The notes beneath the pieces were generated by a model that did no database searches, had not been told where the DNA came from, and saw only the letters and a program-made list of their open reading frames with translations. Shown in pieces: positions 1-64,000 of a stretch of DNA of 64,000 bases (positions are counted from its first letter, which is position 1; the number at the start of each line of letters is the position of its first letter). Source of the stretch: Gemmatimonadota bacterium (GTDB lineage Bacteria > Latescibacterota > UBA2968 > UBA8231); contig VXML01000020.1 in assembly GCA_009841115.1 (NCBI GenBank), forward strand, positions 1 through 64,000, in the 5' to 3' direction. The position numbers and the translations under genes were made by a program.

Positions 1-209
1 TCATCGACCGCATCGTTTCGGTGCTATCGACGCCGGCCCAGCGCATCTTGCGCCTGAAGCGCCACATCCGCCTGCTGGTCTCAGACAGTGCCGGAACCGG
101 GGCGGATCGCATTCTCCAGGGCACGTACCAAAGCCCGATCCTAGTGCAGCACCAACCGGCTGCGGGCGGCGTGCGCGCGCTCGACATCACCCTGCGTCGC
201 TTCGTCTGA
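1..209 (+). CDS. C-terminal end of an unrecognised protein (5' truncated by window edge)
   Basis: The reading frame is open from the first bases of the window to a TGA at 207-209, giving about 68 residues ending RRFV. A GTG at 21 is in frame, but the frame continues upstream of it, so this is most likely the tail of a longer gene rather than a 62-residue protein. The tail is basic and has no motif I recognise. It ends 2 bases before the phosphomannomutase start, so it is probably the preceding member of the polysaccharide operon. Confidence 0.5.
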   Translation, partial: IDRIVSVLSTPAQRILRLKRHIRLLVSDSAGTGADRILQGTYQSPILVQHQPAAGGVRALDITLRRFV

Positions 210-211
210 GA

Positions 212-1552
212 ATGCAGGTCGATCCTTCCATCTTCAAAGCGTACGATATCCGCGGCATTTATCCCGACCCTCTGAGCAAAGAAGTGGCCTACGCCATAGG
301 CCGTGCCTTGGTGGCCCTGCTAAGGTGCGAGGAGGTCGTCGTGGGGCGTGACATGCGCCTTTCGAGTCCGGCCATAAAAGAGCAACTCTTGCGCGGCCTC
401 GTCGATCAAGGCGCGGACGTCGTCGACATCGGCATGGTCGGCACCGATCAGTACTATTATGCCTGCGCTACCTTGGACCGTCCGGGTGCGATGGTGACGG
501 CTTCGCACAACCCACCCGAATACTGCGGCTTCAAGATGGTGCGCCAAATGCCCTATCTGCTCAGCGGCGAATCCGGGATCCAAGACCTGCGCCGCCTCGT
601 GGCAGAGGAAAGCTGGGGCGCAGGTCAGAGGCAGGGCGCGGTTCGGGCTGAGGACGTGACGCCGGGCTTTATCGACAAGGTGTTGAGCCTCGTGGATCCG
701 GCCCGCATCAAGCCGCTCAAGGTGGTGGCTGACACGGGCAACGGCATGGTCGGGCCGATCCTGCAAGACGTGTACGAGCGGTTGCCCATCGAGTTTATCG
801 GCATGTACCTAGAGCCAGATGGTCACCTTCCCAACCACGGCCTCGATCCCATGCAGCCGGAAAACCGAGCCGACTTGGAGCGTCGCGTCCTAGCCGAAGG
901 TGCAGACGTCGGCTTTGCCTTTGACGGCGACGGGGATCGCTTCTTCATCATCGATGACCGGGGTCGCTTCGTGCCCGGCGACTTTGCGACCGCGCTGATG
1001 GCCTGCTACATGCTAGAACGCGATCCCAAGGCCAAGATCGTGTACGACGTGCGCTGCTCGTGGGCCGTGTCCGACCTCGTAAAAGCAGCCGGCGGCACCC
1101 CACTGATTGAACGCGTGGGCCATTCGTTCCTCAAGCCGAGGATGTTTGAGGAAGGAGCTGTCTTTGCGGGCGAACTGAGCGGCCATTACTACTTCCGCGA
1201 CTTCTTTGGCGCGGACTCCGGTATCGTGCCGTCGCTGGTGATGCTGGAACTGCTGTCGCAGCGCGGGGCTAAGCTCTCTGAACTGCTCGCTCCGCTAGAG
1301 CGCCAGTACTTCACGTCCTCTGAGATCAACTCCGAGGTCGCGGATCCCGCTGCCAAAATTGCAGCCCTAGCCGACCGCTACCAAGACGGTCACATCCAGC
1401 GCCTCGACGGGATTTCGGTCAGCTACGACGACTGGCACTTCAACGTGCGGCCCTCCAATACCGAGCCGCTGTTGCGCCTCAACCTAGAGGCGCTCTCCGC
1501 GGAGCGCATGGCCGAGAAGCGGGACGAGGTACTGGCCTTTATTCGCGCGTAG
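212..1552 (+). CDS. manB: phosphomannomutase/phosphoglucomutase
   Basis: Interconverts hexose 6-phosphate and hexose 1-phosphate in the cytoplasm, supplying sugar nucleotides for polysaccharide synthesis. The 446-residue length fits the alpha-D-phosphohexomutase family. An N-terminal AYDIRG motif sits at residues 10-15, the phosphoserine loop TASHNPPEY at 96-104 (S98 catalytic), the metal-binding loop FDGDGDR at 237-243, and the C-terminal phosphate-binding RPSNTEP at 413-419. All catalytic elements are intact. It starts 2 bases after the preceding gene and stops 3 bases before the O-antigen ligase, so it is cotranscribed with the glycosyltransferases. Whether mannose or glucose is preferred cannot be read from sequence, so the symbol is tentative. 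Confidence 0.93.
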   Translation: MQVDPSIFKAYDIRGIYPDPLSKEVAYAIGRALVALLRCEEVVVGRDMRLSSPAIKEQLLRGLVDQGADVVDIGMVGTDQYYYACATLDRPGAMVTASHNPPEYCGFKMVRQMPYLLSGESGIQDLRRLVAEESWGAGQRQGAVRAEDVTPGFIDKVLSLVDPARIKPLKVVADTGNGMVGPILQDVYERLPIEFIGMYLEPDGHLPNHGLDPMQPENRADLERRVLAEGADVGFAFDGDGDRFFIIDDRGRFVPGDFATALMACYMLERDPKAKIVYDVRCSWAVSDLVKAAGGTPLIERVGHSFLKPRMFEEGAVFAGELSGHYYFRDFFGADSGIVPSLVMLELLSQRGAKLSELLAPLERQYFTSSEINSEVADPAAKIAALADRYQDGHIQRLDGISVSYDDWHFNVRPSNTEPLLRLNLEALSAERMAEKRDEVLAFIRA

Positions 1553-1555
1553 ATT

Positions 1556-3004
1556 ATGACGGCCCCCGCTCCCAAGTTCCTGCGGACATTCGCCCTCGAC
1601 CGCCGCTACTTTGCGGCATTTTTGGTTTTCCAAGGCGCGGTGGTCGCTGGCAGCATCTTCGTTTTCGAATTCCTCCCGGCCCTCCTCATCGGCGCGCTCT
1701 GCGTCGCGTTTTTTGTCGCGGGTCTGCTGCTAAAGCCGTGGATCATCGTCCCAATTTTGTTGCTGACGACGGGTCTCGACAGCACTGGTCGGCTGTTCGG
1801 CGAGTCCGGCCCTTCGAAAGAGATCTTCTTGCTGACGGGGTTTCACTTGGCCTTCGGGATGATGGTCCTCGGCTTGGCCGCCAACATCTGCCTGCGGCAG
1901 CGCGTGCACTTTCCCGACTTCGAGATTAAGGTGCCGCTCTTTTTGTTCCTCGCGTCTATTGCGGTGTCGCTGACGTACACGCCCAATCAGCCGGAGGCAA
2001 CCGTCAGCTTCTTGCGGATTTGCGCCCTCGTGCTCTTCACCTACATGGTGCAAATCACGCTCGACTCTAGGCGAGCCGTGTCCGCGGTCTTATGGTCTCT
2101 GGTGGTCTTGACGATAGCGGGCTCAGTGATGGGGGCCTATCAGGTCATCACCGGCCAATTCCACCTGCCAGCCAAGGTCATCACCGCCTTGGGTGGCAAC
2201 GTGCCGCGGGCGACGGGGGCCTTTCACAACCCCAACATTTTTGCCTCGTTTGTAATGAGCGGCGTCCTGCCGCTGTTGGCCGTCTTGCTCAATTATCGGC
2301 AGCCTATAGGCCAGCGTGCTCTCTTCGCCTTGTCGGTCGTCATCGGCTTCGGTGGGCTATTGGCCTCGTTTAGCCGCTCTAGCTGGGTGTCAACGCTGGC
2401 CGGCGTGCTCGTCATCCTCTGGTTGAGCGGCAAGCTGCGCTATTTTTTTATTGGAGTTTTTGCCTTTATCCTGCTGGTGCTCGGCCTCAAAGAATTCGTG
2501 CCTTATGCCGAGTACATCTTCGAGCGCTTAGCCTCCATCTTCACCTTGTTTGACGAGTTCGGCTCGACCGGCCGCGCTTCGAGTACGGCGCGCATTTATC
2601 TCGTCATGGCCTCGCTCGACATGTTTGCGGACCATCCGTTCTTGGGCACTGGTTGGCGATCCTTTCCAGTAATATTCTCCCAATACGCGCCGCCCGGATA
2701 TCCCCACTGGACCCTAGTGAAAGAGCCGCACACTATAGTGACTGCGGTCTTGGGCGAACTAGGCATTGTTGGTTTCGCGGCTTTTGTTTGGTTTGTCGGG
2801 AAGACGTTCTTTTTGAGCTTGGGGCGCTTGCAGCAGATGCAGGATTCCTATTTGCGCGCCGTAGCCATCGGCTTGATCGCCACGTTTGTCGCCTTCCAGG
2901 TCAATCAGACGTTCAATGGCGACTTGCCCAGCAACATGTTTTGGTTCTGCATCGGCATGCTCTTCGCCGTGCAGCGGCTCGACGCGGACGCACGCGCGCC
3001 GTGA
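1556..3004 (+). CDS. O-antigen ligase / Wzy-type polymerase family membrane protein
   Basis: A 482-residue polytopic membrane protein with about a dozen hydrophobic segments spread from residue 13 to 470. The long periplasmic loop in the second half (about residues 325-395), containing TGRASSTARIY and an FLGTGWRSF segment, is typical of the Wzy_C/O-antigen ligase family. Members either polymerise lipid-linked repeat units or ligate them to lipid A core or to proteins; which of these applies cannot be decided. It lies 3 bases after the hexose mutase and 40 bases before a GT4 gene, in an exopolysaccharide/O-antigen operon. No membrane segment appears missing. Confidence 0.85.
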   Translation: MTAPAPKFLRTFALDRRYFAAFLVFQGAVVAGSIFVFEFLPALLIGALCVAFFVAGLLLKPWIIVPILLLTTGLDSTGRLFGESGPSKEIFLLTGFHLAFGMMVLGLAANICLRQRVHFPDFEIKVPLFLFLASIAVSLTYTPNQPEATVSFLRICALVLFTYMVQITLDSRRAVSAVLWSLVVLTIAGSVMGAYQVITGQFHLPAKVITALGGNVPRATGAFHNPNIFASFVMSGVLPLLAVLLNYRQPIGQRALFALSVVIGFGGLLASFSRSSWVSTLAGVLVILWLSGKLRYFFIGVFAFILLVLGLKEFVPYAEYIFERLASIFTLFDEFGSTGRASSTARIYLVMASLDMFADHPFLGTGWRSFPVIFSQYAPPGYPHWTLVKEPHTIVTAVLGELGIVGFAAFVWFVGKTFFLSLGRLQQMQDSYLRAVAIGLIATFVAFQVNQTFNGDLPSNMFWFCIGMLFAVQRLDADARAP

Positions 3005-3044
3005 AGTTTGCCGTGCCGGCGTTTGAAGAACGCGAGGATCAATC

Positions 3045-4205
3045 GTGAGAGTTTTGCTGCTATCGCACCTCTATCCCAACGTCATATCTAAGCTCTCCGG
3101 AAGTTTTGTCCACAATCAGGCGCGTTTCCTCCAAGATCATTGTCAACTAGAGGTAGTGGCACCCGTGCCTTGGTTTCCCCTGCCGGGATTGGGGTTGTGG
3201 AGTGCCTACCGCCATGTCCCACGCTGCGAAGTGGTGGACGGAATCGAGGTACGACATCCCCGCCGCTTCGCCGTACCGCGGCGGATTTTTTTTACTCAGC
3301 AGTGGCGTTTTCACCTCAAGGCTTTGCGCAACGCTGTTGCGGGTGTGCCGGACATCATCCACGCACACTGCGCCTATCCCGACGGTCGGGCCGCTGTTGA
3401 GTACGGTTCACAAACCGGCCGGCCCGTAGTCATCACGGTCCACGGTTCAGACATTAAGATCCTACCCAAGCTCAAGTCCCAATGGCGGCAGTTGATCGTT
3501 GAGGCCCTAACGCAAGCCGCGGCTGTTATTGTCGTCAGCCAAGAGTTGCGCCGCGAGGTGATGCAATTGGGCGTCCCGGCCGATAAGGTTCGCTATATTC
3601 CCAACGGCGTTGACTGTCGGCTCTTTTCGGTGGCCGGGTCGCACCAGCCCAATAAAGAAAAGTGGCACCTACTCTATGTGGGCCGATTTGTCGAGGCAAA
3701 GGGATTGCGCGTCTTGCTAGCGGCTTTAGCTAAAGTGCGCAGTCAGGGCCGCGATGTCTCGTTGACCTTGATCGGCGGCCACCCGGCAACCGGGACTGCC
3801 GATCCTTTCCTACCTCAAGTCAACGACTTGAACCTGTCCGAGCATGTGTCGTTTGAGGATGCGGTACATTGGGAGGAACTACCTTCCTATATGGCCGCCG
3901 CCGATCTGTTCGTGCTGCCCAGTTTCAGCGAGGGCCTGACCACGTCGCTGATCGAAGCCATGGCCTGTGGCCTGCCCGTGGTCGCCACGCGCTGTGGTGG
4001 GCCAGAGGAGGTCGTCAATGAGGAGATCGGACGGCTAGTGGCGGTCGGCGACGCGGAGGACTTGGCGGCGGGCATCCTCGCGGTGCTAGACGAATACGGT
4101 CGCTACGATCGCGCGGCGATTCGCCAGCAGGCCGAGGAACGCTACGACTATCGCCGGGTGGCGGCTCGCATTTACGCACTCTACGAGGAAGTGCGAGCCA
4201 GATAA
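3045..4205 (+). CDS. glycosyltransferase family 4
   Basis: Cytoplasmic or membrane-associated retaining glycosyltransferase of GT-B fold, 386 residues, GTG start. The N-terminal half shows the acceptor-side pattern SHLYPN near residue 7 and an HAHCAYPDG motif near 105. The C-terminal half carries YVGRF (near 212) and the donor-binding EX7E motif in FSEGLTTSLIEAMACGLPVVAT (residues about 292-313, written here only by its ends FSEGL and EAMACG). This is diagnostic of GT4 enzymes that use UDP- or GDP-sugars. Context implies transfer onto a lipid-linked oligosaccharide. The exact sugar cannot be predicted. Confidence 0.9.
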   Translation: MRVLLLSHLYPNVISKLSGSFVHNQARFLQDHCQLEVVAPVPWFPLPGLGLWSAYRHVPRCEVVDGIEVRHPRRFAVPRRIFFTQQWRFHLKALRNAVAGVPDIIHAHCAYPDGRAAVEYGSQTGRPVVITVHGSDIKILPKLKSQWRQLIVEALTQAAAVIVVSQELRREVMQLGVPADKVRYIPNGVDCRLFSVAGSHQPNKEKWHLLYVGRFVEAKGLRVLLAALAKVRSQGRDVSLTLIGGHPATGTADPFLPQVNDLNLSEHVSFEDAVHWEELPSYMAAADLFVLPSFSEGLTTSLIEAMACGLPVVATRCGGPEEVVNEEIGRLVAVGDAEDLAAGILAVLDEYGRYDRAAIRQQAEERYDYRRVAARIYALYEEVRAR

Positions 4206-4325
4206 TGTCCGCAGGTTCCCAACGCTGGTACCAATCCCGGACAACGCGCGGTACACGGTTGCATAAATGGATACAAATGACGAAAATATAACGAGATAAG
4301 ATACACCTTCTACCGCCAAAATCCC
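4206..4325 (+). other. AT-richer intergenic gap inside the polysaccharide operon
   Basis: A 120-base gap separates the GT4 and GT2 genes, while the other gaps in this operon are 2-40 bases. Its second half is clearly AT-rich, with a TATAAC hexamer at 4287-4292 that resembles a -10 box, but there is no convincing -35 box at a suitable distance. It could hold an internal promoter for the last two genes. I see no ORF or hairpin in it, and no clear ribosome binding site just before the GT2 start. Confidence 0.3.
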
Positions 4326-5465
4326 ATGCTCGTCGCCATTTTTTGGGCCGCTTTATTCCTCGTCGTCTATACCTATCTGATCTACCCGGTTTTGCTCTGG
4401 CTCTTGGCGGCTGGTCGCAAGATGCCCGAGTACGCGCCACTGAGCGAATGGCCCGGGGTGTCGCTGATCATTGCCGCGCACAACGAAGAAGGCGTATTGC
4501 GCGCCAAGCTAGAAAATGCGCTGGCCATGGACTATCCGGCTGAGCGGCTCGACATCATCGTCGTCTCAGATGCCTCGACCGATGACACCGACCGCATTGC
4601 CGCTGAATTTGCCGCGCGCGGGGTGCGGCTGCACCGGCAGGAGGTCCGCGGCGGCAAGACCGAGGCGCAAAACGCAGGGGTGCGCTTGGCGCGGTGGCAG
4701 TTTGTCGCGTTTTCTGACGCCAACAGCATGTACGCGCCTAGTGCGCTCAAGCGGCTGTTGGCACCCTTTGCCGATGAGCGGATCGGCTGCGTCTGTGGCG
4801 AGTTGCAATACGCCAATCCGGAAGATCAAGGCGCGGGCAAGGGCGAAGGCCTGTACTGGCGCTACGAGCAGTTTCTCAAGCGCTGGGAGAGCTTGCTTAG
4901 CTCTGCGCTGGGCGCTAATGGGGCGATCTACGCGCTCCGGCGCGAGCTATTCGTCGAGCTACGCGGCGATATTATCAGCGACTTTGTCGCGCCTCTGCAC
5001 GCTTGGCGGCGCGGCTTTCGCATTGCGTACGAGCCAACAGCCATTGCCACCGAGTACAGCAGCGGTCGCTTTGGCGACGAGTTCCGCCGCCGCCGCCGCA
5101 TTGTCTCGCGCTCGCTCTACGGGCTGTGGACCGAGGCTGGCGTACTCAATCCGTTCGCGCACTTCTTGTTTGCGTTTCAGATGTTTTCCCACAAGCTGCT
5201 TCGCTGGTTCGTGCCGGTGTGGCTGGTGGTGGTGCTCGCGGTCAATATCCCGTTGGCCGCAAGCGAGTATTACGGCCTCTTGCTCGCGCTGCAAGTGGCT
5301 TTCTACGGCTTGGCCACTTTGGGCCTCTTGCTGCCAGAGCGGCTCGGGCGGTATTGGCTGTTCTACGTGCCGGCCTATTTCACCGCTACCAATTGGGGTA
5401 CTCTGCTGGGACTGCTGAGCTTCCTGATGGGCCGCCGCCACCGCGTCTGGCAGCCCGCGAGGTAG
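4326..5465 (+). CDS. membrane-bound glycosyltransferase family 2
   Basis: A 379-residue inverting glycosyltransferase of GT-A fold. One membrane segment (residues about 3-24) precedes the catalytic domain: IIAAHNEE near 47, the nucleotide-binding VVSDASTDDT near 78, a DXD-type SDAN near 135 and a basic RRRRRIVSR stretch near 257 in the place of the QxxRW motif. Three C-terminal membrane segments (about 295-370) follow, as in exopolysaccharide synthases of the BcsA/HasA/IcaA type. It probably builds or extends a polysaccharide at the inner membrane. It lies 7 bases before the polyprenyl sugar transferase gene. Confidence 0.88.
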   Translation: MLVAIFWAALFLVVYTYLIYPVLLWLLAAGRKMPEYAPLSEWPGVSLIIAAHNEEGVLRAKLENALAMDYPAERLDIIVVSDASTDDTDRIAAEFAARGVRLHRQEVRGGKTEAQNAGVRLARWQFVAFSDANSMYAPSALKRLLAPFADERIGCVCGELQYANPEDQGAGKGEGLYWRYEQFLKRWESLLSSALGANGAIYALRRELFVELRGDIISDFVAPLHAWRRGFRIAYEPTAIATEYSSGRFGDEFRRRRRIVSRSLYGLWTEAGVLNPFAHFLFAFQMFSHKLLRWFVPVWLVVVLAVNIPLAASEYYGLLLALQVAFYGLATLGLLLPERLGRYWLFYVPAYFTATNWGTLLGLLSFLMGRRHRVWQPAR

Positions 5466-5472
5466 AGCATTT

Positions 5473-6927
5473 ATGTCGCGTCTGAAACGAGTTGTCCTGC
5501 TGTTGTTGAGTGACACAGTCGCCGTCAGTTTGGCGTCGGTGTTCTTTTTGTGGATGAAGTTGGCCGGCGGTGGGCTGGAGATTGTCCGCCACAACTACGA
5601 GCGGCTCTATCCAGACGCGGTAGAAGGGCCGAGTTTCTGGTATGCGCTGGGCTATTATTCGGACGTGTTGCCGCTGATAAGCGGTTGCTGGCTGCTGCTG
5701 TTCCTGTTTTTTGGTTTCTATCAATCCTCGCCCTCTAGTTCGCGCTTCGACGAAATATACGAGGTCCTCAAGGTGGTTACCTTGGGCATCTTACTGGCCA
5801 TGGTCGCTACCTTTGACCGCGACATCCGCCTCACTCGATTGCTGGTCCTGTTCTACTGGATAGGCATGGTCGCGCTAGTAGCGGGTGGGCGAGTGCTAGT
5901 GCGCAGCTTTGAGCGGCAGCTCTTGCTGCGCGGCATTGGCCTTAGGCGCACGGCCATCGTGGGCGTGAATGCGCGCGGCATACGGCTGCTGCGCGCGTTG
6001 CGGGCGGCACCGGCGCAGGGATATGAGATTGTGGGCCTTGTGCGGGCGCACGGCGAGAACGATCACGCGGCTATTGACGGCCTGCCCGTGCTCGGCGCAG
6101 TAGGTGATCTGCGTACCATCCTTGGGGCCGAGGGCATTGAGGCCGTGCTCATTGCCCTGCAAGCCAATTCACATGAAGAGATCATGCAGATCGTCGAGGA
6201 GGCCGAGGGGCTGCCGGTTTTCTTTGGCATCACGCCCGACCTGTACGACATTGTGACCGGCCACGTGCGCACGACGCAGATTTACGGCGTGCCGCTGATG
6301 GAGCTCACGCCCGAGTTGATGCCGGCTTGGCAGCGGACGGTCAAGCGGCTCATTGACATGGTGGTGGCTATTGTCGTGCTCGCGGGCTTGGCCCCGTTGT
6401 GGCTGTTGGTGGCCGCGGTGATTAAGCTGACCTCCAAAGGGCCGGTGTTCTTCCGCCAAGAGCGCGTCGGCGAGGGGGGCCGGACCTTTGCGATGCTCAA
6501 ATTCCGCTCGATGTACGTAGATGCCGAGGAAAAGACCGGGCCGGTGTGGGCCAAGGGTGCCGACCCACGGGTGACCCCGATTGGCCGGGTGCTGCGCACC
6601 CTACACTTAGACGAGATTCCCCAGTGTATCAACTTCCTGCGCGGCGACATGAGCTTGGTCGGCCCACGGCCCGAACGCCCATTTTTTGTCGAGCAATTCA
6701 AGCAGCAGATTCCCTTGTACATGCGGCGTTTCAACGTCAAGCCCGGCCTGTTGGGCTGGGCGCAATCCAAGCACGAGTTCGACCTCGATTCCAAGGACGT
6801 GGTAGGCATTGCCCGCGAGCGGCTGGAGTACGATTTATACTACATCGAGAACATGTCGCTCAGGTTGGACTTCAAAATTATGCTGCAAACGGTGTGGTTT
6901 GTGCTGACTGGCAAGAGCACGCGCTGA
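5473..6927 (+). CDS. exopolysaccharide biosynthesis polyprenyl glycosylphosphotransferase
   Basis: Initiating enzyme that moves a sugar 1-phosphate from a nucleotide sugar to undecaprenyl phosphate at the inner membrane. The 484 residues follow the WbaP/WcaJ plan: about four N-terminal membrane segments (up to residue 140), a CoA-binding-like Rossmann domain (about 155-270), a membrane hairpin (about 293-318) and the C-terminal bacterial sugar transferase domain with KGPVFFRQERVG, MLKFRSM, DEIPQ and LVGPRPERP. The KPGLLGWAQ motif near 425 is also typical. It is the last gene of the operon and its product would start the repeat unit that the upstream transferases extend. Confidence 0.93.
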   Translation: MSRLKRVVLLLLSDTVAVSLASVFFLWMKLAGGGLEIVRHNYERLYPDAVEGPSFWYALGYYSDVLPLISGCWLLLFLFFGFYQSSPSSSRFDEIYEVLKVVTLGILLAMVATFDRDIRLTRLLVLFYWIGMVALVAGGRVLVRSFERQLLLRGIGLRRTAIVGVNARGIRLLRALRAAPAQGYEIVGLVRAHGENDHAAIDGLPVLGAVGDLRTILGAEGIEAVLIALQANSHEEIMQIVEEAEGLPVFFGITPDLYDIVTGHVRTTQIYGVPLMELTPELMPAWQRTVKRLIDMVVAIVVLAGLAPLWLLVAAVIKLTSKGPVFFRQERVGEGGRTFAMLKFRSMYVDAEEKTGPVWAKGADPRVTPIGRVLRTLHLDEIPQCINFLRGDMSLVGPRPERPFFVEQFKQQIPLYMRRFNVKPGLLGWAQSKHEFDLDSKDVVGIARERLEYDLYYIENMSLRLDFKIMLQTVWFVLTGKSTR

Positions 6928-7073
6928 TCTTCCTTCCCGACGAAATCGACGGGATCAACAACAGCGGTCCCCGATTTCAAACCCAGCGCCGACATCCGCA
7001 TCAATGGCGTAGCCCCAGCGGCTGTTGACTTATTGCATAAAGGCATTGTGATTCGCCAGTCGCAGCTCCGATC

Positions 7074-7430
7074 TCATGCCTTGAGCGTTAGATGGACGAG
7101 TGCCCAGACGCGGCCGTCTTTTACCGTTCCGGCTAGGCGCAGCCAGCCGCCGTAGTGCGACACCCGTACAAAGGATGGTTTGTCGAGTACGTGTTGGGCG
7201 ACGAAGTTCAGACGCGATCCTTCGTCGCACCAGTGGATGCCGTCGGGCGATATCTGCACCTGTAGTTCGACGGCAATCAAAGAGGACGAGTTGGCCGCTT
7301 CAGCGCGGAGCATGCGCACGAAGAAAATGGCCTCGTGGCTCCAGCCCGCTTCGTACGGCTCGGTGGCAAAGTCGCCCTCCCAGCACTGATTGCGCTCCAC
7401 GACGGCGGTGTGGCTCTGTCGCATATTCAT
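7074..7430 (-). CDS. uncharacterised 118-residue protein coupled to the next gene
   Basis: I do not recognise this family with certainty. The protein has no signal peptide or membrane segment. Alternating hydrophobic residues, with stretches such as AVELQVQIS and VSHYGGWLRL, suggest an all-beta fold. Its start overlaps the stop of the upstream 286-residue gene by 4 bases (ATGA, 7427-7430), so the two are translated together and probably work together. It is the last gene of this minus-strand pair and converges with the polysaccharide operon across a 146-base gap. Confidence 0.6.
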   Translation of the reverse strand: MNMRQSHTAVVERNQCWEGDFATEPYEAGWSHEAIFFVRMLRAEAANSSSLIAVELQVQISPDGIHWCDEGSRLNFVAQHVLDKPSFVRVSHYGGWLRLAGTVKDGRVWALVHLTLKA

Positions 7431-8287
7431 TGTGCAAACTCCCCGGATAACAACACAGAGTCGATGTAGAGAAAGGCCCGCTTATCCATGTCGGCTTCGA
7501 CCCAAAAGGCCGCGTTGAGCATACACCACAGGTTGGCCATGGCCGGCAGTTCAATACAGTGCATTCCCTCCGGCCCGAAGGTGTGGTCGTTGCACTGAAA
7601 GCCGGTGAAAGCCCGCCGTTTGAGGTCCAAGCCGATGCGCAAATAGTGCCAATTCATTTTGGTAGCGATTTCGTTGTAGCACAAAAGCTGTGGCTTGCCC
7701 GGCACATCCTCCCAACCCTCCGGCCCCAAGTGGAAATGCGACACGGTCTTGCCGCTACCGCCAATGGGCTGTACCGACCGAGTGGCGGGCTTAGTCTGCC
7801 AGCGTCCTTGCCGTTGTCCGCTCTCGGCGTTGAGGTAGCGCAAGTGAGGCATCCAGCGCCGCCCTTGGGGGTTGCCGTCCTGCACGTCGAAGAGCACGCC
7901 CCAAGCGCGGACGTCCATTTCGCCGAGCTTGAGTTCGGATGCTTCGGGTTTGAACGCGAAATAGCACTCCAACTGCACTTGGCCCAGTGCTCGAAAGGTG
8001 TGCCGCTTGATGCCTACGGAAAGACCGCCGGCCTGCGGACGGGTAGCCAGCTTGAGGGCATAGGTGCCTTCCATCGAACCAGCCGTGCCAGTGTCCCACA
8101 TCGTCAGGTTGCTCAACATGGGGGGGCGCAGGTCTTGGTAGTCGGGCAGCATGGCGTCGAGCGAGTCTTCGTAATTGCCGATCAGTCCGGTCCAGCCGTT
8201 TAGTCCCGCGTCGAAATCGTCGTAGCACAGAATGCGCGCAAGCGGGTCAAAGCGGCTGAGCCGAGGATTGGCTAGCAATGATTCCAC
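7427..8287 (-). CDS. uncharacterised beta-rich protein, possible lectin-like fold
   Basis: A 286-residue protein with a GTG start; a CGGAG-like ribosome binding site lies about 7 bases upstream. There is no signal peptide. Features that stand out are YDDFDAGLNGWTGL near residue 21, and evenly spaced aromatic residues with GSMEGTYALKLATR near 70. This pattern (a described object, then GxYALKL) resembles concanavalin-A-like or carbohydrate-binding jelly-roll domains. The name is an inference from pattern only. It overlaps the downstream 118-residue gene by 4 bases. Function unknown. Confidence 0.6.
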   Translation of the reverse strand: MESLLANPRLSRFDPLARILCYDDFDAGLNGWTGLIGNYEDSLDAMLPDYQDLRPPMLSNLTMWDTGTAGSMEGTYALKLATRPQAGGLSVGIKRHTFRALGQVQLECYFAFKPEASELKLGEMDVRAWGVLFDVQDGNPQGRRWMPHLRYLNAESGQRQGRWQTKPATRSVQPIGGSGKTVSHFHLGPEGWEDVPGKPQLLCYNEIATKMNWHYLRIGLDLKRRAFTGFQCNDHTFGPEGMHCIELPAMANLWCMLNAAFWVEADMDKRAFLYIDSVLLSGEFAQ

Positions 8288-8332
8288 AGTATGCTCCGGT
8301 GTTAGGATGGATGGTTAAATGAACTTTCACCA

Positions 8333-8367
8333 ATAAAAAACCCCGCCGAACAGTGCGCTCGGCGGGG
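8333..8367 (-). terminator. rho-independent terminator of the small secreted-protein gene
   Basis: A perfect 9-base stem (ccccgccga, 8341-8349, with tcggcgggg, 8359-8367) closes a 9-base loop. On the minus strand it is followed by an uninterrupted run of Ts (8334-8340 read in reverse). It lies 27 bases past the stop codon of the minus-strand gene at 8394-8894. This is one of the clearest regulatory elements in the window. Confidence 0.9.
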
Positions 8368-8393
8368 TCCGTACGTCTGATGGAACAGACGCA

Positions 8394-8894
8394 CTACTCG
8401 GCGGCTGTCGCTTTGACTTGACCCCAAGTCACGGCCTCAACAGCCGTGCTTATCTGAGGGGCAACCCAACTCGCGGGCACGATCGGCGACGAAACCCAGC
8501 GGCCGTGCATCTGGACCTCCGCAGACACGCCATAAACCGCGGACTCGGGATTCGGCAAGTCTGGAGAAAATTCCATACTGTACCGACCCTGAGCGGACGT
8601 GGCTTCCACATGGCCCCACGGCACGAAGGTGGGCTGTGTTTCGGCAGGCTCAACGATCTCTCCACCGGCTTCGACTTCGATCTCGTCGGGGTCGAAAACC
8701 TGCAAATAGATCGCGTAGCGGGTCGCGTCTTCGACCTCCTCCCACTCAACCAGCACGAACTGGGACTGGGGGCTAGCAAGGCTGACCCTTACGTCTTCCG
8801 GTCCCATAAGCTCCATGGCACCGTGAGGACATTGCGCCCAAGCCGCGCTCGCGAACGCGAGAGCAACACCGGCCATCAGCATCTGCTTTTTCAT
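8394..8894 (-). CDS. small secreted protein with fibronectin-III-like domain and TAVEAxxWGxVK tail
   Basis: A 166-residue exported protein. The first 20 residues form a signal peptide (MKKQMLMAGVALAF then AWA cleavage site). The middle reads like a fibronectin type III domain (FVLVEWEEVEDATRYAIYL near residue 47, a beta strand with the buried W and Y). The C-terminus is TAVEAVTWGQVKATAAE, nearly the same as the end of the secreted protein at 54529-55455. A strong AAGGAGG site (8899-8905 in reverse) precedes the ATG, and a weak promoter-like pair lies at 8931-8936 and 8954-8959. It has its own terminator, so it is a single-gene unit. Partner and function are unknown. Confidence 0.8.
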   Translation of the reverse strand: MKKQMLMAGVALAFASAAWAQCPHGAMELMGPEDVRVSLASPQSQFVLVEWEEVEDATRYAIYLQVFDPDEIEVEAGGEIVEPAETQPTFVPWGHVEATSAQGRYSMEFSPDLPNPESAVYGVSAEVQMHGRWVSSPIVPASWVAPQISTAVEAVTWGQVKATAAE

Positions 8895-8979
8895 AAGGCA
8901 CCTCCTTAGAAAGAGTAGATACTGCTAGTTAAAATACCATCATTTCCGGCAGAGTCCAAATTTTTTATCTCCACGCACC

Positions 8980-9756
8980 CTACTGGTCGCCGCGCGGATT
9001 AGCGCGCAGAGTCTTGAGGTGGTCATCGAGGACTTGTACGCCGTAGCGGAGGGCATTGCCGACGTTGAGGAAGCGATATCCCCAGCGAATTTTCTCTTGG
9101 ATCTCGGACACGTCCATTAGCGTAGTGCCCACGGCGATCCCCGTGTCCGCTAGCTGTTGCGGCACGTCGCGCATGATTTGCTGCACTTGCCGAGACCCGG
9201 TGTCGGTGATCGTCCCCACGGTCGCTGACAGGTCCAATGGCCCGACGAAAATCACGTCAATGCCGGGCACGTGCTTGATTTCGTCCAAGTTGTCGTAGGC
9301 CCGTTGGCTTTCGAGTTGGAGGACGACGAGCGTTTCCTCATTGGCGGTTTTGATGACCTCGTTCCAGTCCGCGCCGGCGATGTGGGTCCACATGGGTGAG
9401 AGACCGCGCCGGCCTTCGGGTGCGTAGCGCGCGGCCTCGACTGCGGCAGCGGCTTCCGCGGCCGTATCTACTTGCGGCACCATCACGGCCACTGCGCCCG
9501 CGTCATACGCTTTCTTGATCAGCGCCGGATCGTTCCACGCGACGCGCACCATGGGCGCGACGCCGCGCATCCGCATTAGCACCAAGATTGAGTCGAGCGC
9601 TTCGGTGGCGAAGGGCATGTGTTCGGTGTCAGCCCAGATGAAATCGGGGCCGGTGGAAATGATCAACCCGGCCACATGTGGGGTGGGAGCTGACAGGCTG
9701 GTGCCGAGGAGGATTTCGCCATTGCGCAAACGCGCTTTTAGATTGTTGGGATACAT
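8980..9756 (-). CDS. HpcH/HpaI aldolase family protein (2-keto-3-deoxy acid aldolase type)
   Basis: Class II, metal-dependent pyruvate aldolase of TIM-barrel fold, 258 residues, the usual family length. Residues DFIWADTEHMPF (38-49) match the family's catalytic strand with the acid-H pair. A glutamate in LQLES and a GPLDLSA motif complete the metal and phosphate/carboxylate site. Such enzymes cleave 4-hydroxy-2-oxo acids or 2-keto-3-deoxy sugar acids to pyruvate and an aldehyde, which fits the sugar-acid dehydratase encoded across the divergent promoter. The frame extends far upstream through uppP, but ATG at 9756 is the homology-supported start. It lies 17 bases after uppP. Confidence 0.9.
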   Translation of the reverse strand: MYPNNLKARLRNGEILLGTSLSAPTPHVAGLIISTGPDFIWADTEHMPFATEALDSILVLMRMRGVAPMVRVAWNDPALIKKAYDAGAVAVMVPQVDTAAEAAAAVEAARYAPEGRRGLSPMWTHIAGADWNEVIKTANEETLVVLQLESQRAYDNLDEIKHVPGIDVIFVGPLDLSATVGTITDTGSRQVQQIMRDVPQQLADTGIAVGTTLMDVSEIQEKIRWGYRFLNVGNALRYGVQVLDDHLKTLRANPRGDQ

Positions 9757-9773
9757 GGATAGCTCCGTTGGAT

Positions 9774-10583
9774 TTAACCGTACAGTGAATAGAAGATGAG
9801 GCCGCCGAGCAGGATGCGATAGGCGGCAAATGAGTATGTACCGTGGCGCTGAAGGAAGCGGAGTAAGAAGCCGATGGATAGGTAGCCGCTGACGGCGGCG
9901 GCGAGAATCCCCAATCCCAAACTCAGCAGCCCGGCACCACCTAGGCCTCCTTCGAGCAGGGCGAATAGTTGCAAGAGGCCGCTGGCACCAATGGCCGGCA
10001 GGCCGAGCAAAAAGGAGAAGCGGGCGGCATCTGCGCGCTGGAGGCCCACGAAAAGCCCGCCCATGATGGTTGAACCGGACCGCGAACACCCGGGAATCAG
10101 GGCGAGGGCTTGGCACAGGCCGATGAACTGGATCGACCAGAAGCCGAGGTCCTGCATGGTGCGCTCGCGCCGCCCCACGCGCTCGGCTAGTATCAAGAAC
10201 AGCGCGAGGACGATCAAGCTTGTGGCGATGAGGCGGAGCTGACGCGCCTCGGTCTCGATAAAGTCGCGCGCCCCGAGGCCGAGCACAGCAATGGGGATGG
10301 TGCCCACGGCAATGGACCACGCCATGCGGCAGTCTGGGCTGTGGTTGAAGTTGCGGTGCACAACCCCTTGCAGCGCGGCGACGACCAGCCTTTTGACATC
10401 GGCGGTGAAGTACGCGAATACGGCTGCGAGCGTTCCCAGTTGGATCACCGCGGAAAATGCCGCGCCTGGATCGTCCCAGCCGAGAAAATGGGGGACTACT
10501 CGCAGGTGAGCGGTGCTGCTGATGGGCAGGAATTCGGTCAGACCTTGGACTAGGCCTAAGATGAGTGCTTGTAGCCAGTGCAT
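9774..10583 (-). CDS. uppP: undecaprenyl-diphosphatase
   Basis: Integral inner-membrane phosphatase that recycles undecaprenyl diphosphate to the monophosphate carrier used for peptidoglycan and surface polysaccharide synthesis. At 269 residues it has the normal BacA/UppP length. The diagnostic motifs are QGLTEFLPISSTAHL (13-27, with catalytic glutamates and S-S-T-A-H) and PGCSRSGST (164-172). About eight membrane segments are seen. It is the first gene of a two-gene minus-strand unit with the aldolase; the functional link between them is not obvious. It diverges from the enolase-superfamily gene. Confidence 0.95.
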   Translation of the reverse strand: MHWLQALILGLVQGLTEFLPISSTAHLRVVPHFLGWDDPGAAFSAVIQLGTLAAVFAYFTADVKRLVVAALQGVVHRNFNHSPDCRMAWSIAVGTIPIAVLGLGARDFIETEARQLRLIATSLIVLALFLILAERVGRRERTMQDLGFWSIQFIGLCQALALIPGCSRSGSTIMGGLFVGLQRADAARFSFLLGLPAIGASGLLQLFALLEGGLGGAGLLSLGLGILAAAVSGYLSIGFLLRFLQRHGTYSFAAYRILLGGLIFYSLYG

Positions 10584-10634
10584 GGAGGGATTAAGCTAAC
10601 CGTCGTCGCCCACCCCGACAAGGACGGCGCGCCC

Positions 10635-10664
10635 TTGACAAAAACGCGGGCCAGTGTGCAGAAT
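10635..10664 (+). promoter_or_regulatory. sigma-70-type promoter for the enolase/kinase operon
   Basis: A perfect TTGACA at 10635-10640 is followed after 18 bases by CAGAAT at 10659-10664 (four of six consensus bases). The ATG of the downstream gene is at 10697 with AAGGAG about 7 bases before it. Location and spacing make this a good promoter prediction. Confidence 0.6.
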
Positions 10665-10696
10665 ACCCCCTGATTTCACCATAACAAGGAGACCTT

Positions 10697-11896
10697 ATGC
10701 CCGTTACCATTAAAGACGTTCAAACTATCCTCACCCAACCGGCCGGTTCCCGTTTGGTCATCGTCAAGATCATCACTTCGGATGACGGCCTGTACGGACT
10801 TGGTTGCGCGACCTTTACCCAGCGCTTCCACGCCGTGCATACGGCTATCGAACAGCATCTCAAGCCCTTCCTCATTGGCCGCGACGTGGATCGCATTGAG
10901 GAGACTTGGCAGATGTTGATGGTCAACGGCTATTGGCGCAACGGCCCGGTGCTCAACAACGCCATCTCTGGCGTCGATCAGGCGCTGTGGGACATCAAGG
11001 GCAAGCGAGCGGGGATGCCGGTGTACCAATTACTGGGCGGCAAGTGCCGCGAAGGTGCGGCTGTGTACGGCCACGCGGGTGGCGATACGCCCGAGGCTGT
11101 CGTCGATAGCATCCGCCAGTTCCAGGAGCAAGGCTATCGCTACATCCGCTGCCAGATGGGCGGCTACGGCGGCAAGGCATCGACCTTGGTCAAGCCCGAA
11201 GGCGCGCCCGAAGGCGCGTATTACAACCGCAAAGAGTACATGATGAACCACCTGCGGATGTTTGAACACATCCGCGCAGAACTGGGCTTTGAGGTGGAAC
11301 TGCTGCACGACATCCACGAGCGGTTGCACCCGATTGAGGCGGTGGGTTTTGCCAAGGACGTGGAGGAGTTCAAGCTGTTCTTCTTAGAGGACGCGCTCGC
11401 GCCCGAAGACATTGAGTGGTTCCGCCACATTCGCCAGCAGTGCGCGACGCCGCAGGCTATGGGCGAGTTGTTCAACCATCCGCACGAGTGGACGCCGCTC
11501 ATCGAAGGGCGACTGATTGACTTTATGCGTATGCACGTGAGCCAGATGGGTGGGATCACGCCAGCGCGCAATGTGGCGGCTTTTGGGCAGATGTACGGGG
11601 TGCGCACGGCTTGGCACGGCCCGGGTGACACCTCGCCGGTGGGGCACGCGGCTAACCTGCATCTGGACTTGTGGGCACCCAACTTCGGGATACAGGAGTG
11701 GTGCCGGTTCGCAGAGCACGTGTACGAAATGTTTCCGGGGCTGCCCGAGGTCCGCAACGGGTACATGTATCCGAGCGATGGGCCGGGGTTGGGGATTGAC
11801 ATCGACGAGGACTTGGCGGCTAAGTACCCTTGTGAAGACCAAGTCATAGGGTGGACGCAGACGCGCTTGCCCGACGGCAGCCCGGCGCGGCCCTAA
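10697..11896 (+). CDS. mandelate racemase/enolase superfamily, mannonate dehydratase (ManD/RspA) type
   Basis: Cytoplasmic Mg-dependent sugar-acid dehydratase candidate, 399 residues. The capping domain carries WRNGPVLNNAISGVD near residue 76-90 and the DIKGKRAGMPVYQLLGG pattern typical of the ManD subgroup. Metal ligands are D205 (in LLHDIHERL), E231 (FLED) and E257 (MGELF), and a conserved H307 lies in AWHGPGD. Family members convert D-mannonate or D-gluconate to 2-keto-3-deoxygluconate, some with low activity. The kinase gene begins 1 base after its stop, so the pair is an operon. The exact substrate is not predictable. Confidence 0.88.
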   Translation: MPVTIKDVQTILTQPAGSRLVIVKIITSDDGLYGLGCATFTQRFHAVHTAIEQHLKPFLIGRDVDRIEETWQMLMVNGYWRNGPVLNNAISGVDQALWDIKGKRAGMPVYQLLGGKCREGAAVYGHAGGDTPEAVVDSIRQFQEQGYRYIRCQMGGYGGKASTLVKPEGAPEGAYYNRKEYMMNHLRMFEHIRAELGFEVELLHDIHERLHPIEAVGFAKDVEEFKLFFLEDALAPEDIEWFRHIRQQCATPQAMGELFNHPHEWTPLIEGRLIDFMRMHVSQMGGITPARNVAAFGQMYGVRTAWHGPGDTSPVGHAANLHLDLWAPNFGIQEWCRFAEHVYEMFPGLPEVRNGYMYPSDGPGLGIDIDEDLAAKYPCEDQVIGWTQTRLPDGSPARP

Positions 11897-11897
11897 G

Positions 11898-13076
11898 ATG
11901 AAAATCCTAGTTTCCAATCTCGGCAGTACCTCGTTTAAGTACAAGGTCTTTTCCATGCCCGAGGAAGTGGTTTTGGCACGGGGCGGCATGGATCGGATTG
12001 GGGGCCAAGGATCGGTGCACACCTTCCAGATCGGCGGAGCCGACGAGGTTGAACAGGCTGTGGACCTGCCCGACCACGCCAGCGCGATTGACGAAGCCCT
12101 CGTGCGCTTGGCCGAGGGTGGGGTGTTGGCTTCTGTGGAGGAGTTGGACGCCGTGGGGTTTAAGGCCGTCCACGCGCGCGCTATTTCTGGGGTGGTAGAA
12201 CTCGACGAGGATGTCGTCGGGCGGATGGAGGACTTTTATCCGGTGGCTCCGGCGCACAATCCCGCTTATGTGGCGGCGATCCGGCAGTTTGCGCGGGTAG
12301 CCCCCACGGCGCGGCGGGTCGGGTGCTTTGAGACGGCGTTCCACGGTGCGATGCCGCAGCGGCGCAAAATGTACGCGGTGCCCTATGCTTGGTATGAACA
12401 GTACGGCATCCAGCGCTACGGCTTCCACGGGGCCAGTCACCGCTATGCTGCCGAGAAGGTCGTGGAACTGGAAGGGCGTGCCGACATCAAACACGTCAAC
12501 ATGCACTTGGGCGGGTCCTCGTCGTTGTGCGCTGTAAAGGACGGAATCTCGCAGGGGGCGTCGCACGGACTTAGCCCGCAGGGCGGTCTGCCGCAAAACA
12601 ATCGCATTGGCGACTTGGATCCGTATGCGCTGGACTTAGTGATGCGCAACGAGGGACGACCGTGGGACGAGGTGTTGGCGCAGTGCGCTAACGAGGGCGG
12701 CCTAGTGGGGCTTTGCGGGTACGGCGATATGCGCGACATTGAGGCGGGGGCGGAAAGCGGGGACGAGCGCTGTGCTTTGGCTATAGACGTGTTGGCGACG
12801 GCGGCGCGCGACTGGCTGGGGGCTTTTGTGGTGGAGATGGGCGGGCTAGACGCGATTAGCTTTACCGGCGGCATTGGCGAGTACTCGGTTGCCGTGCGCA
12901 GGGAAATTCTGCGAGACTTGGAATTTCTGGGGGTGGTGATGGATGCGGCTAAAAATGAGAGCGTTCGGGGCGAGGGCAGCTTGCACGTCGCGTCGAGCCG
13001 AGTGCCCATTTACGTGCTGCGCACCGATGAGGAATTGGTGGTGGCGCGGCAGACTTGTGAGTTTTTGAGTCTATGA
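11898..13076 (+). CDS. divergent acetate/propionate-kinase family enzyme
   Basis: ASKHA-fold carboxylate kinase of 392 residues, near the usual 400. The N-terminal phosphate loop is NLGSTSFKY (residues 7-15). A long form of the family signature follows: RYGFHGASHRY near 174, HLGGSSSLCAV near 202, and FTGGIGEYS near 325. The canonical HLGNG and DTSMG loops are changed here to HLGGS and QGASHG, so the acyl substrate may not be acetate. Its tight link to a sugar-acid dehydratase, without a phosphotransacetylase gene, also suggests another carboxylate. Likely cytoplasmic. Confidence 0.82.
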   Translation: MKILVSNLGSTSFKYKVFSMPEEVVLARGGMDRIGGQGSVHTFQIGGADEVEQAVDLPDHASAIDEALVRLAEGGVLASVEELDAVGFKAVHARAISGVVELDEDVVGRMEDFYPVAPAHNPAYVAAIRQFARVAPTARRVGCFETAFHGAMPQRRKMYAVPYAWYEQYGIQRYGFHGASHRYAAEKVVELEGRADIKHVNMHLGGSSSLCAVKDGISQGASHGLSPQGGLPQNNRIGDLDPYALDLVMRNEGRPWDEVLAQCANEGGLVGLCGYGDMRDIEAGAESGDERCALAIDVLATAARDWLGAFVVEMGGLDAISFTGGIGEYSVAVRREILRDLEFLGVVMDAAKNESVRGEGSLHVASSRVPIYVLRTDEELVVARQTCEFLSL

Positions 13077-13234
13077 AAACATCGACGATATTCGGGGTCT
13101 ATCCGTCTATTAATGATACATCGCAGACATTCTCGCCGGATGCTGATGACGCTACGCGTCCTCTTGACGGCAGCGCGGACAAAACAGATTATCTCGTGAA
13201 GCTGGATTCGCAACATGACCGCGCACGATACTAG
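13073..13234 (+). CDS. possible 53-residue small ORF overlapping the kinase stop
   Basis: An ATG at 13073 overlaps the kinase stop (ATGA) and opens a 53-codon frame starting MKTSTIFGVYPS and ending QHDRARY before a TAG at 13232. The composition is not unusual, but there is no ribosome binding site other than coupling, and I recognise no family. It could equally be chance. It otherwise fills the 181-base gap before the decayed locus. Confidence 0.2.
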   Translation: MKTSTIFGVYPSINDTSQTFSPDADDATRPLDGSADKTDYLVKLDSQHDRARY

Positions 13235-13257
13235 CTCTGTCGGAAAGGACGGAAAAC

Positions 13258-13958
13258 ATGAGGATTGAGCCGGAAATCAGCGGCGTGAGTGTCGTCTTGC
13301 TCGGGGATTTCAACCCAGCGATCTTCACACCGGCTTGGTTCGCGCTACACGGCCTCCTGCCGGAGAGTGTTACAGATAGCGCTGATTTGCGGCTCGCTCA
13401 CCAGCAGGTGACAGAATTTGCCGCCGACTGGCTTCTTCTGCACGTCACGGTTGATAGATTCTCCGTCGAAACATTGCAAGCCCCTCACATTCGCTTGCGA
13501 GACCTCGTCGCGCGGATATTCAAGGAGTACCTACACCATACGCCCTTCAGGGCGTTCGGAATCAATCGCAGCGTTCATTTCCAAGTGAAAAGTTTGGCTG
13601 AACGGGATCGAATCGGCAGAACGCTGGCACCGGTAGAACCGTGGGGGGCTTGGGGGCATGACCTCGATCTATATGGCAAGCATGGTGGGATGAAGTCGCT
13701 GACGATGTCGCAACTCGCTCCCGATGGAAGGCCAACGGGTAGCAAATCAACGTTACGGTGGAGCCATCTAATCGGATTAGAAATAAGCAAACTGGAGTTT
13801 ACGTCAGGGTCAACGACCACTATGCCATCGACGATGCCGAGTTCGGAACCGCTGAGCGCTTGATCGATCTTTTCGATGACAACTTCGATGCGTCACTTGA
13901 GCGTAGCAATGGTATCATCGATCACATCATGTCCTTAGCAAAGACAAAGGAGGAATAG
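13258..13958 (+). pseudogene. frameshifted gene, first member of a decayed three-gene locus
   Basis: Two frames overlap here. The first runs from ATG 13258 to 13863; its last 40 residues are low-complexity (TSGSTTTMPSTMPSS), which looks out of frame. The second frame, from about 13740 to 13958, reads VEPSNRI, GVYVRVNDHY and ends MSLAKTKEE, which looks like real protein. Joined near 13740 they give one product of about 233 residues. A one-base indel is the simplest explanation, either a true mutation or an assembly error. I cannot name the family firmly; the 3' part (YVRVNDHY) resembles TIGR04255-like proteins. It ends 3 bases before the next gene. Confidence 0.65.
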
Positions 13959-13961
13959 TTC

Positions 13962-14579
13962 ATGTCGCAGGCGGTTCCATCCACAGCGGCACAACATTTG
14001 CAATATGCCAATGCACGTGAAAGGCTCAGCGATTTCGATAAGGATGCCGTGCAGGAGCACCTCTTTCAGAATGCAATCCAAGCTGTCCCTTTGGTGTTAG
14101 AGCAGAGAAAGAGTTCTCCGACGACAAGTGTGTACGACCAAGATATAGAAGGAACGACCCTGCTGACGTTCGCCAGTCGTGAACAGGACGACGATGTGCT
14201 CCCTCGGATTTTGAACTTGCCGCAGCCGAGCGCACATCGGTCGCCGTCTGCGACCCTCCATGCTCTACAAGAGTGGGAAGGCTATGTCGTGGAAATCGGC
14301 GAAGACGAGTTTGTGGCGAGGCTGGTCGATTTGACCGCTGGCATGTCCTATGAAACCGACGAGGCGACCATCCCAATGGAGGAAATCTCGGAGCATGATG
14401 CCGAAAAGATGAGCGAGGGCGACATTTTTCGCTGGGTGATCGGGTACGAACGTTCGGCATCAGGAACGAAACGGCGCGTCTCGCAGATCGTGTTTCGCGA
14501 TCTGCCTAGGATGACCGCTGCCGACTTTGAGGAAGGCCGGAAGTGGGCGGAGAGAGTCGCACGATCGCTCAATCCGTGA
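13962..14579 (+). CDS. uncharacterised 205-residue protein in the decayed locus
   Basis: The frame is intact and preceded by an AAGGAGG-type site (about 13948-13954). The product is soluble, acidic in the middle, with no signal peptide or membrane segment. The segment EWEGYVVEIGEDEFVARLVDLTAG (ends EWEGYVVE and LVDLTAG, residues about 105-128) reads like a small beta-barrel; IPMEEIS and EGDIFRWVIGY follow, a pattern seen in short proteins next to metallo-beta-lactamase-fold genes. It overlaps the next gene by 4 bases (GTGA). Because both neighbours look broken, it may be a survivor of an inactive system. Confidence 0.65.
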   Translation: MSQAVPSTAAQHLQYANARERLSDFDKDAVQEHLFQNAIQAVPLVLEQRKSSPTTSVYDQDIEGTTLLTFASREQDDDVLPRILNLPQPSAHRSPSATLHALQEWEGYVVEIGEDEFVARLVDLTAGMSYETDEATIPMEEISEHDAEKMSEGDIFRWVIGYERSASGTKRRVSQIVFRDLPRMTAADFEEGRKWAERVARSLNP

Positions 14580-14977
14580 CGAGGGAGGAAGGGCCACCAG
14601 GGGACGACGACTTTGAGTTCACGGTCTTCGGTCCAGGTTATGGAGAAAGCATCGTCCTACATGTCGGCAACGGAGCTTGGGTGATCATTGACTCCTGCGT
14701 TGATGCCGATGGACGGCCGCATGCCCTGCGATACTTGGAGAGTATCGGCATTGACCCAGGTGGTCGCGTTCTGCCGACCCATAGCGATATAAATCGCATT
14801 CTCACGGCCACGCGGAACGCTTACGTTACCAGCGATGGTTCTCTCTCACCGCACACCCACTACAGCAACAGAGTGGTTGACCGAACTCTGCGGCAATCGA
14901 GAGCACAGCTTCGACGGCTGGCACCCCATGCCGGAGGGGTCCGTTTACGGCGTTCTCTGGGGCTAGGCCGGCAATGA
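14576..14977 (+). pseudogene. internally deleted metallo-beta-lactamase-fold hydrolase remnant
   Basis: The GTG at 14576 gives a 4-base overlap with the upstream stop and is preferred to the GTG at 14543. The first 60 residues (FTVFGPGYGESIVLHVGNG, then WVIIDSC) read like the opening strands of a metallo-beta-lactamase-fold hydrolase. The metal-binding HxHxDH loop, expected soon after, is absent; after GIDPG the sequence changes to ILTATRNAYVTSDG and VVDRTLRQS, which resembles the C-terminal tail of such proteins. An internal deletion that removed the catalytic core fits best. At 133 residues it is far shorter than active members. Confidence 0.55.
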
Positions 14978-15127
14978 ACAGTCGAAACACTGAGGGACGC
15001 CTGCCGTCTCGCGGATTACGCGGCCTGAAGCGACGATGCCCGACACCGTCTCATAGAACGCTGGTTACCGATCGCCGCGCTAAGCATTCCATAAAACAAC
15101 AATAGATTACCTGTGGAGGACGAACCC

Positions 15128-15874
15128 ATGTTTGGAACCATTCGCAATCCGTCCGGCGAAGTGCTGGACTACACTTTTCACGCTGGCACGGAGGGATCGC
15201 GGCACATCGCCGTTTTGGGGCACGGCGTGACTGGCAATAAGGATCGCCCTTTTGTCGTAGCGCTCGCCGAGGGATTAGCTGCTGCTGGCATCCATGCGCT
15301 GCGCTTTTCCTTTGCCGGCAATGGCGCGTCCGAGGGCCGCTTTGCCGACGCGACGGTTTCCAAAGAAGTAGAAGACCTCGGCGCGGTGCTCAGCGCCTTG
15401 GACGGCTACTCGGTCTGCTATGTCGGCCACAGCATGGGCGGGGCGGTCGGCGTCTTGCGCGCCAGTCGCGACGAGCGCATTCACCTGCTCGTCTCCTTGG
15501 CGGGCATGGTGCATACGCACGCCTTTGCCGAGCGCGAGTTCGGCGAGGAGGTGCCCGACGAGGGCTGCATGTGGGACGAGCCGGACTGCCCACTCTCGCA
15601 AGCCTACATGGACGATATGGCTCAGATCGACACTGTGGTGAGACGCGGGACCGAGATTGTAGTGCCTTGGTTGCTAGTGCATGGCAACGAGGACGACGTG
15701 GTGCCGATTGACGACTCGCACGACATCCTCGCTCAAACCAGAGACAATGCCGAACTTGTCGTCATCGACGGAGCCGACCACGTCTTTAGCGAACACGCGC
15801 AAGTCATGGTCGAAAAAGTCGTCGGCTGGCTACAAGGCTTCGACCTGAGCTCAGCCGAAGGGCAGTGGGTATAA
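15128..15874 (+). CDS. alpha/beta hydrolase (serine aminopeptidase S33-like)
   Basis: Cytoplasmic serine hydrolase of 248 residues. The nucleophile elbow GHSMGG is at 100-105 (S102); the acid lies in HGNEDDVVP and the histidine in DGADHVF near the C-terminus. The oxyanion part is VLGHGVTGNKDRP near 29. A GGAGGA site at 15115-15120 sits 7 bases before the ATG at 15128, which decides this start over the in-frame GTG at 15113. It stands alone, between the decayed locus and the multihaem cytochrome. The substrate is unknown; esterase or peptidase activity are both possible. Confidence 0.88.
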   Translation: MFGTIRNPSGEVLDYTFHAGTEGSRHIAVLGHGVTGNKDRPFVVALAEGLAAAGIHALRFSFAGNGASEGRFADATVSKEVEDLGAVLSALDGYSVCYVGHSMGGAVGVLRASRDERIHLLVSLAGMVHTHAFAEREFGEEVPDEGCMWDEPDCPLSQAYMDDMAQIDTVVRRGTEIVVPWLLVHGNEDDVVPIDDSHDILAQTRDNAELVVIDGADHVFSEHAQVMVEKVVGWLQGFDLSSAEGQWV

Positions 15875-15979
15875 GCATCCCCTCGGGTTGCAGCCTACCA
15901 GAGATCGCGCGTACCTCCTATCTTTAAAGGAGGAAACCCGGCAATCCCGCCGGCCATGCGCGCTCTGCCCAGCTAAGCC

Positions 15980-18844
15980 ATGAAAAAGAGAACCCCGAGT
16001 CGCCTGAGCACTCGCCAGCAACGGACCTTGCTGGCCGTGGTGGTCTTGGGTGTCTTCATGGTCGCCGATACGCTCTATTTGCTGACCAATCGGCTGGCCG
16101 ACGCCCTCGATTTCGACTACTTCGCCGTCACCGACATTTCCCTGCCCAAGTTTTACCAAGTCATGGTGCTGTCGCATACGGGCGTCGGTTGGGTGCTGGT
16201 GGTGCTGGCGATGGGCTTTGTGGCTTGGCATTTACCGGCGGTGTGGCGCAAAAGCCGCAAGCGGGCCATCCTCACAGGCATCGCCACCCTGACGCTGGGC
16301 ATTGTACTGGCCATCAGCGGACAGTTCATCCTCAGCGCGGCGAGCAACCGAGGCAATCCGGTGGCGTACTGGAGCCACGTGGCCGCGGCGGTTTTAGTCC
16401 CTCTCTTTTACTTGGCTCACCGTCGCCTCTCACTGTGGAAGCCCTCGGCGCGAAGCTATCGCATCGTGCCCATAGCGGTGGTTGGGCTGTTGGCGCTGGC
16501 CGTGGTGCTGCACGGGTTGAGCTATAGTGGCGAGCAGTACACTCAGGCGGCCGAGCAGGCATTTGCCGCTGGCAAGCACACCGGGCCGGGGTCCAAGGCG
16601 CGGGAGGTCGCTGACTTTGCTCCAGACGACTTTGTCCCTGCCAATTTCGTCCCGGCTGAAAGCCCCTTTTTCCCAGCGGCTACTACGACTACGACCGGCG
16701 ACGTGCTGCCCTCGCGGATCATCACGCGCGGCGATCTCTCGCAGCCGGAAAAACTCGCCGGCGACCTCGACGAGTTCGGCTTCGTGGTCAACGAGCCGAT
16801 TGGTTCGGAGACTTGCGCCCGCTGCCACGCGGCAATCGTCGAACAGTGGGCGACGTCAGCGCACCGCTTTGCCTCGTTCAACAATCCCTTCTACGAGGCG
16901 ACGATCAACCACATGCGCGACAACTCGATCGAGAGCAATGCGGAGGTTGACGCGCATATCGCCTATTACAAGGACTTGGCGGGCGAAGAGGCCAAAATCA
17001 AGTCCAAGTGGTGCTCTGGTTGCCACGATCCGGCGCTGATGCTGGCGGGCAAAATGACCGAAGAGATCGACCGCGCCTCGCCCCAGGCTCAAGCCGGCTT
17101 GACTTGTCTGGGCTGTCACGCCATCGACGCAATTCACGACCAGACCGGCAACGGCAACTACAACATTGCCGACGAGCAGGAAGATCCCTATCTGTTCGCC
17201 AATGCCAAAGAAGGCGTGGGCCGCTTCGTGCACGACACCGCGCTGAAGGCACGGCCCATCGTCCACAAGAAGCAAATGCTCAAGCCCTTCTTCCGCACCT
17301 CTGAGTTTTGCGCCACCTGCCACAAGGTCAGTCTCGACTCGCGCGTCAATGGCTACCGCTGGCTGCGCGGCCAAAACGAGTTCGACAATTGGCACGATAG
17401 CGGCGTGGCGCTCAACGCCGCTAGGACCTTCTACTTGCCTGCTGTCAAGCGGGTCTGCCAGGATTGCCACATGCCGCTGGAGGAAGCGGTGGCTGGCGAT
17501 GTATCGGCGCGGGATGGGTACGTCAAGTCGCATCGCTTTTTGGCGGTCAACACGGCCCTGCCCTTCATCCGCGGCGACGAGGAGACCATCGCACGGATCG
17601 AGGAATTTTTGCAAGACGAAAAACTCAGCGTCGATGTGTTCGCACTGCACCACCAAGAAGAAGCGCACTACGCGCTGGATAAGAGCCAGCCGGCGCTGGT
17701 GCCGGGCGGCGCGTACACATTCGACGTGGTGGTGCGCAACAAGGGCGTCGGGCACACTTTCCCGGGAGGGACCAACGATTCCAACGAGGGCTGGCTAGAG
17801 GTTTCGGTGGTGAGCGGCGACGATGAGGTGCTGGCTTTGAGCGGGGCAGTGCAAGACGACGGGCACGTCGATCCGGGGGCGCACTTTTACAAGGCGTTGA
17901 TGGTCGATGCAAAAGGACAAGCCATCCACCGGCGCAACGCCCAAGACATCGTCACCGCCGTGTACGTGCGCACTATTGGTCCGGGTACGGCGGATGTGGC
18001 GCACTATAGCTTCGAGGTGCCCGAGGACTACGCGGGGCGCAAGCTGACGCTGCGGGCGCGGCTGCTGTGGCGCAAGTTCGACCGCGCCTATACGGAATTT
18101 GCCTTTAACAACAACCGCCAGGGCTTCCGCCGCTTCGACCAAGTGCCGGATTTGCCGGTAACTGAGATTGCTCGCGGCGAGGTGGAGTTGGTGGTGGGAG
18201 AGTCGTCCGTGACGGGTGCGCCGGATGCGGGCGACTGGATGCGCTTCAATGACTATGGCATCGGTCTGCTGCTCCAAGACGATACCCAGGGTGCCGCACG
18301 AGCCTTTGCGACGGTGGAACAGCTAGCGCCGGAGCGCTTGGACGGTTGCCGCAACTTGGCTAAGGTTGCAGTGCGCGACGGCCACTTGGAGCGGGCCTAC
18401 GAGCATTTGGAGGACTGCGAGGCGTTAGTTAGCGGCGACGGGCAGACGGCTTGGGTCTGGGGCGTGGTGTTGCAGGAGGATGGCCGCTACGAGGCTGCGG
18501 CGCAGGCGTATCGCCGGGTGTTGCGCGACTTTCCCGAGGATCGGGCGACGTGGCGCAACTTGGGTCGGGTGCTGTATCTAGATGGCCGCTTTGAGGAGGC
18601 TTTGGAGGCTCTCGATGGTGTATTGGCCATTGACCCGGAAGACCGCGTCGCCCACTACCACCGGATGCTTTCGCTGCGCGCCCTTGGCCGCGAGGATGAG
18701 GCCCTCGTCGCCGAGCAGGCTTACCAGTATTACCAGATCGACGAGTCGGCGCAAGAGTTGACGCGCCGCTACCGGCTAGAGCATCCGCACGACAACCGCG
18801 AGGCGCTCAAGATCCACGTTCATCCGCTGGGGGAGGGTGGTTGA
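15980..18844 (+). CDS. membrane-anchored pentahaem cytochrome c with C-terminal TPR repeats
   Basis: A 954-residue electron-transfer protein candidate. Residues 14-180 contain about five membrane segments. A large periplasmic domain follows with five CxxCH haem-binding motifs at residues 279, 345, 376, 444 and 493. A beta-rich part near 560-720 contains the GHTFPGGT motif often seen after the haems in this cytochrome c554-like group. The C-terminus (about 755-930) has TPR repeats. Function is inferred: periplasmic oxidation or reduction of an unknown substrate, electrons passed through the membrane part. The nearest functional neighbour on the same strand is the FG-GAP/UnbV protein at 19476, a pairing that recurs in environmental genomes as far as I recall. 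Confidence 0.85.
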   Translation: MKKRTPSRLSTRQQRTLLAVVVLGVFMVADTLYLLTNRLADALDFDYFAVTDISLPKFYQVMVLSHTGVGWVLVVLAMGFVAWHLPAVWRKSRKRAILTGIATLTLGIVLAISGQFILSAASNRGNPVAYWSHVAAAVLVPLFYLAHRRLSLWKPSARSYRIVPIAVVGLLALAVVLHGLSYSGEQYTQAAEQAFAAGKHTGPGSKAREVADFAPDDFVPANFVPAESPFFPAATTTTTGDVLPSRIITRGDLSQPEKLAGDLDEFGFVVNEPIGSETCARCHAAIVEQWATSAHRFASFNNPFYEATINHMRDNSIESNAEVDAHIAYYKDLAGEEAKIKSKWCSGCHDPALMLAGKMTEEIDRASPQAQAGLTCLGCHAIDAIHDQTGNGNYNIADEQEDPYLFANAKEGVGRFVHDTALKARPIVHKKQMLKPFFRTSEFCATCHKVSLDSRVNGYRWLRGQNEFDNWHDSGVALNAARTFYLPAVKRVCQDCHMPLEEAVAGDVSARDGYVKSHRFLAVNTALPFIRGDEETIARIEEFLQDEKLSVDVFALHHQEEAHYALDKSQPALVPGGAYTFDVVVRNKGVGHTFPGGTNDSNEGWLEVSVVSGDDEVLALSGAVQDDGHVDPGAHFYKALMVDAKGQAIHRRNAQDIVTAVYVRTIGPGTADVAHYSFEVPEDYAGRKLTLRARLLWRKFDRAYTEFAFNNNRQGFRRFDQVPDLPVTEIARGEVELVVGESSVTGAPDAGDWMRFNDYGIGLLLQDDTQGAARAFATVEQLAPERLDGCRNLAKVAVRDGHLERAYEHLEDCEALVSGDGQTAWVWGVVLQEDGRYEAAAQAYRRVLRDFPEDRATWRNLGRVLYLDGRFEEALEALDGVLAIDPEDRVAHYHRMLSLRALGREDEALVAEQAYQYYQIDESAQELTRRYRLEHPHDNREALKIHVHPLGEGG

Positions 18845-19074
18845 GGGCGCACGTGGAGAATTTCCTCCATGCCTAGCGCCCGCACTTGGTCGGCCTCTAG
18901 GGTGAGGACAGCGCGGTTGGGAAACTCCACCTCGTACGCGGCTCCTTCGCCGTGAATGAAGACCACGACCCCGACATCGCCGGCGATCAGCTCGGCTTCG
19001 GGTTGATCGGCTGTTAGGACAGCCCGTCGGTGTTCAGCTAGGGGTTCATCTAGGGGTTCGGCTAGGGTAGTCAT
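18820..19074 (-). CDS. DUF4926 family small protein
   Basis: An 84-residue protein. The core reads LIAGDVGVVVFIHG then AAYEVEF and VLTLEADQVRAL, which is the DUF4926 pattern (a small SH3-like beta-barrel). The 3' end overlaps the 3' end of the convergent cytochrome gene by 25 bases. DUF4926 genes are often found beside DUF6883-type genes, as here with the gene 3 bases upstream, and the pair may be a toxin-antitoxin or toxin-immunity module; that role is an inference. Confidence 0.75.
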   Translation of the reverse strand: MTTLAEPLDEPLAEHRRAVLTADQPEAELIAGDVGVVVFIHGEGAAYEVEFPNRAVLTLEADQVRALGMEEILHVRPQPPSPSG

Positions 19075-19077
19075 GGA

Positions 19078-19389
19078 CTAACTCCTTTGTGGAACGGCCG
19101 TTACAAAACGCAACGTGGTTTCGCCTTGGCGGACGAACCACACGGTGCACAGATGAAATAGGCCGTATGATGGTGTGTCAATATATCCAAGGATAATGTA
19201 TTTGGTGCCGTGCTCAGTTGCAATGCGTTCGGTAAGCGGTTGCGTCCTGACGATGACTAACAGACCTCTGCGTAAGCCCTCGACATTGTGGTCGTCATAG
19301 CCTAATAGAACGAATAGACCGTTCTTGCTTTCGTCGTGCAGTAGGTAAGTCAATTTTTCGTCGGCGATGTAGGCTTCGCTGCGATTCAT
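19078..19389 (-). CDS. DUF6883-like small protein
   Basis: A 103-residue protein beginning MNRSEAYIADEKLTYLLHD and ending in a WFVRQGET..FVTAVP segment. The order KLTxYLL, FVLLGY, GTKYIILGYI and TVWFV matches the DUF6883 pattern I know from small genes and from C-terminal toxin domains. It is separated from the DUF4926 gene by 3 bases and is transcribed first, so they are one unit. No strong ribosome binding site is visible before the ATG. Function unproven. Confidence 0.65.
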   Translation of the reverse strand: MNRSEAYIADEKLTYLLHDESKNGLFVLLGYDDHNVEGLRRGLLVIVRTQPLTERIATEHGTKYIILGYIDTPSYGLFHLCTVWFVRQGETTLRFVTAVPQRS

Positions 19390-19475
19390 GTCGAGCTAAT
19401 CCGATTGCATTCTTTTTGCGTGTCGGTTACTCTAGCAAACACTTGTGTATCAACCTTTCACACTGCTAAGGCTTA

Positions 19476-21299
19476 ATGGGAAGAGATATGACGAGGAAGT
19501 ACGTAATAGGCGCAAATTTTATGCCAACATCTCATAGCACGATCTGGCGACTGTTGGTCGGCGCGGTGTTATGGACTGCGTGCGGCCCGGAAGAGCCTTC
19601 GGAACCGGCTCCGAAGCCTGAGTACACCAAACCGGCTGCCGACTACGCAGTGGGGCGCGGGCGGAAAGAGGCTCCTGCGGTGCGCTTTGTCGATGTGACG
19701 AGGGAAGCTGGTCTCGAATTCAGGCACGAGACCGGTGCGCGCGGCGACAAGTGGATGCCGGAAACCATGGGCAGTGGCTGTGCGCTTTTTGATTACGATG
19801 GCGACGGCTGGTTGGATGTGCTCTTGGTCAACAGCGAAGGCTGGGGCGGCGAAAAGGCTCCCGGCAAGCTCTACCGCAATCTCGGCAACGGCACCTTTGA
19901 TGACGCGACGAAACGCGCGGGTCTAGACTTCTCGGTCTATGGCATGGGCGCGACGATTGCCGACTACGACGCCGATGGCGACCCGGATATCTACCTGACG
20001 ACCTTGGGGCCGAACCTGCTCTTGCGCAACGACGCGGGACGCTTTGTCGATGTGGCGCAAGAAGCGGGCGTGGCAGGTGCGGTCTGGCGGGACGATGCGG
20101 GCAATGAGAATCCCGAATGGTCCACGGGCGCGGCTTGGGTTGATGTGGATGGCGACGGATGGCTGGATCTGTTGGTTACCAACTACGTGCGCTGGTCAGC
20201 TAGCACCGACATCTACACCACGCTCGATGGCAAGGGAAAGTCCTACGCCACGCCACAGCAATACCCCGGCTCGACGCCGAGGCTCTACCGCAACTTAGGC
20301 GAGGGTCGCTTTCGGGAAATAACTGAAGAAGCCGGTCTGCTGTTGCCCGAAGGCAAGTCCATGGGCGTGGCCATGACCGACTTTGAAGACGACGGGCGCA
20401 TTGACTTGGTCGTCACCAACGACACCCAGCCCAATTTCCTGTTGCAAAACTTAGGTGGGGGTCGCTTTGCGGAACGGGGGCTCGCCGCGGGCATCGGCTA
20501 CGACGAGACTGGGCGGGCGCGAGCGGGGATGGGCGTAGATATTACCTCGGTTGCCAACGACGGCGTGCTCTCCATCGCCATTGGCAACTTCAGCCGCGAG
20601 GCGCTCTCGCTCTACAGCCAAGCTGGAAGTGAGGTCTTCGTCGATGCTGCGGGTAAAGCTCGGCTGATGCAGGCGACGCTGCAGCCGCTGACCTTTGGAC
20701 TGCGCTTTTTCGACTACGATCTCGACGGCTACCAAGACCTGATCTTGGCCAATGGGCACATCGAGCCAGAGATCAACTCGACGCAGAAGGAGATCGAGTA
20801 CCAGCAGGCACCGCAGTTGTTTTGGAATGACGGTGACGGGCGGATGGTCGAGGTGTCGGAGCAGACGGGCGGGCCATTTCTCAAGCCAGTGGTGGCGCGA
20901 GGACTGTCCGTCGGCGATATAGACGCAGACGGCGACTTGGACGTGTTGCTGACGACCAATGGAGGTCCAGCTTATCTATTGCGCAACGAGGGGCCGACGG
21001 GCCGCGTGGTAGAGCTTGACCTGACGGGCAAGGCACCCAATCGAGACGCGATCGGCGCGAAGGTGACTGCGCGGGTGGGCGAACAGGAGCAGGTGTTCAT
21101 GGTGCGCACGGGATCTTCCTATTTGAGCCACAGTCCGATGAGCCTGACCGTTGGTTTGGGTGAGGCTGAGCAGATCGACCGCTTGGAGATTCGCTGGCCG
21201 GATGGGACGGTGGAAGCTCTTGAACAGCTCGCGGCCGGGTCGCGCTACGACATCGCGCAGGGTGAGGGTGTTGTGGGGAAGAAAGCTTTTGTGCAGTAA
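19476..21299 (+). CDS. CRTAC1-type FG-GAP repeat protein with ASPIC/UnbV C-terminus
   Basis: Exported beta-propeller protein of 607 residues. Several Ca-binding FG-GAP loops are seen (DYDGDGWLDVLL near 106, DYDADGDPDIYL near 166, DVDGDGWLDLLV near 225, DIDADGDLDVLL near 485). The C-terminal 90 residues (GAKVTARVG, MVRTGSSYLSHSP, IRWPDGTVE) are the ASPIC/UnbV domain. The N-terminus contains a hydrophobic stretch ending WTAC that could be a lipoprotein signal, best read from Met16 (19521); ATGs at 19476, 19488 and 19521 are all possible starts and no site is strong. It follows the multihaem cytochrome on the same strand and may be its periplasmic partner. Role unknown. Confidence 0.85.
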   Translation: MGRDMTRKYVIGANFMPTSHSTIWRLLVGAVLWTACGPEEPSEPAPKPEYTKPAADYAVGRGRKEAPAVRFVDVTREAGLEFRHETGARGDKWMPETMGSGCALFDYDGDGWLDVLLVNSEGWGGEKAPGKLYRNLGNGTFDDATKRAGLDFSVYGMGATIADYDADGDPDIYLTTLGPNLLLRNDAGRFVDVAQEAGVAGAVWRDDAGNENPEWSTGAAWVDVDGDGWLDLLVTNYVRWSASTDIYTTLDGKGKSYATPQQYPGSTPRLYRNLGEGRFREITEEAGLLLPEGKSMGVAMTDFEDDGRIDLVVTNDTQPNFLLQNLGGGRFAERGLAAGIGYDETGRARAGMGVDITSVANDGVLSIAIGNFSREALSLYSQAGSEVFVDAAGKARLMQATLQPLTFGLRFFDYDLDGYQDLILANGHIEPEINSTQKEIEYQQAPQLFWNDGDGRMVEVSEQTGGPFLKPVVARGLSVGDIDADGDLDVLLTTNGGPAYLLRNEGPTGRVVELDLTGKAPNRDAIGAKVTARVGEQEQVFMVRTGSSYLSHSPMSLTVGLGEAEQIDRLEIRWPDGTVEALEQLAAGSRYDIAQGEGVVGKKAFVQ

Positions 21300-21305
21300 G
21301 CTATT

Positions 21306-22190
21306 TCAATGGATCAAGCGGCCCCTTTGGTCGTGGCTGACCTTGTCGGGGTCGTGCGGGCCGGAGCGGGCGCGCTTGGCTTCCCCTTGTTTGTAGCGGT
21401 GGCGCATTTCCGTTTGCCGCCATTGCAAAAAACTGCGTTCCTGCGCGTCGCGGTTGCGCGCCGAGGCTGGGGCTGGGATTTCGATGGTGGCGTAGGTGAT
21501 TTCGTTTACCCGGCGCGACAGAGCGACGATTTCTCCTTTGCTGATGACCAAGGTGACGCCGACGTTGGCCTCGACAATGGCGACGCCGTTTTCGCGCGCC
21601 CGGGCCAACACGGCGCGGTCTTGCTCCTTGGAGCGGGAGCCATAGGAGGGGATGAGCAGGTACTGTGCTCCGTCGAGCACTGGGATGCGGGCGATGTCGG
21701 GGTTCCAGCGGTCGTTGCAGATGAGGAAGCCGCAGCGGCCAAACGGAGTGTCAAAGGCGTGGGCATGAGCGCCGAGGCGGTTGTACCACCAGGAAGGATG
21801 GTAGCCTTCGGCTAGTTGCATTTTGTGGTACTTGCCACACAGGCGGCCCCGGTGGTCGATGAAGACGGCGCAGTTGTACACATCATCGCCGATGCGCTCG
21901 GCTAGCCCAAAGGAGAGGCTTATTCCCAATTCGCGGGCCAGATCGCGAAAGCGGCCAATGACCGGGCCGCGCGTGGTGACGGCCACGTCCCGCATCCGTT
22001 CTTCCGGTTCCTCTCCCGTGATTAGTTCCATGACCACGTAGCCCTCCAGTACCCCTTCGGGTGCCAAGGCTAGTTGGGCACCGCCTTTGGCGGCGGCGCG
22101 GAACATGGCTTCCAAGTGGTCGGCATTGCCGGCTAGGTCGAATTTTTTGGGCCGGAAGGAAATGGCGGCGACAGCTACGGATTGGTACAT
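21306..22190 (-). CDS. carbon-nitrogen hydrolase (nitrilase superfamily)
   Basis: Cytoplasmic amidase of 294 residues with the Glu-Lys-Cys triad: E45 (LAPEGVL), K123 (KYHKMQL) and C158 (LICNDRW). The residues after the cysteine (NDRWNPDIARIPVLDGAQ) form the usual substrate-binding loop. The enzyme hydrolyses a C-N bond of an amide or carbamoyl compound; the substrate is not clear. The C-terminal 30 residues are basic and uncharacteristic. It lies 12 bases after the propeller-protein gene, so the two form an operon. It converges with the FG-GAP gene, only 6 bases away. Confidence 0.88.
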   Translation of the reverse strand: MYQSVAVAAISFRPKKFDLAGNADHLEAMFRAAAKGGAQLALAPEGVLEGYVVMELITGEEPEERMRDVAVTTRGPVIGRFRDLARELGISLSFGLAERIGDDVYNCAVFIDHRGRLCGKYHKMQLAEGYHPSWWYNRLGAHAHAFDTPFGRCGFLICNDRWNPDIARIPVLDGAQYLLIPSYGSRSKEQDRAVLARARENGVAIVEANVGVTLVISKGEIVALSRRVNEITYATIEIPAPASARNRDAQERSFLQWRQTEMRHRYKQGEAKRARSGPHDPDKVSHDQRGRLIH

Positions 22191-22202
22191 AGGTTACGTC
22201 TC

Positions 22203-23579
22203 CTATTCTTCTTTGCGGCAAAAGCGCAGTGCGTACAGGTCGGCGTCGTACATGACAAAGCGCAGGCGCACTGGCCGACCGGCCAACGGGCCTACTTCAG
22301 CGCCTGATTCCCATTCTACTGCTAAGTCCGTCTGATCCTGAAAAAGTTCGGGCGAGTCGGCTAGCGACAGGCCGGGGAAGGGCTTGCCGTTTTCGTCTTG
22401 GACCTCGACGCGGATGCTACCGGCCGCGGAGGTGGCCATGTTGAGCCGCAACTGATCGCCGCTGAAGATCAGGGGCTTGGTGGTGAACTGGCCGCCGCGA
22501 TAGGGCGCTTGTACCGACGCAAAACCATCGAGGCGCATGGTCAGGCGGCGGATGCAGGAGGTGGGCATGCGCCAGTGCTCGGTCATGTAGAGCGACAGTT
22601 CGGCGGGTCCGGTGCGCAGCAGGCCGCGCATGATGTACACGCTGCGGTCGTGCCAATTTCCGGGATCGGGACCCGGGCGCACGAAGGCTTCGGGGAAGAG
22701 GCGGTCGAAGTGGAGGCCGTCGTGGCTGCTCATTAGCACGCCGTCGTTGACCCCAGGGTACGGCCAGTCGGGCGTGGGGCTGCGGTTGTTGACAAAGCGC
22801 GAGGGGAACATCAGGTAGAGGCCGGGGGAGCGCTCGTAGGGAACGCAGGAATTGGTGTACATGTGCTCCAGCGGCGCATCGCCGGTGTCGATGGATTCTA
22901 GCGGACTCCAGTGGACAAAGTCGTCGGAGGTGGCGCGGCGGATCCAGCGCACGCCCTCCTTAAAGGCGCGAGTGGCACCGTGGCCTAGTTCGCCGTCGCT
23001 GCGAATGCCTCGGGTGTACATGACGTACTGGCCGGTCCACGGGTCGCGGAAGGCGATGTTGTGCGAGTCGAACGGGCCTTCGGTCTGCACGGGTTCGGGG
23101 TTTTTGCGCCAGTGGAAGCCGTCGGGCGAGGTCGCCGTGTAAATGGCACCACGCCGACCGATGCCTTTGTAGCGCTCTTGCTCTGGGGCTTGTGGGTCGA
23201 GGAATGGGGAGAAGTTGACTAGGTCGGGATCGTCGAGGACCAAGTTATTGGCCGTCGAGCCTTGGAAGTCGATGAGGCCCAACTCTGGTTTGTGCCAGGT
23301 TATGCCGTCGCTGCTTTCGACATAGGCGGTGCAGGCGCGGTCGGTTTTGTTGTTGTCGGCGTGGGGGATACAGCGGTACCAGGCGCGGAAGCGATCTCCG
23401 TCTTTGAAGAGCACGGCGTAGGCGAGGCCGCCTTCTTCCCAAGGATGGTCGATGCGCACTGCGGCGTTGCGGCGCATGGGCTGGTGGAGGACTTGGCGGG
23501 CGTCCTGCAGCTCGTCGATGAGGCGGCGGTCGAGCAGTAGTTGGCGGTCGGAGCCGATGGGGATGGGGGTGTCGGGCAT
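22203..23579 (-). CDS. GH43/GH32-like five-bladed propeller protein (putative glycosidase)
   Basis: A 458-residue protein without signal peptide. It shows repeated propeller-blade patterns such as GDRFRAWYRC, SSDGITWHKPELG, SPDGFHWRKNPEPV and TSDDFVHWSPLE, each an aromatic-rich strand followed by W. This is typical of the GH32/43/62/68 clan and of related proteins annotated as hypothetical glycosyl hydrolases. An acidic residue pair that could be catalytic cannot be assigned by eye. The final 100 residues look like a beta-sandwich. It is the first gene of an operon with the amidase. Confidence 0.72.
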   Translation of the reverse strand: MPDTPIPIGSDRQLLLDRRLIDELQDARQVLHQPMRRNAAVRIDHPWEEGGLAYAVLFKDGDRFRAWYRCIPHADNNKTDRACTAYVESSDGITWHKPELGLIDFQGSTANNLVLDDPDLVNFSPFLDPQAPEQERYKGIGRRGAIYTATSPDGFHWRKNPEPVQTEGPFDSHNIAFRDPWTGQYVMYTRGIRSDGELGHGATRAFKEGVRWIRRATSDDFVHWSPLESIDTGDAPLEHMYTNSCVPYERSPGLYLMFPSRFVNNRSPTPDWPYPGVNDGVLMSSHDGLHFDRLFPEAFVRPGPDPGNWHDRSVYIMRGLLRTGPAELSLYMTEHWRMPTSCIRRLTMRLDGFASVQAPYRGGQFTTKPLIFSGDQLRLNMATSAAGSIRVEVQDENGKPFPGLSLADSPELFQDQTDLAVEWESGAEVGPLAGRPVRLRFVMYDADLYALRFCRKEE

Positions 23580-23681
23580 GGTGGCCTCTGGGGTGGGTAG
23601 TTGGAGCGTCGGCGGGCGTATTATAGCTAACGTAGGGCTAATCTACAACTTAACAAGTCTTGTTTGCCCTATCCCATCTAC

Positions 23682-23710
23682 TTGCTATTCGGACACTTAT
23701 GTCCTATTCT
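23682..23710 (+). promoter_or_regulatory. possible promoter of the HicAB operon
   Basis: TTGCTA at 23682-23687 and TATTCT at 23705-23710 are separated by 17 bases. The GTG start of hicA is only 7 bases past the -10 box and no ribosome binding site is visible, so a leaderless transcript is possible. The region is also the divergent spacer to the propeller gene. Confidence 0.35.
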
Positions 23711-23717
23711 GTAGAGC

Positions 23718-23933
23718 GTGAAAGGCAGAGAATTCATAGATCGAGTTTTTGAGCTTGGCGCGGAGCGTGGGATTTCCGTTCGCCTCGATACCAAGCGCGG
23801 CAAGGGAAGCCACGTCACGCTGTATTACGGTACGCGTAAGACCGTCGTAAAAGATCGCCGCAAGGAGCTTGCTCCCGGTCTTTTATCCGCTATGATCCGT
23901 CAACTCGGCCTCAACCGTAGCGACTTTCAATGA
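23718..23933 (+). CDS. hicA: HicA family mRNA interferase toxin
   Basis: A 71-residue RNase with a dsRNA-binding-like fold; the family cleaves mRNA and slows growth when free of HicB. KGREFIDRVFELG at the start and the KGKGSHVTLYY-type segment with the catalytic histidine (GSHVTL, residue 33 region) are diagnostic. The GTG start has no Shine-Dalgarno site; a promoter-like pair lies just upstream, so translation may be leaderless. It precedes hicB by 21 bases, the classic order. Confidence 0.88.
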   Translation: MKGREFIDRVFELGAERGISVRLDTKRGKGSHVTLYYGTRKTVVKDRRKELAPGLLSAMIRQLGLNRSDFQ

Positions 23934-23954
23934 GGTAGGAAAAAGGAGATCGTC

Positions 23955-24383
23955 ATGCAGTTTCGCTATCCCGCACGGCTTCAGCCCGATCTCTCGGGCG
24001 AGATCATCGTCTCGTTCCGAGATCTTCCCGAATGCCTCACGTCCGGCGAGGACGAGACCGAGGCTCTTATGGAGGCTCGCGACGCGCTTGAGGAAGCTAT
24101 CGCCGGCCGCATTGACGATGGCGAGCCAATCCCGGTGCCGAGTCGGCGACATGCTGGTGAACAGCTCATCGCCGTGCCGCCGGACATGGCCGCGAAGGCT
24201 GCGTTCGCGCTAGCGTTCCGCGCTAGTGGGCTGTCGCGCCTTGCCTTGGCTCGCCGCCTCGGCGTCAACGAGAAAGTCGTGCGTCGCATGCTCGACCCGC
24301 GTCACCACACGGCCGCCAACCGGATTCACAAGGCCCTGTGTGCACTCGGTCAGGAACTCATCGTGGAGTCGCGTGCGGCGTAA
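23955..24383 (+). CDS. hicB: HicB family antitoxin
   Basis: A 142-residue antitoxin. The N-terminal half has the partially degraded RNase H fold of HicB (DLSGEIIVSFRDLPECLTSG, then EALMEARDALEEAI). The C-terminal half is an HTH domain (GLSRLALARRLGVNEKVVRRML), which lets it bind its own promoter together with HicA. A good AAGGAG site precedes the ATG. It would neutralise HicA and repress the operon. Confidence 0.9.
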   Translation: MQFRYPARLQPDLSGEIIVSFRDLPECLTSGEDETEALMEARDALEEAIAGRIDDGEPIPVPSRRHAGEQLIAVPPDMAAKAAFALAFRASGLSRLALARRLGVNEKVVRRMLDPRHHTAANRIHKALCALGQELIVESRAA

Positions 24384-24419
24384 TGGGCGCGGCCTACTCG
24401 GTAGAGTAAAGCAAAAGTC

Positions 24420-24662
24420 TTAATCATTCAAGGGGCCTTTTCTCAAATTGCGGACATAAGCATCGACATCCGCCATATCTTTTCTGTCTCGCCACATCCC
24501 AAAAGCTTCATGGTCTTTTACAGGTTTTCTTGTACGCTGTCGGATAGGAGACAGGATGGCTTTTTCCTTGCCTCGATAAAGAATGGTGACCGATTCGTTG
24601 CGATCGAGAGCGAGCAAGATATCTTTCATGCGTCGTCTTAAGTCGGTAATAGATGCTTTCAT
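24420..24662 (-). CDS. Phd/YefM-type antitoxin without adjacent toxin
   Basis: An 80-residue protein. The first 50 residues (MKASITDLRRRMKDILLAL, then ESVTILYRGKEKAILSPI) match the DNA-binding domain of prevent-host-death antitoxins; the rest (MWRDRKDMADVDAYVRNLRKG) is the usual flexible toxin-binding tail, also seen in antitoxins of VapC-type toxins. An AAGGAGG site lies upstream (24665-24671 in reverse). No toxin gene follows: the next feature on this strand is beyond the convergent HicAB operon. It may be an orphan antitoxin. Confidence 0.75.
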   Translation of the reverse strand: MKASITDLRRRMKDILLALDRNESVTILYRGKEKAILSPIRQRTRKPVKDHEAFGMWRDRKDMADVDAYVRNLRKGPLND

Positions 24663-24706
24663 AAGTCCTCCTTAAAGTGTACACAGTGCTAGGGATTTGC
24701 GCCCTG

Positions 24707-25267
24707 CTACTGCTTTCGCAGCGATTTCTTTAGCACTCTGCCCCAGGTTCTGCCGTAGGGATGGACGACCTTTACCCGCTCCTTTCCCCGGTAAACTGGT
24801 CGTCCCTCGTTTGCCCAAGCGAAGATTGATCCTTCTAGATTGTAGACCTCTGTATATCCCTTTTTCATTAGAAACTGGGCAAGTTCTGACGAGCGGTACC
24901 CTACGGAACAGTACAAAACGATACGCTGGTCCGATGATACTCCTTGGAGCGCTTTTAGGGCTTCGTCTTTCGAGGGGGCTGGCCGGGCACCCTGCAGATG
25001 GCTGACGGCGTATTCCTCGGGTTTTCGGACGTCGAACAGCAAGAGGTTTTCCCGCTGTGGAGATTCGTCGAGCCAAGATTGTAGCGTATCGGTCGAGATA
25101 TGGGCGACTGTCGGGAACTTGGTGCGGATCGTCTTCAGCGTTAGGGACCAGGATATGGTGCTGTCTTCGCCTTCTTCCTGTGCCGAGGCGGCGACGCCAG
25201 TGCACATTGCCAGTCGTAGGGCAAACGCGAGAACTGTCTTAAATTGGTTGAGGTTGAGTTGGCGCAT
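24707..25267 (-). CDS. exported rhodanese-domain protein
   Basis: A 186-residue sulfurtransferase-like protein. The start is taken at ATG 25267 because it gives a signal peptide (residues 1-29, cleavage after ASA) and the earlier frame has no homology. The rhodanese domain shows FDVRKPEEYAVSHLQGA (D79) and the active-site loop CSVGYRS with C120, then YNLEGSIFAW. Such single-domain periplasmic rhodaneses carry or move sulfur, or act on phosphate groups. It diverges from the amidase gene at 25320 and stands alone. Confidence 0.85.
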   Translation of the reverse strand: MRQLNLNQFKTVLAFALRLAMCTGVAASAQEEGEDSTISWSLTLKTIRTKFPTVAHISTDTLQSWLDESPQRENLLLFDVRKPEEYAVSHLQGARPAPSKDEALKALQGVSSDQRIVLYCSVGYRSSELAQFLMKKGYTEVYNLEGSIFAWANEGRPVYRGKERVKVVHPYGRTWGRVLKKSLRKQ

Positions 25268-25319
25268 GAAGATGATCCAATCCGAGAGATGAATATATAG
25301 AAGAGGAGGAACCGATCCG

Positions 25320-26189
25320 ATGCAAGATCTACGCATCGCCGCGGTGCAGATGAACTGTCGCGTCGCGGAATACGAACGCAATCTGGCTACAATCGAGCGC
25401 TTTGCCGAGGTGGCAGCGGCGCAAGATGTGGACATCGTCTGCTTTCCCGAGCTATGCGTGTGCGGGTACAATGCCGGCGACACCTCGACGCCGGAGCCTG
25501 AGCCGCTCGAAGGGGAATCGCTCCGCAGGCTTGAAGAGATCGCGCGAAACTGTCAGATCACTCTGCTCGCCGGTATTCTCGAACGGGACGTCAGCGGTAT
25601 CGTCTATAACACGCAGGTCGTCTGCGGTCCCGAGGGGTACGTCGGCTGCTATCGCAAGACGCACGTTCCCGATGCCGAGATCGGCACTTGGCGCCACGGC
25701 GACGACCTTCCGGTGTTCGACCATGCAAAGGCTCGCTACGGCATTGAGATTTGTTACGATTCCCACTTCCCGGAGTTGAGTACCTTGTTGGCGGAAAAGG
25801 GAGCCGAAGTGATCTTCCTGCCCCATGCCTCGCCGGGGGAGACTCTCGCAGAAAAGCGGGCCCGTTGGATGCGCTACGTTCCGGCCCGCGCGTACGACAA
25901 TAACGTGTACGTCGCCATCTGCAATAACGTCGGCGATAATGGGGCCGGCCGCACGTTCGCGGGGGTGACCTTTATCTGCGATCCCCTCGGTGCTGTCATC
26001 GCCGAGGGGCAGAGCGGCAGCGAAGAGGAAATGGTCGTCGCCGACTTGAATGCATCGGCGCTAGCGGAGAGTCGCAGGGAGACGCTGATGTTCTTCCGCC
26101 ATTACCGCCGGCCCGAGATGTACCGGCGCTGGGAGAACGAGATTGGATTGCGCGGGGATGGTCAATCGACGTCCCTCACTGGCCGATAA
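25320..26189 (+). CDS. carbon-nitrogen hydrolase (N-carbamoylputrescine amidase-like)
   Basis: A 289-residue amidase of the nitrilase superfamily with an intact Glu-Lys-Cys triad: E44 (FPELCV), K113 (YRKTHVPD) and C145 (EICYDSHFPE). The CYDSHFPE loop resembles the carbamoyl-amino-acid and carbamoylputrescine branch. A strong GGAGGA site precedes the ATG. It is the first gene of an operon that continues with an unknown enzyme 12 bases later, a sugar isomerase and an acetyltransferase. The substrate remains open. Confidence 0.88.
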   Translation: MQDLRIAAVQMNCRVAEYERNLATIERFAEVAAAQDVDIVCFPELCVCGYNAGDTSTPEPEPLEGESLRRLEEIARNCQITLLAGILERDVSGIVYNTQVVCGPEGYVGCYRKTHVPDAEIGTWRHGDDLPVFDHAKARYGIEICYDSHFPELSTLLAEKGAEVIFLPHASPGETLAEKRARWMRYVPARAYDNNVYVAICNNVGDNGAGRTFAGVTFICDPLGAVIAEGQSGSEEEMVVADLNASALAESRRETLMFFRHYRRPEMYRRWENEIGLRGDGQSTSLTGR

Positions 26190-26201
26190 TTTTAACAGGA
26201 G

Positions 26202-27767
26202 ATGACCATGACTCGTTTACAAGACGTCAATACCACGGATGTGCGCAGCGCCATTGAATTGGGTTGCCGCACCATGTCGAGCGTCTTCAATGTCGACGAC
26301 AACGATATACCCTTTTTTGGCTCGCGCGTGCGTCCCCAAGCCGAATTGCGCTTCAGCGCCGCGCATTCGGAGGCGCACGTGCCCGGCCGCCATCTCAATG
26401 CCTTGCTCAACGCCGAGGACGCGGCGGGCGTTGAAGTGGATGAAGCGGCTATTGAAAAACACGCGGCGGCGGCGTTCTACTCGTACAGCGGCCCCATCGC
26501 CATGCCGCTCAACCGGGCCGAGTTGGGCGGTCCGCTGGTCAACTTCATCCCGCACAATATCCGCGAGGGCTTCCATGCGCTCTATCCGCTGGTGCAATAC
26601 CGCGACTCGGATCAGGCGCGACAGCTAGCGGAGGCCAGTATCGAGGCGTTTCGCCGCTACTGGAGCGTGGACGAGGGATGGGATCGACCGGCGCTGCAGG
26701 GGTTGGGGCTGGAGGCGTGGGAGAGTCTGTTTATTCCGGGGGAGGCCCGGGCCTTGGGGCCTTTGGTCAAGTACTATCGGGCGACGGGCTATGGGCCGGC
26801 GTTGGAGTTGGCTTTGGAATTGGCAGAGAAGATCACGGGTGAGTTTTTTACGGCGGACGGCGGCCACGACCGGGAACTGCTGGGCGACCACACGCACTCG
26901 GTCACCTGCGTCATGTCGTCGTTGGCGCAATTGGCCGATCTGACGGGCGACGCGGCGCTTCTGTTGCGCGTCAAGGCTTTTTACGATAATGGCCTGTGGG
27001 ACATGCGCGACCCATTGGGTTGGGTCGTCGAAAGCACGCATCCCGATGCGCCGCCCGACCGAGGCGAGGTCAACAATACTGGCGACATCGTCGAGACCGC
27101 CCTGACTTTGGGGCGCTGGGGCTGGAGCGAGTATCTCCAAGACGCCGAGCGCATTGTGCGCGGCCATATGCTGCCGTCGCAACTGCGCGATATTTCCTTC
27201 ATTGATGAGCCGCCCAATCCCGAGGGCGTGGACGGCCTGCGCGACTTGGCCCAGCGGCACCAGGGAGCCTTTGGCTTTCCAGCGCCGTACGGTCACGAGC
27301 CGGTGGAAGCCGAGAGTGTTGGCTTCAACATGGATATTGTCGGTGGGGCTGTGGCGTCTTTGTGCGAGGTGTACCGGGAGATGGTGCGCAGCGGCCCGGC
27401 GGGGCACCGGGTCAATTTGCTCTTTGACCACGAGACCGAGGCCGTGCGCGTTGAATCTCCTTATACGCATGATGTCCTGCGCGTCGAGGTCAAGCAGCCG
27501 GGGCCTTTGTGGGTGCGCCTGCCCGGCTGGGTAACGCCGTCTGACTTAGTGGTAAAGGGGGTTGCGCCCCCGCGCATAGACAGCGGGTTTCTTTTTTTTG
27601 CCCAACCGCCTTTGAACACTCCCATCGAGATTCGCTTTGCCCTAGCCGAAGAAGAGTTGGTCCTGCAGCATCGAACTCGTTCGATCCGCGCCCGGCTGCG
27701 CGGCGACGAGGTGGTGGCGATGGATGACTTTGGCGCTGATCTGACCTTTTTCTCGCCGTTTGATTAA
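26202..27767 (+). CDS. uncharacterised 521-residue protein, paralogue of 32373-33959
   Basis: I cannot assign a function. The protein is soluble, with no signal peptide; its middle is rich in helices with repeated aromatic and acidic residues (GEARALGPLVKYYRATGY, HSVTCVMSSLAQLAD, GEVNNTGDIVETALTLGRWGW). This resembles alpha/alpha-toroid glycoside hydrolases such as GH127/GH88-type enzymes, but no catalytic residue can be pointed to. The end is a beta-rich tail (RARLRGDEVVAMDDFGADL). A second full copy is at 32373 and a 37-codon remnant at 29725, so three gene starts of this family lie within 6.3 kb. Probably a carbohydrate-active enzyme. Confidence 0.7.
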   Translation: MTMTRLQDVNTTDVRSAIELGCRTMSSVFNVDDNDIPFFGSRVRPQAELRFSAAHSEAHVPGRHLNALLNAEDAAGVEVDEAAIEKHAAAAFYSYSGPIAMPLNRAELGGPLVNFIPHNIREGFHALYPLVQYRDSDQARQLAEASIEAFRRYWSVDEGWDRPALQGLGLEAWESLFIPGEARALGPLVKYYRATGYGPALELALELAEKITGEFFTADGGHDRELLGDHTHSVTCVMSSLAQLADLTGDAALLLRVKAFYDNGLWDMRDPLGWVVESTHPDAPPDRGEVNNTGDIVETALTLGRWGWSEYLQDAERIVRGHMLPSQLRDISFIDEPPNPEGVDGLRDLAQRHQGAFGFPAPYGHEPVEAESVGFNMDIVGGAVASLCEVYREMVRSGPAGHRVNLLFDHETEAVRVESPYTHDVLRVEVKQPGPLWVRLPGWVTPSDLVVKGVAPPRIDSGFLFFAQPPLNTPIEIRFALAEEELVLQHRTRSIRARLRGDEVVAMDDFGADLTFFSPFD

Positions 27768-27776
27768 AAGCAAGGT

Positions 27777-27807
27777 ATCCGCAGATAGACACAGATAGAT
27801 GCAGATA
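27777..27807. repeat. short CAGAT-type direct-repeat string
   Basis: The stretch contains gcagatagac, acagatagat and gcagata, three imperfect CAGATA units in a row. Similar CAGAT strings occur as dispersed non-coding repeats in many bacterial genomes. It lies in the 130-base gap before the sugar isomerase gene. No ORF is broken by it. Confidence 0.45.
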
Positions 27808-27897
27808 CCGGCCCCTACGCGGTTTGGTCTCCGTGGATATGGGCGATATATTAGCGGCCCTATCGTAGCAGAACAATCACTCCAAGGAGGGTGGAAC

Positions 27898-28752
27898 ATG
27901 GCGAAAATCAAACGGCCTAAAATCTATCATATGTGCTCCCTCGGTTCCCTGATGGGATACGGCGGCAAGAAGGGAGAGTGGAGCGCGGCGAAAAAGCTCA
28001 AAAAAATAAAAGACGCTGGTTTCGACGGCTTTGTGGGGCGCGTCTTCATGGTGACCCCGGACGAGGTCGCGGCCTCGGGGTTGGTCTTTGCCTGTACCAC
28101 CGACTTGGGGGGCATCCGCGAGATCAGGCCCAAGTTGCGCGAAATCAAGGCGGCGGGAGCGCGCTGTGTCAACGTGCAAATGCTCGACCACGACACGCTC
28201 ACCCTGCGGGCCGTGGAAGTGGCGCGGCGCTTGATGGACGCGGCCGAAGACTTGGAGATGGACGTGGCCGTGGAGATGCACCGCGATACGTGCACGGAAA
28301 CGCCGGAAAAAACCTATGCCTTGGCCGCTGGTTACGAGAAGGCGGAGAAGAAGCCGCTGAAAATGACGTGGGACTTTTCCCATCCGGCGGTGATCAAGCA
28401 TTTGTCGCCGCCCTACTGGGAGCGTCTAGCCGAGCGCGTCGATCTGATTCAATTGGCGCAGCAGTTTCACTTCAGGCCATTCAACGGGCACCACGCCATG
28501 ATTCCGGCTATTGACCACAGGGGCAAGATCATTCCCGAATTTGTCGATTGGCTGGAATTTGCCGAGCAGGTCATGGCCTGTTGGCTGGAAGCGGCCGAGC
28601 CGGGCCGAGAAATGTTTGCCTGTCCCGAACAGATCGCCGGCGGTTACCATCTGTCGGTTTTTCCCGACCGCTGGAAGGACGTGCAGGTGGTGCGCCGCGA
28701 GTTGGACAGGGTGTGGAAGAGGCAATTGAGGAAGTGGAAGGCACCGGCTTAA
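27898..28752 (+). CDS. sugar phosphate isomerase/epimerase-like TIM-barrel protein
   Basis: A 284-residue xylose-isomerase-like TIM-barrel protein. The frame is open 99 bases further upstream, but ATG 27898 has a perfect AAGGAGG about 6 bases before it. Metal-site features are VAVEMHRDT near 138 (E and H) and MTWDFSHPAVIKH near 175. QQFHFRPFNGHH follows near 193. This group binds divalent metal and isomerises or epimerises a small sugar. It lies 4 bases before the acetyltransferase gene. Confidence 0.82.
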   Translation: MAKIKRPKIYHMCSLGSLMGYGGKKGEWSAAKKLKKIKDAGFDGFVGRVFMVTPDEVAASGLVFACTTDLGGIREIRPKLREIKAAGARCVNVQMLDHDTLTLRAVEVARRLMDAAEDLEMDVAVEMHRDTCTETPEKTYALAAGYEKAEKKPLKMTWDFSHPAVIKHLSPPYWERLAERVDLIQLAQQFHFRPFNGHHAMIPAIDHRGKIIPEFVDWLEFAEQVMACWLEAAEPGREMFACPEQIAGGYHLSVFPDRWKDVQVVRRELDRVWKRQLRKWKAPA

Positions 28753-28756
28753 CCTC

Positions 28757-29716
28757 GTGCATATAAGCGTCGAGACGCCTCCTCTGGACGCCAGCCTGAC
28801 CGAGGAGTTGATCGATTTTTGGGATGGGATTTTCGGGGATGGTTACCAAGCTGATCGTCCTGCGTACGCCGGCGGTGAACGCGACTTTAACCGCGATACG
28901 TTCTATCTCTTGGAGCAGAGGGGACGCACGGTCGGTAGCAGCCATTTAACTACGGCGGTGGGCAACCCAGAACTGAGTGGGTTAGGCGAAGTGGCTACCG
29001 CGTCGCAATGTCGCGGCCAGGGCATTGCCGGCCGCTTGTGCCGGGCGGCGTGCGACGACTTTTTGGCCGCGGGGGGACAGGCCCTGTTCTTGGGTACGGT
29101 CAACCCGGTCGCGGCCCGCATTTACCATCGCTTGGGTTGGCGCAAGATGCCCGGTTCTACTATCTGGGCTTTGATCGCCAGCGGGGAATCGCCTGAGTCT
29201 TTTCTGATAGATTACTTTAGGGCTAGTGATGAGGTTGGAGTCGAGCCGGGGTCGCCGGCCCAGCGCGTGCCCATGATCCCCTTGATCGTCACGCCGCACG
29301 ACTGGTGGGTGCTGGACGCCAATGTCGAATTGTACTCGACCCGTTACATCGAGCAGAATTCCTGTATGGGGCTGTATCCGCGCTATGCCAAGCTGGTTGA
29401 ACAGGGCGCTGGCGCTTGGTTTACCGCCCGCACCCGCGATGGGCGGCTAGTGGGTTTGGCCAGTGCACGGCTCGACGGGGAGGACGCTTGTCAGGTGGAT
29501 GGTTTCGTCCACGGTCGTTACGGAGGGGCTTGGGCCAATTTGATGCGGGCAGCTATCGACTGGGCCGAGGGGCGTTGCTGGGTGCGGCTTTGTGTCGAGG
29601 ACGAGGAGAAAGGCGCGCGGTTGAAGGGGTTGGGTTTTGTGGACGGAGGGCCGGGCGAGCCGTTTGTCATGGGGGATCGGACCGTTGAGGCCGTGCGCTT
29701 GGTCGCCGATGTTTGA
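28757..29716 (+). CDS. GNAT family N-acetyltransferase
   Basis: A 319-residue protein with the GNAT acetyl-CoA-binding signature QCRGQGIAGRLCRAACDD near residues 80-97 (R-G-Q-G-I-A-G) and VNPVAARIYHRLGW near 116. The second half (from 175) is a further domain with weaker similarity to GNAT folds (GASWFTARTRDGRLVG pattern). A GTG start is used with no Shine-Dalgarno site, so it likely depends on translational coupling. It ends 8 bases before the truncated remnant at 29725. The acceptor substrate is unknown. Confidence 0.82.
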   Translation: MHISVETPPLDASLTEELIDFWDGIFGDGYQADRPAYAGGERDFNRDTFYLLEQRGRTVGSSHLTTAVGNPELSGLGEVATASQCRGQGIAGRLCRAACDDFLAAGGQALFLGTVNPVAARIYHRLGWRKMPGSTIWALIASGESPESFLIDYFRASDEVGVEPGSPAQRVPMIPLIVTPHDWWVLDANVELYSTRYIEQNSCMGLYPRYAKLVEQGAGAWFTARTRDGRLVGLASARLDGEDACQVDGFVHGRYGGAWANLMRAAIDWAEGRCWVRLCVEDEEKGARLKGLGFVDGGPGEPFVMGDRTVEAVRLVADV

Positions 29717-29724
29717 GGAAAGCC

Positions 29725-29838
29725 ATGGTACAACTGCGCGACGTAAATACCACTGATATCGGCGACGCCATTTGCTTGGGCTGCTCAGCCGGACCGCCAG
29801 ATTGTCGAGCGCGTGAAGTCCCAACGGACGGCGTGTAA
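29725..29838 (+). pseudogene. 5' remnant of a paralogue of the 32373-33959 gene
   Basis: ATG at 29725, with GAGGAAAG just upstream, opens a frame of only 37 codons that stops at TAA 29836-29838. Its first 22 codons match the start of the gene at 32373 (MVQLRDVNTTDIGDAI, then LGC), 60 of 66 bases being the same by eye; several differences are silent. After about 29790 the match stops abruptly. It sits where the fourth gene of the operon would be expected. It is the left edge of an island that ends at the full copy. Confidence 0.8.
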
Positions 29839-29858
29839 TGGAGTGAAGGACAACATCC

Positions 29859-30788
29859 ATGCCCATTCCTGATTTTCAATCGCTCATGCTTCCGGCTCTC
29901 AAGGCACTTTCCGATAGTGCGGAAAAGCCGGTCTCTGAAATACGCAACCACATCGCCAAGGCCGAAGGACTGACACCGGAGGAAATGCAGGAGTTGCTTC
30001 CTAGCGGTCGCCAGCCGGTGTTCGTCAACCGGGTGAGTTGGGCGTTACTCCATCTTGGTCGCGCTGGTCTGTCAGAAAGAATTCGGCGCGGCGTCTGGCG
30101 ACTGACGGAGGAAGGGGAGAGCCTGCTGGCCGACGCGCCTCCTCGCATCGATATGAATTACCTCCGCAACTATCCGGCCTATGTTACATGGCGGACCAGC
30201 AAGAATACCTCGCCGTCGAGTGGAGATGCCACACTCATACCACCGGATGATTCGGCGGACACGCCGGAGGAAGAGTTGGACCGGATCGTTCGGCAACTGC
30301 GCAATGAGCTGGAGGCCGATGTTCTGGATCGGGTACGCGAAGCTCCGCCAGCATTTTTTGAACAAGTGGTGGTGGATCTGTTGATCGCGATGGGCTATGG
30401 CGGTGGCGATGCTGAGAGAGGTCGAGTGACCGGACGGTCGGGTGATGGTGGAATTGACGGCACAATCCGGGAGGACGCGCTAGGCCTAGACGAAGTTTAT
30501 GTCCAAGCGAAGAAGTATGCCGACAGCAATACAGTGGGCGAAGGCGATCTGCGCAATTTTGCCGGTGCAATTGACGCTGCGGGCACGACTAAGGGCGTAT
30601 TTGTCACCACATCAGGTTTCACGAGTGCCGCCAAGAACTATGTGGCACGGAGTCCGAAGCGCATCGTTTTGATTGACGGGAAAGAACTAGCGCGTCTGAT
30701 GGTCGTGCACAGTCTCGGCGTGCGTACCAGAATTCGTCATGAGATTAAGCGAATTGACGAAGACTATTTCGATCAGGAAGCCTTGTAG
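29859..30788 (+). CDS. mrr: Mrr-type restriction endonuclease (restriction system protein)
   Basis: A 309-residue protein with the Mrr_N winged-helix domain at the N-terminus (about 1-90; WALLHLGRAGLSER) and the Mrr_cat endonuclease domain at 160-290. The PD-(D/E)XK-type active site is D200 (in GDGGIDG) with Q216 and K218 (VQAKKY). Such proteins cleave DNA that carries methylated or foreign marks. The gene is the first of the island between two copies of a paralogue's start, and is not next to a methylase. GC content is similar to the host, unlike the gene after it. Confidence 0.92.
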   Translation: MPIPDFQSLMLPALKALSDSAEKPVSEIRNHIAKAEGLTPEEMQELLPSGRQPVFVNRVSWALLHLGRAGLSERIRRGVWRLTEEGESLLADAPPRIDMNYLRNYPAYVTWRTSKNTSPSSGDATLIPPDDSADTPEEELDRIVRQLRNELEADVLDRVREAPPAFFEQVVVDLLIAMGYGGGDAERGRVTGRSGDGGIDGTIREDALGLDEVYVQAKKYADSNTVGEGDLRNFAGAIDAAGTTKGVFVTTSGFTSAAKNYVARSPKRIVLIDGKELARLMVVHSLGVRTRIRHEIKRIDEDYFDQEAL

Positions 30789-30892
30789 GACATGAGTCGG
30801 TCGTGAAACCGGGTTCGCGCATATCTGGAAGCGGGGATGAAGGGGAAACCGAAGCGGCGGCGGGAAACGCGCATTTTAAGAAGGAAGGCACA

Positions 30893-32253
30893 ATGATGGT
30901 CTCAGAGAATCCTCTTTCAAAACCAAATGACACGATTTTTCTAGAGGATACTAGTATCACTCACATAGATAATCAATGTTTGCCTACACCTTGTTCGGTT
31001 CGTGTGACCCTTAGCCTATATCCAACGATAATGTGCTGCATAGATTCAAATAATCTTCCGATATGGCTAGTGAACCGTCAGAATAGCCCCTTCTTTGTTA
31101 CCTTGAAGAATGGTTGCAATATCAAGGTATTTCTACGACGCTACAACCTCAATAATCTCCTCTTTGGATCGTCAAAGGATACCTTTAAGGGATCTTTGAT
31201 TCCTCACAAAACTCCTTGTACCGTAATTCAGACAGACGTTTGGATTCGATCTGTGAGTTTTAGCGTACTGAATTTCCAGAAATTATACGGTCAAAAAGAT
31301 AAGTGGATTAATCTGAACGGAGAATCCAGTCACCGATTAGGCTTTGTGGAAATGAATCATGGTGACTGGCGGATTGAAATCACGGAGGATCCTATTTTTT
31401 CTGAAAACGAGAAGTTATTAAACCAAGATGATGGTTATGTTGTAACACACACAGGAATCATCCAGCGTTGTGGCTGTGAGACATTTTGCGTGGAGGAAGC
31501 GGAACATATTTTGCGTGGGTTGCGAGCTTTCTGTCATTTGCTCGTGGTTCTGCATGCGGCTTAACCCTTGTGAAAGCGGTTGATCAAGACGATAGAGAAA
31601 TGGTCTTAGAATGGGGGATCACTCATACTGAATCATGGAGCCAAGGAAGGACCGCATGGTCATGGCTGCCGACGATAGATGGAGGAGATAGTCTTCCTCA
31701 ATTATTTTCTGGATTCTGGAGGCTATATGATGATTCGGATTGGAGAGATACTATATGTACTGTTATCGATTGGTATCTCAATAGCAACAACGGTCCTTTC
31801 CATGTGGGTATTATTCTAGCTCAGGCTGCCCTAGAATCCATATGCTATAAAATCGTGGGAAATATTATAAGCGATAAAGAATCACTAGCAAAATTTTTGA
31901 GGGCATCGTTAAATGAAAAAGAAATCGGAATCGACGATAAAATACCTGAGTCATTTCAGGATCTAAAGGATTTCTCCACCCAGAAGGTTAGTCAGGAAAG
32001 AGGTAAATATTACAAGGGAGATGGACCGGAAGCAATTGTAGAGATCCGCAACGATCTGATTCATAAAAAGAAGAAGTATGGTGGTCTTTCCGTGGAGGTA
32101 CAGCTGGATGCTTTACGCCTTAGCCTATGGTACTTAGAGGTGATCCTGCTCAGAAAATTTGAGTATCGCGGTCAATATATGAATCGACTAAGGATCGCCG
32201 ACGAAAACCCGTTTGAAAATGTGCCTTGGGCAAATGAAAATCTCGAACTATAG
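30893..32253 (+). pseudogene. AT-rich frameshifted gene of unknown function
   Basis: Two frames of 253 and 255 codons overlap at 31486-31564 and together look like one protein of about 453 residues. The first frame is good until GLRAF; the second continues with FLSFARGSACGLTLVKAVDQ. A single base lost near 31530 (the run gctttctg) joins them, reading FLSFARG. The start is ATG 30893, with AAGGAAGG 5 bases before it, rather than the GTG at 30803. Base composition is much richer in A and T than that of its neighbours, a sign of transfer. The C-terminal part (RNDLIHKKKKYGG) resembles HEPN-like or ApeA-like domains, but I am not sure. Its neighbour is the Mrr gene. Confidence 0.65.
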
Positions 32254-32372
32254 GCTATAAAGTGATACGTCAACCTATCATCTCATCGCCTCTATGCGGA
32301 TGCCGGTCGAGCTAGTAGGGACACCCACAAGGGATGTATCTATGTTGAATCCTCATTCATTATGATGTAACT

Positions 32373-32438
32373 ATGGTACAGCTACGCGACGTAAATACCA
32401 CTGATATCGGCGACGCCATTCGCTTGGGTTGCCAAGCC
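32373..32438 (+). repeat. imperfect direct repeat of the 29725-29790 segment
   Basis: The first 66 bases of the gene at 32373 are repeated at 29725-29790 with 6 differences by eye, starting exactly at the ATG. The two copies enclose the Mrr gene and the AT-rich gene. The intact gene lacks a ribosome binding site at this copy (upstream bases are tgatgtaact), while the remnant has one. Confidence 0.8.
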
Positions 32439-33959
32439 ATGAGCCGGGCTTTTAACGCCGATGACGCCGATATACCCTATGGCGGAGCGCAGGTACGGCC
32501 CGAAGCCTTTTTGGGCGGCAGCATGGAAGGCCACATGCCGGGTCGCCTCTTGAACGGTATGCTGGCGGCTGAAGACGCCATGGGTTTGGACCTGGACGAA
32601 GAGGTGATCGACAAGCACGCCCGCGCGGCTTTTTTCTCCTACAGCCGGGCACCGCTGCCCTTGCAGCGCATCGGCCAGCACACCAATGGCGAGGGCGATC
32701 CCATTGAATTGCAAGAGCACAATTTGCGCGAGGGATTTCATGCGCTCTACGCGTTGACAGCCTTCCGCAAGTCCGAGCAGGCTATGGAATTGGCTGCGGC
32801 CAGTATTGATTTGCTATTCGATTATTGGGTGCCCAACGAGCAGTGGGATCGCGTGCGTCTTGAACGCGACACGCCGGTGCGCCTTCGCGATTCCGGCGAG
32901 GGGACCTTTATCCAGGGGCCGGCGCGCGCCATTGGGCCGCTGGTCAAATTGTACCAAGCCACCGGGTACCAACCGGCCTTGGATTTGGCTACTGTGCTCA
33001 AGGACAAGGCCGTGCGCGAATTCTTTCTCGACGACGGCTCCTTTGCCACCGAGCGCTTTGGCTCGCACGTGCATTCGACGACCTGCGCGATGTCGTCGCT
33101 GGCTCAGCTCGCCGAATGTACGGGGGACGCCGGGCTGATGGAGCGGGTCAAGCGGTTTTACGATGGCGGTCTGTGGGATTTGCGCGATCAGATCGGCTGG
33201 TCCATTGAGGTGTCGAGCCGGCCTACGCTCTGTCGTCGGGGCGAGGCCAACAATACCGGCGATATTATCGAGACCGCGCTCATCTTGGGGCACTGGGGCT
33301 ATCCCGAGTACTACGCCGATGCCGAGCGCATGTTGCGCAGCCACTTGCTGCCGTCGCAATTGCGCGATGTCTCGTTTATCGTCGAGCCAGATAATCCCGA
33401 GGGGATAGATGGCAAACACGAGGTGGCGCACAGGCTGCGCGGCGGCTTTGGTTTTCCGGCTCCTTACGGGCACGAGCCGCTGGGCATCTGGCAGTCGAAC
33501 AAGCCGCGCATTGGCTTTAATATTGACATTGTCGGTGGGTCCGTAGGCTCGCTGGCTGCGGCGTACAAGGCTGTGGTGCGCAGCGATGGAGCGGGGCATT
33601 GGGTCGATATGGTGTTCGACTGCGAGACCGATGCCCTCGCCGTACAGTCGCCCTATACGCATCCGCGCCTAGCGGTCAAAGTCAAGCAGCCGGGAGCGCT
33701 GCACGTGCGCCTGCCGCCCTGGCTCGACGGCGACCGCCTCGAAGTCGAGGGTGCCGACCGACCGATCTTGCGCGACGGCTATGCAATGATTGAGAATCCG
33801 CCCGTGGGACACTGGATCGGTTTTGCGTTTGACTTGCCCATCCACGAGACGACCCTGACTTGGCGGGACAGCGCCATCCGCGCCCGGCTGCGCGGCGACG
33901 AGGTGGTGGCGATGGATAACTTCGGGACGGATCTGACCTTTTTCCCGCCGTTTGATTGA
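32373..33959 (+). CDS. uncharacterised 528-residue protein, paralogue of 26202-27767
   Basis: Full-length paralogue of the gene at 26202: the same start (LRDVNTTDIGDAIRLGCQAM), the same helical middle with HSTTCAMSSLAQLAECTGD and GEANNTGDIIETAL, and the same end (RARLRGDEVVAMDNFGTDLTFFPPFD). Function unknown; alpha/alpha-toroid glycoside hydrolase relatives are the best guess. The ATG has no Shine-Dalgarno site, in contrast to the remnant copy at 29725. The gene is otherwise intact. The island has probably cut it off from the operon upstream. Confidence 0.72.
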   Translation: MVQLRDVNTTDIGDAIRLGCQAMSRAFNADDADIPYGGAQVRPEAFLGGSMEGHMPGRLLNGMLAAEDAMGLDLDEEVIDKHARAAFFSYSRAPLPLQRIGQHTNGEGDPIELQEHNLREGFHALYALTAFRKSEQAMELAAASIDLLFDYWVPNEQWDRVRLERDTPVRLRDSGEGTFIQGPARAIGPLVKLYQATGYQPALDLATVLKDKAVREFFLDDGSFATERFGSHVHSTTCAMSSLAQLAECTGDAGLMERVKRFYDGGLWDLRDQIGWSIEVSSRPTLCRRGEANNTGDIIETALILGHWGYPEYYADAERMLRSHLLPSQLRDVSFIVEPDNPEGIDGKHEVAHRLRGGFGFPAPYGHEPLGIWQSNKPRIGFNIDIVGGSVGSLAAAYKAVVRSDGAGHWVDMVFDCETDALAVQSPYTHPRLAVKVKQPGALHVRLPPWLDGDRLEVEGADRPILRDGYAMIENPPVGHWIGFAFDLPIHETTLTWRDSAIRARLRGDEVVAMDNFGTDLTFFPPFD

Positions 33960-34000
33960 GCCGACGCCCGACATGGCCCCGTGGACCGCGATGGGCGAAT

Positions 34001-35581
34001 TCAGGCAAAGTACTCCTCGTCGTCCCGCAGCGCATTGCGGTGCGGCAGGTATTCGACCACCAGCTCTACATCTACTAGAGTCACCGGGTGAATGAGCTGG
34101 GCGTCTTTCTCCACGACCTCTACCCCCACTGTATTTATCCCCCGCTGGGGCAGGCGCTGGATCTGCTTGAGATCAATGTGCAGCCGGTACCCGTTGACTG
34201 CGTAATCCGGTCTGGGACGCAACTGGTAGGTCCAGTCGGCCTTGCGCCACGCGATCTCGGGTATTTCACCGCCATTCCACTTCAGCTTGATCCGGTCCTC
34301 GTACGTCAGGTGTTGCAACATCAGGCGCAGCTCGCAGCGCCACAACTCACCGGCTTGGTCCCGGCCGGCCACGTCGTCGCTCACCTCCAGCGTGAACGAC
34401 CGCGCTGGATCTCCGCACGGCAATTCGGCCGGTAGCTGTTCGGACAGGCCATAGGTAGGGGCTGATTTGGGATTGATGGGGATGCCGAGCCGGTACCTCT
34501 TGTCGAGATTGTCCAGCAAGTCTGGATGCCCCATAAACCGTAGCCTTCCAGCCGCTTCGTCATCGTATGGATAGCGCTTGGGCATTGGGTAATACGTGTG
34601 GAAGAACACGCCGTGGGCCCCAGCGGCATAGGCATTGGCTGCAGCGGCCCGCACTGCTGGCCGGGAAAGCTCGGGGTTATTGGTCGATTCCATACCCGCC
34701 AACACCCGCACATCCCTACCTTCGGCGGCGGCGACAACGGCCCGCAATCCAGTGGTGTCGTTGGCAAAACCACCGACGACCTGCATGCAGATCAGTGCAT
34801 CGACGATCCCCTCCTCGATCCAGGTCTGCACGTCCATCCCCATGCGCTTATTGCCGTCTAGGGTTGCGCCTATGCGGACTACCAACCGCTTGGGACGGCC
34901 CTGCTCTGCGGCCGCCCGGTCGCAGAGCAGGCGTATTTCCCGCATCCACTCGGTCAAGGTCTCGGTGTGCTCGGCGACCTCCCCGCGGCCGATAAACGGC
35001 GCGTAGTCGTTCATGTTCAGCTCAATGCCGTCGCCGGGGTAATCTCCGACCAGTTCGGAGATCACCGCCAGCCGGTCCGCCCGCACTTCGGGTACGGCAA
35101 AGGACAGCCGGTTGGGGTTGTCGAAGCGGGCCTCGGGGTACTCGGGCTCTTCGCCGACCTGCCATTCGGGATGCTCGGTGGTGAAGTCGGCTACCCGGCA
35201 ATTGGTGACGCGGTCGTGCGGCGTGTGAATCATGTTCAACAGCAGGCTGGGCAGAAACTGGAAACCGCGCTGCTGCGCCCGCTGGCACACGAGCATGAGC
35301 GGGTCCGTGCCCTGTTCGATCATCAGCTTGGCGTTGTGCGCCGCCCGCCACCAAATGTCGTGGTCGGTCAGATCGACATTGTGCCCCCAGCGCTCGCCCA
35401 CCTTAGTGGCGTAGAGCAAAACGCTGCAATCGCCCACGGCATAGGTGATGGTGTCAATGCCGAGATCGACTAGTTCGTCGATGGGTTCTAGGTACTGCTT
35501 GGCCCCCATGGGCGGCTCGTATAAGTACACGCTTGAATGGCGGCCGTCGGTGTAGAACATCACCTCGTGGGTCTTGCTCAT
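34001..35581 (-). CDS. uncharacterised TIM-barrel-like protein (family 10 glycosidase-like)
   Basis: A 526-residue protein with no signal peptide. The first two thirds read like a TIM barrel: MFYTDGRHSSVYLYEPP near the start, GIDTITYAVGDCS near 40, DGIELNMNDYAPF near 200, RIGATLDG near 255, and MESTNN and HTYYPMP near 310-340. Acidic residues lie at strand ends, as in glycoside hydrolases. The C-terminal 150 residues form a beta-rich domain (LPCGDPARSFTLEVSDDV). I cannot name the family with certainty. A good GAGGA site precedes the ATG. The 174-base gap upstream holds the promoter of the divergent dioxygenase gene. Confidence 0.6.
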   Translation of the reverse strand: MSKTHEVMFYTDGRHSSVYLYEPPMGAKQYLEPIDELVDLGIDTITYAVGDCSVLLYATKVGERWGHNVDLTDHDIWWRAAHNAKLMIEQGTDPLMLVCQRAQQRGFQFLPSLLLNMIHTPHDRVTNCRVADFTTEHPEWQVGEEPEYPEARFDNPNRLSFAVPEVRADRLAVISELVGDYPGDGIELNMNDYAPFIGRGEVAEHTETLTEWMREIRLLCDRAAAEQGRPKRLVVRIGATLDGNKRMGMDVQTWIEEGIVDALICMQVVGGFANDTTGLRAVVAAAEGRDVRVLAGMESTNNPELSRPAVRAAAANAYAAGAHGVFFHTYYPMPKRYPYDDEAAGRLRFMGHPDLLDNLDKRYRLGIPINPKSAPTYGLSEQLPAELPCGDPARSFTLEVSDDVAGRDQAGELWRCELRLMLQHLTYEDRIKLKWNGGEIPEIAWRKADWTYQLRPRPDYAVNGYRLHIDLKQIQRLPQRGINTVGVEVVEKDAQLIHPVTLVDVELVVEYLPHRNALRDDEEYFA

Positions 35582-35702
35582 GATCGTCCTCCTCGTCTTC
35601 TGTCTGGCGCTGCGACCTTTTGACCTTACAGCGACAATCCGTGCATCAATAGGTGCAATTAACCCCAGCCGGGCAGCTCAATCAAGTCTCTTTGGCGGGA
35701 TA

Positions 35703-35731
35703 TTGACTCACCATTAACAATGCCCTATGCT
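35703..35731 (+). promoter_or_regulatory. promoter of the phytanoyl-CoA dioxygenase gene
   Basis: TTGACT at 35703-35708 and TATGCT at 35726-35731 are 17 bases apart. The ATG at 35756 follows with GAGG 6 bases before it. The pair is a plausible sigma-70-type promoter. Confidence 0.5.
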
Positions 35732-35755
35732 TGGCCAAAATAATTGAGGACGCCC

Positions 35756-36643
35756 ATGATTACCGATGCGCAATTGGCCCAGTACGAAGAGCAGGGTGCC
35801 GTAACTATCGACAGCCCCTTCACCACCGAGCAGTTGGACCGGGCAGAGGCAGCGTGGGACCGCTTACGCGACAACGGCGGTGCACCGTACGAGGATCCGG
35901 ATTACATCGAAGTTATCCAGCACCCGTACTTTGAGGAGGTGGCCAAGAAGCTACTGCGCGCCGATGCGGTCCATCTGTGGTGGGGTCTGGCCCCCCACGA
36001 GCGGGCTCCGGCCTCAGCGCCGTACGACGATCCCTGCGAGCAGTGGGCGCGCGGCTGCCACGTGGACATCCAGGCCACGCTGGAGGATTTTGAGGCCACC
36101 CCCCGCCGGATGCGGGCCGAGTTGTGGTTCTGGCTCAACGATGTGCCCGCTCATCGCGGCGCCATGCGCATCCTGCCCGGCAGCCACCGTCCCATCATGG
36201 CGCACTGGAGTCGGGTCCTCCGGCCCGAACACAAAGCTGAATTACCCCGCGTGCACGGCCTGCGGCCGGCTCCAGTCCCGTCGACTGCGTCCGCTTTCCC
36301 CGAGTACATCCCGGACCTGGGCGAAAGGCCCTGGCTTGAGTGCGAACCCGTCCCCGCAGTGGCGCGCCGGGGACAGATCCTAGTGCTCTGCAGCGCTGGA
36401 TTGCACTCGGCCTGGCAGAATGAGGACACCGTGCCCCGCAAAGCCATGGGCACCTCGTGGATCGCCGCCGGGGTTTCGGGCGGCCTGCCCAAGAACCAGC
36501 GCGACGCCCTGATGGACTTCTTTCCCCGGCTGCGGTGCCAACTGCGCCCGGACCGCGCCCACATTGTGCCGGATCACTTTGACTGGCTCTTTGAAAGCGA
36601 CTACGATCCGCGCTGGCCGGAGACTTTTCCGCCCTCCCATTGA
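35756..36643 (+). CDS. phytanoyl-CoA dioxygenase family protein
   Basis: A 295-residue Fe(II)/2-oxoglutarate-dependent oxygenase of double-stranded beta-helix fold. The iron ligands are the HVD motif (CHVDIQ near residue 104) and the distal H of SAGLHSAW near 220; FWLNDVPAHRGAMRILPGSHRP near 127-148 (written by its ends FWLND and PGSHRP) is the family signature, with the arginine for 2-oxoglutarate nearby. The TTG at 35744 is in frame, but ATG 35756 with GAGG is preferred. Members hydroxylate small molecules. This group is strongly enlarged in Poribacteria and related phyla, which supports the taxonomic guess. Confidence 0.9.
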   Translation: MITDAQLAQYEEQGAVTIDSPFTTEQLDRAEAAWDRLRDNGGAPYEDPDYIEVIQHPYFEEVAKKLLRADAVHLWWGLAPHERAPASAPYDDPCEQWARGCHVDIQATLEDFEATPRRMRAELWFWLNDVPAHRGAMRILPGSHRPIMAHWSRVLRPEHKAELPRVHGLRPAPVPSTASAFPEYIPDLGERPWLECEPVPAVARRGQILVLCSAGLHSAWQNEDTVPRKAMGTSWIAAGVSGGLPKNQRDALMDFFPRLRCQLRPDRAHIVPDHFDWLFESDYDPRWPETFPPSH

Positions 36644-36692
36644 GCAGTTGTTCCGACCCGCCTATGAGGATTCCGCCCGCTGAGCTTTTCCG

Positions 36693-37823
36693 CTAGCTCC
36701 TCTGGGAGCTCGGCTGGACTTCTGAGACGAAGAAGTCGTCGGGGAGGATGCTCTTGGTCTCGACCCCGTGACTGTACTCGGGCAGCCCGATTGTCGTCAC
36801 CGCGCCCATGGCCGTGAAGTGCTCGCACTCGCCGCTGGCCCCGCTCTTATTGCCCCCTCCGTGGCCGCGCAGCCAGGCGTCGTCGATGACGCGCTCCCCC
36901 TTCCACATGCCTCGGGTGGCATTGAGGTGGCCGAAGCGCGCCAGATCCGAGGCGCTGATGACCACCCAACCCGGGCCGCTGCGCACGACTTGGCCGCCAA
37001 TTTCGTAGGGTGGATCGAGGTAGGTGTACGCATCTGGAATGGTGGGATAGAGATATTTCCGCTCTTTTACTTCGCCGCCGGCGAGCCAGTCCCAGCGCTC
37101 GTACGGGATGCCAATGGCGTCGAACAGGCGCTCCTGGACCACGTCCTTGAGGTCGCGGCCCCAAACGTAGGTCAGCGCTTGACCCAACCGCCAGAAACCG
37201 GCGCTGCTGTACAGCCCCTGGGTGCCCGGTTCGGCATGGGCGTAGCAGTCGTAGAAGGGATCGCCCGTCCAAGTGGCCCATTCGGGGATGCCGGGAACTG
37301 CGTCCCGCTCTTCGAGACCCGTGCGCTGCTCCCGCCAGCGGTTGCCGATTTCAAAGGGAAAGCCACCCCAGTGCAGGCTCTCATCGCGTCGCCCGATCAA
37401 GTGGCGCCAAGTGAGTTTTTGGTGGTGGCCGCAATTGAGGTACTTGTGCTCGTGCGACAGTTGTCCGGCTCCGGTCCAAGTTTGGTGGATCGGCTCGTCC
37501 GGGTCGAGGAGGCCGTCGCCAACGGCCGCGCCCAGCGCTACCCACGTCAGGGCTTTGCCGACCGAGGCCGTCTGATGCCGATAGTGGGGGTCGCCCCAGG
37601 CGTGCATTAGGTATCCGCCGCGCGTGAGCACGGTCCCGTACTGGTTGCCGCTGTGATCCTCGCCGCCAAAGCTCGCCCCTCTGACATCGAGGCTGTCCAG
37701 CCAGGCGGCGAATTTCCGCGCATCGAGACCGGCTGCGGCCGGCGTGATCTGTATCCAGTCGCGATCTGGGTACGCGACCCAGTCCGGTACTTGTATCGTT
37801 ACCGTCGGGGCGATCAGATGCAT
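36693..37823 (-). CDS. serine hydrolase of the beta-lactamase/PBP4* class
   Basis: A 376-residue member of the class C beta-lactamase/esterase family without a signal peptide. The SxxK motif is SVGK (in HQTASVGKALTWV, near residue 88), and a YSS (GLYSSAGFW near 206) replaces the usual YxN. The third motif (HGGGNKSG near 333) is weakly conserved. Probably an esterase or peptidase rather than an antibiotic-resistance enzyme. No Shine-Dalgarno site is seen before the ATG; a promoter with a perfect -10 box lies close upstream. It is convergent with the dioxygenase gene. Confidence 0.82.
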   Translation of the reverse strand: MHLIAPTVTIQVPDWVAYPDRDWIQITPAAAGLDARKFAAWLDSLDVRGASFGGEDHSGNQYGTVLTRGGYLMHAWGDPHYRHQTASVGKALTWVALGAAVGDGLLDPDEPIHQTWTGAGQLSHEHKYLNCGHHQKLTWRHLIGRRDESLHWGGFPFEIGNRWREQRTGLEERDAVPGIPEWATWTGDPFYDCYAHAEPGTQGLYSSAGFWRLGQALTYVWGRDLKDVVQERLFDAIGIPYERWDWLAGGEVKERKYLYPTIPDAYTYLDPPYEIGGQVVRSGPGWVVISASDLARFGHLNATRGMWKGERVIDDAWLRGHGGGNKSGASGECEHFTAMGAVTTIGLPEYSHGVETKSILPDDFFVSEVQPSSQRS

Positions 37824-37846
37824 GGTTCAACTTTTCTGTGTAGTGT

Positions 37847-37877
37847 ATTATAAGAATTTTTTTGGGAGCTTGGTCAA
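37847..37877 (-). promoter_or_regulatory. promoter of the serine-hydrolase gene
   Basis: On the minus strand TTGACC (37872-37877) and a perfect TATAAT (37847-37852) are separated by 19 bases, a slightly wide spacing. The predicted leader to the ATG at 37823 is short, about 17 bases, and has no ribosome binding site. Confidence 0.45.
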
Positions 37878-37930
37878 GGTCGAGCGCATGGGCGACTGCT
37901 GCCCGATGCGCCCGGACACACCGACATCGC

Positions 37931-38821
37931 ATGATCAAACTCGGCTGCAACGCTATGCTGCGGGTCGCCGAAGACCTGCCCTATGCCGACAAGGAAGACC
38001 CGCGCAACTGGCTGGATATCGCCGCCCTGGTGCGCCAGATCCGCGCCTGGGACCTCGACGTGGTCGATTTTCAGCTCTTCCGCGGCTTCCGCGCCCGGGA
38101 CCCGGCCTATCTGCGCTCCATCAAGGCCCTCTGCCAGCAGTGCGGCCTGCCCATTGGCTTTTTGGGCGTGGGCCGCGGCTTTGTCGGCGTCGAGCAGATC
38201 GACGGCCGCCCCCAGGGCGTTGCCCTGCCCCAAGCCGAACGCCGCCGGCGCATTGCCGAAGTCAAAGAGGGCATTGATCTGGCCGCCTTTATGGGCGCGC
38301 CCTTGGTCCGCCTCTTCGGCGGCGGCATCCCCGCCGCAGCCGTCGACCGCCGCGTCCTGTGGCAGGACGCCATTGGCAGCTTCCAAGAGGTCTGCGACTA
38401 CGCCGCCGGCAAAGGCGTGTTCGTCGGCCTCCACAACCACGCCCCGGTCATCGCGCCCACTGGGGACGATATTCTCAAAATACTGCGCGATGTCAACCGC
38501 GAAAACTTCACCTTCATCCTCGACACGGGCTGGTGGCAAGGCTCGCCGGGCGCGGCGCCCTCCGGGGCCGAGGATCCCGCGGTCGACTTCTATGACTTCA
38601 TGGAGCAGACCGCGCCCCACGCCACCTATGTGCGGGCCAAAATATACAAAATTGACCGCGGCCGGGAGGAGTGGCTTGACTATGAGCGCATTGTCGAAAT
38701 TCTCCGCCAAGTCGACTTCAACGGCAATATGTCCATCGTCTTCGAGGGACAGGGCAATAAGGTAAGCGATCTCGAGGCCATTGGCCTGGCCGTCGACTAC
38801 CTGCGGGGATTGCTCGCCTAG
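37931..38821 (+). CDS. sugar phosphate isomerase/epimerase family protein
   Basis: A 296-residue xylose-isomerase-like TIM-barrel protein. The start is ATG 37931, chosen because the open frame before it has no similarity. Characteristic strands include LDVVDFQLFRG near 43, VRLFGGGIP near 128, KGVFVGLHNHAPV near 163 and NFTFILDTGWWQG near 189, where H and D residues of the metal site lie. No ribosome binding site is clear. It differs from the other isomerase at 27898 in sequence. Substrate unknown. The opposite strand has a long but unlikely frame. Confidence 0.8.
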   Translation: MIKLGCNAMLRVAEDLPYADKEDPRNWLDIAALVRQIRAWDLDVVDFQLFRGFRARDPAYLRSIKALCQQCGLPIGFLGVGRGFVGVEQIDGRPQGVALPQAERRRRIAEVKEGIDLAAFMGAPLVRLFGGGIPAAAVDRRVLWQDAIGSFQEVCDYAAGKGVFVGLHNHAPVIAPTGDDILKILRDVNRENFTFILDTGWWQGSPGAAPSGAEDPAVDFYDFMEQTAPHATYVRAKIYKIDRGREEWLDYERIVEILRQVDFNGNMSIVFEGQGNKVSDLEAIGLAVDYLRGLLA

Positions 38822-38835
38822 AAGCGGTTTCATAC

Positions 38836-38970
38836 TCAGGCAATGGCCAGTTCCCGCAGGCGCGCGACCATGGCCCGCCTGCGAGGACCGGCAGTCTCGA
38901 TCAGGTGATCGGTATAGGAGAACGGCCGGATCAGGGCGCGGAATCGGCCGACTTGGAGTGGGGTCAGCAT
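38836..38970 (-). CDS. possible small gene coupled to the hydroxyacid dehydrogenase
   Basis: ATG at 38970 follows the dehydrogenase stop by 3 bases, with GGAGAG just upstream, and opens a 44-codon frame beginning MLTPLQVGRF and ending RLRELAIA. LTPxQVxxFR is a common opening of phytanoyl-CoA dioxygenases, so it may be the remnant of such a gene. Alternatively it is a small coupled peptide gene. The sequence fills most of the 152-base gap between the isomerase and dehydrogenase genes. Confidence 0.3.
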   Translation of the reverse strand: MLTPLQVGRFRALIRPFSYTDHLIETAGPRRRAMVARLRELAIA

Positions 38971-38973
38971 GGT

Positions 38974-40059
38974 CTAACTCTCCGTGGAAAAGTCACTGCC
39001 CCGGCGGTTGGCGATGGAGCGCGGCGTTAGGTCGAAGAGGGTTTCGTGCCCGTGGAAGAAGCGGTTGAGTTCGTCGACCATCAGCTCGAAAAAGCGTGGA
39101 TAGCTCTGTACGGTCACGCCGGCGATGTGAGGGGTGACGAAGACGTTTTCCAAATGGAGGATCTCTTTGTCGCCATAGGCGTTGTCCTCGCCCACATCCG
39201 GGTCGAACACGTCTAGACCGGCGACGATGTCGCCCCGCTTGAGCCGCTTCACTAGTGCATCTGAATCCACTACTTTGCCGCGCGACACATTGACGAACAC
39301 CGCGCCCGGCTGGATTAGGTCTAGCTCTCGTTGCCCGATCATGCGCTCGGTGCGCGGGGTGTGCGGGGCTAGACAGACGATGGCGTCGCACTGCGACATC
39401 ACGTTGTCCAGTGAGGTTTTGAGGAAGCCGATCGCGTCGGCCATCTCCCGCGCCAGATAGGGATCGAACACCCACACTTCGGTCTGGAAGGGGCGCAAAA
39501 ATTGGATTAGCCGCCGGCCAATGTGCCCACAGCCGATCAGGCCGACGCGCTTGCCGGTCAGATCGCCGTGGATGAAGCCAAAGTCGCTTTGCGGACGAGG
39601 GCTCACGTCGCCGGCGATGAGGCGGCGGAATTGGGCTCCGGCGTTGCGCAGGGCAATGATGATGAGCGCCAAGGCCCACTCGGACACTGGATACGACGAG
39701 CCGTTGGTCGTATCGACCGTGCAGACGCCACGCTCCCAAGCGGCCTCGACGTCGATGCGGCTGGCAAAGCGGTCGCCTTCCAACTCGCCGATGATTTTCA
39801 GGTTGGAGGTCTGATCCAAGATTGCGGCATCGATCGTTGGGCAGCCGTGGCAGACGACCAAGCCGTCGTAACCGCTCAGTCGCTCGCCCAGCACCCGGCC
39901 GATCTCGGGATCTGCGTTGGTGTCGTAAATGCCGCCGCCTTCGCATTCGAACCAGTCCCAGTCGGTGAAGGTTTCGAGTCGTGCGAAATCGGTCGCGGCG
40001 AGGTACTGCTCGCGCACGTGCTTGTTGCAGGCGATGAGTATTTGGGGGCGTGAGTTCAT
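38974..40059 (-). CDS. D-isomer-specific 2-hydroxyacid dehydrogenase
   Basis: A 361-residue NAD(P)-dependent oxidoreductase, converting 2-oxo acids and D-2-hydroxyacids. The Rossmann motif is GCGHIGRRL near 185-193. Catalytic residues are R in NVSRGKVVD (near 255), E in the region DPDVGEDN (near 283) and H in VTPHIAGVT (near 305). The N-terminal part shows substrate-binding domain features (VVCHGCPTID). It is the second gene of a minus-strand unit, 15 bases after the deacetylase-like gene. The substrate might be a glyoxylate- or phosphoglycerate-like acid. Confidence 0.9.
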   Translation of the reverse strand: MNSRPQILIACNKHVREQYLAATDFARLETFTDWDWFECEGGGIYDTNADPEIGRVLGERLSGYDGLVVCHGCPTIDAAILDQTSNLKIIGELEGDRFASRIDVEAAWERGVCTVDTTNGSSYPVSEWALALIIIALRNAGAQFRRLIAGDVSPRPQSDFGFIHGDLTGKRVGLIGCGHIGRRLIQFLRPFQTEVWVFDPYLAREMADAIGFLKTSLDNVMSQCDAIVCLAPHTPRTERMIGQRELDLIQPGAVFVNVSRGKVVDSDALVKRLKRGDIVAGLDVFDPDVGEDNAYGDKEILHLENVFVTPHIAGVTVQSYPRFFELMVDELNRFFHGHETLFDLTPRSIANRRGSDFSTES

Positions 40060-40074
40060 GGGGTCGTCTCCGTG

Positions 40075-41325
40075 TTAAGTTGGTTGTTCCACTTCCACTA
40101 ATACTCGGCGTTGAGCTGAGTCAAAGGCGACTAAAGTAGCTCCATCCTCTAGCAGGAAAGTGTCGCTTTTGAAAGCGGCGCGGTTCGAAACTCGCGTCAA
40201 TGGGCGGCCACCCACCCGCACTGAGCGCACCTCTCCGTCTGTAAGGCGCAGAGTCAGGTCAGGGGTCTGCACCGGCAGATCGAGGCGGATGGTGTTACCC
40301 TCTACTGCGATCTCGGCCATTGCGCGGGCGCAGGCATAGGTGGTGATTTGGCTACAGGTGCGCCATTGGGTGCGCTCCCCCCTCGGATCGCGCTCGGCGA
40401 GGCGGCTTACCACTTTCTTGAATGCGTTAAAGCCGCGCCGGTCCTCATCGTGTAGCCCATAGAATCCCTGCCAATGGCTGATGAGTACAGCCGGTTCGCC
40501 CGCGTCGATGAGGGCTGGTAGGCGGCCACCCTCTAAGTCGGGAGTGATGTATTTGTCGGCATTGACCTCGCCATAGCCGGTCCAACTGCCGGTCCAGTCG
40601 CCGGTGGAGGCGATGATTTCGCCGGTGGCTTGGCCGGTTTGGCGATCGGGATACCACACGGGGGTGTCCACTGTGTCTTCCCTAGAGACTCGCTGAAAAA
40701 AGTAAGGCACTCGGTTACCCGTGACTTGGCGCACGGCTTCGCCAGCACAGCGGGCGTAAAAGGGCAGGGTGCGGCCGCCGAAACCACCCGGTGAGGTTAC
40801 TCCTTGCGGCGTCAGGCCCACAGCGACTAGAATGCGGCACGCTTGGGCGATGTACTCGGTGACCAACTCCTCTTGGTCTTCGGGCAGCGCGGCCCAATCG
40901 TATTGCTCCCATATTCTAGAAGGGAGCGGCTGCAAGGTTTTGGGATTTAACACGAACGTGTGGGTGAGCATCTCGGGCGTGATGTCGAAAGCGGGGACGA
41001 TGACCTCGCGGCACATGGTCAGCCATTCGTCTTGCTGGGCTTTGCTAAAAAGAGGAAGTCCCTCGTCAATGCGTCCTAGGGCCGCTGGGCAGGGCACCAC
41101 TGAAAACTTGCCTCGGACGCCGCTTGCTAGGCACCACTCGGCGAATTCGCGGGTAAAGGACTCAGGATGGACCACCGGCAGGTCCTCCCAGCGCTGGGAA
41201 CGGCCCTCGGCGATGGTGCGGTCGCGGAGGAAGAAATAGTTGAGGTTGACCAGCACCGTGGAATCGTCGAAGATGATGGACAAGGGCACTCGATCAAGGG
41301 CGTGACGGGCGATTTCAGCGAACAG
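40075..41325 (-). CDS. polysaccharide-deacetylase-like protein, possibly starting at CTG
   Basis: About 416 residues from the preferred start. An acidic pair at IIFDDSTVLVN near residue 16, FSVVPCP near 72 and GVTSPGGFGG near 178 match NodB-type catalytic barrels, so a deacetylase-like or carbohydrate-esterase-like role is possible, but the metal histidines are not obvious. A perfect AAAGGAGGT site (41331-41339 in reverse) lies 6 bases before a CTG codon at 41323-41325. The only earlier start is a TTG at 41349, placed upstream of this site, and no ATG or GTG is near. The first gene of a three-gene unit. Confidence 0.6.
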   Translation of the reverse strand: MFAEIARHALDRVPLSIIFDDSTVLVNLNYFFLRDRTIAEGRSQRWEDLPVVHPESFTREFAEWCLASGVRGKFSVVPCPAALGRIDEGLPLFSKAQQDEWLTMCREVIVPAFDITPEMLTHTFVLNPKTLQPLPSRIWEQYDWAALPEDQEELVTEYIAQACRILVAVGLTPQGVTSPGGFGGRTLPFYARCAGEAVRQVTGNRVPYFFQRVSREDTVDTPVWYPDRQTGQATGEIIASTGDWTGSWTGYGEVNADKYITPDLEGGRLPALIDAGEPAVLISHWQGFYGLHDEDRRGFNAFKKVVSRLAERDPRGERTQWRTCSQITTYACARAMAEIAVEGNTIRLDLPVQTPDLTLRLTDGEVRSVRVGGRPLTRVSNRAAFKSDTFLLEDGATLVAFDSAQRRVLVEVEQPT

Positions 41326-41366
41326 GGGACACCTCCTTTGTTGTAACAATCTGCCATTCGGCGTCT

Positions 41367-41394
41367 AATATACTATGCTGTGTTGCCGTGACAA
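41367..41394 (-). promoter_or_regulatory. promoter of the deacetylase/dehydrogenase operon
   Basis: On the minus strand TTGTCA (41389-41394) and TATATT (41367-41372) are separated by 16 bases; each matches consensus in five of six positions. The strong AAAGGAGGT site follows 28 bases downstream. This argues that the operon is active and that translation starts near 41325. Confidence 0.55.
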
Positions 41395-41472
41395 AAACTG
41401 CATCCAATGGGGTAAATTAATCTCGTACTGGCTAGGGTTGAACTCTGATTTGCTAGACGGAGGATGCGACCG

Positions 41473-44133
41473 GTGACCAGTCGCCCGCGCGCCGCCGTGC
41501 GCCTCGCCGGTGCGGCCCTGCTGCTCAGTGGCTTGGCTTTCAATCCGCTGTCCCTCGCGCATTTTTTCCCGGGGCATCCGCTTGGTATCGAGGGTATCAT
41601 CGTCCTGCAGATTGCCTTGCTCTTTGGCGGCGGTTGGCTCGTTTGGCGATGTCCTCGGCTGCCGCTGATTTCCATTGCCCTCGTTGCCCTCGTCTTTGGC
41701 ACGTTTGCCGTCCTCGGGGGATACGGCACGATCCGCTCACTGCAAAAGGTGCAGGAACGCAACCGGCTCTTGGCGACTATTGACCGCAGCGAAGCGGTGC
41801 AGCAGCACCTGAGCGGCGAGGCTCTGCCGCTGCTTGCCTTGGGGATGTACCAAGGTCAACTGCCCGCTGCGCCGGCTCGCGCGCTTTTTGCCCCTGCGGT
41901 TGATGTTGCGGACGTGGAGCAGACGGCAGAGGCGACCGAAGTAGTCCCGGCGCTGGGCATTAAGCGCAAGCGATGGCGGATTTTACCCACTGAGCAATTC
42001 CACGGTTCCGACATTCAACTATGGGAGCCGCTTTTTGCCGCGATGCGTTCCTGTGATTATGCGGCCTTCCACATTGAGACCGGGCATTTTCTCGACGCGG
42101 AAGAGGCAATATACCAAGCCCGTGTGCGCTTTGACGCCCTAGCACAGACACAAGACGGGGAGCGCGCGCAAATACTGGCTCGGCTGGTGCTTGACTGGCA
42201 GCGGCAGGAAGATGACACTTGGCGGATTCGACGCTGGGAGACCGAATCGCTGGAGATGCTCACGCGGGAATACGCGCTGTTTGCCGAAGTACTCGACGAG
42301 GCGCTCCCGCGCGACGAGGACCGCGCCCAGGCTAGGTTTTCGCGCCACGCCGAACTGGTGCGCCAGTCGTTTAGCGACTCCGCGTTCGTCGCGCCGCATC
42401 GCTATTTCACTCGTCAGGCATTTGACCGCCATCCCGGCATCAGCGTCGTGGATATCGACGCCGATGGGTACGACGACCTGTACATTGCCGTGCGCCAGGG
42501 TCGGAACATGCTGTTGCACAACGGCGGCGATGGCACGTTCACCGAGCGCGCGGCCCAATACGGCCTTGATGTGGAGCACCACACGGCTGCTGCGCTTTTC
42601 GCCGACTTTGACAACGACGGTGACCCGGATGTATTCCTCGGCCGCACGCTTGCGCCCAGTCTTTACTTGGTCAACGAGGACGGGCACTTCGCTTCCCGCG
42701 ACTTAGGCGATGGCGTCTTGCCGTTCCTCGTGGCCTCGATCTCGGCGGCCGATTACAACGGCGACGGTCTGCTCGATGCGTACTTTTCCACGTATGCCGC
42801 GCGGATGTTGCTCGCCGCGGCCCCCTCCGCGTCCCGAACTGATTCTTGGGGAGGCGCGCTATTGGCCGACTTCCTGTCTGCGGACCACGCTCGCGCGCTC
42901 TACGACCTGAGCCGCGACCGCATCGGCCACCTTATCTACGACGCGCCAGGGCCGCCCAACGTCCTGCTGCGCAATCTTGGTGACGGTCGCTTCGCTGCAA
43001 CTGCCGCTGTGTGGCGCAATACGTTACAGGCGACTTGGGCCGACTACGACCGCGACGGCGACCCGGATCTCTATCTCGCCAATGACTTTGCCGCTAACAA
43101 CTTGCTCCGTAACGACGGTGGTGCCCTCGTTGATGTTACCGCGGAGAGCGGGGCCGCGGATCCGGGCTTTGGCATGGGCGCGAGTTGGGCCGATTACGAC
43201 GGGGACGGTCGCCAAGACCTGTACGTGACCAACATGCACAGCAGCGCTGGTCGCCGCATCACGGAAGCCGCCGGGCGGGCGGGTGCGGCGTTTGCCCCTT
43301 TGGCCCGGGGCAACTCCCTCCTGCGGAACGGCAGTGAGGGTTTCACCCTCGTTGCAGACTCGCCGGTGGAGGATGGCGGCTGGGGCTGGGGCGGCCAGTT
43401 TTTGGACTTTGATAACGACGGAGATCTCGACATCTACGCTCTTAGTGGCTACTACACCCCGCCGTCCGAAGTCGCTCTCCCCGAGGATACCTGAAGCCTG
43501 TTTTGGCGCACGGTCGTGCGTCATGGCCGGACGGATGGGGCGTACAATGTGGGGGCGCGGCTCGACGCGGGGGCCTCGCTTAGCGGATACCAGCGCAACC
43601 GCTTCTTTCTCAATGTAGAAGGTCGCGACTTTATCGATATATCGGGTTTGTCGGCAGCGGATTCGCCTGCGGATGGTCGCGCCTTCGCTACCTTGGACTT
43701 TGACCGCGATGGGCGCATTGATTTGGCTGTCGTCAATGCCAACGAGCCGCTCTGCGAGCTGTTTGCCAACCGCAGCAAGGCGGGGCACGTCCTCGCGTTG
43801 CGGTTTGTGGGGGGTAACGACCGCGACGAGATTTCGCGCGAATGGAGCGTGCGCGATGGGTATGGCGTGCAAGTGGAAGTGGATGTCGGCGGGAGGACGC
43901 TGTTGCGCGAGCACCGAGCCGGCGAGGGCTTCTCGGCCCAAAACAGCGCTACCTTGCTCGTCGGCTTAGGCGCACATCAACGAGCGGATGCCGTGCACGT
44001 GCGTTGGCCTTCGGGGCGCGCGCAGCAGGTTGCAGAAGTCGCCGCTGGTATGCTGGTGACAGTCTATGAAAACCCTCGGTACTCGCCTACGGAGGCGGCG
44101 TTTGTGGTGGTGCCGTACCGTAGGACGCCGTAA
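41473..44133 (+). CDS. large FG-GAP/UnbV (CRTAC1-type) protein with in-frame TGA, candidate selenoprotein
   Basis: One frame of 887 codons runs from GTG 41473 to TAA 44131-44133, interrupted only by TGA at 43492-43494 (codon 674). The GTG has GGAGG 9 bases upstream, the ATG at 41464 abuts it and is less likely. The N-terminus has three membrane segments (to about residue 85), then a helical part, then FG-GAP loops (DIDADGYDDLYI, DFDNDGDPDVFL, DYDGDGRQDLYV, DFDNDGDLDIYA). Past the TGA come SLFWRTVV, another FG-GAP loop (DFDRDGRIDLAV) and the UnbV domain (VRWPSGRAQQV). Both halves are needed for a typical family member, so either readthrough as selenocysteine or a nonsense mutation. The TGA is followed by a SECIS-like hairpin. 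Other genes here use TGA as stop, so the genetic code is standard. Confidence 0.75.
43492..43527 (+). promoter_or_regulatory. candidate bacterial SECIS element 3' of the in-frame TGA
   Basis: TGA (43492-43494) is followed by 17 bases, then the apical loop GGTC (43512-43515) closed by an 8-bp stem (43504-43511 with 43516-43523, one G-T pair). A GCC at 43496-43498 can pair with GGC at 43525-43527 as a lower stem. The bacterial SECIS model asks for an apical loop 16-37 bases after the UGA, a guanine in the first two loop bases and an upper stem of at least 4 bp; all hold. The loop GGUC is part of the E. coli fdhF loop AGGUCU. The bulged U of fdhF is not seen. Confidence 0.55.
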
Positions 44134-44219
44134 TTTCAGGACGCTTGACAGGAATATGGCTGCCATTGCAACGGTGCTGCCATCGCAGGTTCACCTAGTA
44201 ACTTCAGGAGGTATAAAAA

Positions 44220-44945
44220 ATGGTTGTTAATGTTGCTCATAGGGGTGCGTCGGGAAACTATCCCGAAAATACGTTGATCGCCTTTCAGAAGGCGTTGGAA
44301 ATTGGCGTTGATGAGATTGAGCTGGATCTCCACATGACAAAGGATGACCATCTAATTGTCATGCACGACTCAACCGTAGAGCGAACGACAGATGGCACGG
44401 GCGCGATTGCCGAACTCACACTAGCTGAAATCAAAGCCCTTGACGCCGGAAGCGTGTTTGGTGAGCAGTTTCGGGGTGAGCGCGTGCCGACATGGGAGGA
44501 AGCATTAGACCTCGTACAAGGGAAGGTTAGACTCAATGTCCACCTCAAAGAAGGGGGCAATCCAGACGGTCACTACGAACGCAAAGCTGCACAGGCATTG
44601 CACGAGTTTCAGATGGTAGAGGCTTCTATTTTGGCATGCAACGATGAAAGCGTTGGAATTTTTGCCGAGATTGACTCGCAGATTGAGTGCCGGCTCTTTC
44701 GCGCGGATCGCACACCAGAGGAATACATCCGAAAATCGGTAGAGATGGGGCTGCGGACGATGCAGCCGGGACGGGACATCACGACCCGGGAGTTTGTGCA
44801 AAAGGCCCATGCGGCAGGACGAGTTGTGCACGTCTTCTATGCGGATACCCCTGAAGATATGCGAGCTTACATCGAGATCGGCGTCGATGGGATTTTGACG
44901 AACTATCCGGAACGACTGAAGGCGGTTCTCACAGAAATTGAGTAG
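44220..44945 (+). CDS. glycerophosphodiester phosphodiesterase
   Basis: A 241-residue TIM-barrel phosphodiesterase that releases glycerol 3-phosphate from deacylated phospholipids. The family signatures are HRGASGNYPENT (6-17, with catalytic H6) and EIELDLHMTKDDHLIVMHD (metal-binding E-D and catalytic histidine near 54; quoted here by its parts EIELDLHM and IVMHD). The C-terminal IGVDGILTNYPERL strand is complete. No signal peptide, so it acts in the cytoplasm. An AGGAGG site precedes the ATG. A single-gene unit after the FG-GAP gene. Confidence 0.92.
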   Translation: MVVNVAHRGASGNYPENTLIAFQKALEIGVDEIELDLHMTKDDHLIVMHDSTVERTTDGTGAIAELTLAEIKALDAGSVFGEQFRGERVPTWEEALDLVQGKVRLNVHLKEGGNPDGHYERKAAQALHEFQMVEASILACNDESVGIFAEIDSQIECRLFRADRTPEEYIRKSVEMGLRTMQPGRDITTREFVQKAHAAGRVVHVFYADTPEDMRAYIEIGVDGILTNYPERLKAVLTEIE

Positions 44946-44959
44946 AGGGGGCCGCCTCG

Positions 44960-46348
44960 TCATACTAACTTTTTGAACACAAAAGCTCCCAATTCGTAGC
45001 TTATTACGCGATCATCGTCGTCAAATGTAAAGAGGGCGATTTCCCCGGCTGCACGACCTTCGCGAACAAGCCATTCCTCTTCCTTGTCCGTCGGTTCGAG
45101 GACTGCCGGGGCGTGTAGGGAATACGCAGACCCACCGTGAGCCGCAAGCCGCAGGCTGCCGTCGCGCACCTCAAGGTCCACATCAATGCCCGGCTCGGCG
45201 CGATAGTAACCGACAAAGCGCCGCAATGCCTCTGGTGTTGGTTCAAGCGCTGGCTGCTCGGGTACAAGCGGCACTGCTTCGTCGGCATTTAGTACCATTT
45301 CAAGCACTTCTTGGGCAATCTCAAGACCTCCGGGCGGGGGCCACATGTTGATGAGAACAACCACGCCGGTTTTCCGCGGAACGTTAAACCACACCTGTGT
45401 GCCAAAGCCGTGGATCCCGCCACCGTGATTGTGATAGACATGGTCGCCGATGCGGGTTGCTCGCCAGCCTAGACATTGCCCTGCCGACCAGTCCGATTCG
45501 ACGTATTGCGGTTGTTGAATCTCCACCAGTGTTGATCCCTTGAGTACCTGTGCCCCGCGGCGATCTCCGCCGTCGGTTTGGAATTGGAACGATACCCACT
45601 TTGCCAAGTCGCCAACGGTGGAATGCAGTTGTCCCGCGGCTGAAATCCCGTTCAGGTGGGCGTAAGGAGCGCGTTCAGGGCGGTCTTGGTAGGGCGTCGG
45701 GTTATAACCGACAAAGAAGTGAGGACGCAATTCGTCCGTCAGGTCGAAAACCGTGGACGCTAGGCCGAGCGGCTCAATGATATTGGCGTGGACGTATTCG
45801 ATGTATGGCGTGCCGGTGAGCCGATACACCACCTCGCCGAGTAACCCAAATGCAAGGTTTGAGTATTTGAAAGCGGAGTCCTGCGGGATGACAATCCCCG
45901 TCTCCGGCAGTTTGCCAAGCATCTCCTCGCGGCTGGGGAAGTCGAGATCATTCCAACCGTGCGTCGGCGACTCGGTGACTAAGCCGGAGCGGTGTGTCAG
46001 CAATCGTCGGAGCGTCACACCATTGACATCGCCGCGGATAGTGCGAACTGAAGCAAATTCGGGGATGTGCTGTGCTAGTGGATCGTCCAACTTGAGTTGT
46101 CCCGCATCCCGCAACTGCATAATCGCAGTTGTAGTGAACGTCTTGGTCACTGAGGCGATGCGGGCAATCGTGCTTTCAGTAGGCTTTTTGCCCGAATCGA
46201 GATCCGCTGCACCGAACCCGCCGAACCAAGCGAGTCCTTGGTCACGGATGATGCCGAGTGCCATACCGGGCAGTCTATACTTGGCGACCGTTGTTGCTGC
46301 CAAGCGTTCGATGGCTGGTATCAAAGTTTGGAGAACACAATCTGCCAT
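44960..46348 (-). CDS. serine hydrolase of the class C beta-lactamase/esterase family
   Basis: A 462-residue protein. The start is ATG 46348, since the earlier 34 codons are unlike the family. Motifs are SVTK (ASVTKTF near residue 66), YSN (KYSNLAFG near 160) and HGG (NHGGGIHGFG near 305), all intact. A C-terminal extension (from about 370) forms a small beta-barrel, as in peptidases and esterases of this family. No clear signal peptide. Likely a D-aminopeptidase or esterase; resistance is not implied. It is the last minus-strand gene before the convergent phosphodiesterase. Confidence 0.88.
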   Translation of the reverse strand: MADCVLQTLIPAIERLAATTVAKYRLPGMALGIIRDQGLAWFGGFGAADLDSGKKPTESTIARIASVTKTFTTTAIMQLRDAGQLKLDDPLAQHIPEFASVRTIRGDVNGVTLRRLLTHRSGLVTESPTHGWNDLDFPSREEMLGKLPETGIVIPQDSAFKYSNLAFGLLGEVVYRLTGTPYIEYVHANIIEPLGLASTVFDLTDELRPHFFVGYNPTPYQDRPERAPYAHLNGISAAGQLHSTVGDLAKWVSFQFQTDGGDRRGAQVLKGSTLVEIQQPQYVESDWSAGQCLGWRATRIGDHVYHNHGGGIHGFGTQVWFNVPRKTGVVVLINMWPPPGGLEIAQEVLEMVLNADEAVPLVPEQPALEPTPEALRRFVGYYRAEPGIDVDLEVRDGSLRLAAHGGSAYSLHAPAVLEPTDKEEEWLVREGRAAGEIALFTFDDDDRVISYELGAFVFKKLV

Positions 46349-46481
46349 TTGCTTTCCCAAATCCCACGGGCTGCCAATCACGCATCCCGTACGCGAATGC
46401 AGCCAACGCCGCGCCCTATGATCAATCCAGTGCCACCGGGTCGCCGCCACGTGAGTTACGCTGGCGCAAGGGACTCATGGA

Positions 46482-46802
46482 CTAATCGAGGTGGAAGACC
46501 TCTTCTAGTTCGATTAGCGCGTCTTTGGGGCCGCCCTCCGGTATTTCGACTAATCCCTCGTTGGCTTCCCCCCAGCGCTGCGTGGCCTCTTCGGAGAGAA
46601 AGCCGTCAAGGGCCGTGGCGAAATCCGTCTCGGTCTCAAAGTAGCCGAAGACGAGGCCATCTGCGTTCATAAAGAGCGAGTAACGGTGCCAGCCGTGGCG
46701 CGTAAGGGCCGCGCAGACTTCGGGCCACACTTGGCGATGCACTTCCTTGTACTCGGCGATTCGATCCTTTTTGACCTGCATCTGAAAACCAACTCGTCGC
46801 AT
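46482..46802 (-). CDS. rhaM: L-rhamnose mutarotase
   Basis: A 106-residue dimeric ferredoxin-like enzyme interconverting the alpha and beta anomers of L-rhamnose or a related deoxysugar. Family features: an N-terminal KKDRIAEYKEVHRQVWPEV (11-29) with H22 and W25, the RHGWHRYSLF strand near 35, and FGYFETETDF. The length equals RhaM. It ends a four-gene operon; upstream gene stops 4 bases before. AAAGGAG lies before the ATG within the upstream gene. Context points to catabolism of a deoxysugar acid. Confidence 0.9.
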   Translation of the reverse strand: MRRVGFQMQVKKDRIAEYKEVHRQVWPEVCAALTRHGWHRYSLFMNADGLVFGYFETETDFATALDGFLSEEATQRWGEANEGLVEIPEGGPKDALIELEEVFHLD

Positions 46803-46806
46803 CTAC

Positions 46807-47349
46807 TCAAACTCCTTTGAAATTATCCATATCCGGCACAATGGACTGCCCGCGTTCCAAGTCGAAGTCGATTTCCACGGAGTGGGCTTGATAATCTTGG
46901 TCGCCGCGCGTGGTTTGATACACGTCGTGGCCCTCGACGCAGATGGGCATGGTGTGCCACACCCCGAGGTGCAAGCAGACGCCTACGTCGCCCGCTGAGT
47001 AAAAAGCGCGCAGTTCCTCGGCTTGGATGTCGTCTTGGATCGCCCCGACGAGAAATACGCTCGGCGAGTGCAAGCTAGGGTAAAACGATTGGCCGGCGTC
47101 CGTGTGAAAGGCAAAATGGGCGCGCTCTAGCCCCTCGGAGATGGGCACGCGCTGCGGATGGGGTGTGTACCAGCCGGGGCCATCTTTGGGCTCGGGGCCG
47201 GGCATGGCGAGGACTGGGTACGCGTTGGTGGCATAGCCGCCTTTGACCTTGTCCGGCTTGCGCTCTTCAAAGGTGCGAATTACATGGCCGAAGGGGGCAA
47301 ACGTCTCGGGTACGAGCGGTTCGACCGGAATTTTGACGAGGTTCCACAT
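46807..47349 (-). CDS. ureidoglycolate lyase family protein, paralogue of 48621-49139
   Basis: A 180-residue cupin-like protein of the ureidoglycolate lyase family (AllA fold). Typical segments are PFGHVIRTFEE near 18, HTDAGQSFYPSLHSPSVFLV near 81 (in parts HTDAGQSFYP and SPSVFLV), YSAGDVGVCLHLGVWH near 114 and a C-terminal DFDLERGQ. The metal residues are typical H and E. In ureide use such enzymes release urea from ureidoglycolate to glyoxylate, but here the neighbours are sugar-acid genes, so another substrate is plausible. A GAGGAG site is present. Confidence 0.85.
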   Translation of the reverse strand: MWNLVKIPVEPLVPETFAPFGHVIRTFEERKPDKVKGGYATNAYPVLAMPGPEPKDGPGWYTPHPQRVPISEGLERAHFAFHTDAGQSFYPSLHSPSVFLVGAIQDDIQAEELRAFYSAGDVGVCLHLGVWHTMPICVEGHDVYQTTRGDQDYQAHSVEIDFDLERGQSIVPDMDNFKGV

Positions 47350-47372
47350 GGCAATCTCCTCTCGTTACGTGG

Positions 47373-48617
47373 TTAGTCGATGCCTAAGGCGGCGTCTATC
47401 TCAGCTTGATAAGCGTACGATTGGCAGGATTCGACCGCGCTGAGCGCGACTGGGCCACCTGCGCGCCAGGATTCAAATACTGCGTAGAGCGCTGCCACGT
47501 CCTTCAGGCCGCAATGGCCATCCATTTCGACGGTGCGCTGGCCGCGCACGGCCTCCGCCATTTCGTGCAGTTCGTACGCGATCAGCTTCAGATCGACGAG
47601 CGGGTCGCCGGCCGAGACGCCGCTCGGAAAGAGGTAGTGAGTCAGCGGGTCGAATGCCAATCCCGCGCCCTCGGCAGACGCGAGGATGTCCTCTTGGCTG
47701 AGGGGCGTGGTATTGCGTCGCGTCAGCGTTATGCGTCCTCCGCGAACGCCAAAGCCATCGATGCTGCCGTCGGTGCCCATGATTAGCTCGCGGTGCGTGC
47801 CCGCGTGGCCGGCGATTCCGACGATCCAGTTTAGGGTTGCACCGCTCTCCATTTTGAAGATCGCTTGGGTAGTGTCTTCGGCCGCGGCGGGGATGCGCTC
47901 GGGCATGGCCGCGAAGCGCTTTTTGTAGAACTCGTAGTCCATGGACATGGATGCCGATTTTTGTCGCTCCGGTTCTATCATCCGCGCATCGGCATAGACT
48001 TCGGCAAAGTCCCCCAATTGGTAGCGGATCATATGAGTGAAGTGTACGGCCATATCGAGGATAAAGCCGCCCAACTCCCGGCGGTGCCGCCAGGGGGTGA
48101 TAAAGATGGAATTGCCCGCGCCGAGCGAGTGGTACATCCCCATGTAGGGCGTGCCGATGGCACCGGTGTCGAGCAGGTGGCGCACGATGCGGGCCGAAGG
48201 GTCGCGGCGGAAATTTTCAGCTACGGAGACAATGCGCTCGTTGCGCGTGGCTGCGTCGAGGATCTGCTGGCAGGCTCGCACTGTGATGGCCAGCGGCTTT
48301 TCCACTAGCACGTGCAAGCCCAAGTCGAGGGCTTCGCAGACGACGGTGTGATGCACTGAAGGATCGGTCACCACGTCCACGGCTTCTAGGTCCGGCACTT
48401 TCTGGACCATCGCTTCCATGTTGGTGCAGACCTTGGGGCGGGTCCCGAGGAGCTTCTCAGCTTCGGCGGCGGCCATCTCGGCGTTTTCCGCGCTGATGTC
48501 GCAGACCGCGCTCAGTTCGACTGCGTCGAAGGGGGAGTCGGCTAGTTGCTTGAGGCCGTGTAGATGGCGGGTGCCCATGCCGCCGCAGCCGACGAGGGCT
48601 AGGCGCACCTTGTCCAT
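47373..48617 (-). CDS. Gfo/Idh/MocA family oxidoreductase
   Basis: A 414-residue NAD(P)-dependent dehydrogenase acting on sugars, cyclitols or sugar acids. The N-terminal Rossmann motif is VGCGGMGTRHLHGL (9-22). EKPLAITVRAC near 100 carries the catalytic EKP motif, and the C-terminal domain is an alpha/beta GFO-type fold. It starts 3 bases after the first lyase-like gene and precedes the second by 23 bases, so it is flanked by two paralogues. The reaction fits oxidation of a deoxysugar lactone or similar compound. Start ATG 48617. Confidence 0.9.
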   Translation of the reverse strand: MDKVRLALVGCGGMGTRHLHGLKQLADSPFDAVELSAVCDISAENAEMAAAEAEKLLGTRPKVCTNMEAMVQKVPDLEAVDVVTDPSVHHTVVCEALDLGLHVLVEKPLAITVRACQQILDAATRNERIVSVAENFRRDPSARIVRHLLDTGAIGTPYMGMYHSLGAGNSIFITPWRHRRELGGFILDMAVHFTHMIRYQLGDFAEVYADARMIEPERQKSASMSMDYEFYKKRFAAMPERIPAAAEDTTQAIFKMESGATLNWIVGIAGHAGTHRELIMGTDGSIDGFGVRGGRITLTRRNTTPLSQEDILASAEGAGLAFDPLTHYLFPSGVSAGDPLVDLKLIAYELHEMAEAVRGQRTVEMDGHCGLKDVAALYAVFESWRAGGPVALSAVESCQSYAYQAEIDAALGID

Positions 48618-48620
48618 CGG

Positions 48621-49139
48621 CTATTCCTGCCAGTTGGGGACGCTGCTCATGTCGGGCAGCAGGGCCAAGCCGCGGTCTTGGTCGAAGTGGACATCGACCG
48701 AGTGGTCGTGATAGTTCTGGTTGCCGCGCGCGGTTAGGTACGCCTCCTCGCCGCGCAGGCACACGGGCATGGTGTGCCACACCTTTAGGTGCATGCAGAT
48801 GCCAGTGCTGCCGTCGGAGTAAAAGGCGCGCAAATCCTCCGGCTCGATCATGGGCTGGATCGGGGCCACGAAAAAGACGGTCGGGCAGTGCCGGCTCGGA
48901 TAGAAGGACTGCCCGGCGTCGTCGTGAAAGGCGAAGTGCGCTCGCAGCCGGCCTTCGGATAGGTCGAGTTGGTCGGATGTGGGGTCTTTGACCTCGGCCC
49001 GCACGGTGTACGCGCGTTCGACGAGTGCGCCTACCACAACCTCGGGTTTGGCCTCGTCAAAGGTGGAGATGACTTGCCCGAAAGGGGCAAAGGCCGAGGG
49101 GGTCAGCGGCTCCACGGGAACCTTGAGAATTTTTAGCAC
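48621..49139 (-). CDS. ureidoglycolate lyase family protein, paralogue of 46807-47349
   Basis: A 172-residue cupin-like protein with the same motifs as the second copy (PFGQVISTFDEAKPE near 18, HDDAGQSFYPSRHCPTVFFV near 73 in two parts, DGSTGICMHLKVWH near 110, and DQDRGLALLPD at the end). GTG start with AAAAGGAGCG upstream. It is the first gene of the four-gene operon that includes the Gfo/Idh/MocA enzyme, the second copy and the mutarotase. The two copies are alike but clearly diverged, so the duplication is old. Confidence 0.85.
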   Translation of the reverse strand: MLKILKVPVEPLTPSAFAPFGQVISTFDEAKPEVVVGALVERAYTVRAEVKDPTSDQLDLSEGRLRAHFAFHDDAGQSFYPSRHCPTVFFVAPIQPMIEPEDLRAFYSDGSTGICMHLKVWHTMPVCLRGEEAYLTARGNQNYHDHSVDVHFDQDRGLALLPDMSSVPNWQE

Positions 49140-49155
49140 GGCAACGCTCCTTTTG

Positions 49156-50676
49156 TCAGAAGGCCAGCAGCATCGGTCCCATGCGCTCTAGCAAGAGGGT
49201 GCGATAGCGCTCGGCCTTGGCCACTTGTAGCCGTTCGAGCGGGTTGAAGTCGTCGGTGATGAGGTCTCCTCCGGAGGGCATGGGATATTCGTGCGCCGCT
49301 AGCCACGCCGCATCCTCAGACTCTAGGGAAATCGGTTGTCGCGAAACCAAGAAGACAAAGTCGTTAAATGTTTCGCCGGGCAGCGAGACGAGGGCCAGTC
49401 GGTGCGGATAAACCTCGCCCAGCGTCCGGTACACGGCCGCAGCGGCATCGGCTTCTGGTCCTTCGGTGAAGCCGACGAAGTTTAGGGCTAATAGGCCGTC
49501 GTCTTTGAGGAGCCGGTCGAGGTCGGCGAGCATCTCAACGCTTAGCAGATGGCTGGGCACGGACCCGCCGGTGAAGCAGTCGTGGACGATGAAGTCGTAT
49601 TGCTGGTTGAGACGGCGGATTTCGTAGCGGGCGTCGCCGACTAGCAGCGCGCCCGATGGCTCGTAGAGAAAGTATTGCTGCGCGGCTTTGGCTACCTCTG
49701 GGTCCAACTCTAAAGCGTCGGTGTCGATGTCTTGCGCTGCAAATGCCATGGCAATGTAGCCCCCGCCGAGGCCGATCAGTAGTGCGTTGCGCCCCTCCGG
49801 GTGCAAGTGAGGCAAGGCGGCGATGATTTTTTGGTAGCTGAGCACTGGCCCGCGCGTGTCGAGCCGCAGCGCGCTGATGACCGAAGCGTCCGACAGCATC
49901 CACCGCACTCGACGGGCGCGGTCATCGACAACCCGCACCCAGCCGTAGTGGCTTTCGGCTTGGTGAACTAGGCGATAATCTCCGTGTTCGGTCGGACCTA
50001 GGTTGGGCTGTAGCCAGAGTCCTGCGCCGGTGGCAATCGCCGCGGCTGCGACCGGTCCTAACCCCGCCTGGCCCCACCGTCGCTCGTACAATGCGACGAC
50101 GATTGCCAACAAGATCAAGGCTGCGCTAACTCCGTAGAGAATCACCCGCGACCCAAGGGCTGGCAGTAGGAAAAAGCCCAATAGCAAGGTGCCCACCACG
50201 CTGCCGACCGTGCTGACTGCAAAGACCGAGCCGGCTGCCATACCCACGCCTGCCCGCCGCCGCGCCGCCAGTGCGATCACCTGCGGCCCCACCATCCCGA
50301 GGCAGGTCAGCGGCAGAGAAAAAAGCAGCAGGGCACTGGTAAAAGCCCCAGCGCGCAGCCCTAGATCGTTGGTCCACAGCAAGATCGGGCGGCTGACGAG
50401 CGGAATCACAGCCGTTGTCAGCCCGGCGAGTGCTATGGCGTAGGAAAGCCGGAAGCGCGTCTGTTTATCGGCGACCAAGCCGCCGAGGTAATAGCCCAGT
50501 GCCAAGGCGATCAAAGCGACGGATATGAGTGACGACCACACGTAGAGACTGACCCCGTAGAAGGGGCCGATGATGCGCGTGCCCAACAGCTCTAGCATCA
50601 TCACTGCCGCCCCGGAGATGGTTACGGTGCCGTAGAGCAGCAAGCGATTTTGGTGGTTTAATTGTTCTTCACTCAC
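49156..50676 (-). CDS. membrane-fused spermidine-synthase-like protein
   Basis: A 506-residue protein. The first half (to about 230) has about eight membrane segments (MLELLGTRIIGPFYG near the start). The second half is a methyltransferase/aminopropyltransferase-like Rossmann domain: LLIGLGGGYIAMAF near 290 with an acid at the end of the next strand (ALELDPEV), VGDARYEIRRL near 355, and FIVHDCFTGG near 368 for the spermidine-synthase active site. This fusion recurs in environmental bacteria; polyamine activity is not proven. GTG start, overlapping the TPR gene by 8 bases. It ends a long envelope cluster. Confidence 0.82.
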   Translation of the reverse strand: MSEEQLNHQNRLLLYGTVTISGAAVMMLELLGTRIIGPFYGVSLYVWSSLISVALIALALGYYLGGLVADKQTRFRLSYAIALAGLTTAVIPLVSRPILLWTNDLGLRAGAFTSALLLFSLPLTCLGMVGPQVIALAARRRAGVGMAAGSVFAVSTVGSVVGTLLLGFFLLPALGSRVILYGVSAALILLAIVVALYERRWGQAGLGPVAAAAIATGAGLWLQPNLGPTEHGDYRLVHQAESHYGWVRVVDDRARRVRWMLSDASVISALRLDTRGPVLSYQKIIAALPHLHPEGRNALLIGLGGGYIAMAFAAQDIDTDALELDPEVAKAAQQYFLYEPSGALLVGDARYEIRRLNQQYDFIVHDCFTGGSVPSHLLSVEMLADLDRLLKDDGLLALNFVGFTEGPEADAAAAVYRTLGEVYPHRLALVSLPGETFNDFVFLVSRQPISLESEDAAWLAAHEYPMPSGGDLITDDFNPLERLQVAKAERYRTLLLERMGPMLLAF

Positions 50677-52027
50677 TGGGTTCTTTTTTCTTAGCCACCT
50701 GTACGAGCTGATTGTAGATCTTCATCTCAGCGGCGGCCCGCGCATCCAGCCCTTGGCTTTTGTAAAGACGGGCAAGATTGAAGCGAGTATCGGCGTTGTC
50801 TGGTGCTAGCTTGAGCGCCTTGGCAAAAGCCTGGAAGGCTTGCTGTAAATCGCCATTCATCAGATAAGCTGAGCCCAGATTGTTAAAGCCTTGGGCATAG
50901 CGCGGATTGAGTGCTAGCACGATCTCGTAGTGGTGGATCGCTTCGTCAATGCGTCCCTGCCGCAGGAGAGCATTGGCCAAGTTGTTGCGGGCACTGAGGT
51001 CTTGGTCGTTGATGCGCAATGCCGCAGCGTACTCGCCGCCGGCCTCGGCGTAGCGACCAAGCCCTCCGTAGAGCACGCCTAGGTTGTAATGCGCGTTGGC
51101 GTCGTCGGGGTAGAGGTTGAGGATATAGCGGAAACGCTCGATATCGGCGCTGACGGGTTGGATGCGTTTGAACATGGCCAAGAGCTTCTCGCCCCGGTCT
51201 TGGTCACCCCGCCGCAAAAAGAGCGTGCCGAGTCGGTGGTAGGCTTCGCCCTCAAAGGGGTCAAGGGCAATGGCTTGTTTAAAGAAGCGCTCGGCTTCGT
51301 CCAAGCGGCCTTGCTGCATGCGGACTTGGCCAAGTCCAGTATAGGGAGGGGCGTAGTTTGGGTCTAGGCTGATCATGCGCGCGAAGTTAGCCGCAGCCTC
51401 CTCGAATAGGCCCTGCTTGCCTTGGATTTGCCCCAGCCGGAAATAAGCGTCGCCATAGGTGGTGTCTATCTCAGTGGTGCGGGCAAATGCGCGGCTGGCT
51501 TCGTCATAGTGCGCCTGCCGCTCATAAACTACGCCCAAATTGTAGTGAATGGCCGCGTCGTCGGAGTGTTGGAGGGCTTGTTGGAGGGCCTCTATGGCTT
51601 CGCTGTAGTGCCCGTCGTCGGCGTAGGCTATGGCGAGCTTGCGGTAGAAGTCGCCCCGCTCGGCGGTAGCGTGCAGACCCTCTTGATAGATGATTGCAGC
51701 ATCGGCGTTGCGCCGCTGCCGGATGTAGATGTCGCCCAAAAGGAGATAGGCATCGGCGTGGTCAGGGGCTAACTGAACGGCTTGCTCGGCCAGTTGCGCC
51801 GCCTGCGCTAGATGGCCTTGAACCAGATTGAGGCGGGCCAAGAGCAAGAGGGCTTCAAGGTGCTGGCTATTGGCTGCGAGTATTTGGTTGCACGCGGCGA
51901 CGGCGTCGGTGTATTTGCCCTCTGTCGCTAGACGCTTGGCTTCTGCTAAGTGGTCGTCGGCACCGTCGCAAGCGCAAAGCAATGCACAGGCGAAAAAAAC
52001 CAGTACTCTATAGCTGAGCCGCGTCAT
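50669..52027 (-). CDS. TPR repeat lipoprotein
   Basis: A 452-residue exported protein. ATG 52027 gives a lipoprotein signal (LLCAC, cysteine at 20). Asp at the +2 position could favour inner-membrane retention by the Lol rule as known in enterobacteria. From residue 30 on there are about eleven TPR units (for example GHYSEAIEALQQALQHS, GLFEEAAANFARMIS, GRYAEAGGEYAAALR, GRIDEAIHHYEIVL). TPRs act as protein-binding scaffolds, often in secretion or outer-membrane assembly. The start overlaps the upstream gene's end by 20 bases. Partner unknown. Confidence 0.85.
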   Translation of the reverse strand: MTRLSYRVLVFFACALLCACDGADDHLAEAKRLATEGKYTDAVAACNQILAANSQHLEALLLLARLNLVQGHLAQAAQLAEQAVQLAPDHADAYLLLGDIYIRQRRNADAAIIYQEGLHATAERGDFYRKLAIAYADDGHYSEAIEALQQALQHSDDAAIHYNLGVVYERQAHYDEASRAFARTTEIDTTYGDAYFRLGQIQGKQGLFEEAAANFARMISLDPNYAPPYTGLGQVRMQQGRLDEAERFFKQAIALDPFEGEAYHRLGTLFLRRGDQDRGEKLLAMFKRIQPVSADIERFRYILNLYPDDANAHYNLGVLYGGLGRYAEAGGEYAAALRINDQDLSARNNLANALLRQGRIDEAIHHYEIVLALNPRYAQGFNNLGSAYLMNGDLQQAFQAFAKALKLAPDNADTRFNLARLYKSQGLDARAAAEMKIYNQLVQVAKKKEPSE

Positions 52028-53678
52028 ACATGGTCGCCAAGTGATCCTCGTAGATGGAGATTTGTGCGGCATATTTTTCCCGCAGGCGGTCAATCAATTC
52101 GTTATAGAGGCGATTCTCCTCCTCCTTGGTCCACCAGTAGCGAACTTGTTTGACCACCTCGTCGTATGGCTTAGGCTTTTCGGGGGTCTTTTCCAGCACC
52201 TCAAATAGCGAGAAGCCAGCTTGGCGGTGTGGAGTCGCAGTGATGGCCACCGGACCAGTGAGCACGCCAACCTCTGCGGCTAGGGCCGCGGTCAACAACT
52301 CGCCGAAAACCACCCGCTCGAAGGAGTGGATGTGGAAGCGGCCCTTGTCGTTGCCTTGGCGGATGCTGTGACTTGTAGCTAAATCGCCTATGGCTTCACC
52401 TGCTCGAATGCGTGCTGCTAGCGCCTCCGCCTCTTCGTGGGTGGCAACTAGGATCTCCTGCACGGTCACTTCTCGATCTTCCATGAAACGGTGCAGATTG
52501 GCCTCGTAGTAGCGTCGAAGCACATCTTCGCTCAGATCGATGTACTCCTCCACGTCGCGGCGGCGCAGCTCTTCGATGAGCATCGCGCGTTTTTTGCTCC
52601 GCAGCCAGTTGGCTATCGCTGGCTCCTGCGCCAAGTCGCGGCGTTCGATTGCCACGGGGAAAAGCACTTCGGGCACCAGATAGAGCCGAACGAACTCATC
52701 AATACCGCTACTGTCAGTGCCCACTGAGGCGACCCGACGCACTTTCGGATAGAGGGCTAGGAAGTCAGCTAGCGTTATCTGGCCACCGTCGTAGCGTCCC
52801 ACAATGCCCTCTGCGTCGATAGCCTCCACATTGTCTTGGGCGACGATGGCGGCTAGCTCGGAGATACTATGGGAATCTAGTTCGACATTGTATTCTCGCA
52901 TCAACTCGGCAATGAGCGCTCGCCGACGTTCGCCGAAGGCGGCCATTAGTGTCCCTTGGGAAAAAATCAAGTAATAGCTGGCTGGCGCGGGACGTTCGTC
53001 CAACACCTTATAGATGTCGTAGCCAGCTTCGACCTTCAGCGGTTCGCTAATCTCGCCTTTAGCGAGTTCGAAGAGCACATCCGCCACATCGAGAGAGACC
53101 CCGAACTCTTCGATACTATTTCGTCCAACGTAGGAGTTCAACGCCCCTTGGAGATTCCCTTGCTGGTGGTAGGTCAGGGGTTGGCCGGACAGTTCCTCAA
53201 ACGGGGTCCCACTCTCTAGAGCACGCAGGGCTTGGGCGGCCTCGTCGGCGGTACTCGAGCGGATGCGGGCGAGTTTTAGGAGCCGGTTCCACTTGCTCTC
53301 GCCCCACTGCCGCTTTATTTCCTCTTGCGGCAGGTCGATTTTGTCTTGGATTTCCAGCTTGACGAATTCTTGGAAGAGCTTTTCTCTTCGCGCCTGTTCC
53401 CATTGCTCTATAAAATCTGGGTCGCTATCGATCTGCCTCTTCCGCGCCTCTAGCAACATGAGTTCCATGTCGATCATCGCTTGGAGATATTCGTCGAATG
53501 CAGCGACGCCCTCCCGCTCGGAGAGCAGGAGGGGGGGCATGTCGCTTTTGAAGTGCTGTAAATTTTCGAAGGTAATAGAGACTTCGCCCACGCGGGCTAC
53601 GACGTTTTTGTCGCTTTGGGGGGAACTACAGGCAGCGATAATGACCAGAGACAAACAACCGATCGCCCGCGCCGTCAT
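52008..53678 (-). CDS. SurA-like peptidyl-prolyl isomerase lipoprotein
   Basis: A 556-residue lipoprotein. ATG 53678 gives MTARAIGCLSLVIIAAC with the lipid-modified cysteine at 17. A helical SurA_N-like region runs from about 28 to 250, with long stretches rich in E, L and R. A second part near 410-520 has parvulin-like strands (VTVQEILVATHEEAEALA, IGDLATSHSIRQGNDKGR). A YDEVVKQVRYWW tail ends the protein. It may chaperone outer-membrane or secreted proteins from this cluster. It overlaps the TPR gene by 20 bases. Catalytic activity is uncertain. Confidence 0.82.
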   Translation of the reverse strand: MTARAIGCLSLVIIAACSSPQSDKNVVARVGEVSITFENLQHFKSDMPPLLLSEREGVAAFDEYLQAMIDMELMLLEARKRQIDSDPDFIEQWEQARREKLFQEFVKLEIQDKIDLPQEEIKRQWGESKWNRLLKLARIRSSTADEAAQALRALESGTPFEELSGQPLTYHQQGNLQGALNSYVGRNSIEEFGVSLDVADVLFELAKGEISEPLKVEAGYDIYKVLDERPAPASYYLIFSQGTLMAAFGERRRALIAELMREYNVELDSHSISELAAIVAQDNVEAIDAEGIVGRYDGGQITLADFLALYPKVRRVASVGTDSSGIDEFVRLYLVPEVLFPVAIERRDLAQEPAIANWLRSKKRAMLIEELRRRDVEEYIDLSEDVLRRYYEANLHRFMEDREVTVQEILVATHEEAEALAARIRAGEAIGDLATSHSIRQGNDKGRFHIHSFERVVFGELLTAALAAEVGVLTGPVAITATPHRQAGFSLFEVLEKTPEKPKPYDEVVKQVRYWWTKEEENRLYNELIDRLREKYAAQISIYEDHLATMYDAAQL

Positions 53679-53679
53679 T

Positions 53680-54435
53680 TCAACTCTTGTCTGCACGCCG
53701 AGTCCGGGCGTAGTACACTTCGCGCTGAAAATCATAGGGTATATCCACGGTTTCCACAGGTGCGTCGCGGAAGTCGAATCTCAGCACCATTTCGCGGACC
53801 CACAACGTGAATTCCTCGACGTCGCGGTCGAGTGGGGGAAAGACCAAATACCCCTCTTTCTCTTGGCCACTGAAGATCATGTCGTCGGCAAACAGGGTGC
53901 GCTGCAGGAGATCGCGCCGCGCCTTGAAGCCCTTGCGCGCATTGCCGCCGTAGGCTTGGGCGTAAGGCCAATAGTACTCGGTCAGGGCGAGGAGAGTGAG
54001 CGCCTCATAGCGACGCCCGTTGGGGGCGATCAATTCGATGTTGGCTGGATTTAGGCGGACTTTGGGATAGGCGTAGTTTTTGACCTTGACTAAAAAAACG
54101 GTAAACCGAGTCGGTGCTTGCTCTTCGCCGGGTGGCGTCCAATCGCCATAGGTGTAGGGATTGGTCGCCACGGCGTAGGGATTAGGCAAGGTAAAACCCT
54201 CAGGGGCTTCTGAGACGCCGGCGAATTGCCGGTTCAGGGCCTCGGCCGACATGGGCAACATCGCTACTTCTAGACGATCTTTGACGAAAGTGATGCTGTG
54301 ATCGTCGCCGACCAAGTAGTTGTCATCCGCGATTTCCGTGGGCACCACCGGACCAGTAAAATGCCGATAGCCAAACTTCAAGCCGCATCCGGCGAGCGCG
54401 ATTAGCAATAGGAGCAAGCTACCCAATGTCTTCAT
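53680..54435 (-). CDS. lipoprotein of unknown function
   Basis: A 251-residue lipoprotein with signal MKTLGSLLLLLIALAGC (lipobox LAGC, cysteine 17). The mature part has beta-strand pattern (FTVFLVKVKNYAYPKVRLNP, then IELIAPNGRRYEAL), a fold sometimes seen in outer-membrane-associated lipoproteins. The family is not one I can name. It lies 1 base before the isomerase gene, and 33 bases past the terminator-like hairpin at 54470-54495. Its aromatic C-terminal half (EFTLWVREMVLRFDF) suggests a further beta-sandwich. Confidence 0.75.
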   Translation of the reverse strand: MKTLGSLLLLLIALAGCGLKFGYRHFTGPVVPTEIADDNYLVGDDHSITFVKDRLEVAMLPMSAEALNRQFAGVSEAPEGFTLPNPYAVATNPYTYGDWTPPGEEQAPTRFTVFLVKVKNYAYPKVRLNPANIELIAPNGRRYEALTLLALTEYYWPYAQAYGGNARKGFKARRDLLQRTLFADDMIFSGQEKEGYLVFPPLDRDVEEFTLWVREMVLRFDFRDAPVETVDIPYDFQREVYYARTRRADKS

Positions 54436-54469
54436 GGCGATCCTCGCTTCTTTGTTGGCTAATACAAGA

Positions 54470-54495
54470 CGAGGAGGGGCGATTGCCCCTCCTCG
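54470..54495 (-). terminator. hairpin terminator after the secreted CBM9-like gene
   Basis: An 11-bp perfect stem (cgaggaggggc with gcccctcctcg) with a 4-base loop lies 33 bases after the stop of the minus-strand gene at 54529. On the minus strand the next bases are tcttgtatt, T-rich but not a full run. It might be a partial terminator or a stabiliser between two parts of the cluster. Confidence 0.7.
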
Positions 54496-54528
54496 CTTTG
54501 CTAGACGGCTGATGCAATACAGCCTTGT

Positions 54529-55455
54529 TTAGTCGAGTTGGCTGTCCAAATGGCTCTTGACTCGACCCCAACTTGTGGCTTCGACGGCCGTGACTTCCTC
54601 GGGTTCGTCGGCTTCCAACAGGATGTAGTCGAGCATCTGGTCGCCCTTCTGGTCCTGACCCGTGGCACCGCCCAGCGGATAGAGCTGGTGCTTGGCACCG
54701 GTCGCGCCGCCGTCGCCATCGAGCGGACGCACGCCGATATGGGTCACTTGATCATTTTCGAATATGTGCCGAATCGCCTCGTCTCGGGTTACGCCGTGGA
54801 TGTCCCAAAAGGCGTTGCGGAACTCAAAGGTGTACGAGACGTTGGTCGAGAAATGCTCGGCATCCGGCGGATTGACGGTCCAGGCGATCTCGAAGATGTC
54901 GCCCGTAGGCTCGCCCTCAAACATATCCGAACTCCAGCCGATCGGCGGCAAGTCGATGTATTCGAGCAGGCTGTTGTACGCCACAGGCTGGCCCGGCAGT
55001 GGCTTGATGCGCAGGTGATAGCGCTGAGCGTTGAGCACCTGATCGATGTTTTCGCCCAAGAAGTCGCCGCCCGAGTGATCCGGATCGAAGGTGATCTGGA
55101 TGCAGTCGTCGTTCCACCAGCGCTTCTGGTCTTCTTCGATCAGACGCAGGGTGTCGTCTTGAACGCGGATGAAGAAGTAGAAGCGATTATCCGGCGGCGT
55201 GCTCCACGCCATCAGAATGCTGACGTCGTAGTCTTCCTTGGCGATGGTCTCGCCTCCAGCAGTGAACATGCCCTCGGTGGTGAGGATGAATTCCTCATCC
55301 AGCCAGCCCCAATCGTCTTCGAGGCCGTCGATGGTCATGGCGCTGGGATTGGGTACGCCTGGGATGAAATACTCAGCGCCGACGTGCGCGTTAGCCGGAC
55401 TGGCTAAGGCGAACGCTGCGGCGCAAACGACAAAAAGGAAAAGAGTTTTTTTCAT
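54529..55455 (-). CDS. secreted CBM9/DOMON-like protein with TAVEAxxWGxVK tail
   Basis: A 308-residue exported protein; signal peptide MKKTLFLFVVCAAAF to NA at residue 23. The core reads MTIDGLEDDWGWLDEEF near 40, VSILMAWSTPPDNRFYFFIRVQD near 79 (in parts VSILMAWS and FYFFIRVQD), DDCIQITFDPDH near 120, and FEIAWTVNP, as in carbohydrate-binding module family 9/DOMON-type beta-sandwiches. The tail TAVEATSWGRVKSHLDSQLD is like the tail of the protein at 8394-8894. A promoter lies just upstream (55515-55543). Function: perhaps binding of glycans or haem at the surface; unknown. Confidence 0.82.
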   Translation of the reverse strand: MKKTLFLFVVCAAAFALASPANAHVGAEYFIPGVPNPSAMTIDGLEDDWGWLDEEFILTTEGMFTAGGETIAKEDYDVSILMAWSTPPDNRFYFFIRVQDDTLRLIEEDQKRWWNDDCIQITFDPDHSGGDFLGENIDQVLNAQRYHLRIKPLPGQPVAYNSLLEYIDLPPIGWSSDMFEGEPTGDIFEIAWTVNPPDAEHFSTNVSYTFEFRNAFWDIHGVTRDEAIRHIFENDQVTHIGVRPLDGDGGATGAKHQLYPLGGATGQDQKGDQMLDYILLEADEPEEVTAVEATSWGRVKSHLDSQLD

Positions 55456-55514
55456 GAGTTCCCTCCGTGGGAATAGTGGTAAGGCAATCGACGATTCATC
55501 CTTTAAGACGCCCT

Positions 55515-55543
55515 ATATTACGTCTTTTAGGAGTGCTTAGCAA
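55515..55543 (-). promoter_or_regulatory. promoter of the secreted CBM9-like gene
   Basis: On the minus strand TTGCTA (55538-55543) and TAATAT (55515-55520) are separated by 17 bases. An aagacg/cgtctt inverted repeat (55505-55510 with 55521-55526) overlaps the -10 box, so a regulator could bind here. The gene's GGAGGG ribosome binding site is close to the ATG. Confidence 0.5.
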
Positions 55544-55565
55544 GTTCAATTTTCGCCGTTTCCGC

Positions 55566-58199
55566 TTACTCTTGCCCAGTGCTGGCGAAAACGCGAATGA
55601 ACCCAAGCGAGGTGTTGCGCTGCTCGGCTTCGAAGTTTTGTTCCTCTAGCTGAAGACCCGCATTTAAGGTCAGTTGATAGCCCAAATAGGCCGAAGTATT
55701 TGAGAACAAAATCGAATAGACGCGGCTGGTAAAGTCCTCGACATAACCGACTTGTAGTTCGGCTGGCCGGTCTTGCAAGTTCTCAAACCAACTGAACTCT
55801 AGACCGAGCGCGATCCAAGTCTGTTCGAGGATCGCATAGCGCGAAATCAAGAACAGGGTTTCCTCTAGCTCGCGGATATTGGCCTGTGATGGATCGGTGG
55901 GAGTCTCGCGCCTGAAGGTACTCTTCCACTTGGGCCAGATGGTCAGATCTGCGCCAATGGGAATGGTGTAGTCGGCTTTGGTAATCAGCCCGAAAAACGA
56001 ACGGTCGCGCTTGTCGGCCTGCTCACCGCGCTGGTTGAAAATCTCGTGTTTGACCTTGGCGGTCGCCCTGAGGTTGCGGATGCGGTTGTAGTCCGCCTGT
56101 AAGTAGATGCTGTTGACGAAAGTGTCTTGGTTGTCGAGCGGATCGGTAAAGTCCGTCCGGCCCGTTGGGTCGATCCAACGCAGGCGGTCTTCCGGGATGT
56201 TGTCCGACACGAGTTTCGCGTGCTCAAAGAGCGCGACCCGCAGGCCCGGGAAGTTCCAGCGCACGGTGAACAAACCGTAGTTGGCCTTGCTCTTGCGCGC
56301 TGAGCTTAGCTGGCGCTCGCTCAAGCGGCCAAGGGTTAGCTGCGCGTCCTCGCTGAGCATCATGCCGCCGTAGGCGTTGTAGCCACGGTGATCGCGGTCG
56401 TAGGGATAGTCGGGCTGGCGATCGTCTTCAAAGCGGTCGATCAGGGTGTTGTTGTTCATGTCCATGCCGAAGAGGAAGGCCGGAGGATCGACCTCATAGC
56501 GCAGAAAAGGCTCGTCGTAGTCGGGCCGTGAGTTGCGGTTTTGATTGAAGTCGGAGACGAAGTCGTTGTTTTCGTCTAGTCCGGGGAACACCGCTAAGTC
56601 GGCACCCACCGAGCCACCTGACGCACCCACCCCTGTGCCGAATTGACCGGCCCGCTGCCAGTCGGCAAAGCGGTCTTGGTCGTCGTTGTCATCAACGAAC
56701 TCGAAGAGGTGGAAAATTTCGCTGCTGTAATCGATGCCGCCCAGCGAGTTGGCCATGAACGCGGTCGTGCTGTAATCGGGGTCCATGGTGAACATCTCGC
56801 CGTAGGCAAACCACGGATAGGAGGTGTAAGACGCGGTGAGATAACCGGCCTCTCCCTTGTCCTCGGCGAGGGTATGTTGCTCTAGGTTTTGGTTGGGGAA
56901 GCGCCGGAAGCGTCGGTTGCGCACGAACTCGGCGCGTAGGTCTAGGCCGCCGAGGCTCAGAATCTCGAAATCTACCCCGATTACATCGCTGCCGGTGGGC
57001 AACCCGTACTCAAAGCGCAAAAACTGTTGGTTCGACCCGTCGGATATTTCGCCTTCGGCTTGCGCCACGGGCAAAAAGACGGGGTCGCCCAAGCGATCGG
57101 TCTGCACGTTGGACGTGACGGCTACTCGGTAGTCGTTGGCCAGAATCAACTCGAACTCGATTTTGCTCGCCTCCTGATAGGTCGGCACCTTTTCGGTGGG
57201 TCGGAAGCTGTTGCGGATGTCGTAGATCAGTTCGATGTTGTCCACACCCCTGGCCTCTAAGCTGCCGCCGGTGCGGATCCCGCCGCGGACAATCGGGGTG
57301 ATTTCAGGGTGAATCTCGCCGTCGATCAGCACTCGATCGAAAAACAGTAGCGCGCCATTGTCGCTCGACTCGGGCGAATCGTCTGAGATGAGGATCGTCA
57401 CGGTCTCGACGCTGCCCGTGTTCTGCGGTGTGGTCAAGACGCCCTTGAGCGAATTGTCCCCCATGTCGAGGGTGCTGCGCGCGTTGTGGGCGCTGACCCA
57501 CGTCGCCCCCACCTTGGCAAAGTCGCCTACTTGAGCCACACCCCGGCCACCGAGTAAGCGAGTGGAGTTTTCCACGAGGGCCGCGGCCTCAGACTGGGTT
57601 CCAGCCGGGTTGGCCGGTGAGCTGATGCGCGAGCCGAGGAACGTGAATGCGTACTTGTCGGAGAGGAAGTCCCACTGGATGCCGTTAAAGGTCGGCTTGG
57701 AGAAAGTCAGTGGGGTCAGGGTGGTGCGAATGGCGTCGCCTACTGTTAGTGCGGTGTGGAACTGGCCTTTGTGGGCAGACGAGATCACCACGCGGTCGAA
57801 CCAACTGCTGTAGCGCGGGCTTTTGAAGATGCCGCTGCCCTGGCGCAGGGGGTTGTTCTCGGTCCAGTCGTAGATCGTCCAGCCGCGGGCGATGTAGTTG
57901 CCGAAGGCATCGTAGTGGCGGTTGCCCTCTAGCTGTATATCGACGTAGCGCTCGTATTCGTCGCGGGCGTAGTTGCTGTACTCCCAGCCTCGCCAGCCGT
58001 ATTCGTAGAAGAGATTTTGCGGCAAGTAGAACTTGCGGCGGTTGGGCGCTAGGGCACCGGGGTGGATACGCACTCCGTAAATTCCTGGCTCGGCTATGGG
58101 CCGATAGCCCGTAGTCAACTGAGCTAAAGCGCTGCCCCAGTCTAGCGCCAGCAAGGCGAGAGCTGCACACAATGCCGATCGGATGCGAGACAAATACAT
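55566..58199 (-). CDS. large exported protein, probable outer-membrane beta-barrel
   Basis: An 877-residue exported protein. ATG 58199 has GGGAGGGG 6 bases upstream and yields a signal peptide ending ALAQ near residue 27. The protein is rich in aromatic residues at strand ends, with many alternating patterns (IWPKWKSTFRRE, WIALGLEFSWFENL, TLNAGLQLEEQNF), typical of porin-like barrels. Around residues 520-580 lies an acidic segment with Asn and Asp (DENNDFVSDFNQNRN, DMNNNTLIDRFEDD), like calcium-binding loops. The last residues are not the usual terminal F. No family is recognised. Its gene follows the FlgD-like genes, possibly a transport partner for their products. Confidence 0.65.
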   Translation of the reverse strand: MYLSRIRSALCAALALLALDWGSALAQLTTGYRPIAEPGIYGVRIHPGALAPNRRKFYLPQNLFYEYGWRGWEYSNYARDEYERYVDIQLEGNRHYDAFGNYIARGWTIYDWTENNPLRQGSGIFKSPRYSSWFDRVVISSAHKGQFHTALTVGDAIRTTLTPLTFSKPTFNGIQWDFLSDKYAFTFLGSRISSPANPAGTQSEAAALVENSTRLLGGRGVAQVGDFAKVGATWVSAHNARSTLDMGDNSLKGVLTTPQNTGSVETVTILISDDSPESSDNGALLFFDRVLIDGEIHPEITPIVRGGIRTGGSLEARGVDNIELIYDIRNSFRPTEKVPTYQEASKIEFELILANDYRVAVTSNVQTDRLGDPVFLPVAQAEGEISDGSNQQFLRFEYGLPTGSDVIGVDFEILSLGGLDLRAEFVRNRRFRRFPNQNLEQHTLAEDKGEAGYLTASYTSYPWFAYGEMFTMDPDYSTTAFMANSLGGIDYSSEIFHLFEFVDDNDDQDRFADWQRAGQFGTGVGASGGSVGADLAVFPGLDENNDFVSDFNQNRNSRPDYDEPFLRYEVDPPAFLFGMDMNNNTLIDRFEDDRQPDYPYDRDHRGYNAYGGMMLSEDAQLTLGRLSERQLSSARKSKANYGLFTVRWNFPGLRVALFEHAKLVSDNIPEDRLRWIDPTGRTDFTDPLDNQDTFVNSIYLQADYNRIRNLRATAKVKHEIFNQRGEQADKRDRSFFGLITKADYTIPIGADLTIWPKWKSTFRRETPTDPSQANIRELEETLFLISRYAILEQTWIALGLEFSWFENLQDRPAELQVGYVEDFTSRVYSILFSNTSAYLGYQLTLNAGLQLEEQNFEAEQRNTSLGFIRVFASTGQE

Positions 58200-58257
58200 G
58201 AGATACCCCTCCCTCAAGAGGCTTTGCCGAATGGGCTAGGAGCTAGCTGCAATTTAG

Positions 58258-60552
58258 CTAGTAAGCTACGTTGATGATTTGCGCCAAGTTTTGGACTGCT
58301 GCTTGGGCGTCGATTTGGATTCGGCACACGTAAATCCCCGGAGGCACGCGCCGTCCCTCGTCGTCTGCGCCATTCCACGTATAGACGAGGTAGCCGTCGC
58401 TGCTGCGGCCGCCGGCCAACGAGCCAACCTGCCGCCCGTCGAGCGCATAGATATCGACTGCTATCGGGGCGTCTGTCTTTAATACCGCAAAGCGAATCTC
58501 GGCGTGGTCGCCGATTCCGTCGCCGTTGGGCGTGAGGACTTTGGGCGCAATGGAGACTTTGTCGAGCAAGCTCTCGGACGCGGGCACTTCGGGCAGAAAT
58601 ACCGTGGTGGCCGCCCGCCCGGCCGGATCGACCTGCTGCCAGAACTCCATCTCGTCGGTGTGGCCGACAAAGGCAGAAAAGAGATAGGGATTGGCGAATA
58701 CGTTGACCTGTAGGTCAATTTCGACCTCTTGCCGCCGGACAACTTGCGACAGTTCCACTACCAGCGAGTCGGGCAACAATTCTAAGGAGGCCGGCTCGAC
58801 CTCGGCACCGGCGACGCGGATGACTACGCTCTCGGCTGCTGCTTGCGATGGCGTGTTTAGCCGCAGGCGGTTAAAGCCCTTGTCGCCAGATTTGAAGTCC
58901 GGCTGCAATACGTACGTAAAGTTTTCCGGCTGGCCCACTTGGGCCTCGTTGGGAGTAACTTGGCCGAGCGCCCCGTTGAGGAACGAATCCGTGTAGTTGA
59001 GCTTCAGTCCCTTTAGGGTGGGGGCCACGTCTGGGCTGTCCGATTTGAGCAGTACCCTGAATTGCACGTAGCGTCTCGGGCTGGGTGAGAGAAACTCTTG
59101 GCCGGAAAACAGATAGGTGTTGCTCCAGCCGCTCCAATCTGGGGTCGGCCGAATGTAGGGCACGATGTCGCCTTTCCACCGTTTCTTCAAGTCGTTGTAT
59201 TCGTCTTCGGTCACTTCGTGGCCCTTGCGGTGGTAATACGTATTGCCTTCTTCGAGACCGCTACCCGAGCGCGTCTGTGCCAAAACTTGCGTTCCCGCGG
59301 GTAAGTCGGCGTCCCATTCAAGGGTGCGGAAAACCTTGGGACTATCATCTACCTTGAGGAAGTCCGAGCGCAATTCTACTTCAGCGACATAGCCGGTGGG
59401 TACGACGACGGCTTCGGCCATCGCGCCGCTGCTACTGCCCCCGAAGATCATTTCGAGATAGCGCAGGGGCCGGTACGGGTGCATGAGATAGGTGATTGGC
59501 TCGGGATTGTTCCAGTCGCTTGGCGCAGGGAAATCGAAGAGGACGTCGAAGTCGACGTCACCCGAGGGCTTGAGCTCGCCGGCCGACCCCAGCAGCCGGT
59601 GGCGCAAGATGCGCGGCCGGCCCCAAGTGGTGGTCTCCTGAAACGCTACGAAGATGACGCGGTTGACCCAAAAGACCGCGCCCAAATCCCAGCGCCACTG
59701 GGCGATAAACTGGCCGGTTTCACTCCAGTTGAGTTCCTCCCAGAAGGTATTGACATTGCCGTCGATCATCGCGGGCGCGCGCTCCTTGCCCTGATCGTCG
59801 ATGATCCCACCTCGGGCCACGGTCCCTTGGGCGATGTTCTGTCCAAACGCGATGACCTCGACCTCTGCGAGGGCCGCGTCCTCGCTCTTGACGTCGGCTA
59901 TGATGCGGATGTATTGGGTGGGCGCGAAGGCTGTGGGGACGTCCGTGTCTTCGGCAGGTTGGCCAAAGCTCAGCACCCTTTTGGTTGCTTCGCCAAAGGC
60001 CACTGGATACGACAAGAGGGTCTCTTCGTTGCGCTTGGTCGTGCCGCCGATGAGGTTAAAGAGGAAGACATCGTCGGTGATTGATTGGAATTTGCCGTCA
60101 GAGCCAAAGACCCGGAGTGCTCGCAGCGGTCGCGCGCTTTCTTCATCGGGAAAGTGCAGGCGAACTTCCTTGACGGCCACCATCCTGCCCAAGTCGATTT
60201 CGAGCCACCAGGTGTCGAGCGGGTCGTCTTGGCTGGGTTTCCAGTAAGTGGTGGTGTCGTCGTCGATGATCAGATGGGCATCAGCCGCGTTGGACCCGGC
60301 CTTCCACACCCCGCCGCGCTGCTCTTTGACCTTCTTTAGCTCGTGCGTGAACAGAGGGGAACTCGGTGCGGCGTTGAAGGGCTGCTCAAACTTGACCGGC
60401 CGGATTGATCCATCCGCTCGCAAGTCAACAGCCCCGACCGGGTAGGTCCACGTCTCCCACTGCGCCTTGGTGTTTATTTCAAAAACCTCTTGAGAATGGG
60501 CAAAACTCGCTGGCAAAACTAGCGTCAGCAAACAAAGCCATAGTCGGTTCAT
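58258..60552 (-). CDS. secreted discoidin-like protein with FlgD-like C-terminal domain (third of three)
   Basis: A 764-residue exported protein. ATG 60552 has AAAGGAGCGG in front and gives signal MNRLWLCLLTLVLPASFAHS. Residues about 85-190 resemble a discoidin (F5/8C) domain (DDDTTTYWKPSQDDPLDTWWLEIDLG in parts DDDTTTYWKPS and WWLEIDLG). A shared middle motif reads YYHRKGHEVTEDEYNDL and PSPRRYVQFRVLLKS. The end is LTPNGDGIGDHAEIRF followed by an FlgD-like Ig-fold (YTWNGADDEGRRVPPGIYVC), and the last residues are NVAY. The C-terminal type is common in secreted proteins of Bacteroidota-like bacteria. Function unknown. Confidence 0.8.
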   Translation of the reverse strand: MNRLWLCLLTLVLPASFAHSQEVFEINTKAQWETWTYPVGAVDLRADGSIRPVKFEQPFNAAPSSPLFTHELKKVKEQRGGVWKAGSNAADAHLIIDDDTTTYWKPSQDDPLDTWWLEIDLGRMVAVKEVRLHFPDEESARPLRALRVFGSDGKFQSITDDVFLFNLIGGTTKRNEETLLSYPVAFGEATKRVLSFGQPAEDTDVPTAFAPTQYIRIIADVKSEDAALAEVEVIAFGQNIAQGTVARGGIIDDQGKERAPAMIDGNVNTFWEELNWSETGQFIAQWRWDLGAVFWVNRVIFVAFQETTTWGRPRILRHRLLGSAGELKPSGDVDFDVLFDFPAPSDWNNPEPITYLMHPYRPLRYLEMIFGGSSSGAMAEAVVVPTGYVAEVELRSDFLKVDDSPKVFRTLEWDADLPAGTQVLAQTRSGSGLEEGNTYYHRKGHEVTEDEYNDLKKRWKGDIVPYIRPTPDWSGWSNTYLFSGQEFLSPSPRRYVQFRVLLKSDSPDVAPTLKGLKLNYTDSFLNGALGQVTPNEAQVGQPENFTYVLQPDFKSGDKGFNRLRLNTPSQAAAESVVIRVAGAEVEPASLELLPDSLVVELSQVVRRQEVEIDLQVNVFANPYLFSAFVGHTDEMEFWQQVDPAGRAATTVFLPEVPASESLLDKVSIAPKVLTPNGDGIGDHAEIRFAVLKTDAPIAVDIYALDGRQVGSLAGGRSSDGYLVYTWNGADDEGRRVPPGIYVCRIQIDAQAAVQNLAQIINVAY

Positions 60553-60568
60553 AGCTACCGCTCCTTTC

Positions 60569-62512
60569 TCAATACGCCACACCCATGCTGCTAGAACGCA
60601 CGAGTGTCCCGCGTTCAGTGTGGACTTGGACCACGGCGAGGTACAGCCCTGGCGGGACTACCTGCCCTTGATCGTCGCGCCCATCCCAAGCCATTGCATA
60701 GGCACCACTGGTGCTTTCGGCTTCAAAGACGGTATGCACTGGGCGACCGGCCAAATCGAAAATTTCAACAGAGACTTCAACCGGCTTTACTAGCTGCAAC
60801 AGGCTGTAGATCAGTTCTACTTGGTCGTTGATCCCGTCCCCATTGGGCGTGAAGACCGGGCTACTCACCGCCAAGGAGGACACCAACTGGCTGGCCGAAG
60901 CGGCCGTCGTCAGCACCCGCAGAGCATTGGTCAGCACTTCTGGGTTGGCGTCGCCGGGTTGCACCCGCTGCGGTACGCCGTCCTCGGCCTGCGAGTCAAA
61001 TACCTCAGCTTCGACCGAGGTGCCTTGGATGAAAATCTGCGAGTCGAATACGGCGCGCATGCGGTGAATGCCGACCTCCGGCCGCTGCGAGGAAAAGAAG
61101 ATGGTCAGACTGCCTAGTTCCGCTTGCACGCTGTCGGGTGTGACCTCGACCCCATCTTCTCCAGTGAAGAACTGCCGAAACACTGGCGTCGATTGGGGGG
61201 TGAGGATGCGCAGGGCGTCAAAGCCGGTGTCTGTTTCCTCGATTTGGCCTACGACATCGTAGGCAAACGTCGTAAAGTCTCCGGCTGTTACAATGGGCAC
61301 GTCGCCGGGGGGGCGGGGGACGTCTAACTGGGAAATCTCGGCTACTAAGATCTGGGCCACAGGCGGGATCGTGTGTTCGACGCTCAGCGATGTGAGCCGT
61401 AGGCCGTCGAGGATCGCGCCGCTTTCGATTCGCACCTCAAACTGGAAGTAGCGCCTTGGGCTGGGTAGTTGGATGGGTTGGCCGGACTCAGTGAAGGGGG
61501 GCGACCACAGGCTCCAGTTGACTTGGTCGTCGTCAATCGGGCCGCGCACACTTTCGTCAAGGGCTCTGTACTCGTCTTCGGTGACGACCTGTCGCTCGCG
61601 GGTAAAGAGATCGGTGTACTCGTAATAGACCCGGGGGTTGTCATCTAGGCCGGTGCGCATAACCACCGTCAAATCGGCGTCAGCGGCTGGCTCGACGACT
61701 AGCTCGTCGCCACTTTGACGCAGCTTTTCCAGCGTCCATTCCATGCGACTGAAATTAGCTGGCTCTCCGAGGTCGATGATCTTTGACCGATAGGAGCCGG
61801 CCGGCGCGAATCCCGCACCGAAGAGTTGGAATTCGGCCAGTTCAAACGGGCTGGCCGAGGTAACTTCTAGTTCAATGTAACGGACAAATTGTAGAGGAAA
61901 GTCGATCTGCGCCGTGTTCTCACGGGTAAAGTCAACGCGCTTTATGGGAGCGTAGATCGGCTCGTCCCGCTCGTTGAAGCTCGCGCCGTCGTTAACTTTG
62001 AGCACGTAGCCGCGGATGTAGTCTTCGCTGAATGGTCGCCCTTCTGAACTGATGCCCTCCAAGCGCGGAAAAAACGCAATTCGATTGGCGGGGAAGCGGG
62101 TCCCCAAATCAAAGAAAAACTTAGTGCCGTCTTGGGCGATGCCGAAGCGTTTAAACGCGAGGTGGGTGGAGGTCGTGTCGATGCCATCGACGATCTCCAA
62201 CAGAGGGCGCACGACCGCTACGTTGTCCCAAATCAGTGCTTGGGCGCGTTCCTCCACGTAGCCACTGGGAAACCCATCGACCCAAGTCAGGCTCGGAATG
62301 ACGTTGTCCTTAGAAGTAAAGGCTACGAGTTGGATGGCACCTGGCACGTTGAAACTCATGGCAGTGGAGAGCAGCGCGTGCTCCCGCCAAGCGGCCCCTT
62401 CGTCCCCGCCCACCACCCACTGGCGGACTTCCGCAACTGCCGATTGTGGAGCGAGGACCACAGCGGCTGTACACAGGGCCGCAAGGCGATAAATTGTCGT
62501 GCGCAAGTCCAT
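60569..62512 (-). CDS. secreted discoidin-like protein with FlgD-like C-terminal domain (second of three)
   Basis: A 647-residue exported protein, paralogue of its two neighbours. ATG 62512 gives signal MDLRTTIYRLAALCTAAVV ending SAVA; ATG 62527 is an alternative, 2 bases from the preceding stop. Middle motifs YTDLFTRERQVVTEDEYRAL, WSLWSPPFTESGQP and PSPRRYFQFEVRIES match the third copy. The C-terminus has VFTPNGDGINDQVELIYSL then WDGRDDQGQVVPPGLYLAVV and ends MGVAY. A domain near 90-240 has FDLGTRFPANRIAFFPR. Its role is unknown; a cell-surface or sorting function is likely. Confidence 0.8.
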   Translation of the reverse strand: MDLRTTIYRLAALCTAAVVLAPQSAVAEVRQWVVGGDEGAAWREHALLSTAMSFNVPGAIQLVAFTSKDNVIPSLTWVDGFPSGYVEERAQALIWDNVAVVRPLLEIVDGIDTTSTHLAFKRFGIAQDGTKFFFDLGTRFPANRIAFFPRLEGISSEGRPFSEDYIRGYVLKVNDGASFNERDEPIYAPIKRVDFTRENTAQIDFPLQFVRYIELEVTSASPFELAEFQLFGAGFAPAGSYRSKIIDLGEPANFSRMEWTLEKLRQSGDELVVEPAADADLTVVMRTGLDDNPRVYYEYTDLFTRERQVVTEDEYRALDESVRGPIDDDQVNWSLWSPPFTESGQPIQLPSPRRYFQFEVRIESGAILDGLRLTSLSVEHTIPPVAQILVAEISQLDVPRPPGDVPIVTAGDFTTFAYDVVGQIEETDTGFDALRILTPQSTPVFRQFFTGEDGVEVTPDSVQAELGSLTIFFSSQRPEVGIHRMRAVFDSQIFIQGTSVEAEVFDSQAEDGVPQRVQPGDANPEVLTNALRVLTTAASASQLVSSLAVSSPVFTPNGDGINDQVELIYSLLQLVKPVEVSVEIFDLAGRPVHTVFEAESTSGAYAMAWDGRDDQGQVVPPGLYLAVVQVHTERGTLVRSSSMGVAY

Positions 62513-62529
62513 GGGTTGGAACTCCATGC

Positions 62530-64000
62530 TTAGTAGGCTACGGCCACTGCCCCGAAGCGCACCACCCGGCCTCGGTCGGTGTTGGCCCCAATGCGCGCCA
62601 GATACACGCCTGGCGCGACGAGTTGGTTGGCCTCGTCGCGGCCGTCCCATTGCAGCGAGTGATACCCAGCCCCCTGCACTCCACCTGACAGGCTCCGCAC
62701 TCGCTGACCGGCCAAAGTCAGCAACTCGACGTCTACTTCGACCGCATCGAGCACGCTGAACAAGGTGTATTCAATGGCCACTTGGTCGTTGATAGCGTCG
62801 CCTTGGGGCGTGAAGACTGCGGGTGTGATCACCACGTCGGACAGCACGGATTCGAGAGAACCGGAACTGACTAATACCCGCAACTGATCGGTGCCCAATT
62901 CGTCGCTGGCGTCGCCACCTTCCACGCTTTGGGGCAGCGAATCTCCCCCCCGCGAAAAGACCTCGGCGCGCAACTGGTCGGACGCACCGTACACGGTCGT
63001 TTCTAGGCGCAAGCGAAGCTCGTCGTTGGTGTCCGGCCCGATCATCTGGGGCAAATAAACCGCCAATTCGTCCCCTTCGTCGACGATGCTATCCGGCTCC
63101 ACAGTCGCCAGCGGATCGCCCATCTCCAACTCCAGTACCCGGCCCGTAGAAGGCAAGCCTAGCCGCACCGCGTCAAATCCCTGCTGACCGGCGTCGGAAA
63201 ACTCAGCGCGCAAGTCGAGGATGAATTCGGTTAATGTACCCGCGGGCACTTGCGGTACTTTGCCGTCGGGGCGCAAGTGGTCAACCGCAGCCACCTCGCC
63301 TACGATCCGGTCGGCCAAAAGCGAGGAAGTTTCGATGGTGATCCAATCGAGGCGGGCGAACTCCCACAAGGTTTCGGTCTCTAACTGGATTTGTAGCTGA
63401 ATATAGCGCCCCTTAGGCACGCGGGGCCGCTGTCCTGAAACTCGGATTGGCGGCGACCAGAAGCTCCAGTTATTGATGTCGTCGGCGATGACGCCCTGCC
63501 AACCTACGGCCGGTGGATCCCACGGCCACACGCGCGGTTTGAGCTTGGCATAGGCGTCCTTTGCTACTTCCACGGGCTGGGCCAAGTCGTTGTACGAATG
63601 ATAGGCAATGGGGCCGTCGTCTAGCCCGGTCTTGATCTCGATGTTGACTCCGGCCTTGGCAGCGGGAGCTTCGACCAATTGATCCCCGTCGCGTCGCCAG
63701 GTACTCAAGCCGAAATTCACCTCACCTATATTGACTATATCACCCATGTCGATCACCTGCGATAGCCAGCGCGCCCGGGGGACGAAACCGCGTCCATAGA
63801 CCTCTAGCTCGGCCAGCGCGTAGCGCGTGAATTTCGGCGGGGCATCTGGAAGCACTCGCATGCGGAAGAAACGTAGATACTGGAGGGGAAAGTCGATCTC
63901 GATAACGGCGTCGAAGTTCTGGTCCACCTTGGCCAACAGCTTATCCAGCGGCAGGTAGTATTGCGTCTCCTGCGTGCCGGCGACACCCGTGCGAAATTGC
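62530..64000 (-). CDS. secreted discoidin-like protein with FlgD-like C-terminal domain (first of three, 5' truncated)
   Basis: The frame is open to the window edge (3' end of the plus strand), so the N-terminus is missing; 490 codons are seen. It matches the other two copies: YNDLAQPVEVAKDAYAKL, WSFWSPPIRVSGQRPRVPKGRY, then a beta-sandwich, VFTPQGDAINDQVAIEYTL and WDGRDEANQLVAPGVYLARI, ending FGAVAVAY. The middle copy starts right after its stop (TAA, 2 bases, ATG), so the three genes are one operon. In this copy the TPNGDG motif is changed to TPQGDA. Confidence 0.8.
   Translation of the reverse strand, partial: QFRTGVAGTQETQYYLPLDKLLAKVDQNFDAVIEIDFPLQYLRFFRMRVLPDAPPKFTRYALAELEVYGRGFVPRARWLSQVIDMGDIVNIGEVNFGLSTWRRDGDQLVEAPAAKAGVNIEIKTGLDDGPIAYHSYNDLAQPVEVAKDAYAKLKPRVWPWDPPAVGWQGVIADDINNWSFWSPPIRVSGQRPRVPKGRYIQLQIQLETETLWEFARLDWITIETSSLLADRIVGEVAAVDHLRPDGKVPQVPAGTLTEFILDLRAEFSDAGQQGFDAVRLGLPSTGRVLELEMGDPLATVEPDSIVDEGDELAVYLPQMIGPDTNDELRLRLETTVYGASDQLRAEVFSRGGDSLPQSVEGGDASDELGTDQLRVLVSSGSLESVLSDVVITPAVFTPQGDAINDQVAIEYTLFSVLDAVEVDVELLTLAGQRVRSLSGGVQGAGYHSLQWDGRDEANQLVAPGVYLARIGANTDRGRVVRFGAVAVAY

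Follow-up and report, generated by a model that had tools for sequence, protein, structure and literature searches.

Does a TGA in the middle of an FG-GAP/UnbV gene end the protein, or is it read as selenocysteine (Sec)? The question is raised by a gene within a 64,000-nucleotide stretch of DNA (the window) from a sponge-associated bacterium, a relative of Latescibacterota. A preliminary description, made from the letters alone, had proposed a continuous frame with a single TGA at codon 674, followed by a SECIS-like hairpin. Our analysis indicates that the in-frame UGA is almost certainly read as Sec, and comparisons between homologous sequences strongly support decoding at this codon. We assign a probability of about 0.95 to the reading that this is a CRTAC1-type selenoprotein gene of a large family, in which UGA 674 is decoded as Sec by SelA, SelB, SelC and SelD together with the hairpin, and whose product has an exported redox role.

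Translation confirms the frame: positions 41473-44133 comprise 887 codons with one internal TGA and a final TAA (Table 1), and the protein has 886 or 889 residues according to the start chosen. The GTG start is plausible because a GGAGG lies 9 nt 5' of it. All FG-GAP and UnbV/ASPIC matches of the window protein exceed the Pfam cut-offs (FG-GAP_3, 5.5e-37; FG-GAP, 2.3e-21), and the protein matches human CRTAC1 (cartilage acidic protein 1, PDB 9etn) with an E-value of 2.6e-14. Its N-terminal hydrophobic segments are probably a membrane anchor. AlphaFold models have a mean pLDDT of 49.7 for this protein and 38.4 for L060, with values of ~20-25 around the Sec site that are too poor to place the Sec loop.

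Table 1. Features of the candidate selenoprotein gene in the window.
Feature	Position	Strand	Details
UGA-containing open frame, putative selenoprotein gene	41464..44133	+	start GTG 41473 or ATG 41464
Hydrophobic N-terminal segments	41479..41715	+	sequence; low-confidence predicted helices
FG-GAP repeat region (part), 5' of the Sec site	42451..43245	+	residues ~330-594; Pfam
Codons for the conserved Sec-site motif EDT-U-SLFWR	43483..43509	+	A1 alignment
TGA, putative Sec codon	43492..43494	+	Sec674 from GTG 41473; 677 from ATG 41464
Bacterial SECIS-type hairpin	43504..43523	+	8-bp stem; loop GGTC 43512-43515
UnbV/ASPIC domain	43858..44049	+	residues 799-862; Pfam PF07593, 8.3e-15

The gene appears to stand alone. 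Its neighbours (35744-46450) encode unrelated PhyH, beta-lactamase-type, TIM barrel, 2-hydroxyacid dehydrogenase and GDPD proteins, and neither a redox partner nor an operon was found among the neighbouring window genes. A plasmid search returned only Streptomyces and Alteromonas matches of <60% identity, the ten listed all being annotated CRTAC1, and an Rfam scan of the window gave no match. The other genes of the window stop at TGA, TAG or TAA; since ordinary genes end in TGA, a general reassignment of UGA is ruled out.

Conservation of the TGA and of the downstream hairpin

The TGA is conserved far beyond the source genome. In a comparison with 60 relatives, a single in-frame TGA at the site is common to all close orthologues (77-98% identical in the queried part) and to all members of a paralogous group with 38-43% identity and the motif KDT-U-SLFWRHVL, so that the codon is kept in all 13 close and paralogous members from Latescibacterota. 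The named relatives are Latescibacterota MAGs and two Pirellulaceae, and the genes of the latter two share the TGA position (SGYYTAPSDIAVDMDL-U-SNYWRTVV). We then scanned Latescibacterota and a sample of Planctomycetota with a profile (A1) built from Sec members, for which reason the ratio of Sec to non-Sec forms leans towards Sec, and fetched ~100 regions for the count at the site column. The profile matched 14 of the 64 genomes from the phylum of the window and 85 of the 392 Planctomycetota genomes sampled; a planctomycete genome has up to seven matches, almost every one of which contains exactly one TGA. In total, 129 distinct homologues from the two phyla, down to ~38% identity, have TGA at the column corresponding to codon 674. 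The family motif at the site is [KED]D[TL]-U-S-x-[FYW]-W-R, and the strict-motif set (n=138) contains 123 TGA, four Asn, three each of Glu, Ala and Arg, one Asp and one Cys. TAA and TAG were never found at this position in the homologues aligned there. A comparison of seven orthologues gave a dN/dS of 0.141 for the part 5' of the TGA and of 0.117 for the part 3' of it; the low second value implies that the downstream part is translated in the same frame.

Additional Sec subfamilies lie outside the A1 profile (L269-L274 and L276), with the motifs PDY-U-THFWR, accompanied by a TlpA domain, EDL-U-VPFW and VDC-U-TFYWRQV; the family is thus larger than counted. In several planctomycetes, Sec genes form tandem clusters of two or three copies separated by a few kb (L209, L210, L269-L271). 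Two loci are irregular. L072 (G081:C78) has two extra in-frame TGAs within ~25 codons after the Sec site (DAL*AEA*GHLA), the remaining protein being intact, TlpA domain included; these are either additional Sec codons or an assembly error. L016 (G014:C9:38032-38546) reads KDT*SLFWRHVL with the TGA, followed by a frameshift and by a TAA in the downstream piece, which points either to a selenoprotein gene in decay or to a faulty assembly.

The hairpin (TGGCGCAC-GGTC-GTGCGTCA) was found as first described, its loop beginning 17 nt from the TGA. One of its eight pairs is G-U, its predicted energy is -11.6 kcal/mol, and a longer fold predicted for the region includes it. It had been said to comply with the rules for bacterial SECIS elements, with two reservations, the missing bulged U and the chance formation of a stem. 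The hairpin does lack a bulged U, but none is called for by the published bSECIS consensus (PMC13188914). The second reservation did not hold when we applied the rules of the same source to 86 non-redundant TGA members. First, the window hairpin fits the strict model, as do 72 of the 86 members against 12% of synonymous-codon shuffles, and most failures score -7.1 to -7.4, next to the limit of -7.5. Second, the minimum free energy of nucleotides 12-32 averages -10.45, compared with -5.56 in the shuffles, with p < 0.05 in 61/86 members. Third, the geometry is constrained: the distance from the TGA to the start of the loop is 17 or 18 nt in 78/86, and the stem adopts one of two registers (pairs i+j = 44 or 43, with the T of TGA as 0), slid registers being much weaker except for register 41 in some members. 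Fourth, paired positions covary (19-25: AT, GC, GT, TA; 18-26: CG, GC; 17-27: CG, GT, AT, GC, TA), and the loop is conserved, with G21 in 84/86 and T22 in 86/86. Where neither register applies, a different local hairpin is still possible: by inspection, L067 has CTCGGTC-GTG-GACCGAG and L195 keeps the GGTC loop at a shifted position. In contrast, hairpins are no stronger than in shuffles in the 15 homologues that have lost the TGA and have Asn, Arg, Glu, Asp, Ala or Cys instead (mean -3.48 against -3.35 when shuffled; 0/15 significant). Given the TGA in 129 homologues and a structure beyond that of synonymous shuffles, the hairpin is more than a product of chance.

Non-Sec forms and the C-terminal CxxC domain

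The alignment at codon 674, which the preliminary description had named as a check, revealed Cys in a paralogous clade of the source genome (L221) and of planctomycetes, and Asn, Arg, Glu, Asp or Ala in a minority of homologues. The Cys paralogue, NGHLSGETAQDYCTTFWTHDIY (L221-L226), is present in the source genome and in five genomes of the same genus. With a short peptide, partly typed from the consensus, as the query, its relatives were found in eight planctomycete genomes: the site is Cys in five of them (G137, G293, G158, G235, G313) and Asp in G357, the copies in G127 and G065 staying outside this count because their site was not placed by the pattern. Only two of these eight genomes have selB above threshold. 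The Sec paralogues L269-L274 (PDY-U-THFWRQV) line up directly with DY-C-TxFW, and by their aligned motifs DYCTxFW and DYUTxFW are a classic Sec/Cys pair. Yet the replacements within the close family are mostly not Cys, and Asn, Arg, Glu, Asp or Ala in its place is unusual for selenoproteins. Because the members with these residues have neither the hairpin nor the C-terminal CxxC domain described below, we regard them as secondary losses. On a tree of 104 rows, roughly six switches between the Sec and non-Sec states are required, five or more of them on supported branches.

A CxxC motif, typically WATWCxxC, lies in a C-terminal extension of 103 of the 121 TGA members whose 3' end is within the locus and of none of the 15 non-TGA members. 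Pfam and NCBIfam classify this extension, in the members scanned, as AhpC-TSA/Redoxin and mostly as TlpA/ResA-type. Among independent pairs, the loss of Sec accompanies the absence of CxxC in 4.6 of 5, with 0 opposite cases and a median p of 0.06; with only about five such pairs, significance is out of reach for this link. Lipobox-like or hydrophobic N-termini are frequent in the family, which makes export of these proteins likely. The idea that Sec occurs in FG-GAP/UnbV proteins, advanced beforehand for a single gene, is supported, and this gene belongs to a multi-copy family present in two phyla, whose members mostly have a redox domain.

The most likely role of this new selenoprotein family is that of exported seleno-redox proteins. 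SelA, SelB, SelC and SelD, guided by the hairpin that follows 17 nt after the codon, would decode UGA 674 as Sec in an exported or membrane-anchored protein, where the selenol on a propeller loop would carry out redox chemistry or, alternatively, bind an electrophilic or metal ligand. The fused CxxC domain may then recycle the selenol by selenenyl-sulfide exchange. Since neither the window protein nor its close orthologues have this domain, though their clade is Sec-positive, the redox mechanism is weaker for this clade; there, recycling of Sec would fall to an unfused TlpA-type protein. A selenoprotein in which Sec is a ligand of a metal or cofactor in the propeller, and not a redox residue, would agree with the lack of the CxxC domain in the window clade, with the binding of metal ions by FG-GAP proteins, and with Asn, Asp and Glu being among the replacements, but we consider it unlikely given that a Cys clade exists and that the CxxC domain accompanies most Sec members and no non-Sec member. 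On the boldest reading, to which we give even chances, a major class of selenoenzymes has escaped notice: FG-GAP/UnbV propellers that are exported, have a catalytic Sec loop recycled by the fused TlpA domain, occur in multiple copies per genome in many Planctomycetota, and catalyse a redox reaction not yet assigned to any enzyme.

Sec machinery and other readings of the codon

The source genome (G000; 6.16 Mb in 112 contigs, 94.6% complete) contains all four genes to be expected of a Sec-decoding bacterium: selB (343 bits), selA (566 bits), selD (375 bits), and a tRNA-Sec (selC) with anticodon TCA. Its selD (L051, G000:C110) has an in-frame TGA of its own near the N-terminus and is probably itself a selenoprotein gene, as in other bacteria. 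Across planctomycetes, selB was detected in 79/85 genomes with the family and in 153/307 without it (Fisher p 1.7e-14, a statistic that ignores phylogeny), and the six family genomes without detected selB all have a tRNA-Sec with anticodon TCA. In Latescibacterota, every genome matching A1 has selB except G015, a fragmented assembly (87% complete) with a TGA member, in which neither selB nor tRNA-Sec was found.

The occurrence of the TGA together with SelB or tRNA-Sec speaks against the possibility that it is a true stop, the downstream part being a separate protein translated from an internal start, e.g. GTG 43516, or a decaying remnant. An in-frame GTG does lie 24 nt after the TGA, and 59 of 86 non-redundant members have a start-type codon there; however, it is missing in the other 27, and only 5/86 have a start near a Shine-Dalgarno-like sequence. 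Coding constraint does not differ between the two sides of the codon, TAA and TAG never take the place of TGA at the site, and homologues without TGA read straight through, all of which makes a true stop very improbable. To much the same small degree we credit a programmed readthrough of UGA that inserts Trp, Arg or another ordinary residue and yields two isoforms, with the hairpin as a stimulator instead of a SECIS. The ordinary residues found at the site in some homologues would suit such a mechanism, but Trp occurs in none of them, and all non-Sec members also lack the CxxC domain. Moreover, the geometry of the hairpin and its G-U at the loop fit a SelB-type element, the family tracks the Sec machinery, and Cys homologues are mainly found in genomes without detected selB. 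Finally, a single stop in one MAG may resemble a sequencing error or a genome-specific pseudogene, and a broken copy exists elsewhere (L016), but this reading is already refuted: every same-genus orthologue found and over 100 homologues from another phylum share the TGA, and dN/dS is low on both sides. None of the three grounds for rejection set beforehand, concerning the machinery, the aligned residue and an erroneous TGA, refuted the reading of the codon as Sec.

Relation to known proteins and significance

The decoding mechanism is standard, and the new family falls within the known UGA/SECIS/SelB kind. The window protein shares the order of FG-GAP followed by UnbV/ASPIC with human CRTAC1 and the bacterial proteins annotated 'CRTAC1 family protein'; it differs from them in the in-frame UGA with a SECIS in DT-U-SLFWR, and most of its relatives add the C-terminal TlpA domain. 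SBP1/SELENBP1 (methanethiol oxidase) is a selenium-linked protein for which a beta-propeller has been reported, and in this respect it may resemble the new family, but it is not known to have a UGA-encoded Sec. The UGC-containing TlpA/ResA-like selenoproteins (WAxxUGC; NCBIfam NF041054) have the exported TlpA/ResA-type fold shared by most family members, whereas the TlpA domain of the new family has an ordinary CxxC and its Sec is located in the propeller, hundreds of residues upstream. Glycine reductase selenoprotein A, unrelated in protein and fold, has been cited as a selenoprotein without Cys homologues (PMC12013277); Cys forms are also rare in the new family, which does, however, have a small Cys-type clade.

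FG-GAP/UnbV/CRTAC1 proteins are not among the 119 catalogued families of prokaryotic selenoproteins (2026; PMC13188914, Table 1), and 0 families of NCBIfam 20.0 match the window protein. Literature searches combining CRTAC1, FG-GAP, UnbV or ASPIC with selenium gave no relevant paper, the planctomycete candidates in S9 Table of PMC4807772 lying outside this comparison and possibly including an unnamed earlier sighting; those on selenium in Planctomycetota, Latescibacter, beta-propellers and new selenoprotein families returned general papers only. The deep-Sep method filters candidates by Cys homologues (PMC12013277), and the rarity of Cys forms under pipelines with this requirement is the likely reason why the family was missed. 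In some taxa, FG-GAP 'CRTAC1 family' genes flank homologues of the genes for anammox hydrazine synthase subunits (PMC12758564).

Our results add a large family of selenoproteins, from a class of proteins that is not listed among the known prokaryotic selenoproteins. They also expose a blind spot of filters based on Cys homologues, since most non-Sec homologues here have Asn, Arg, Glu or Ala. Annotation may readily truncate such genes or split them at the UGA, which would mask both their product and the bacterial demand for selenium. For bacterial CRTAC1/ASPIC proteins with a Sec loop, the pairing of Sec with a CxxC domain provides a first testable biochemical hypothesis.
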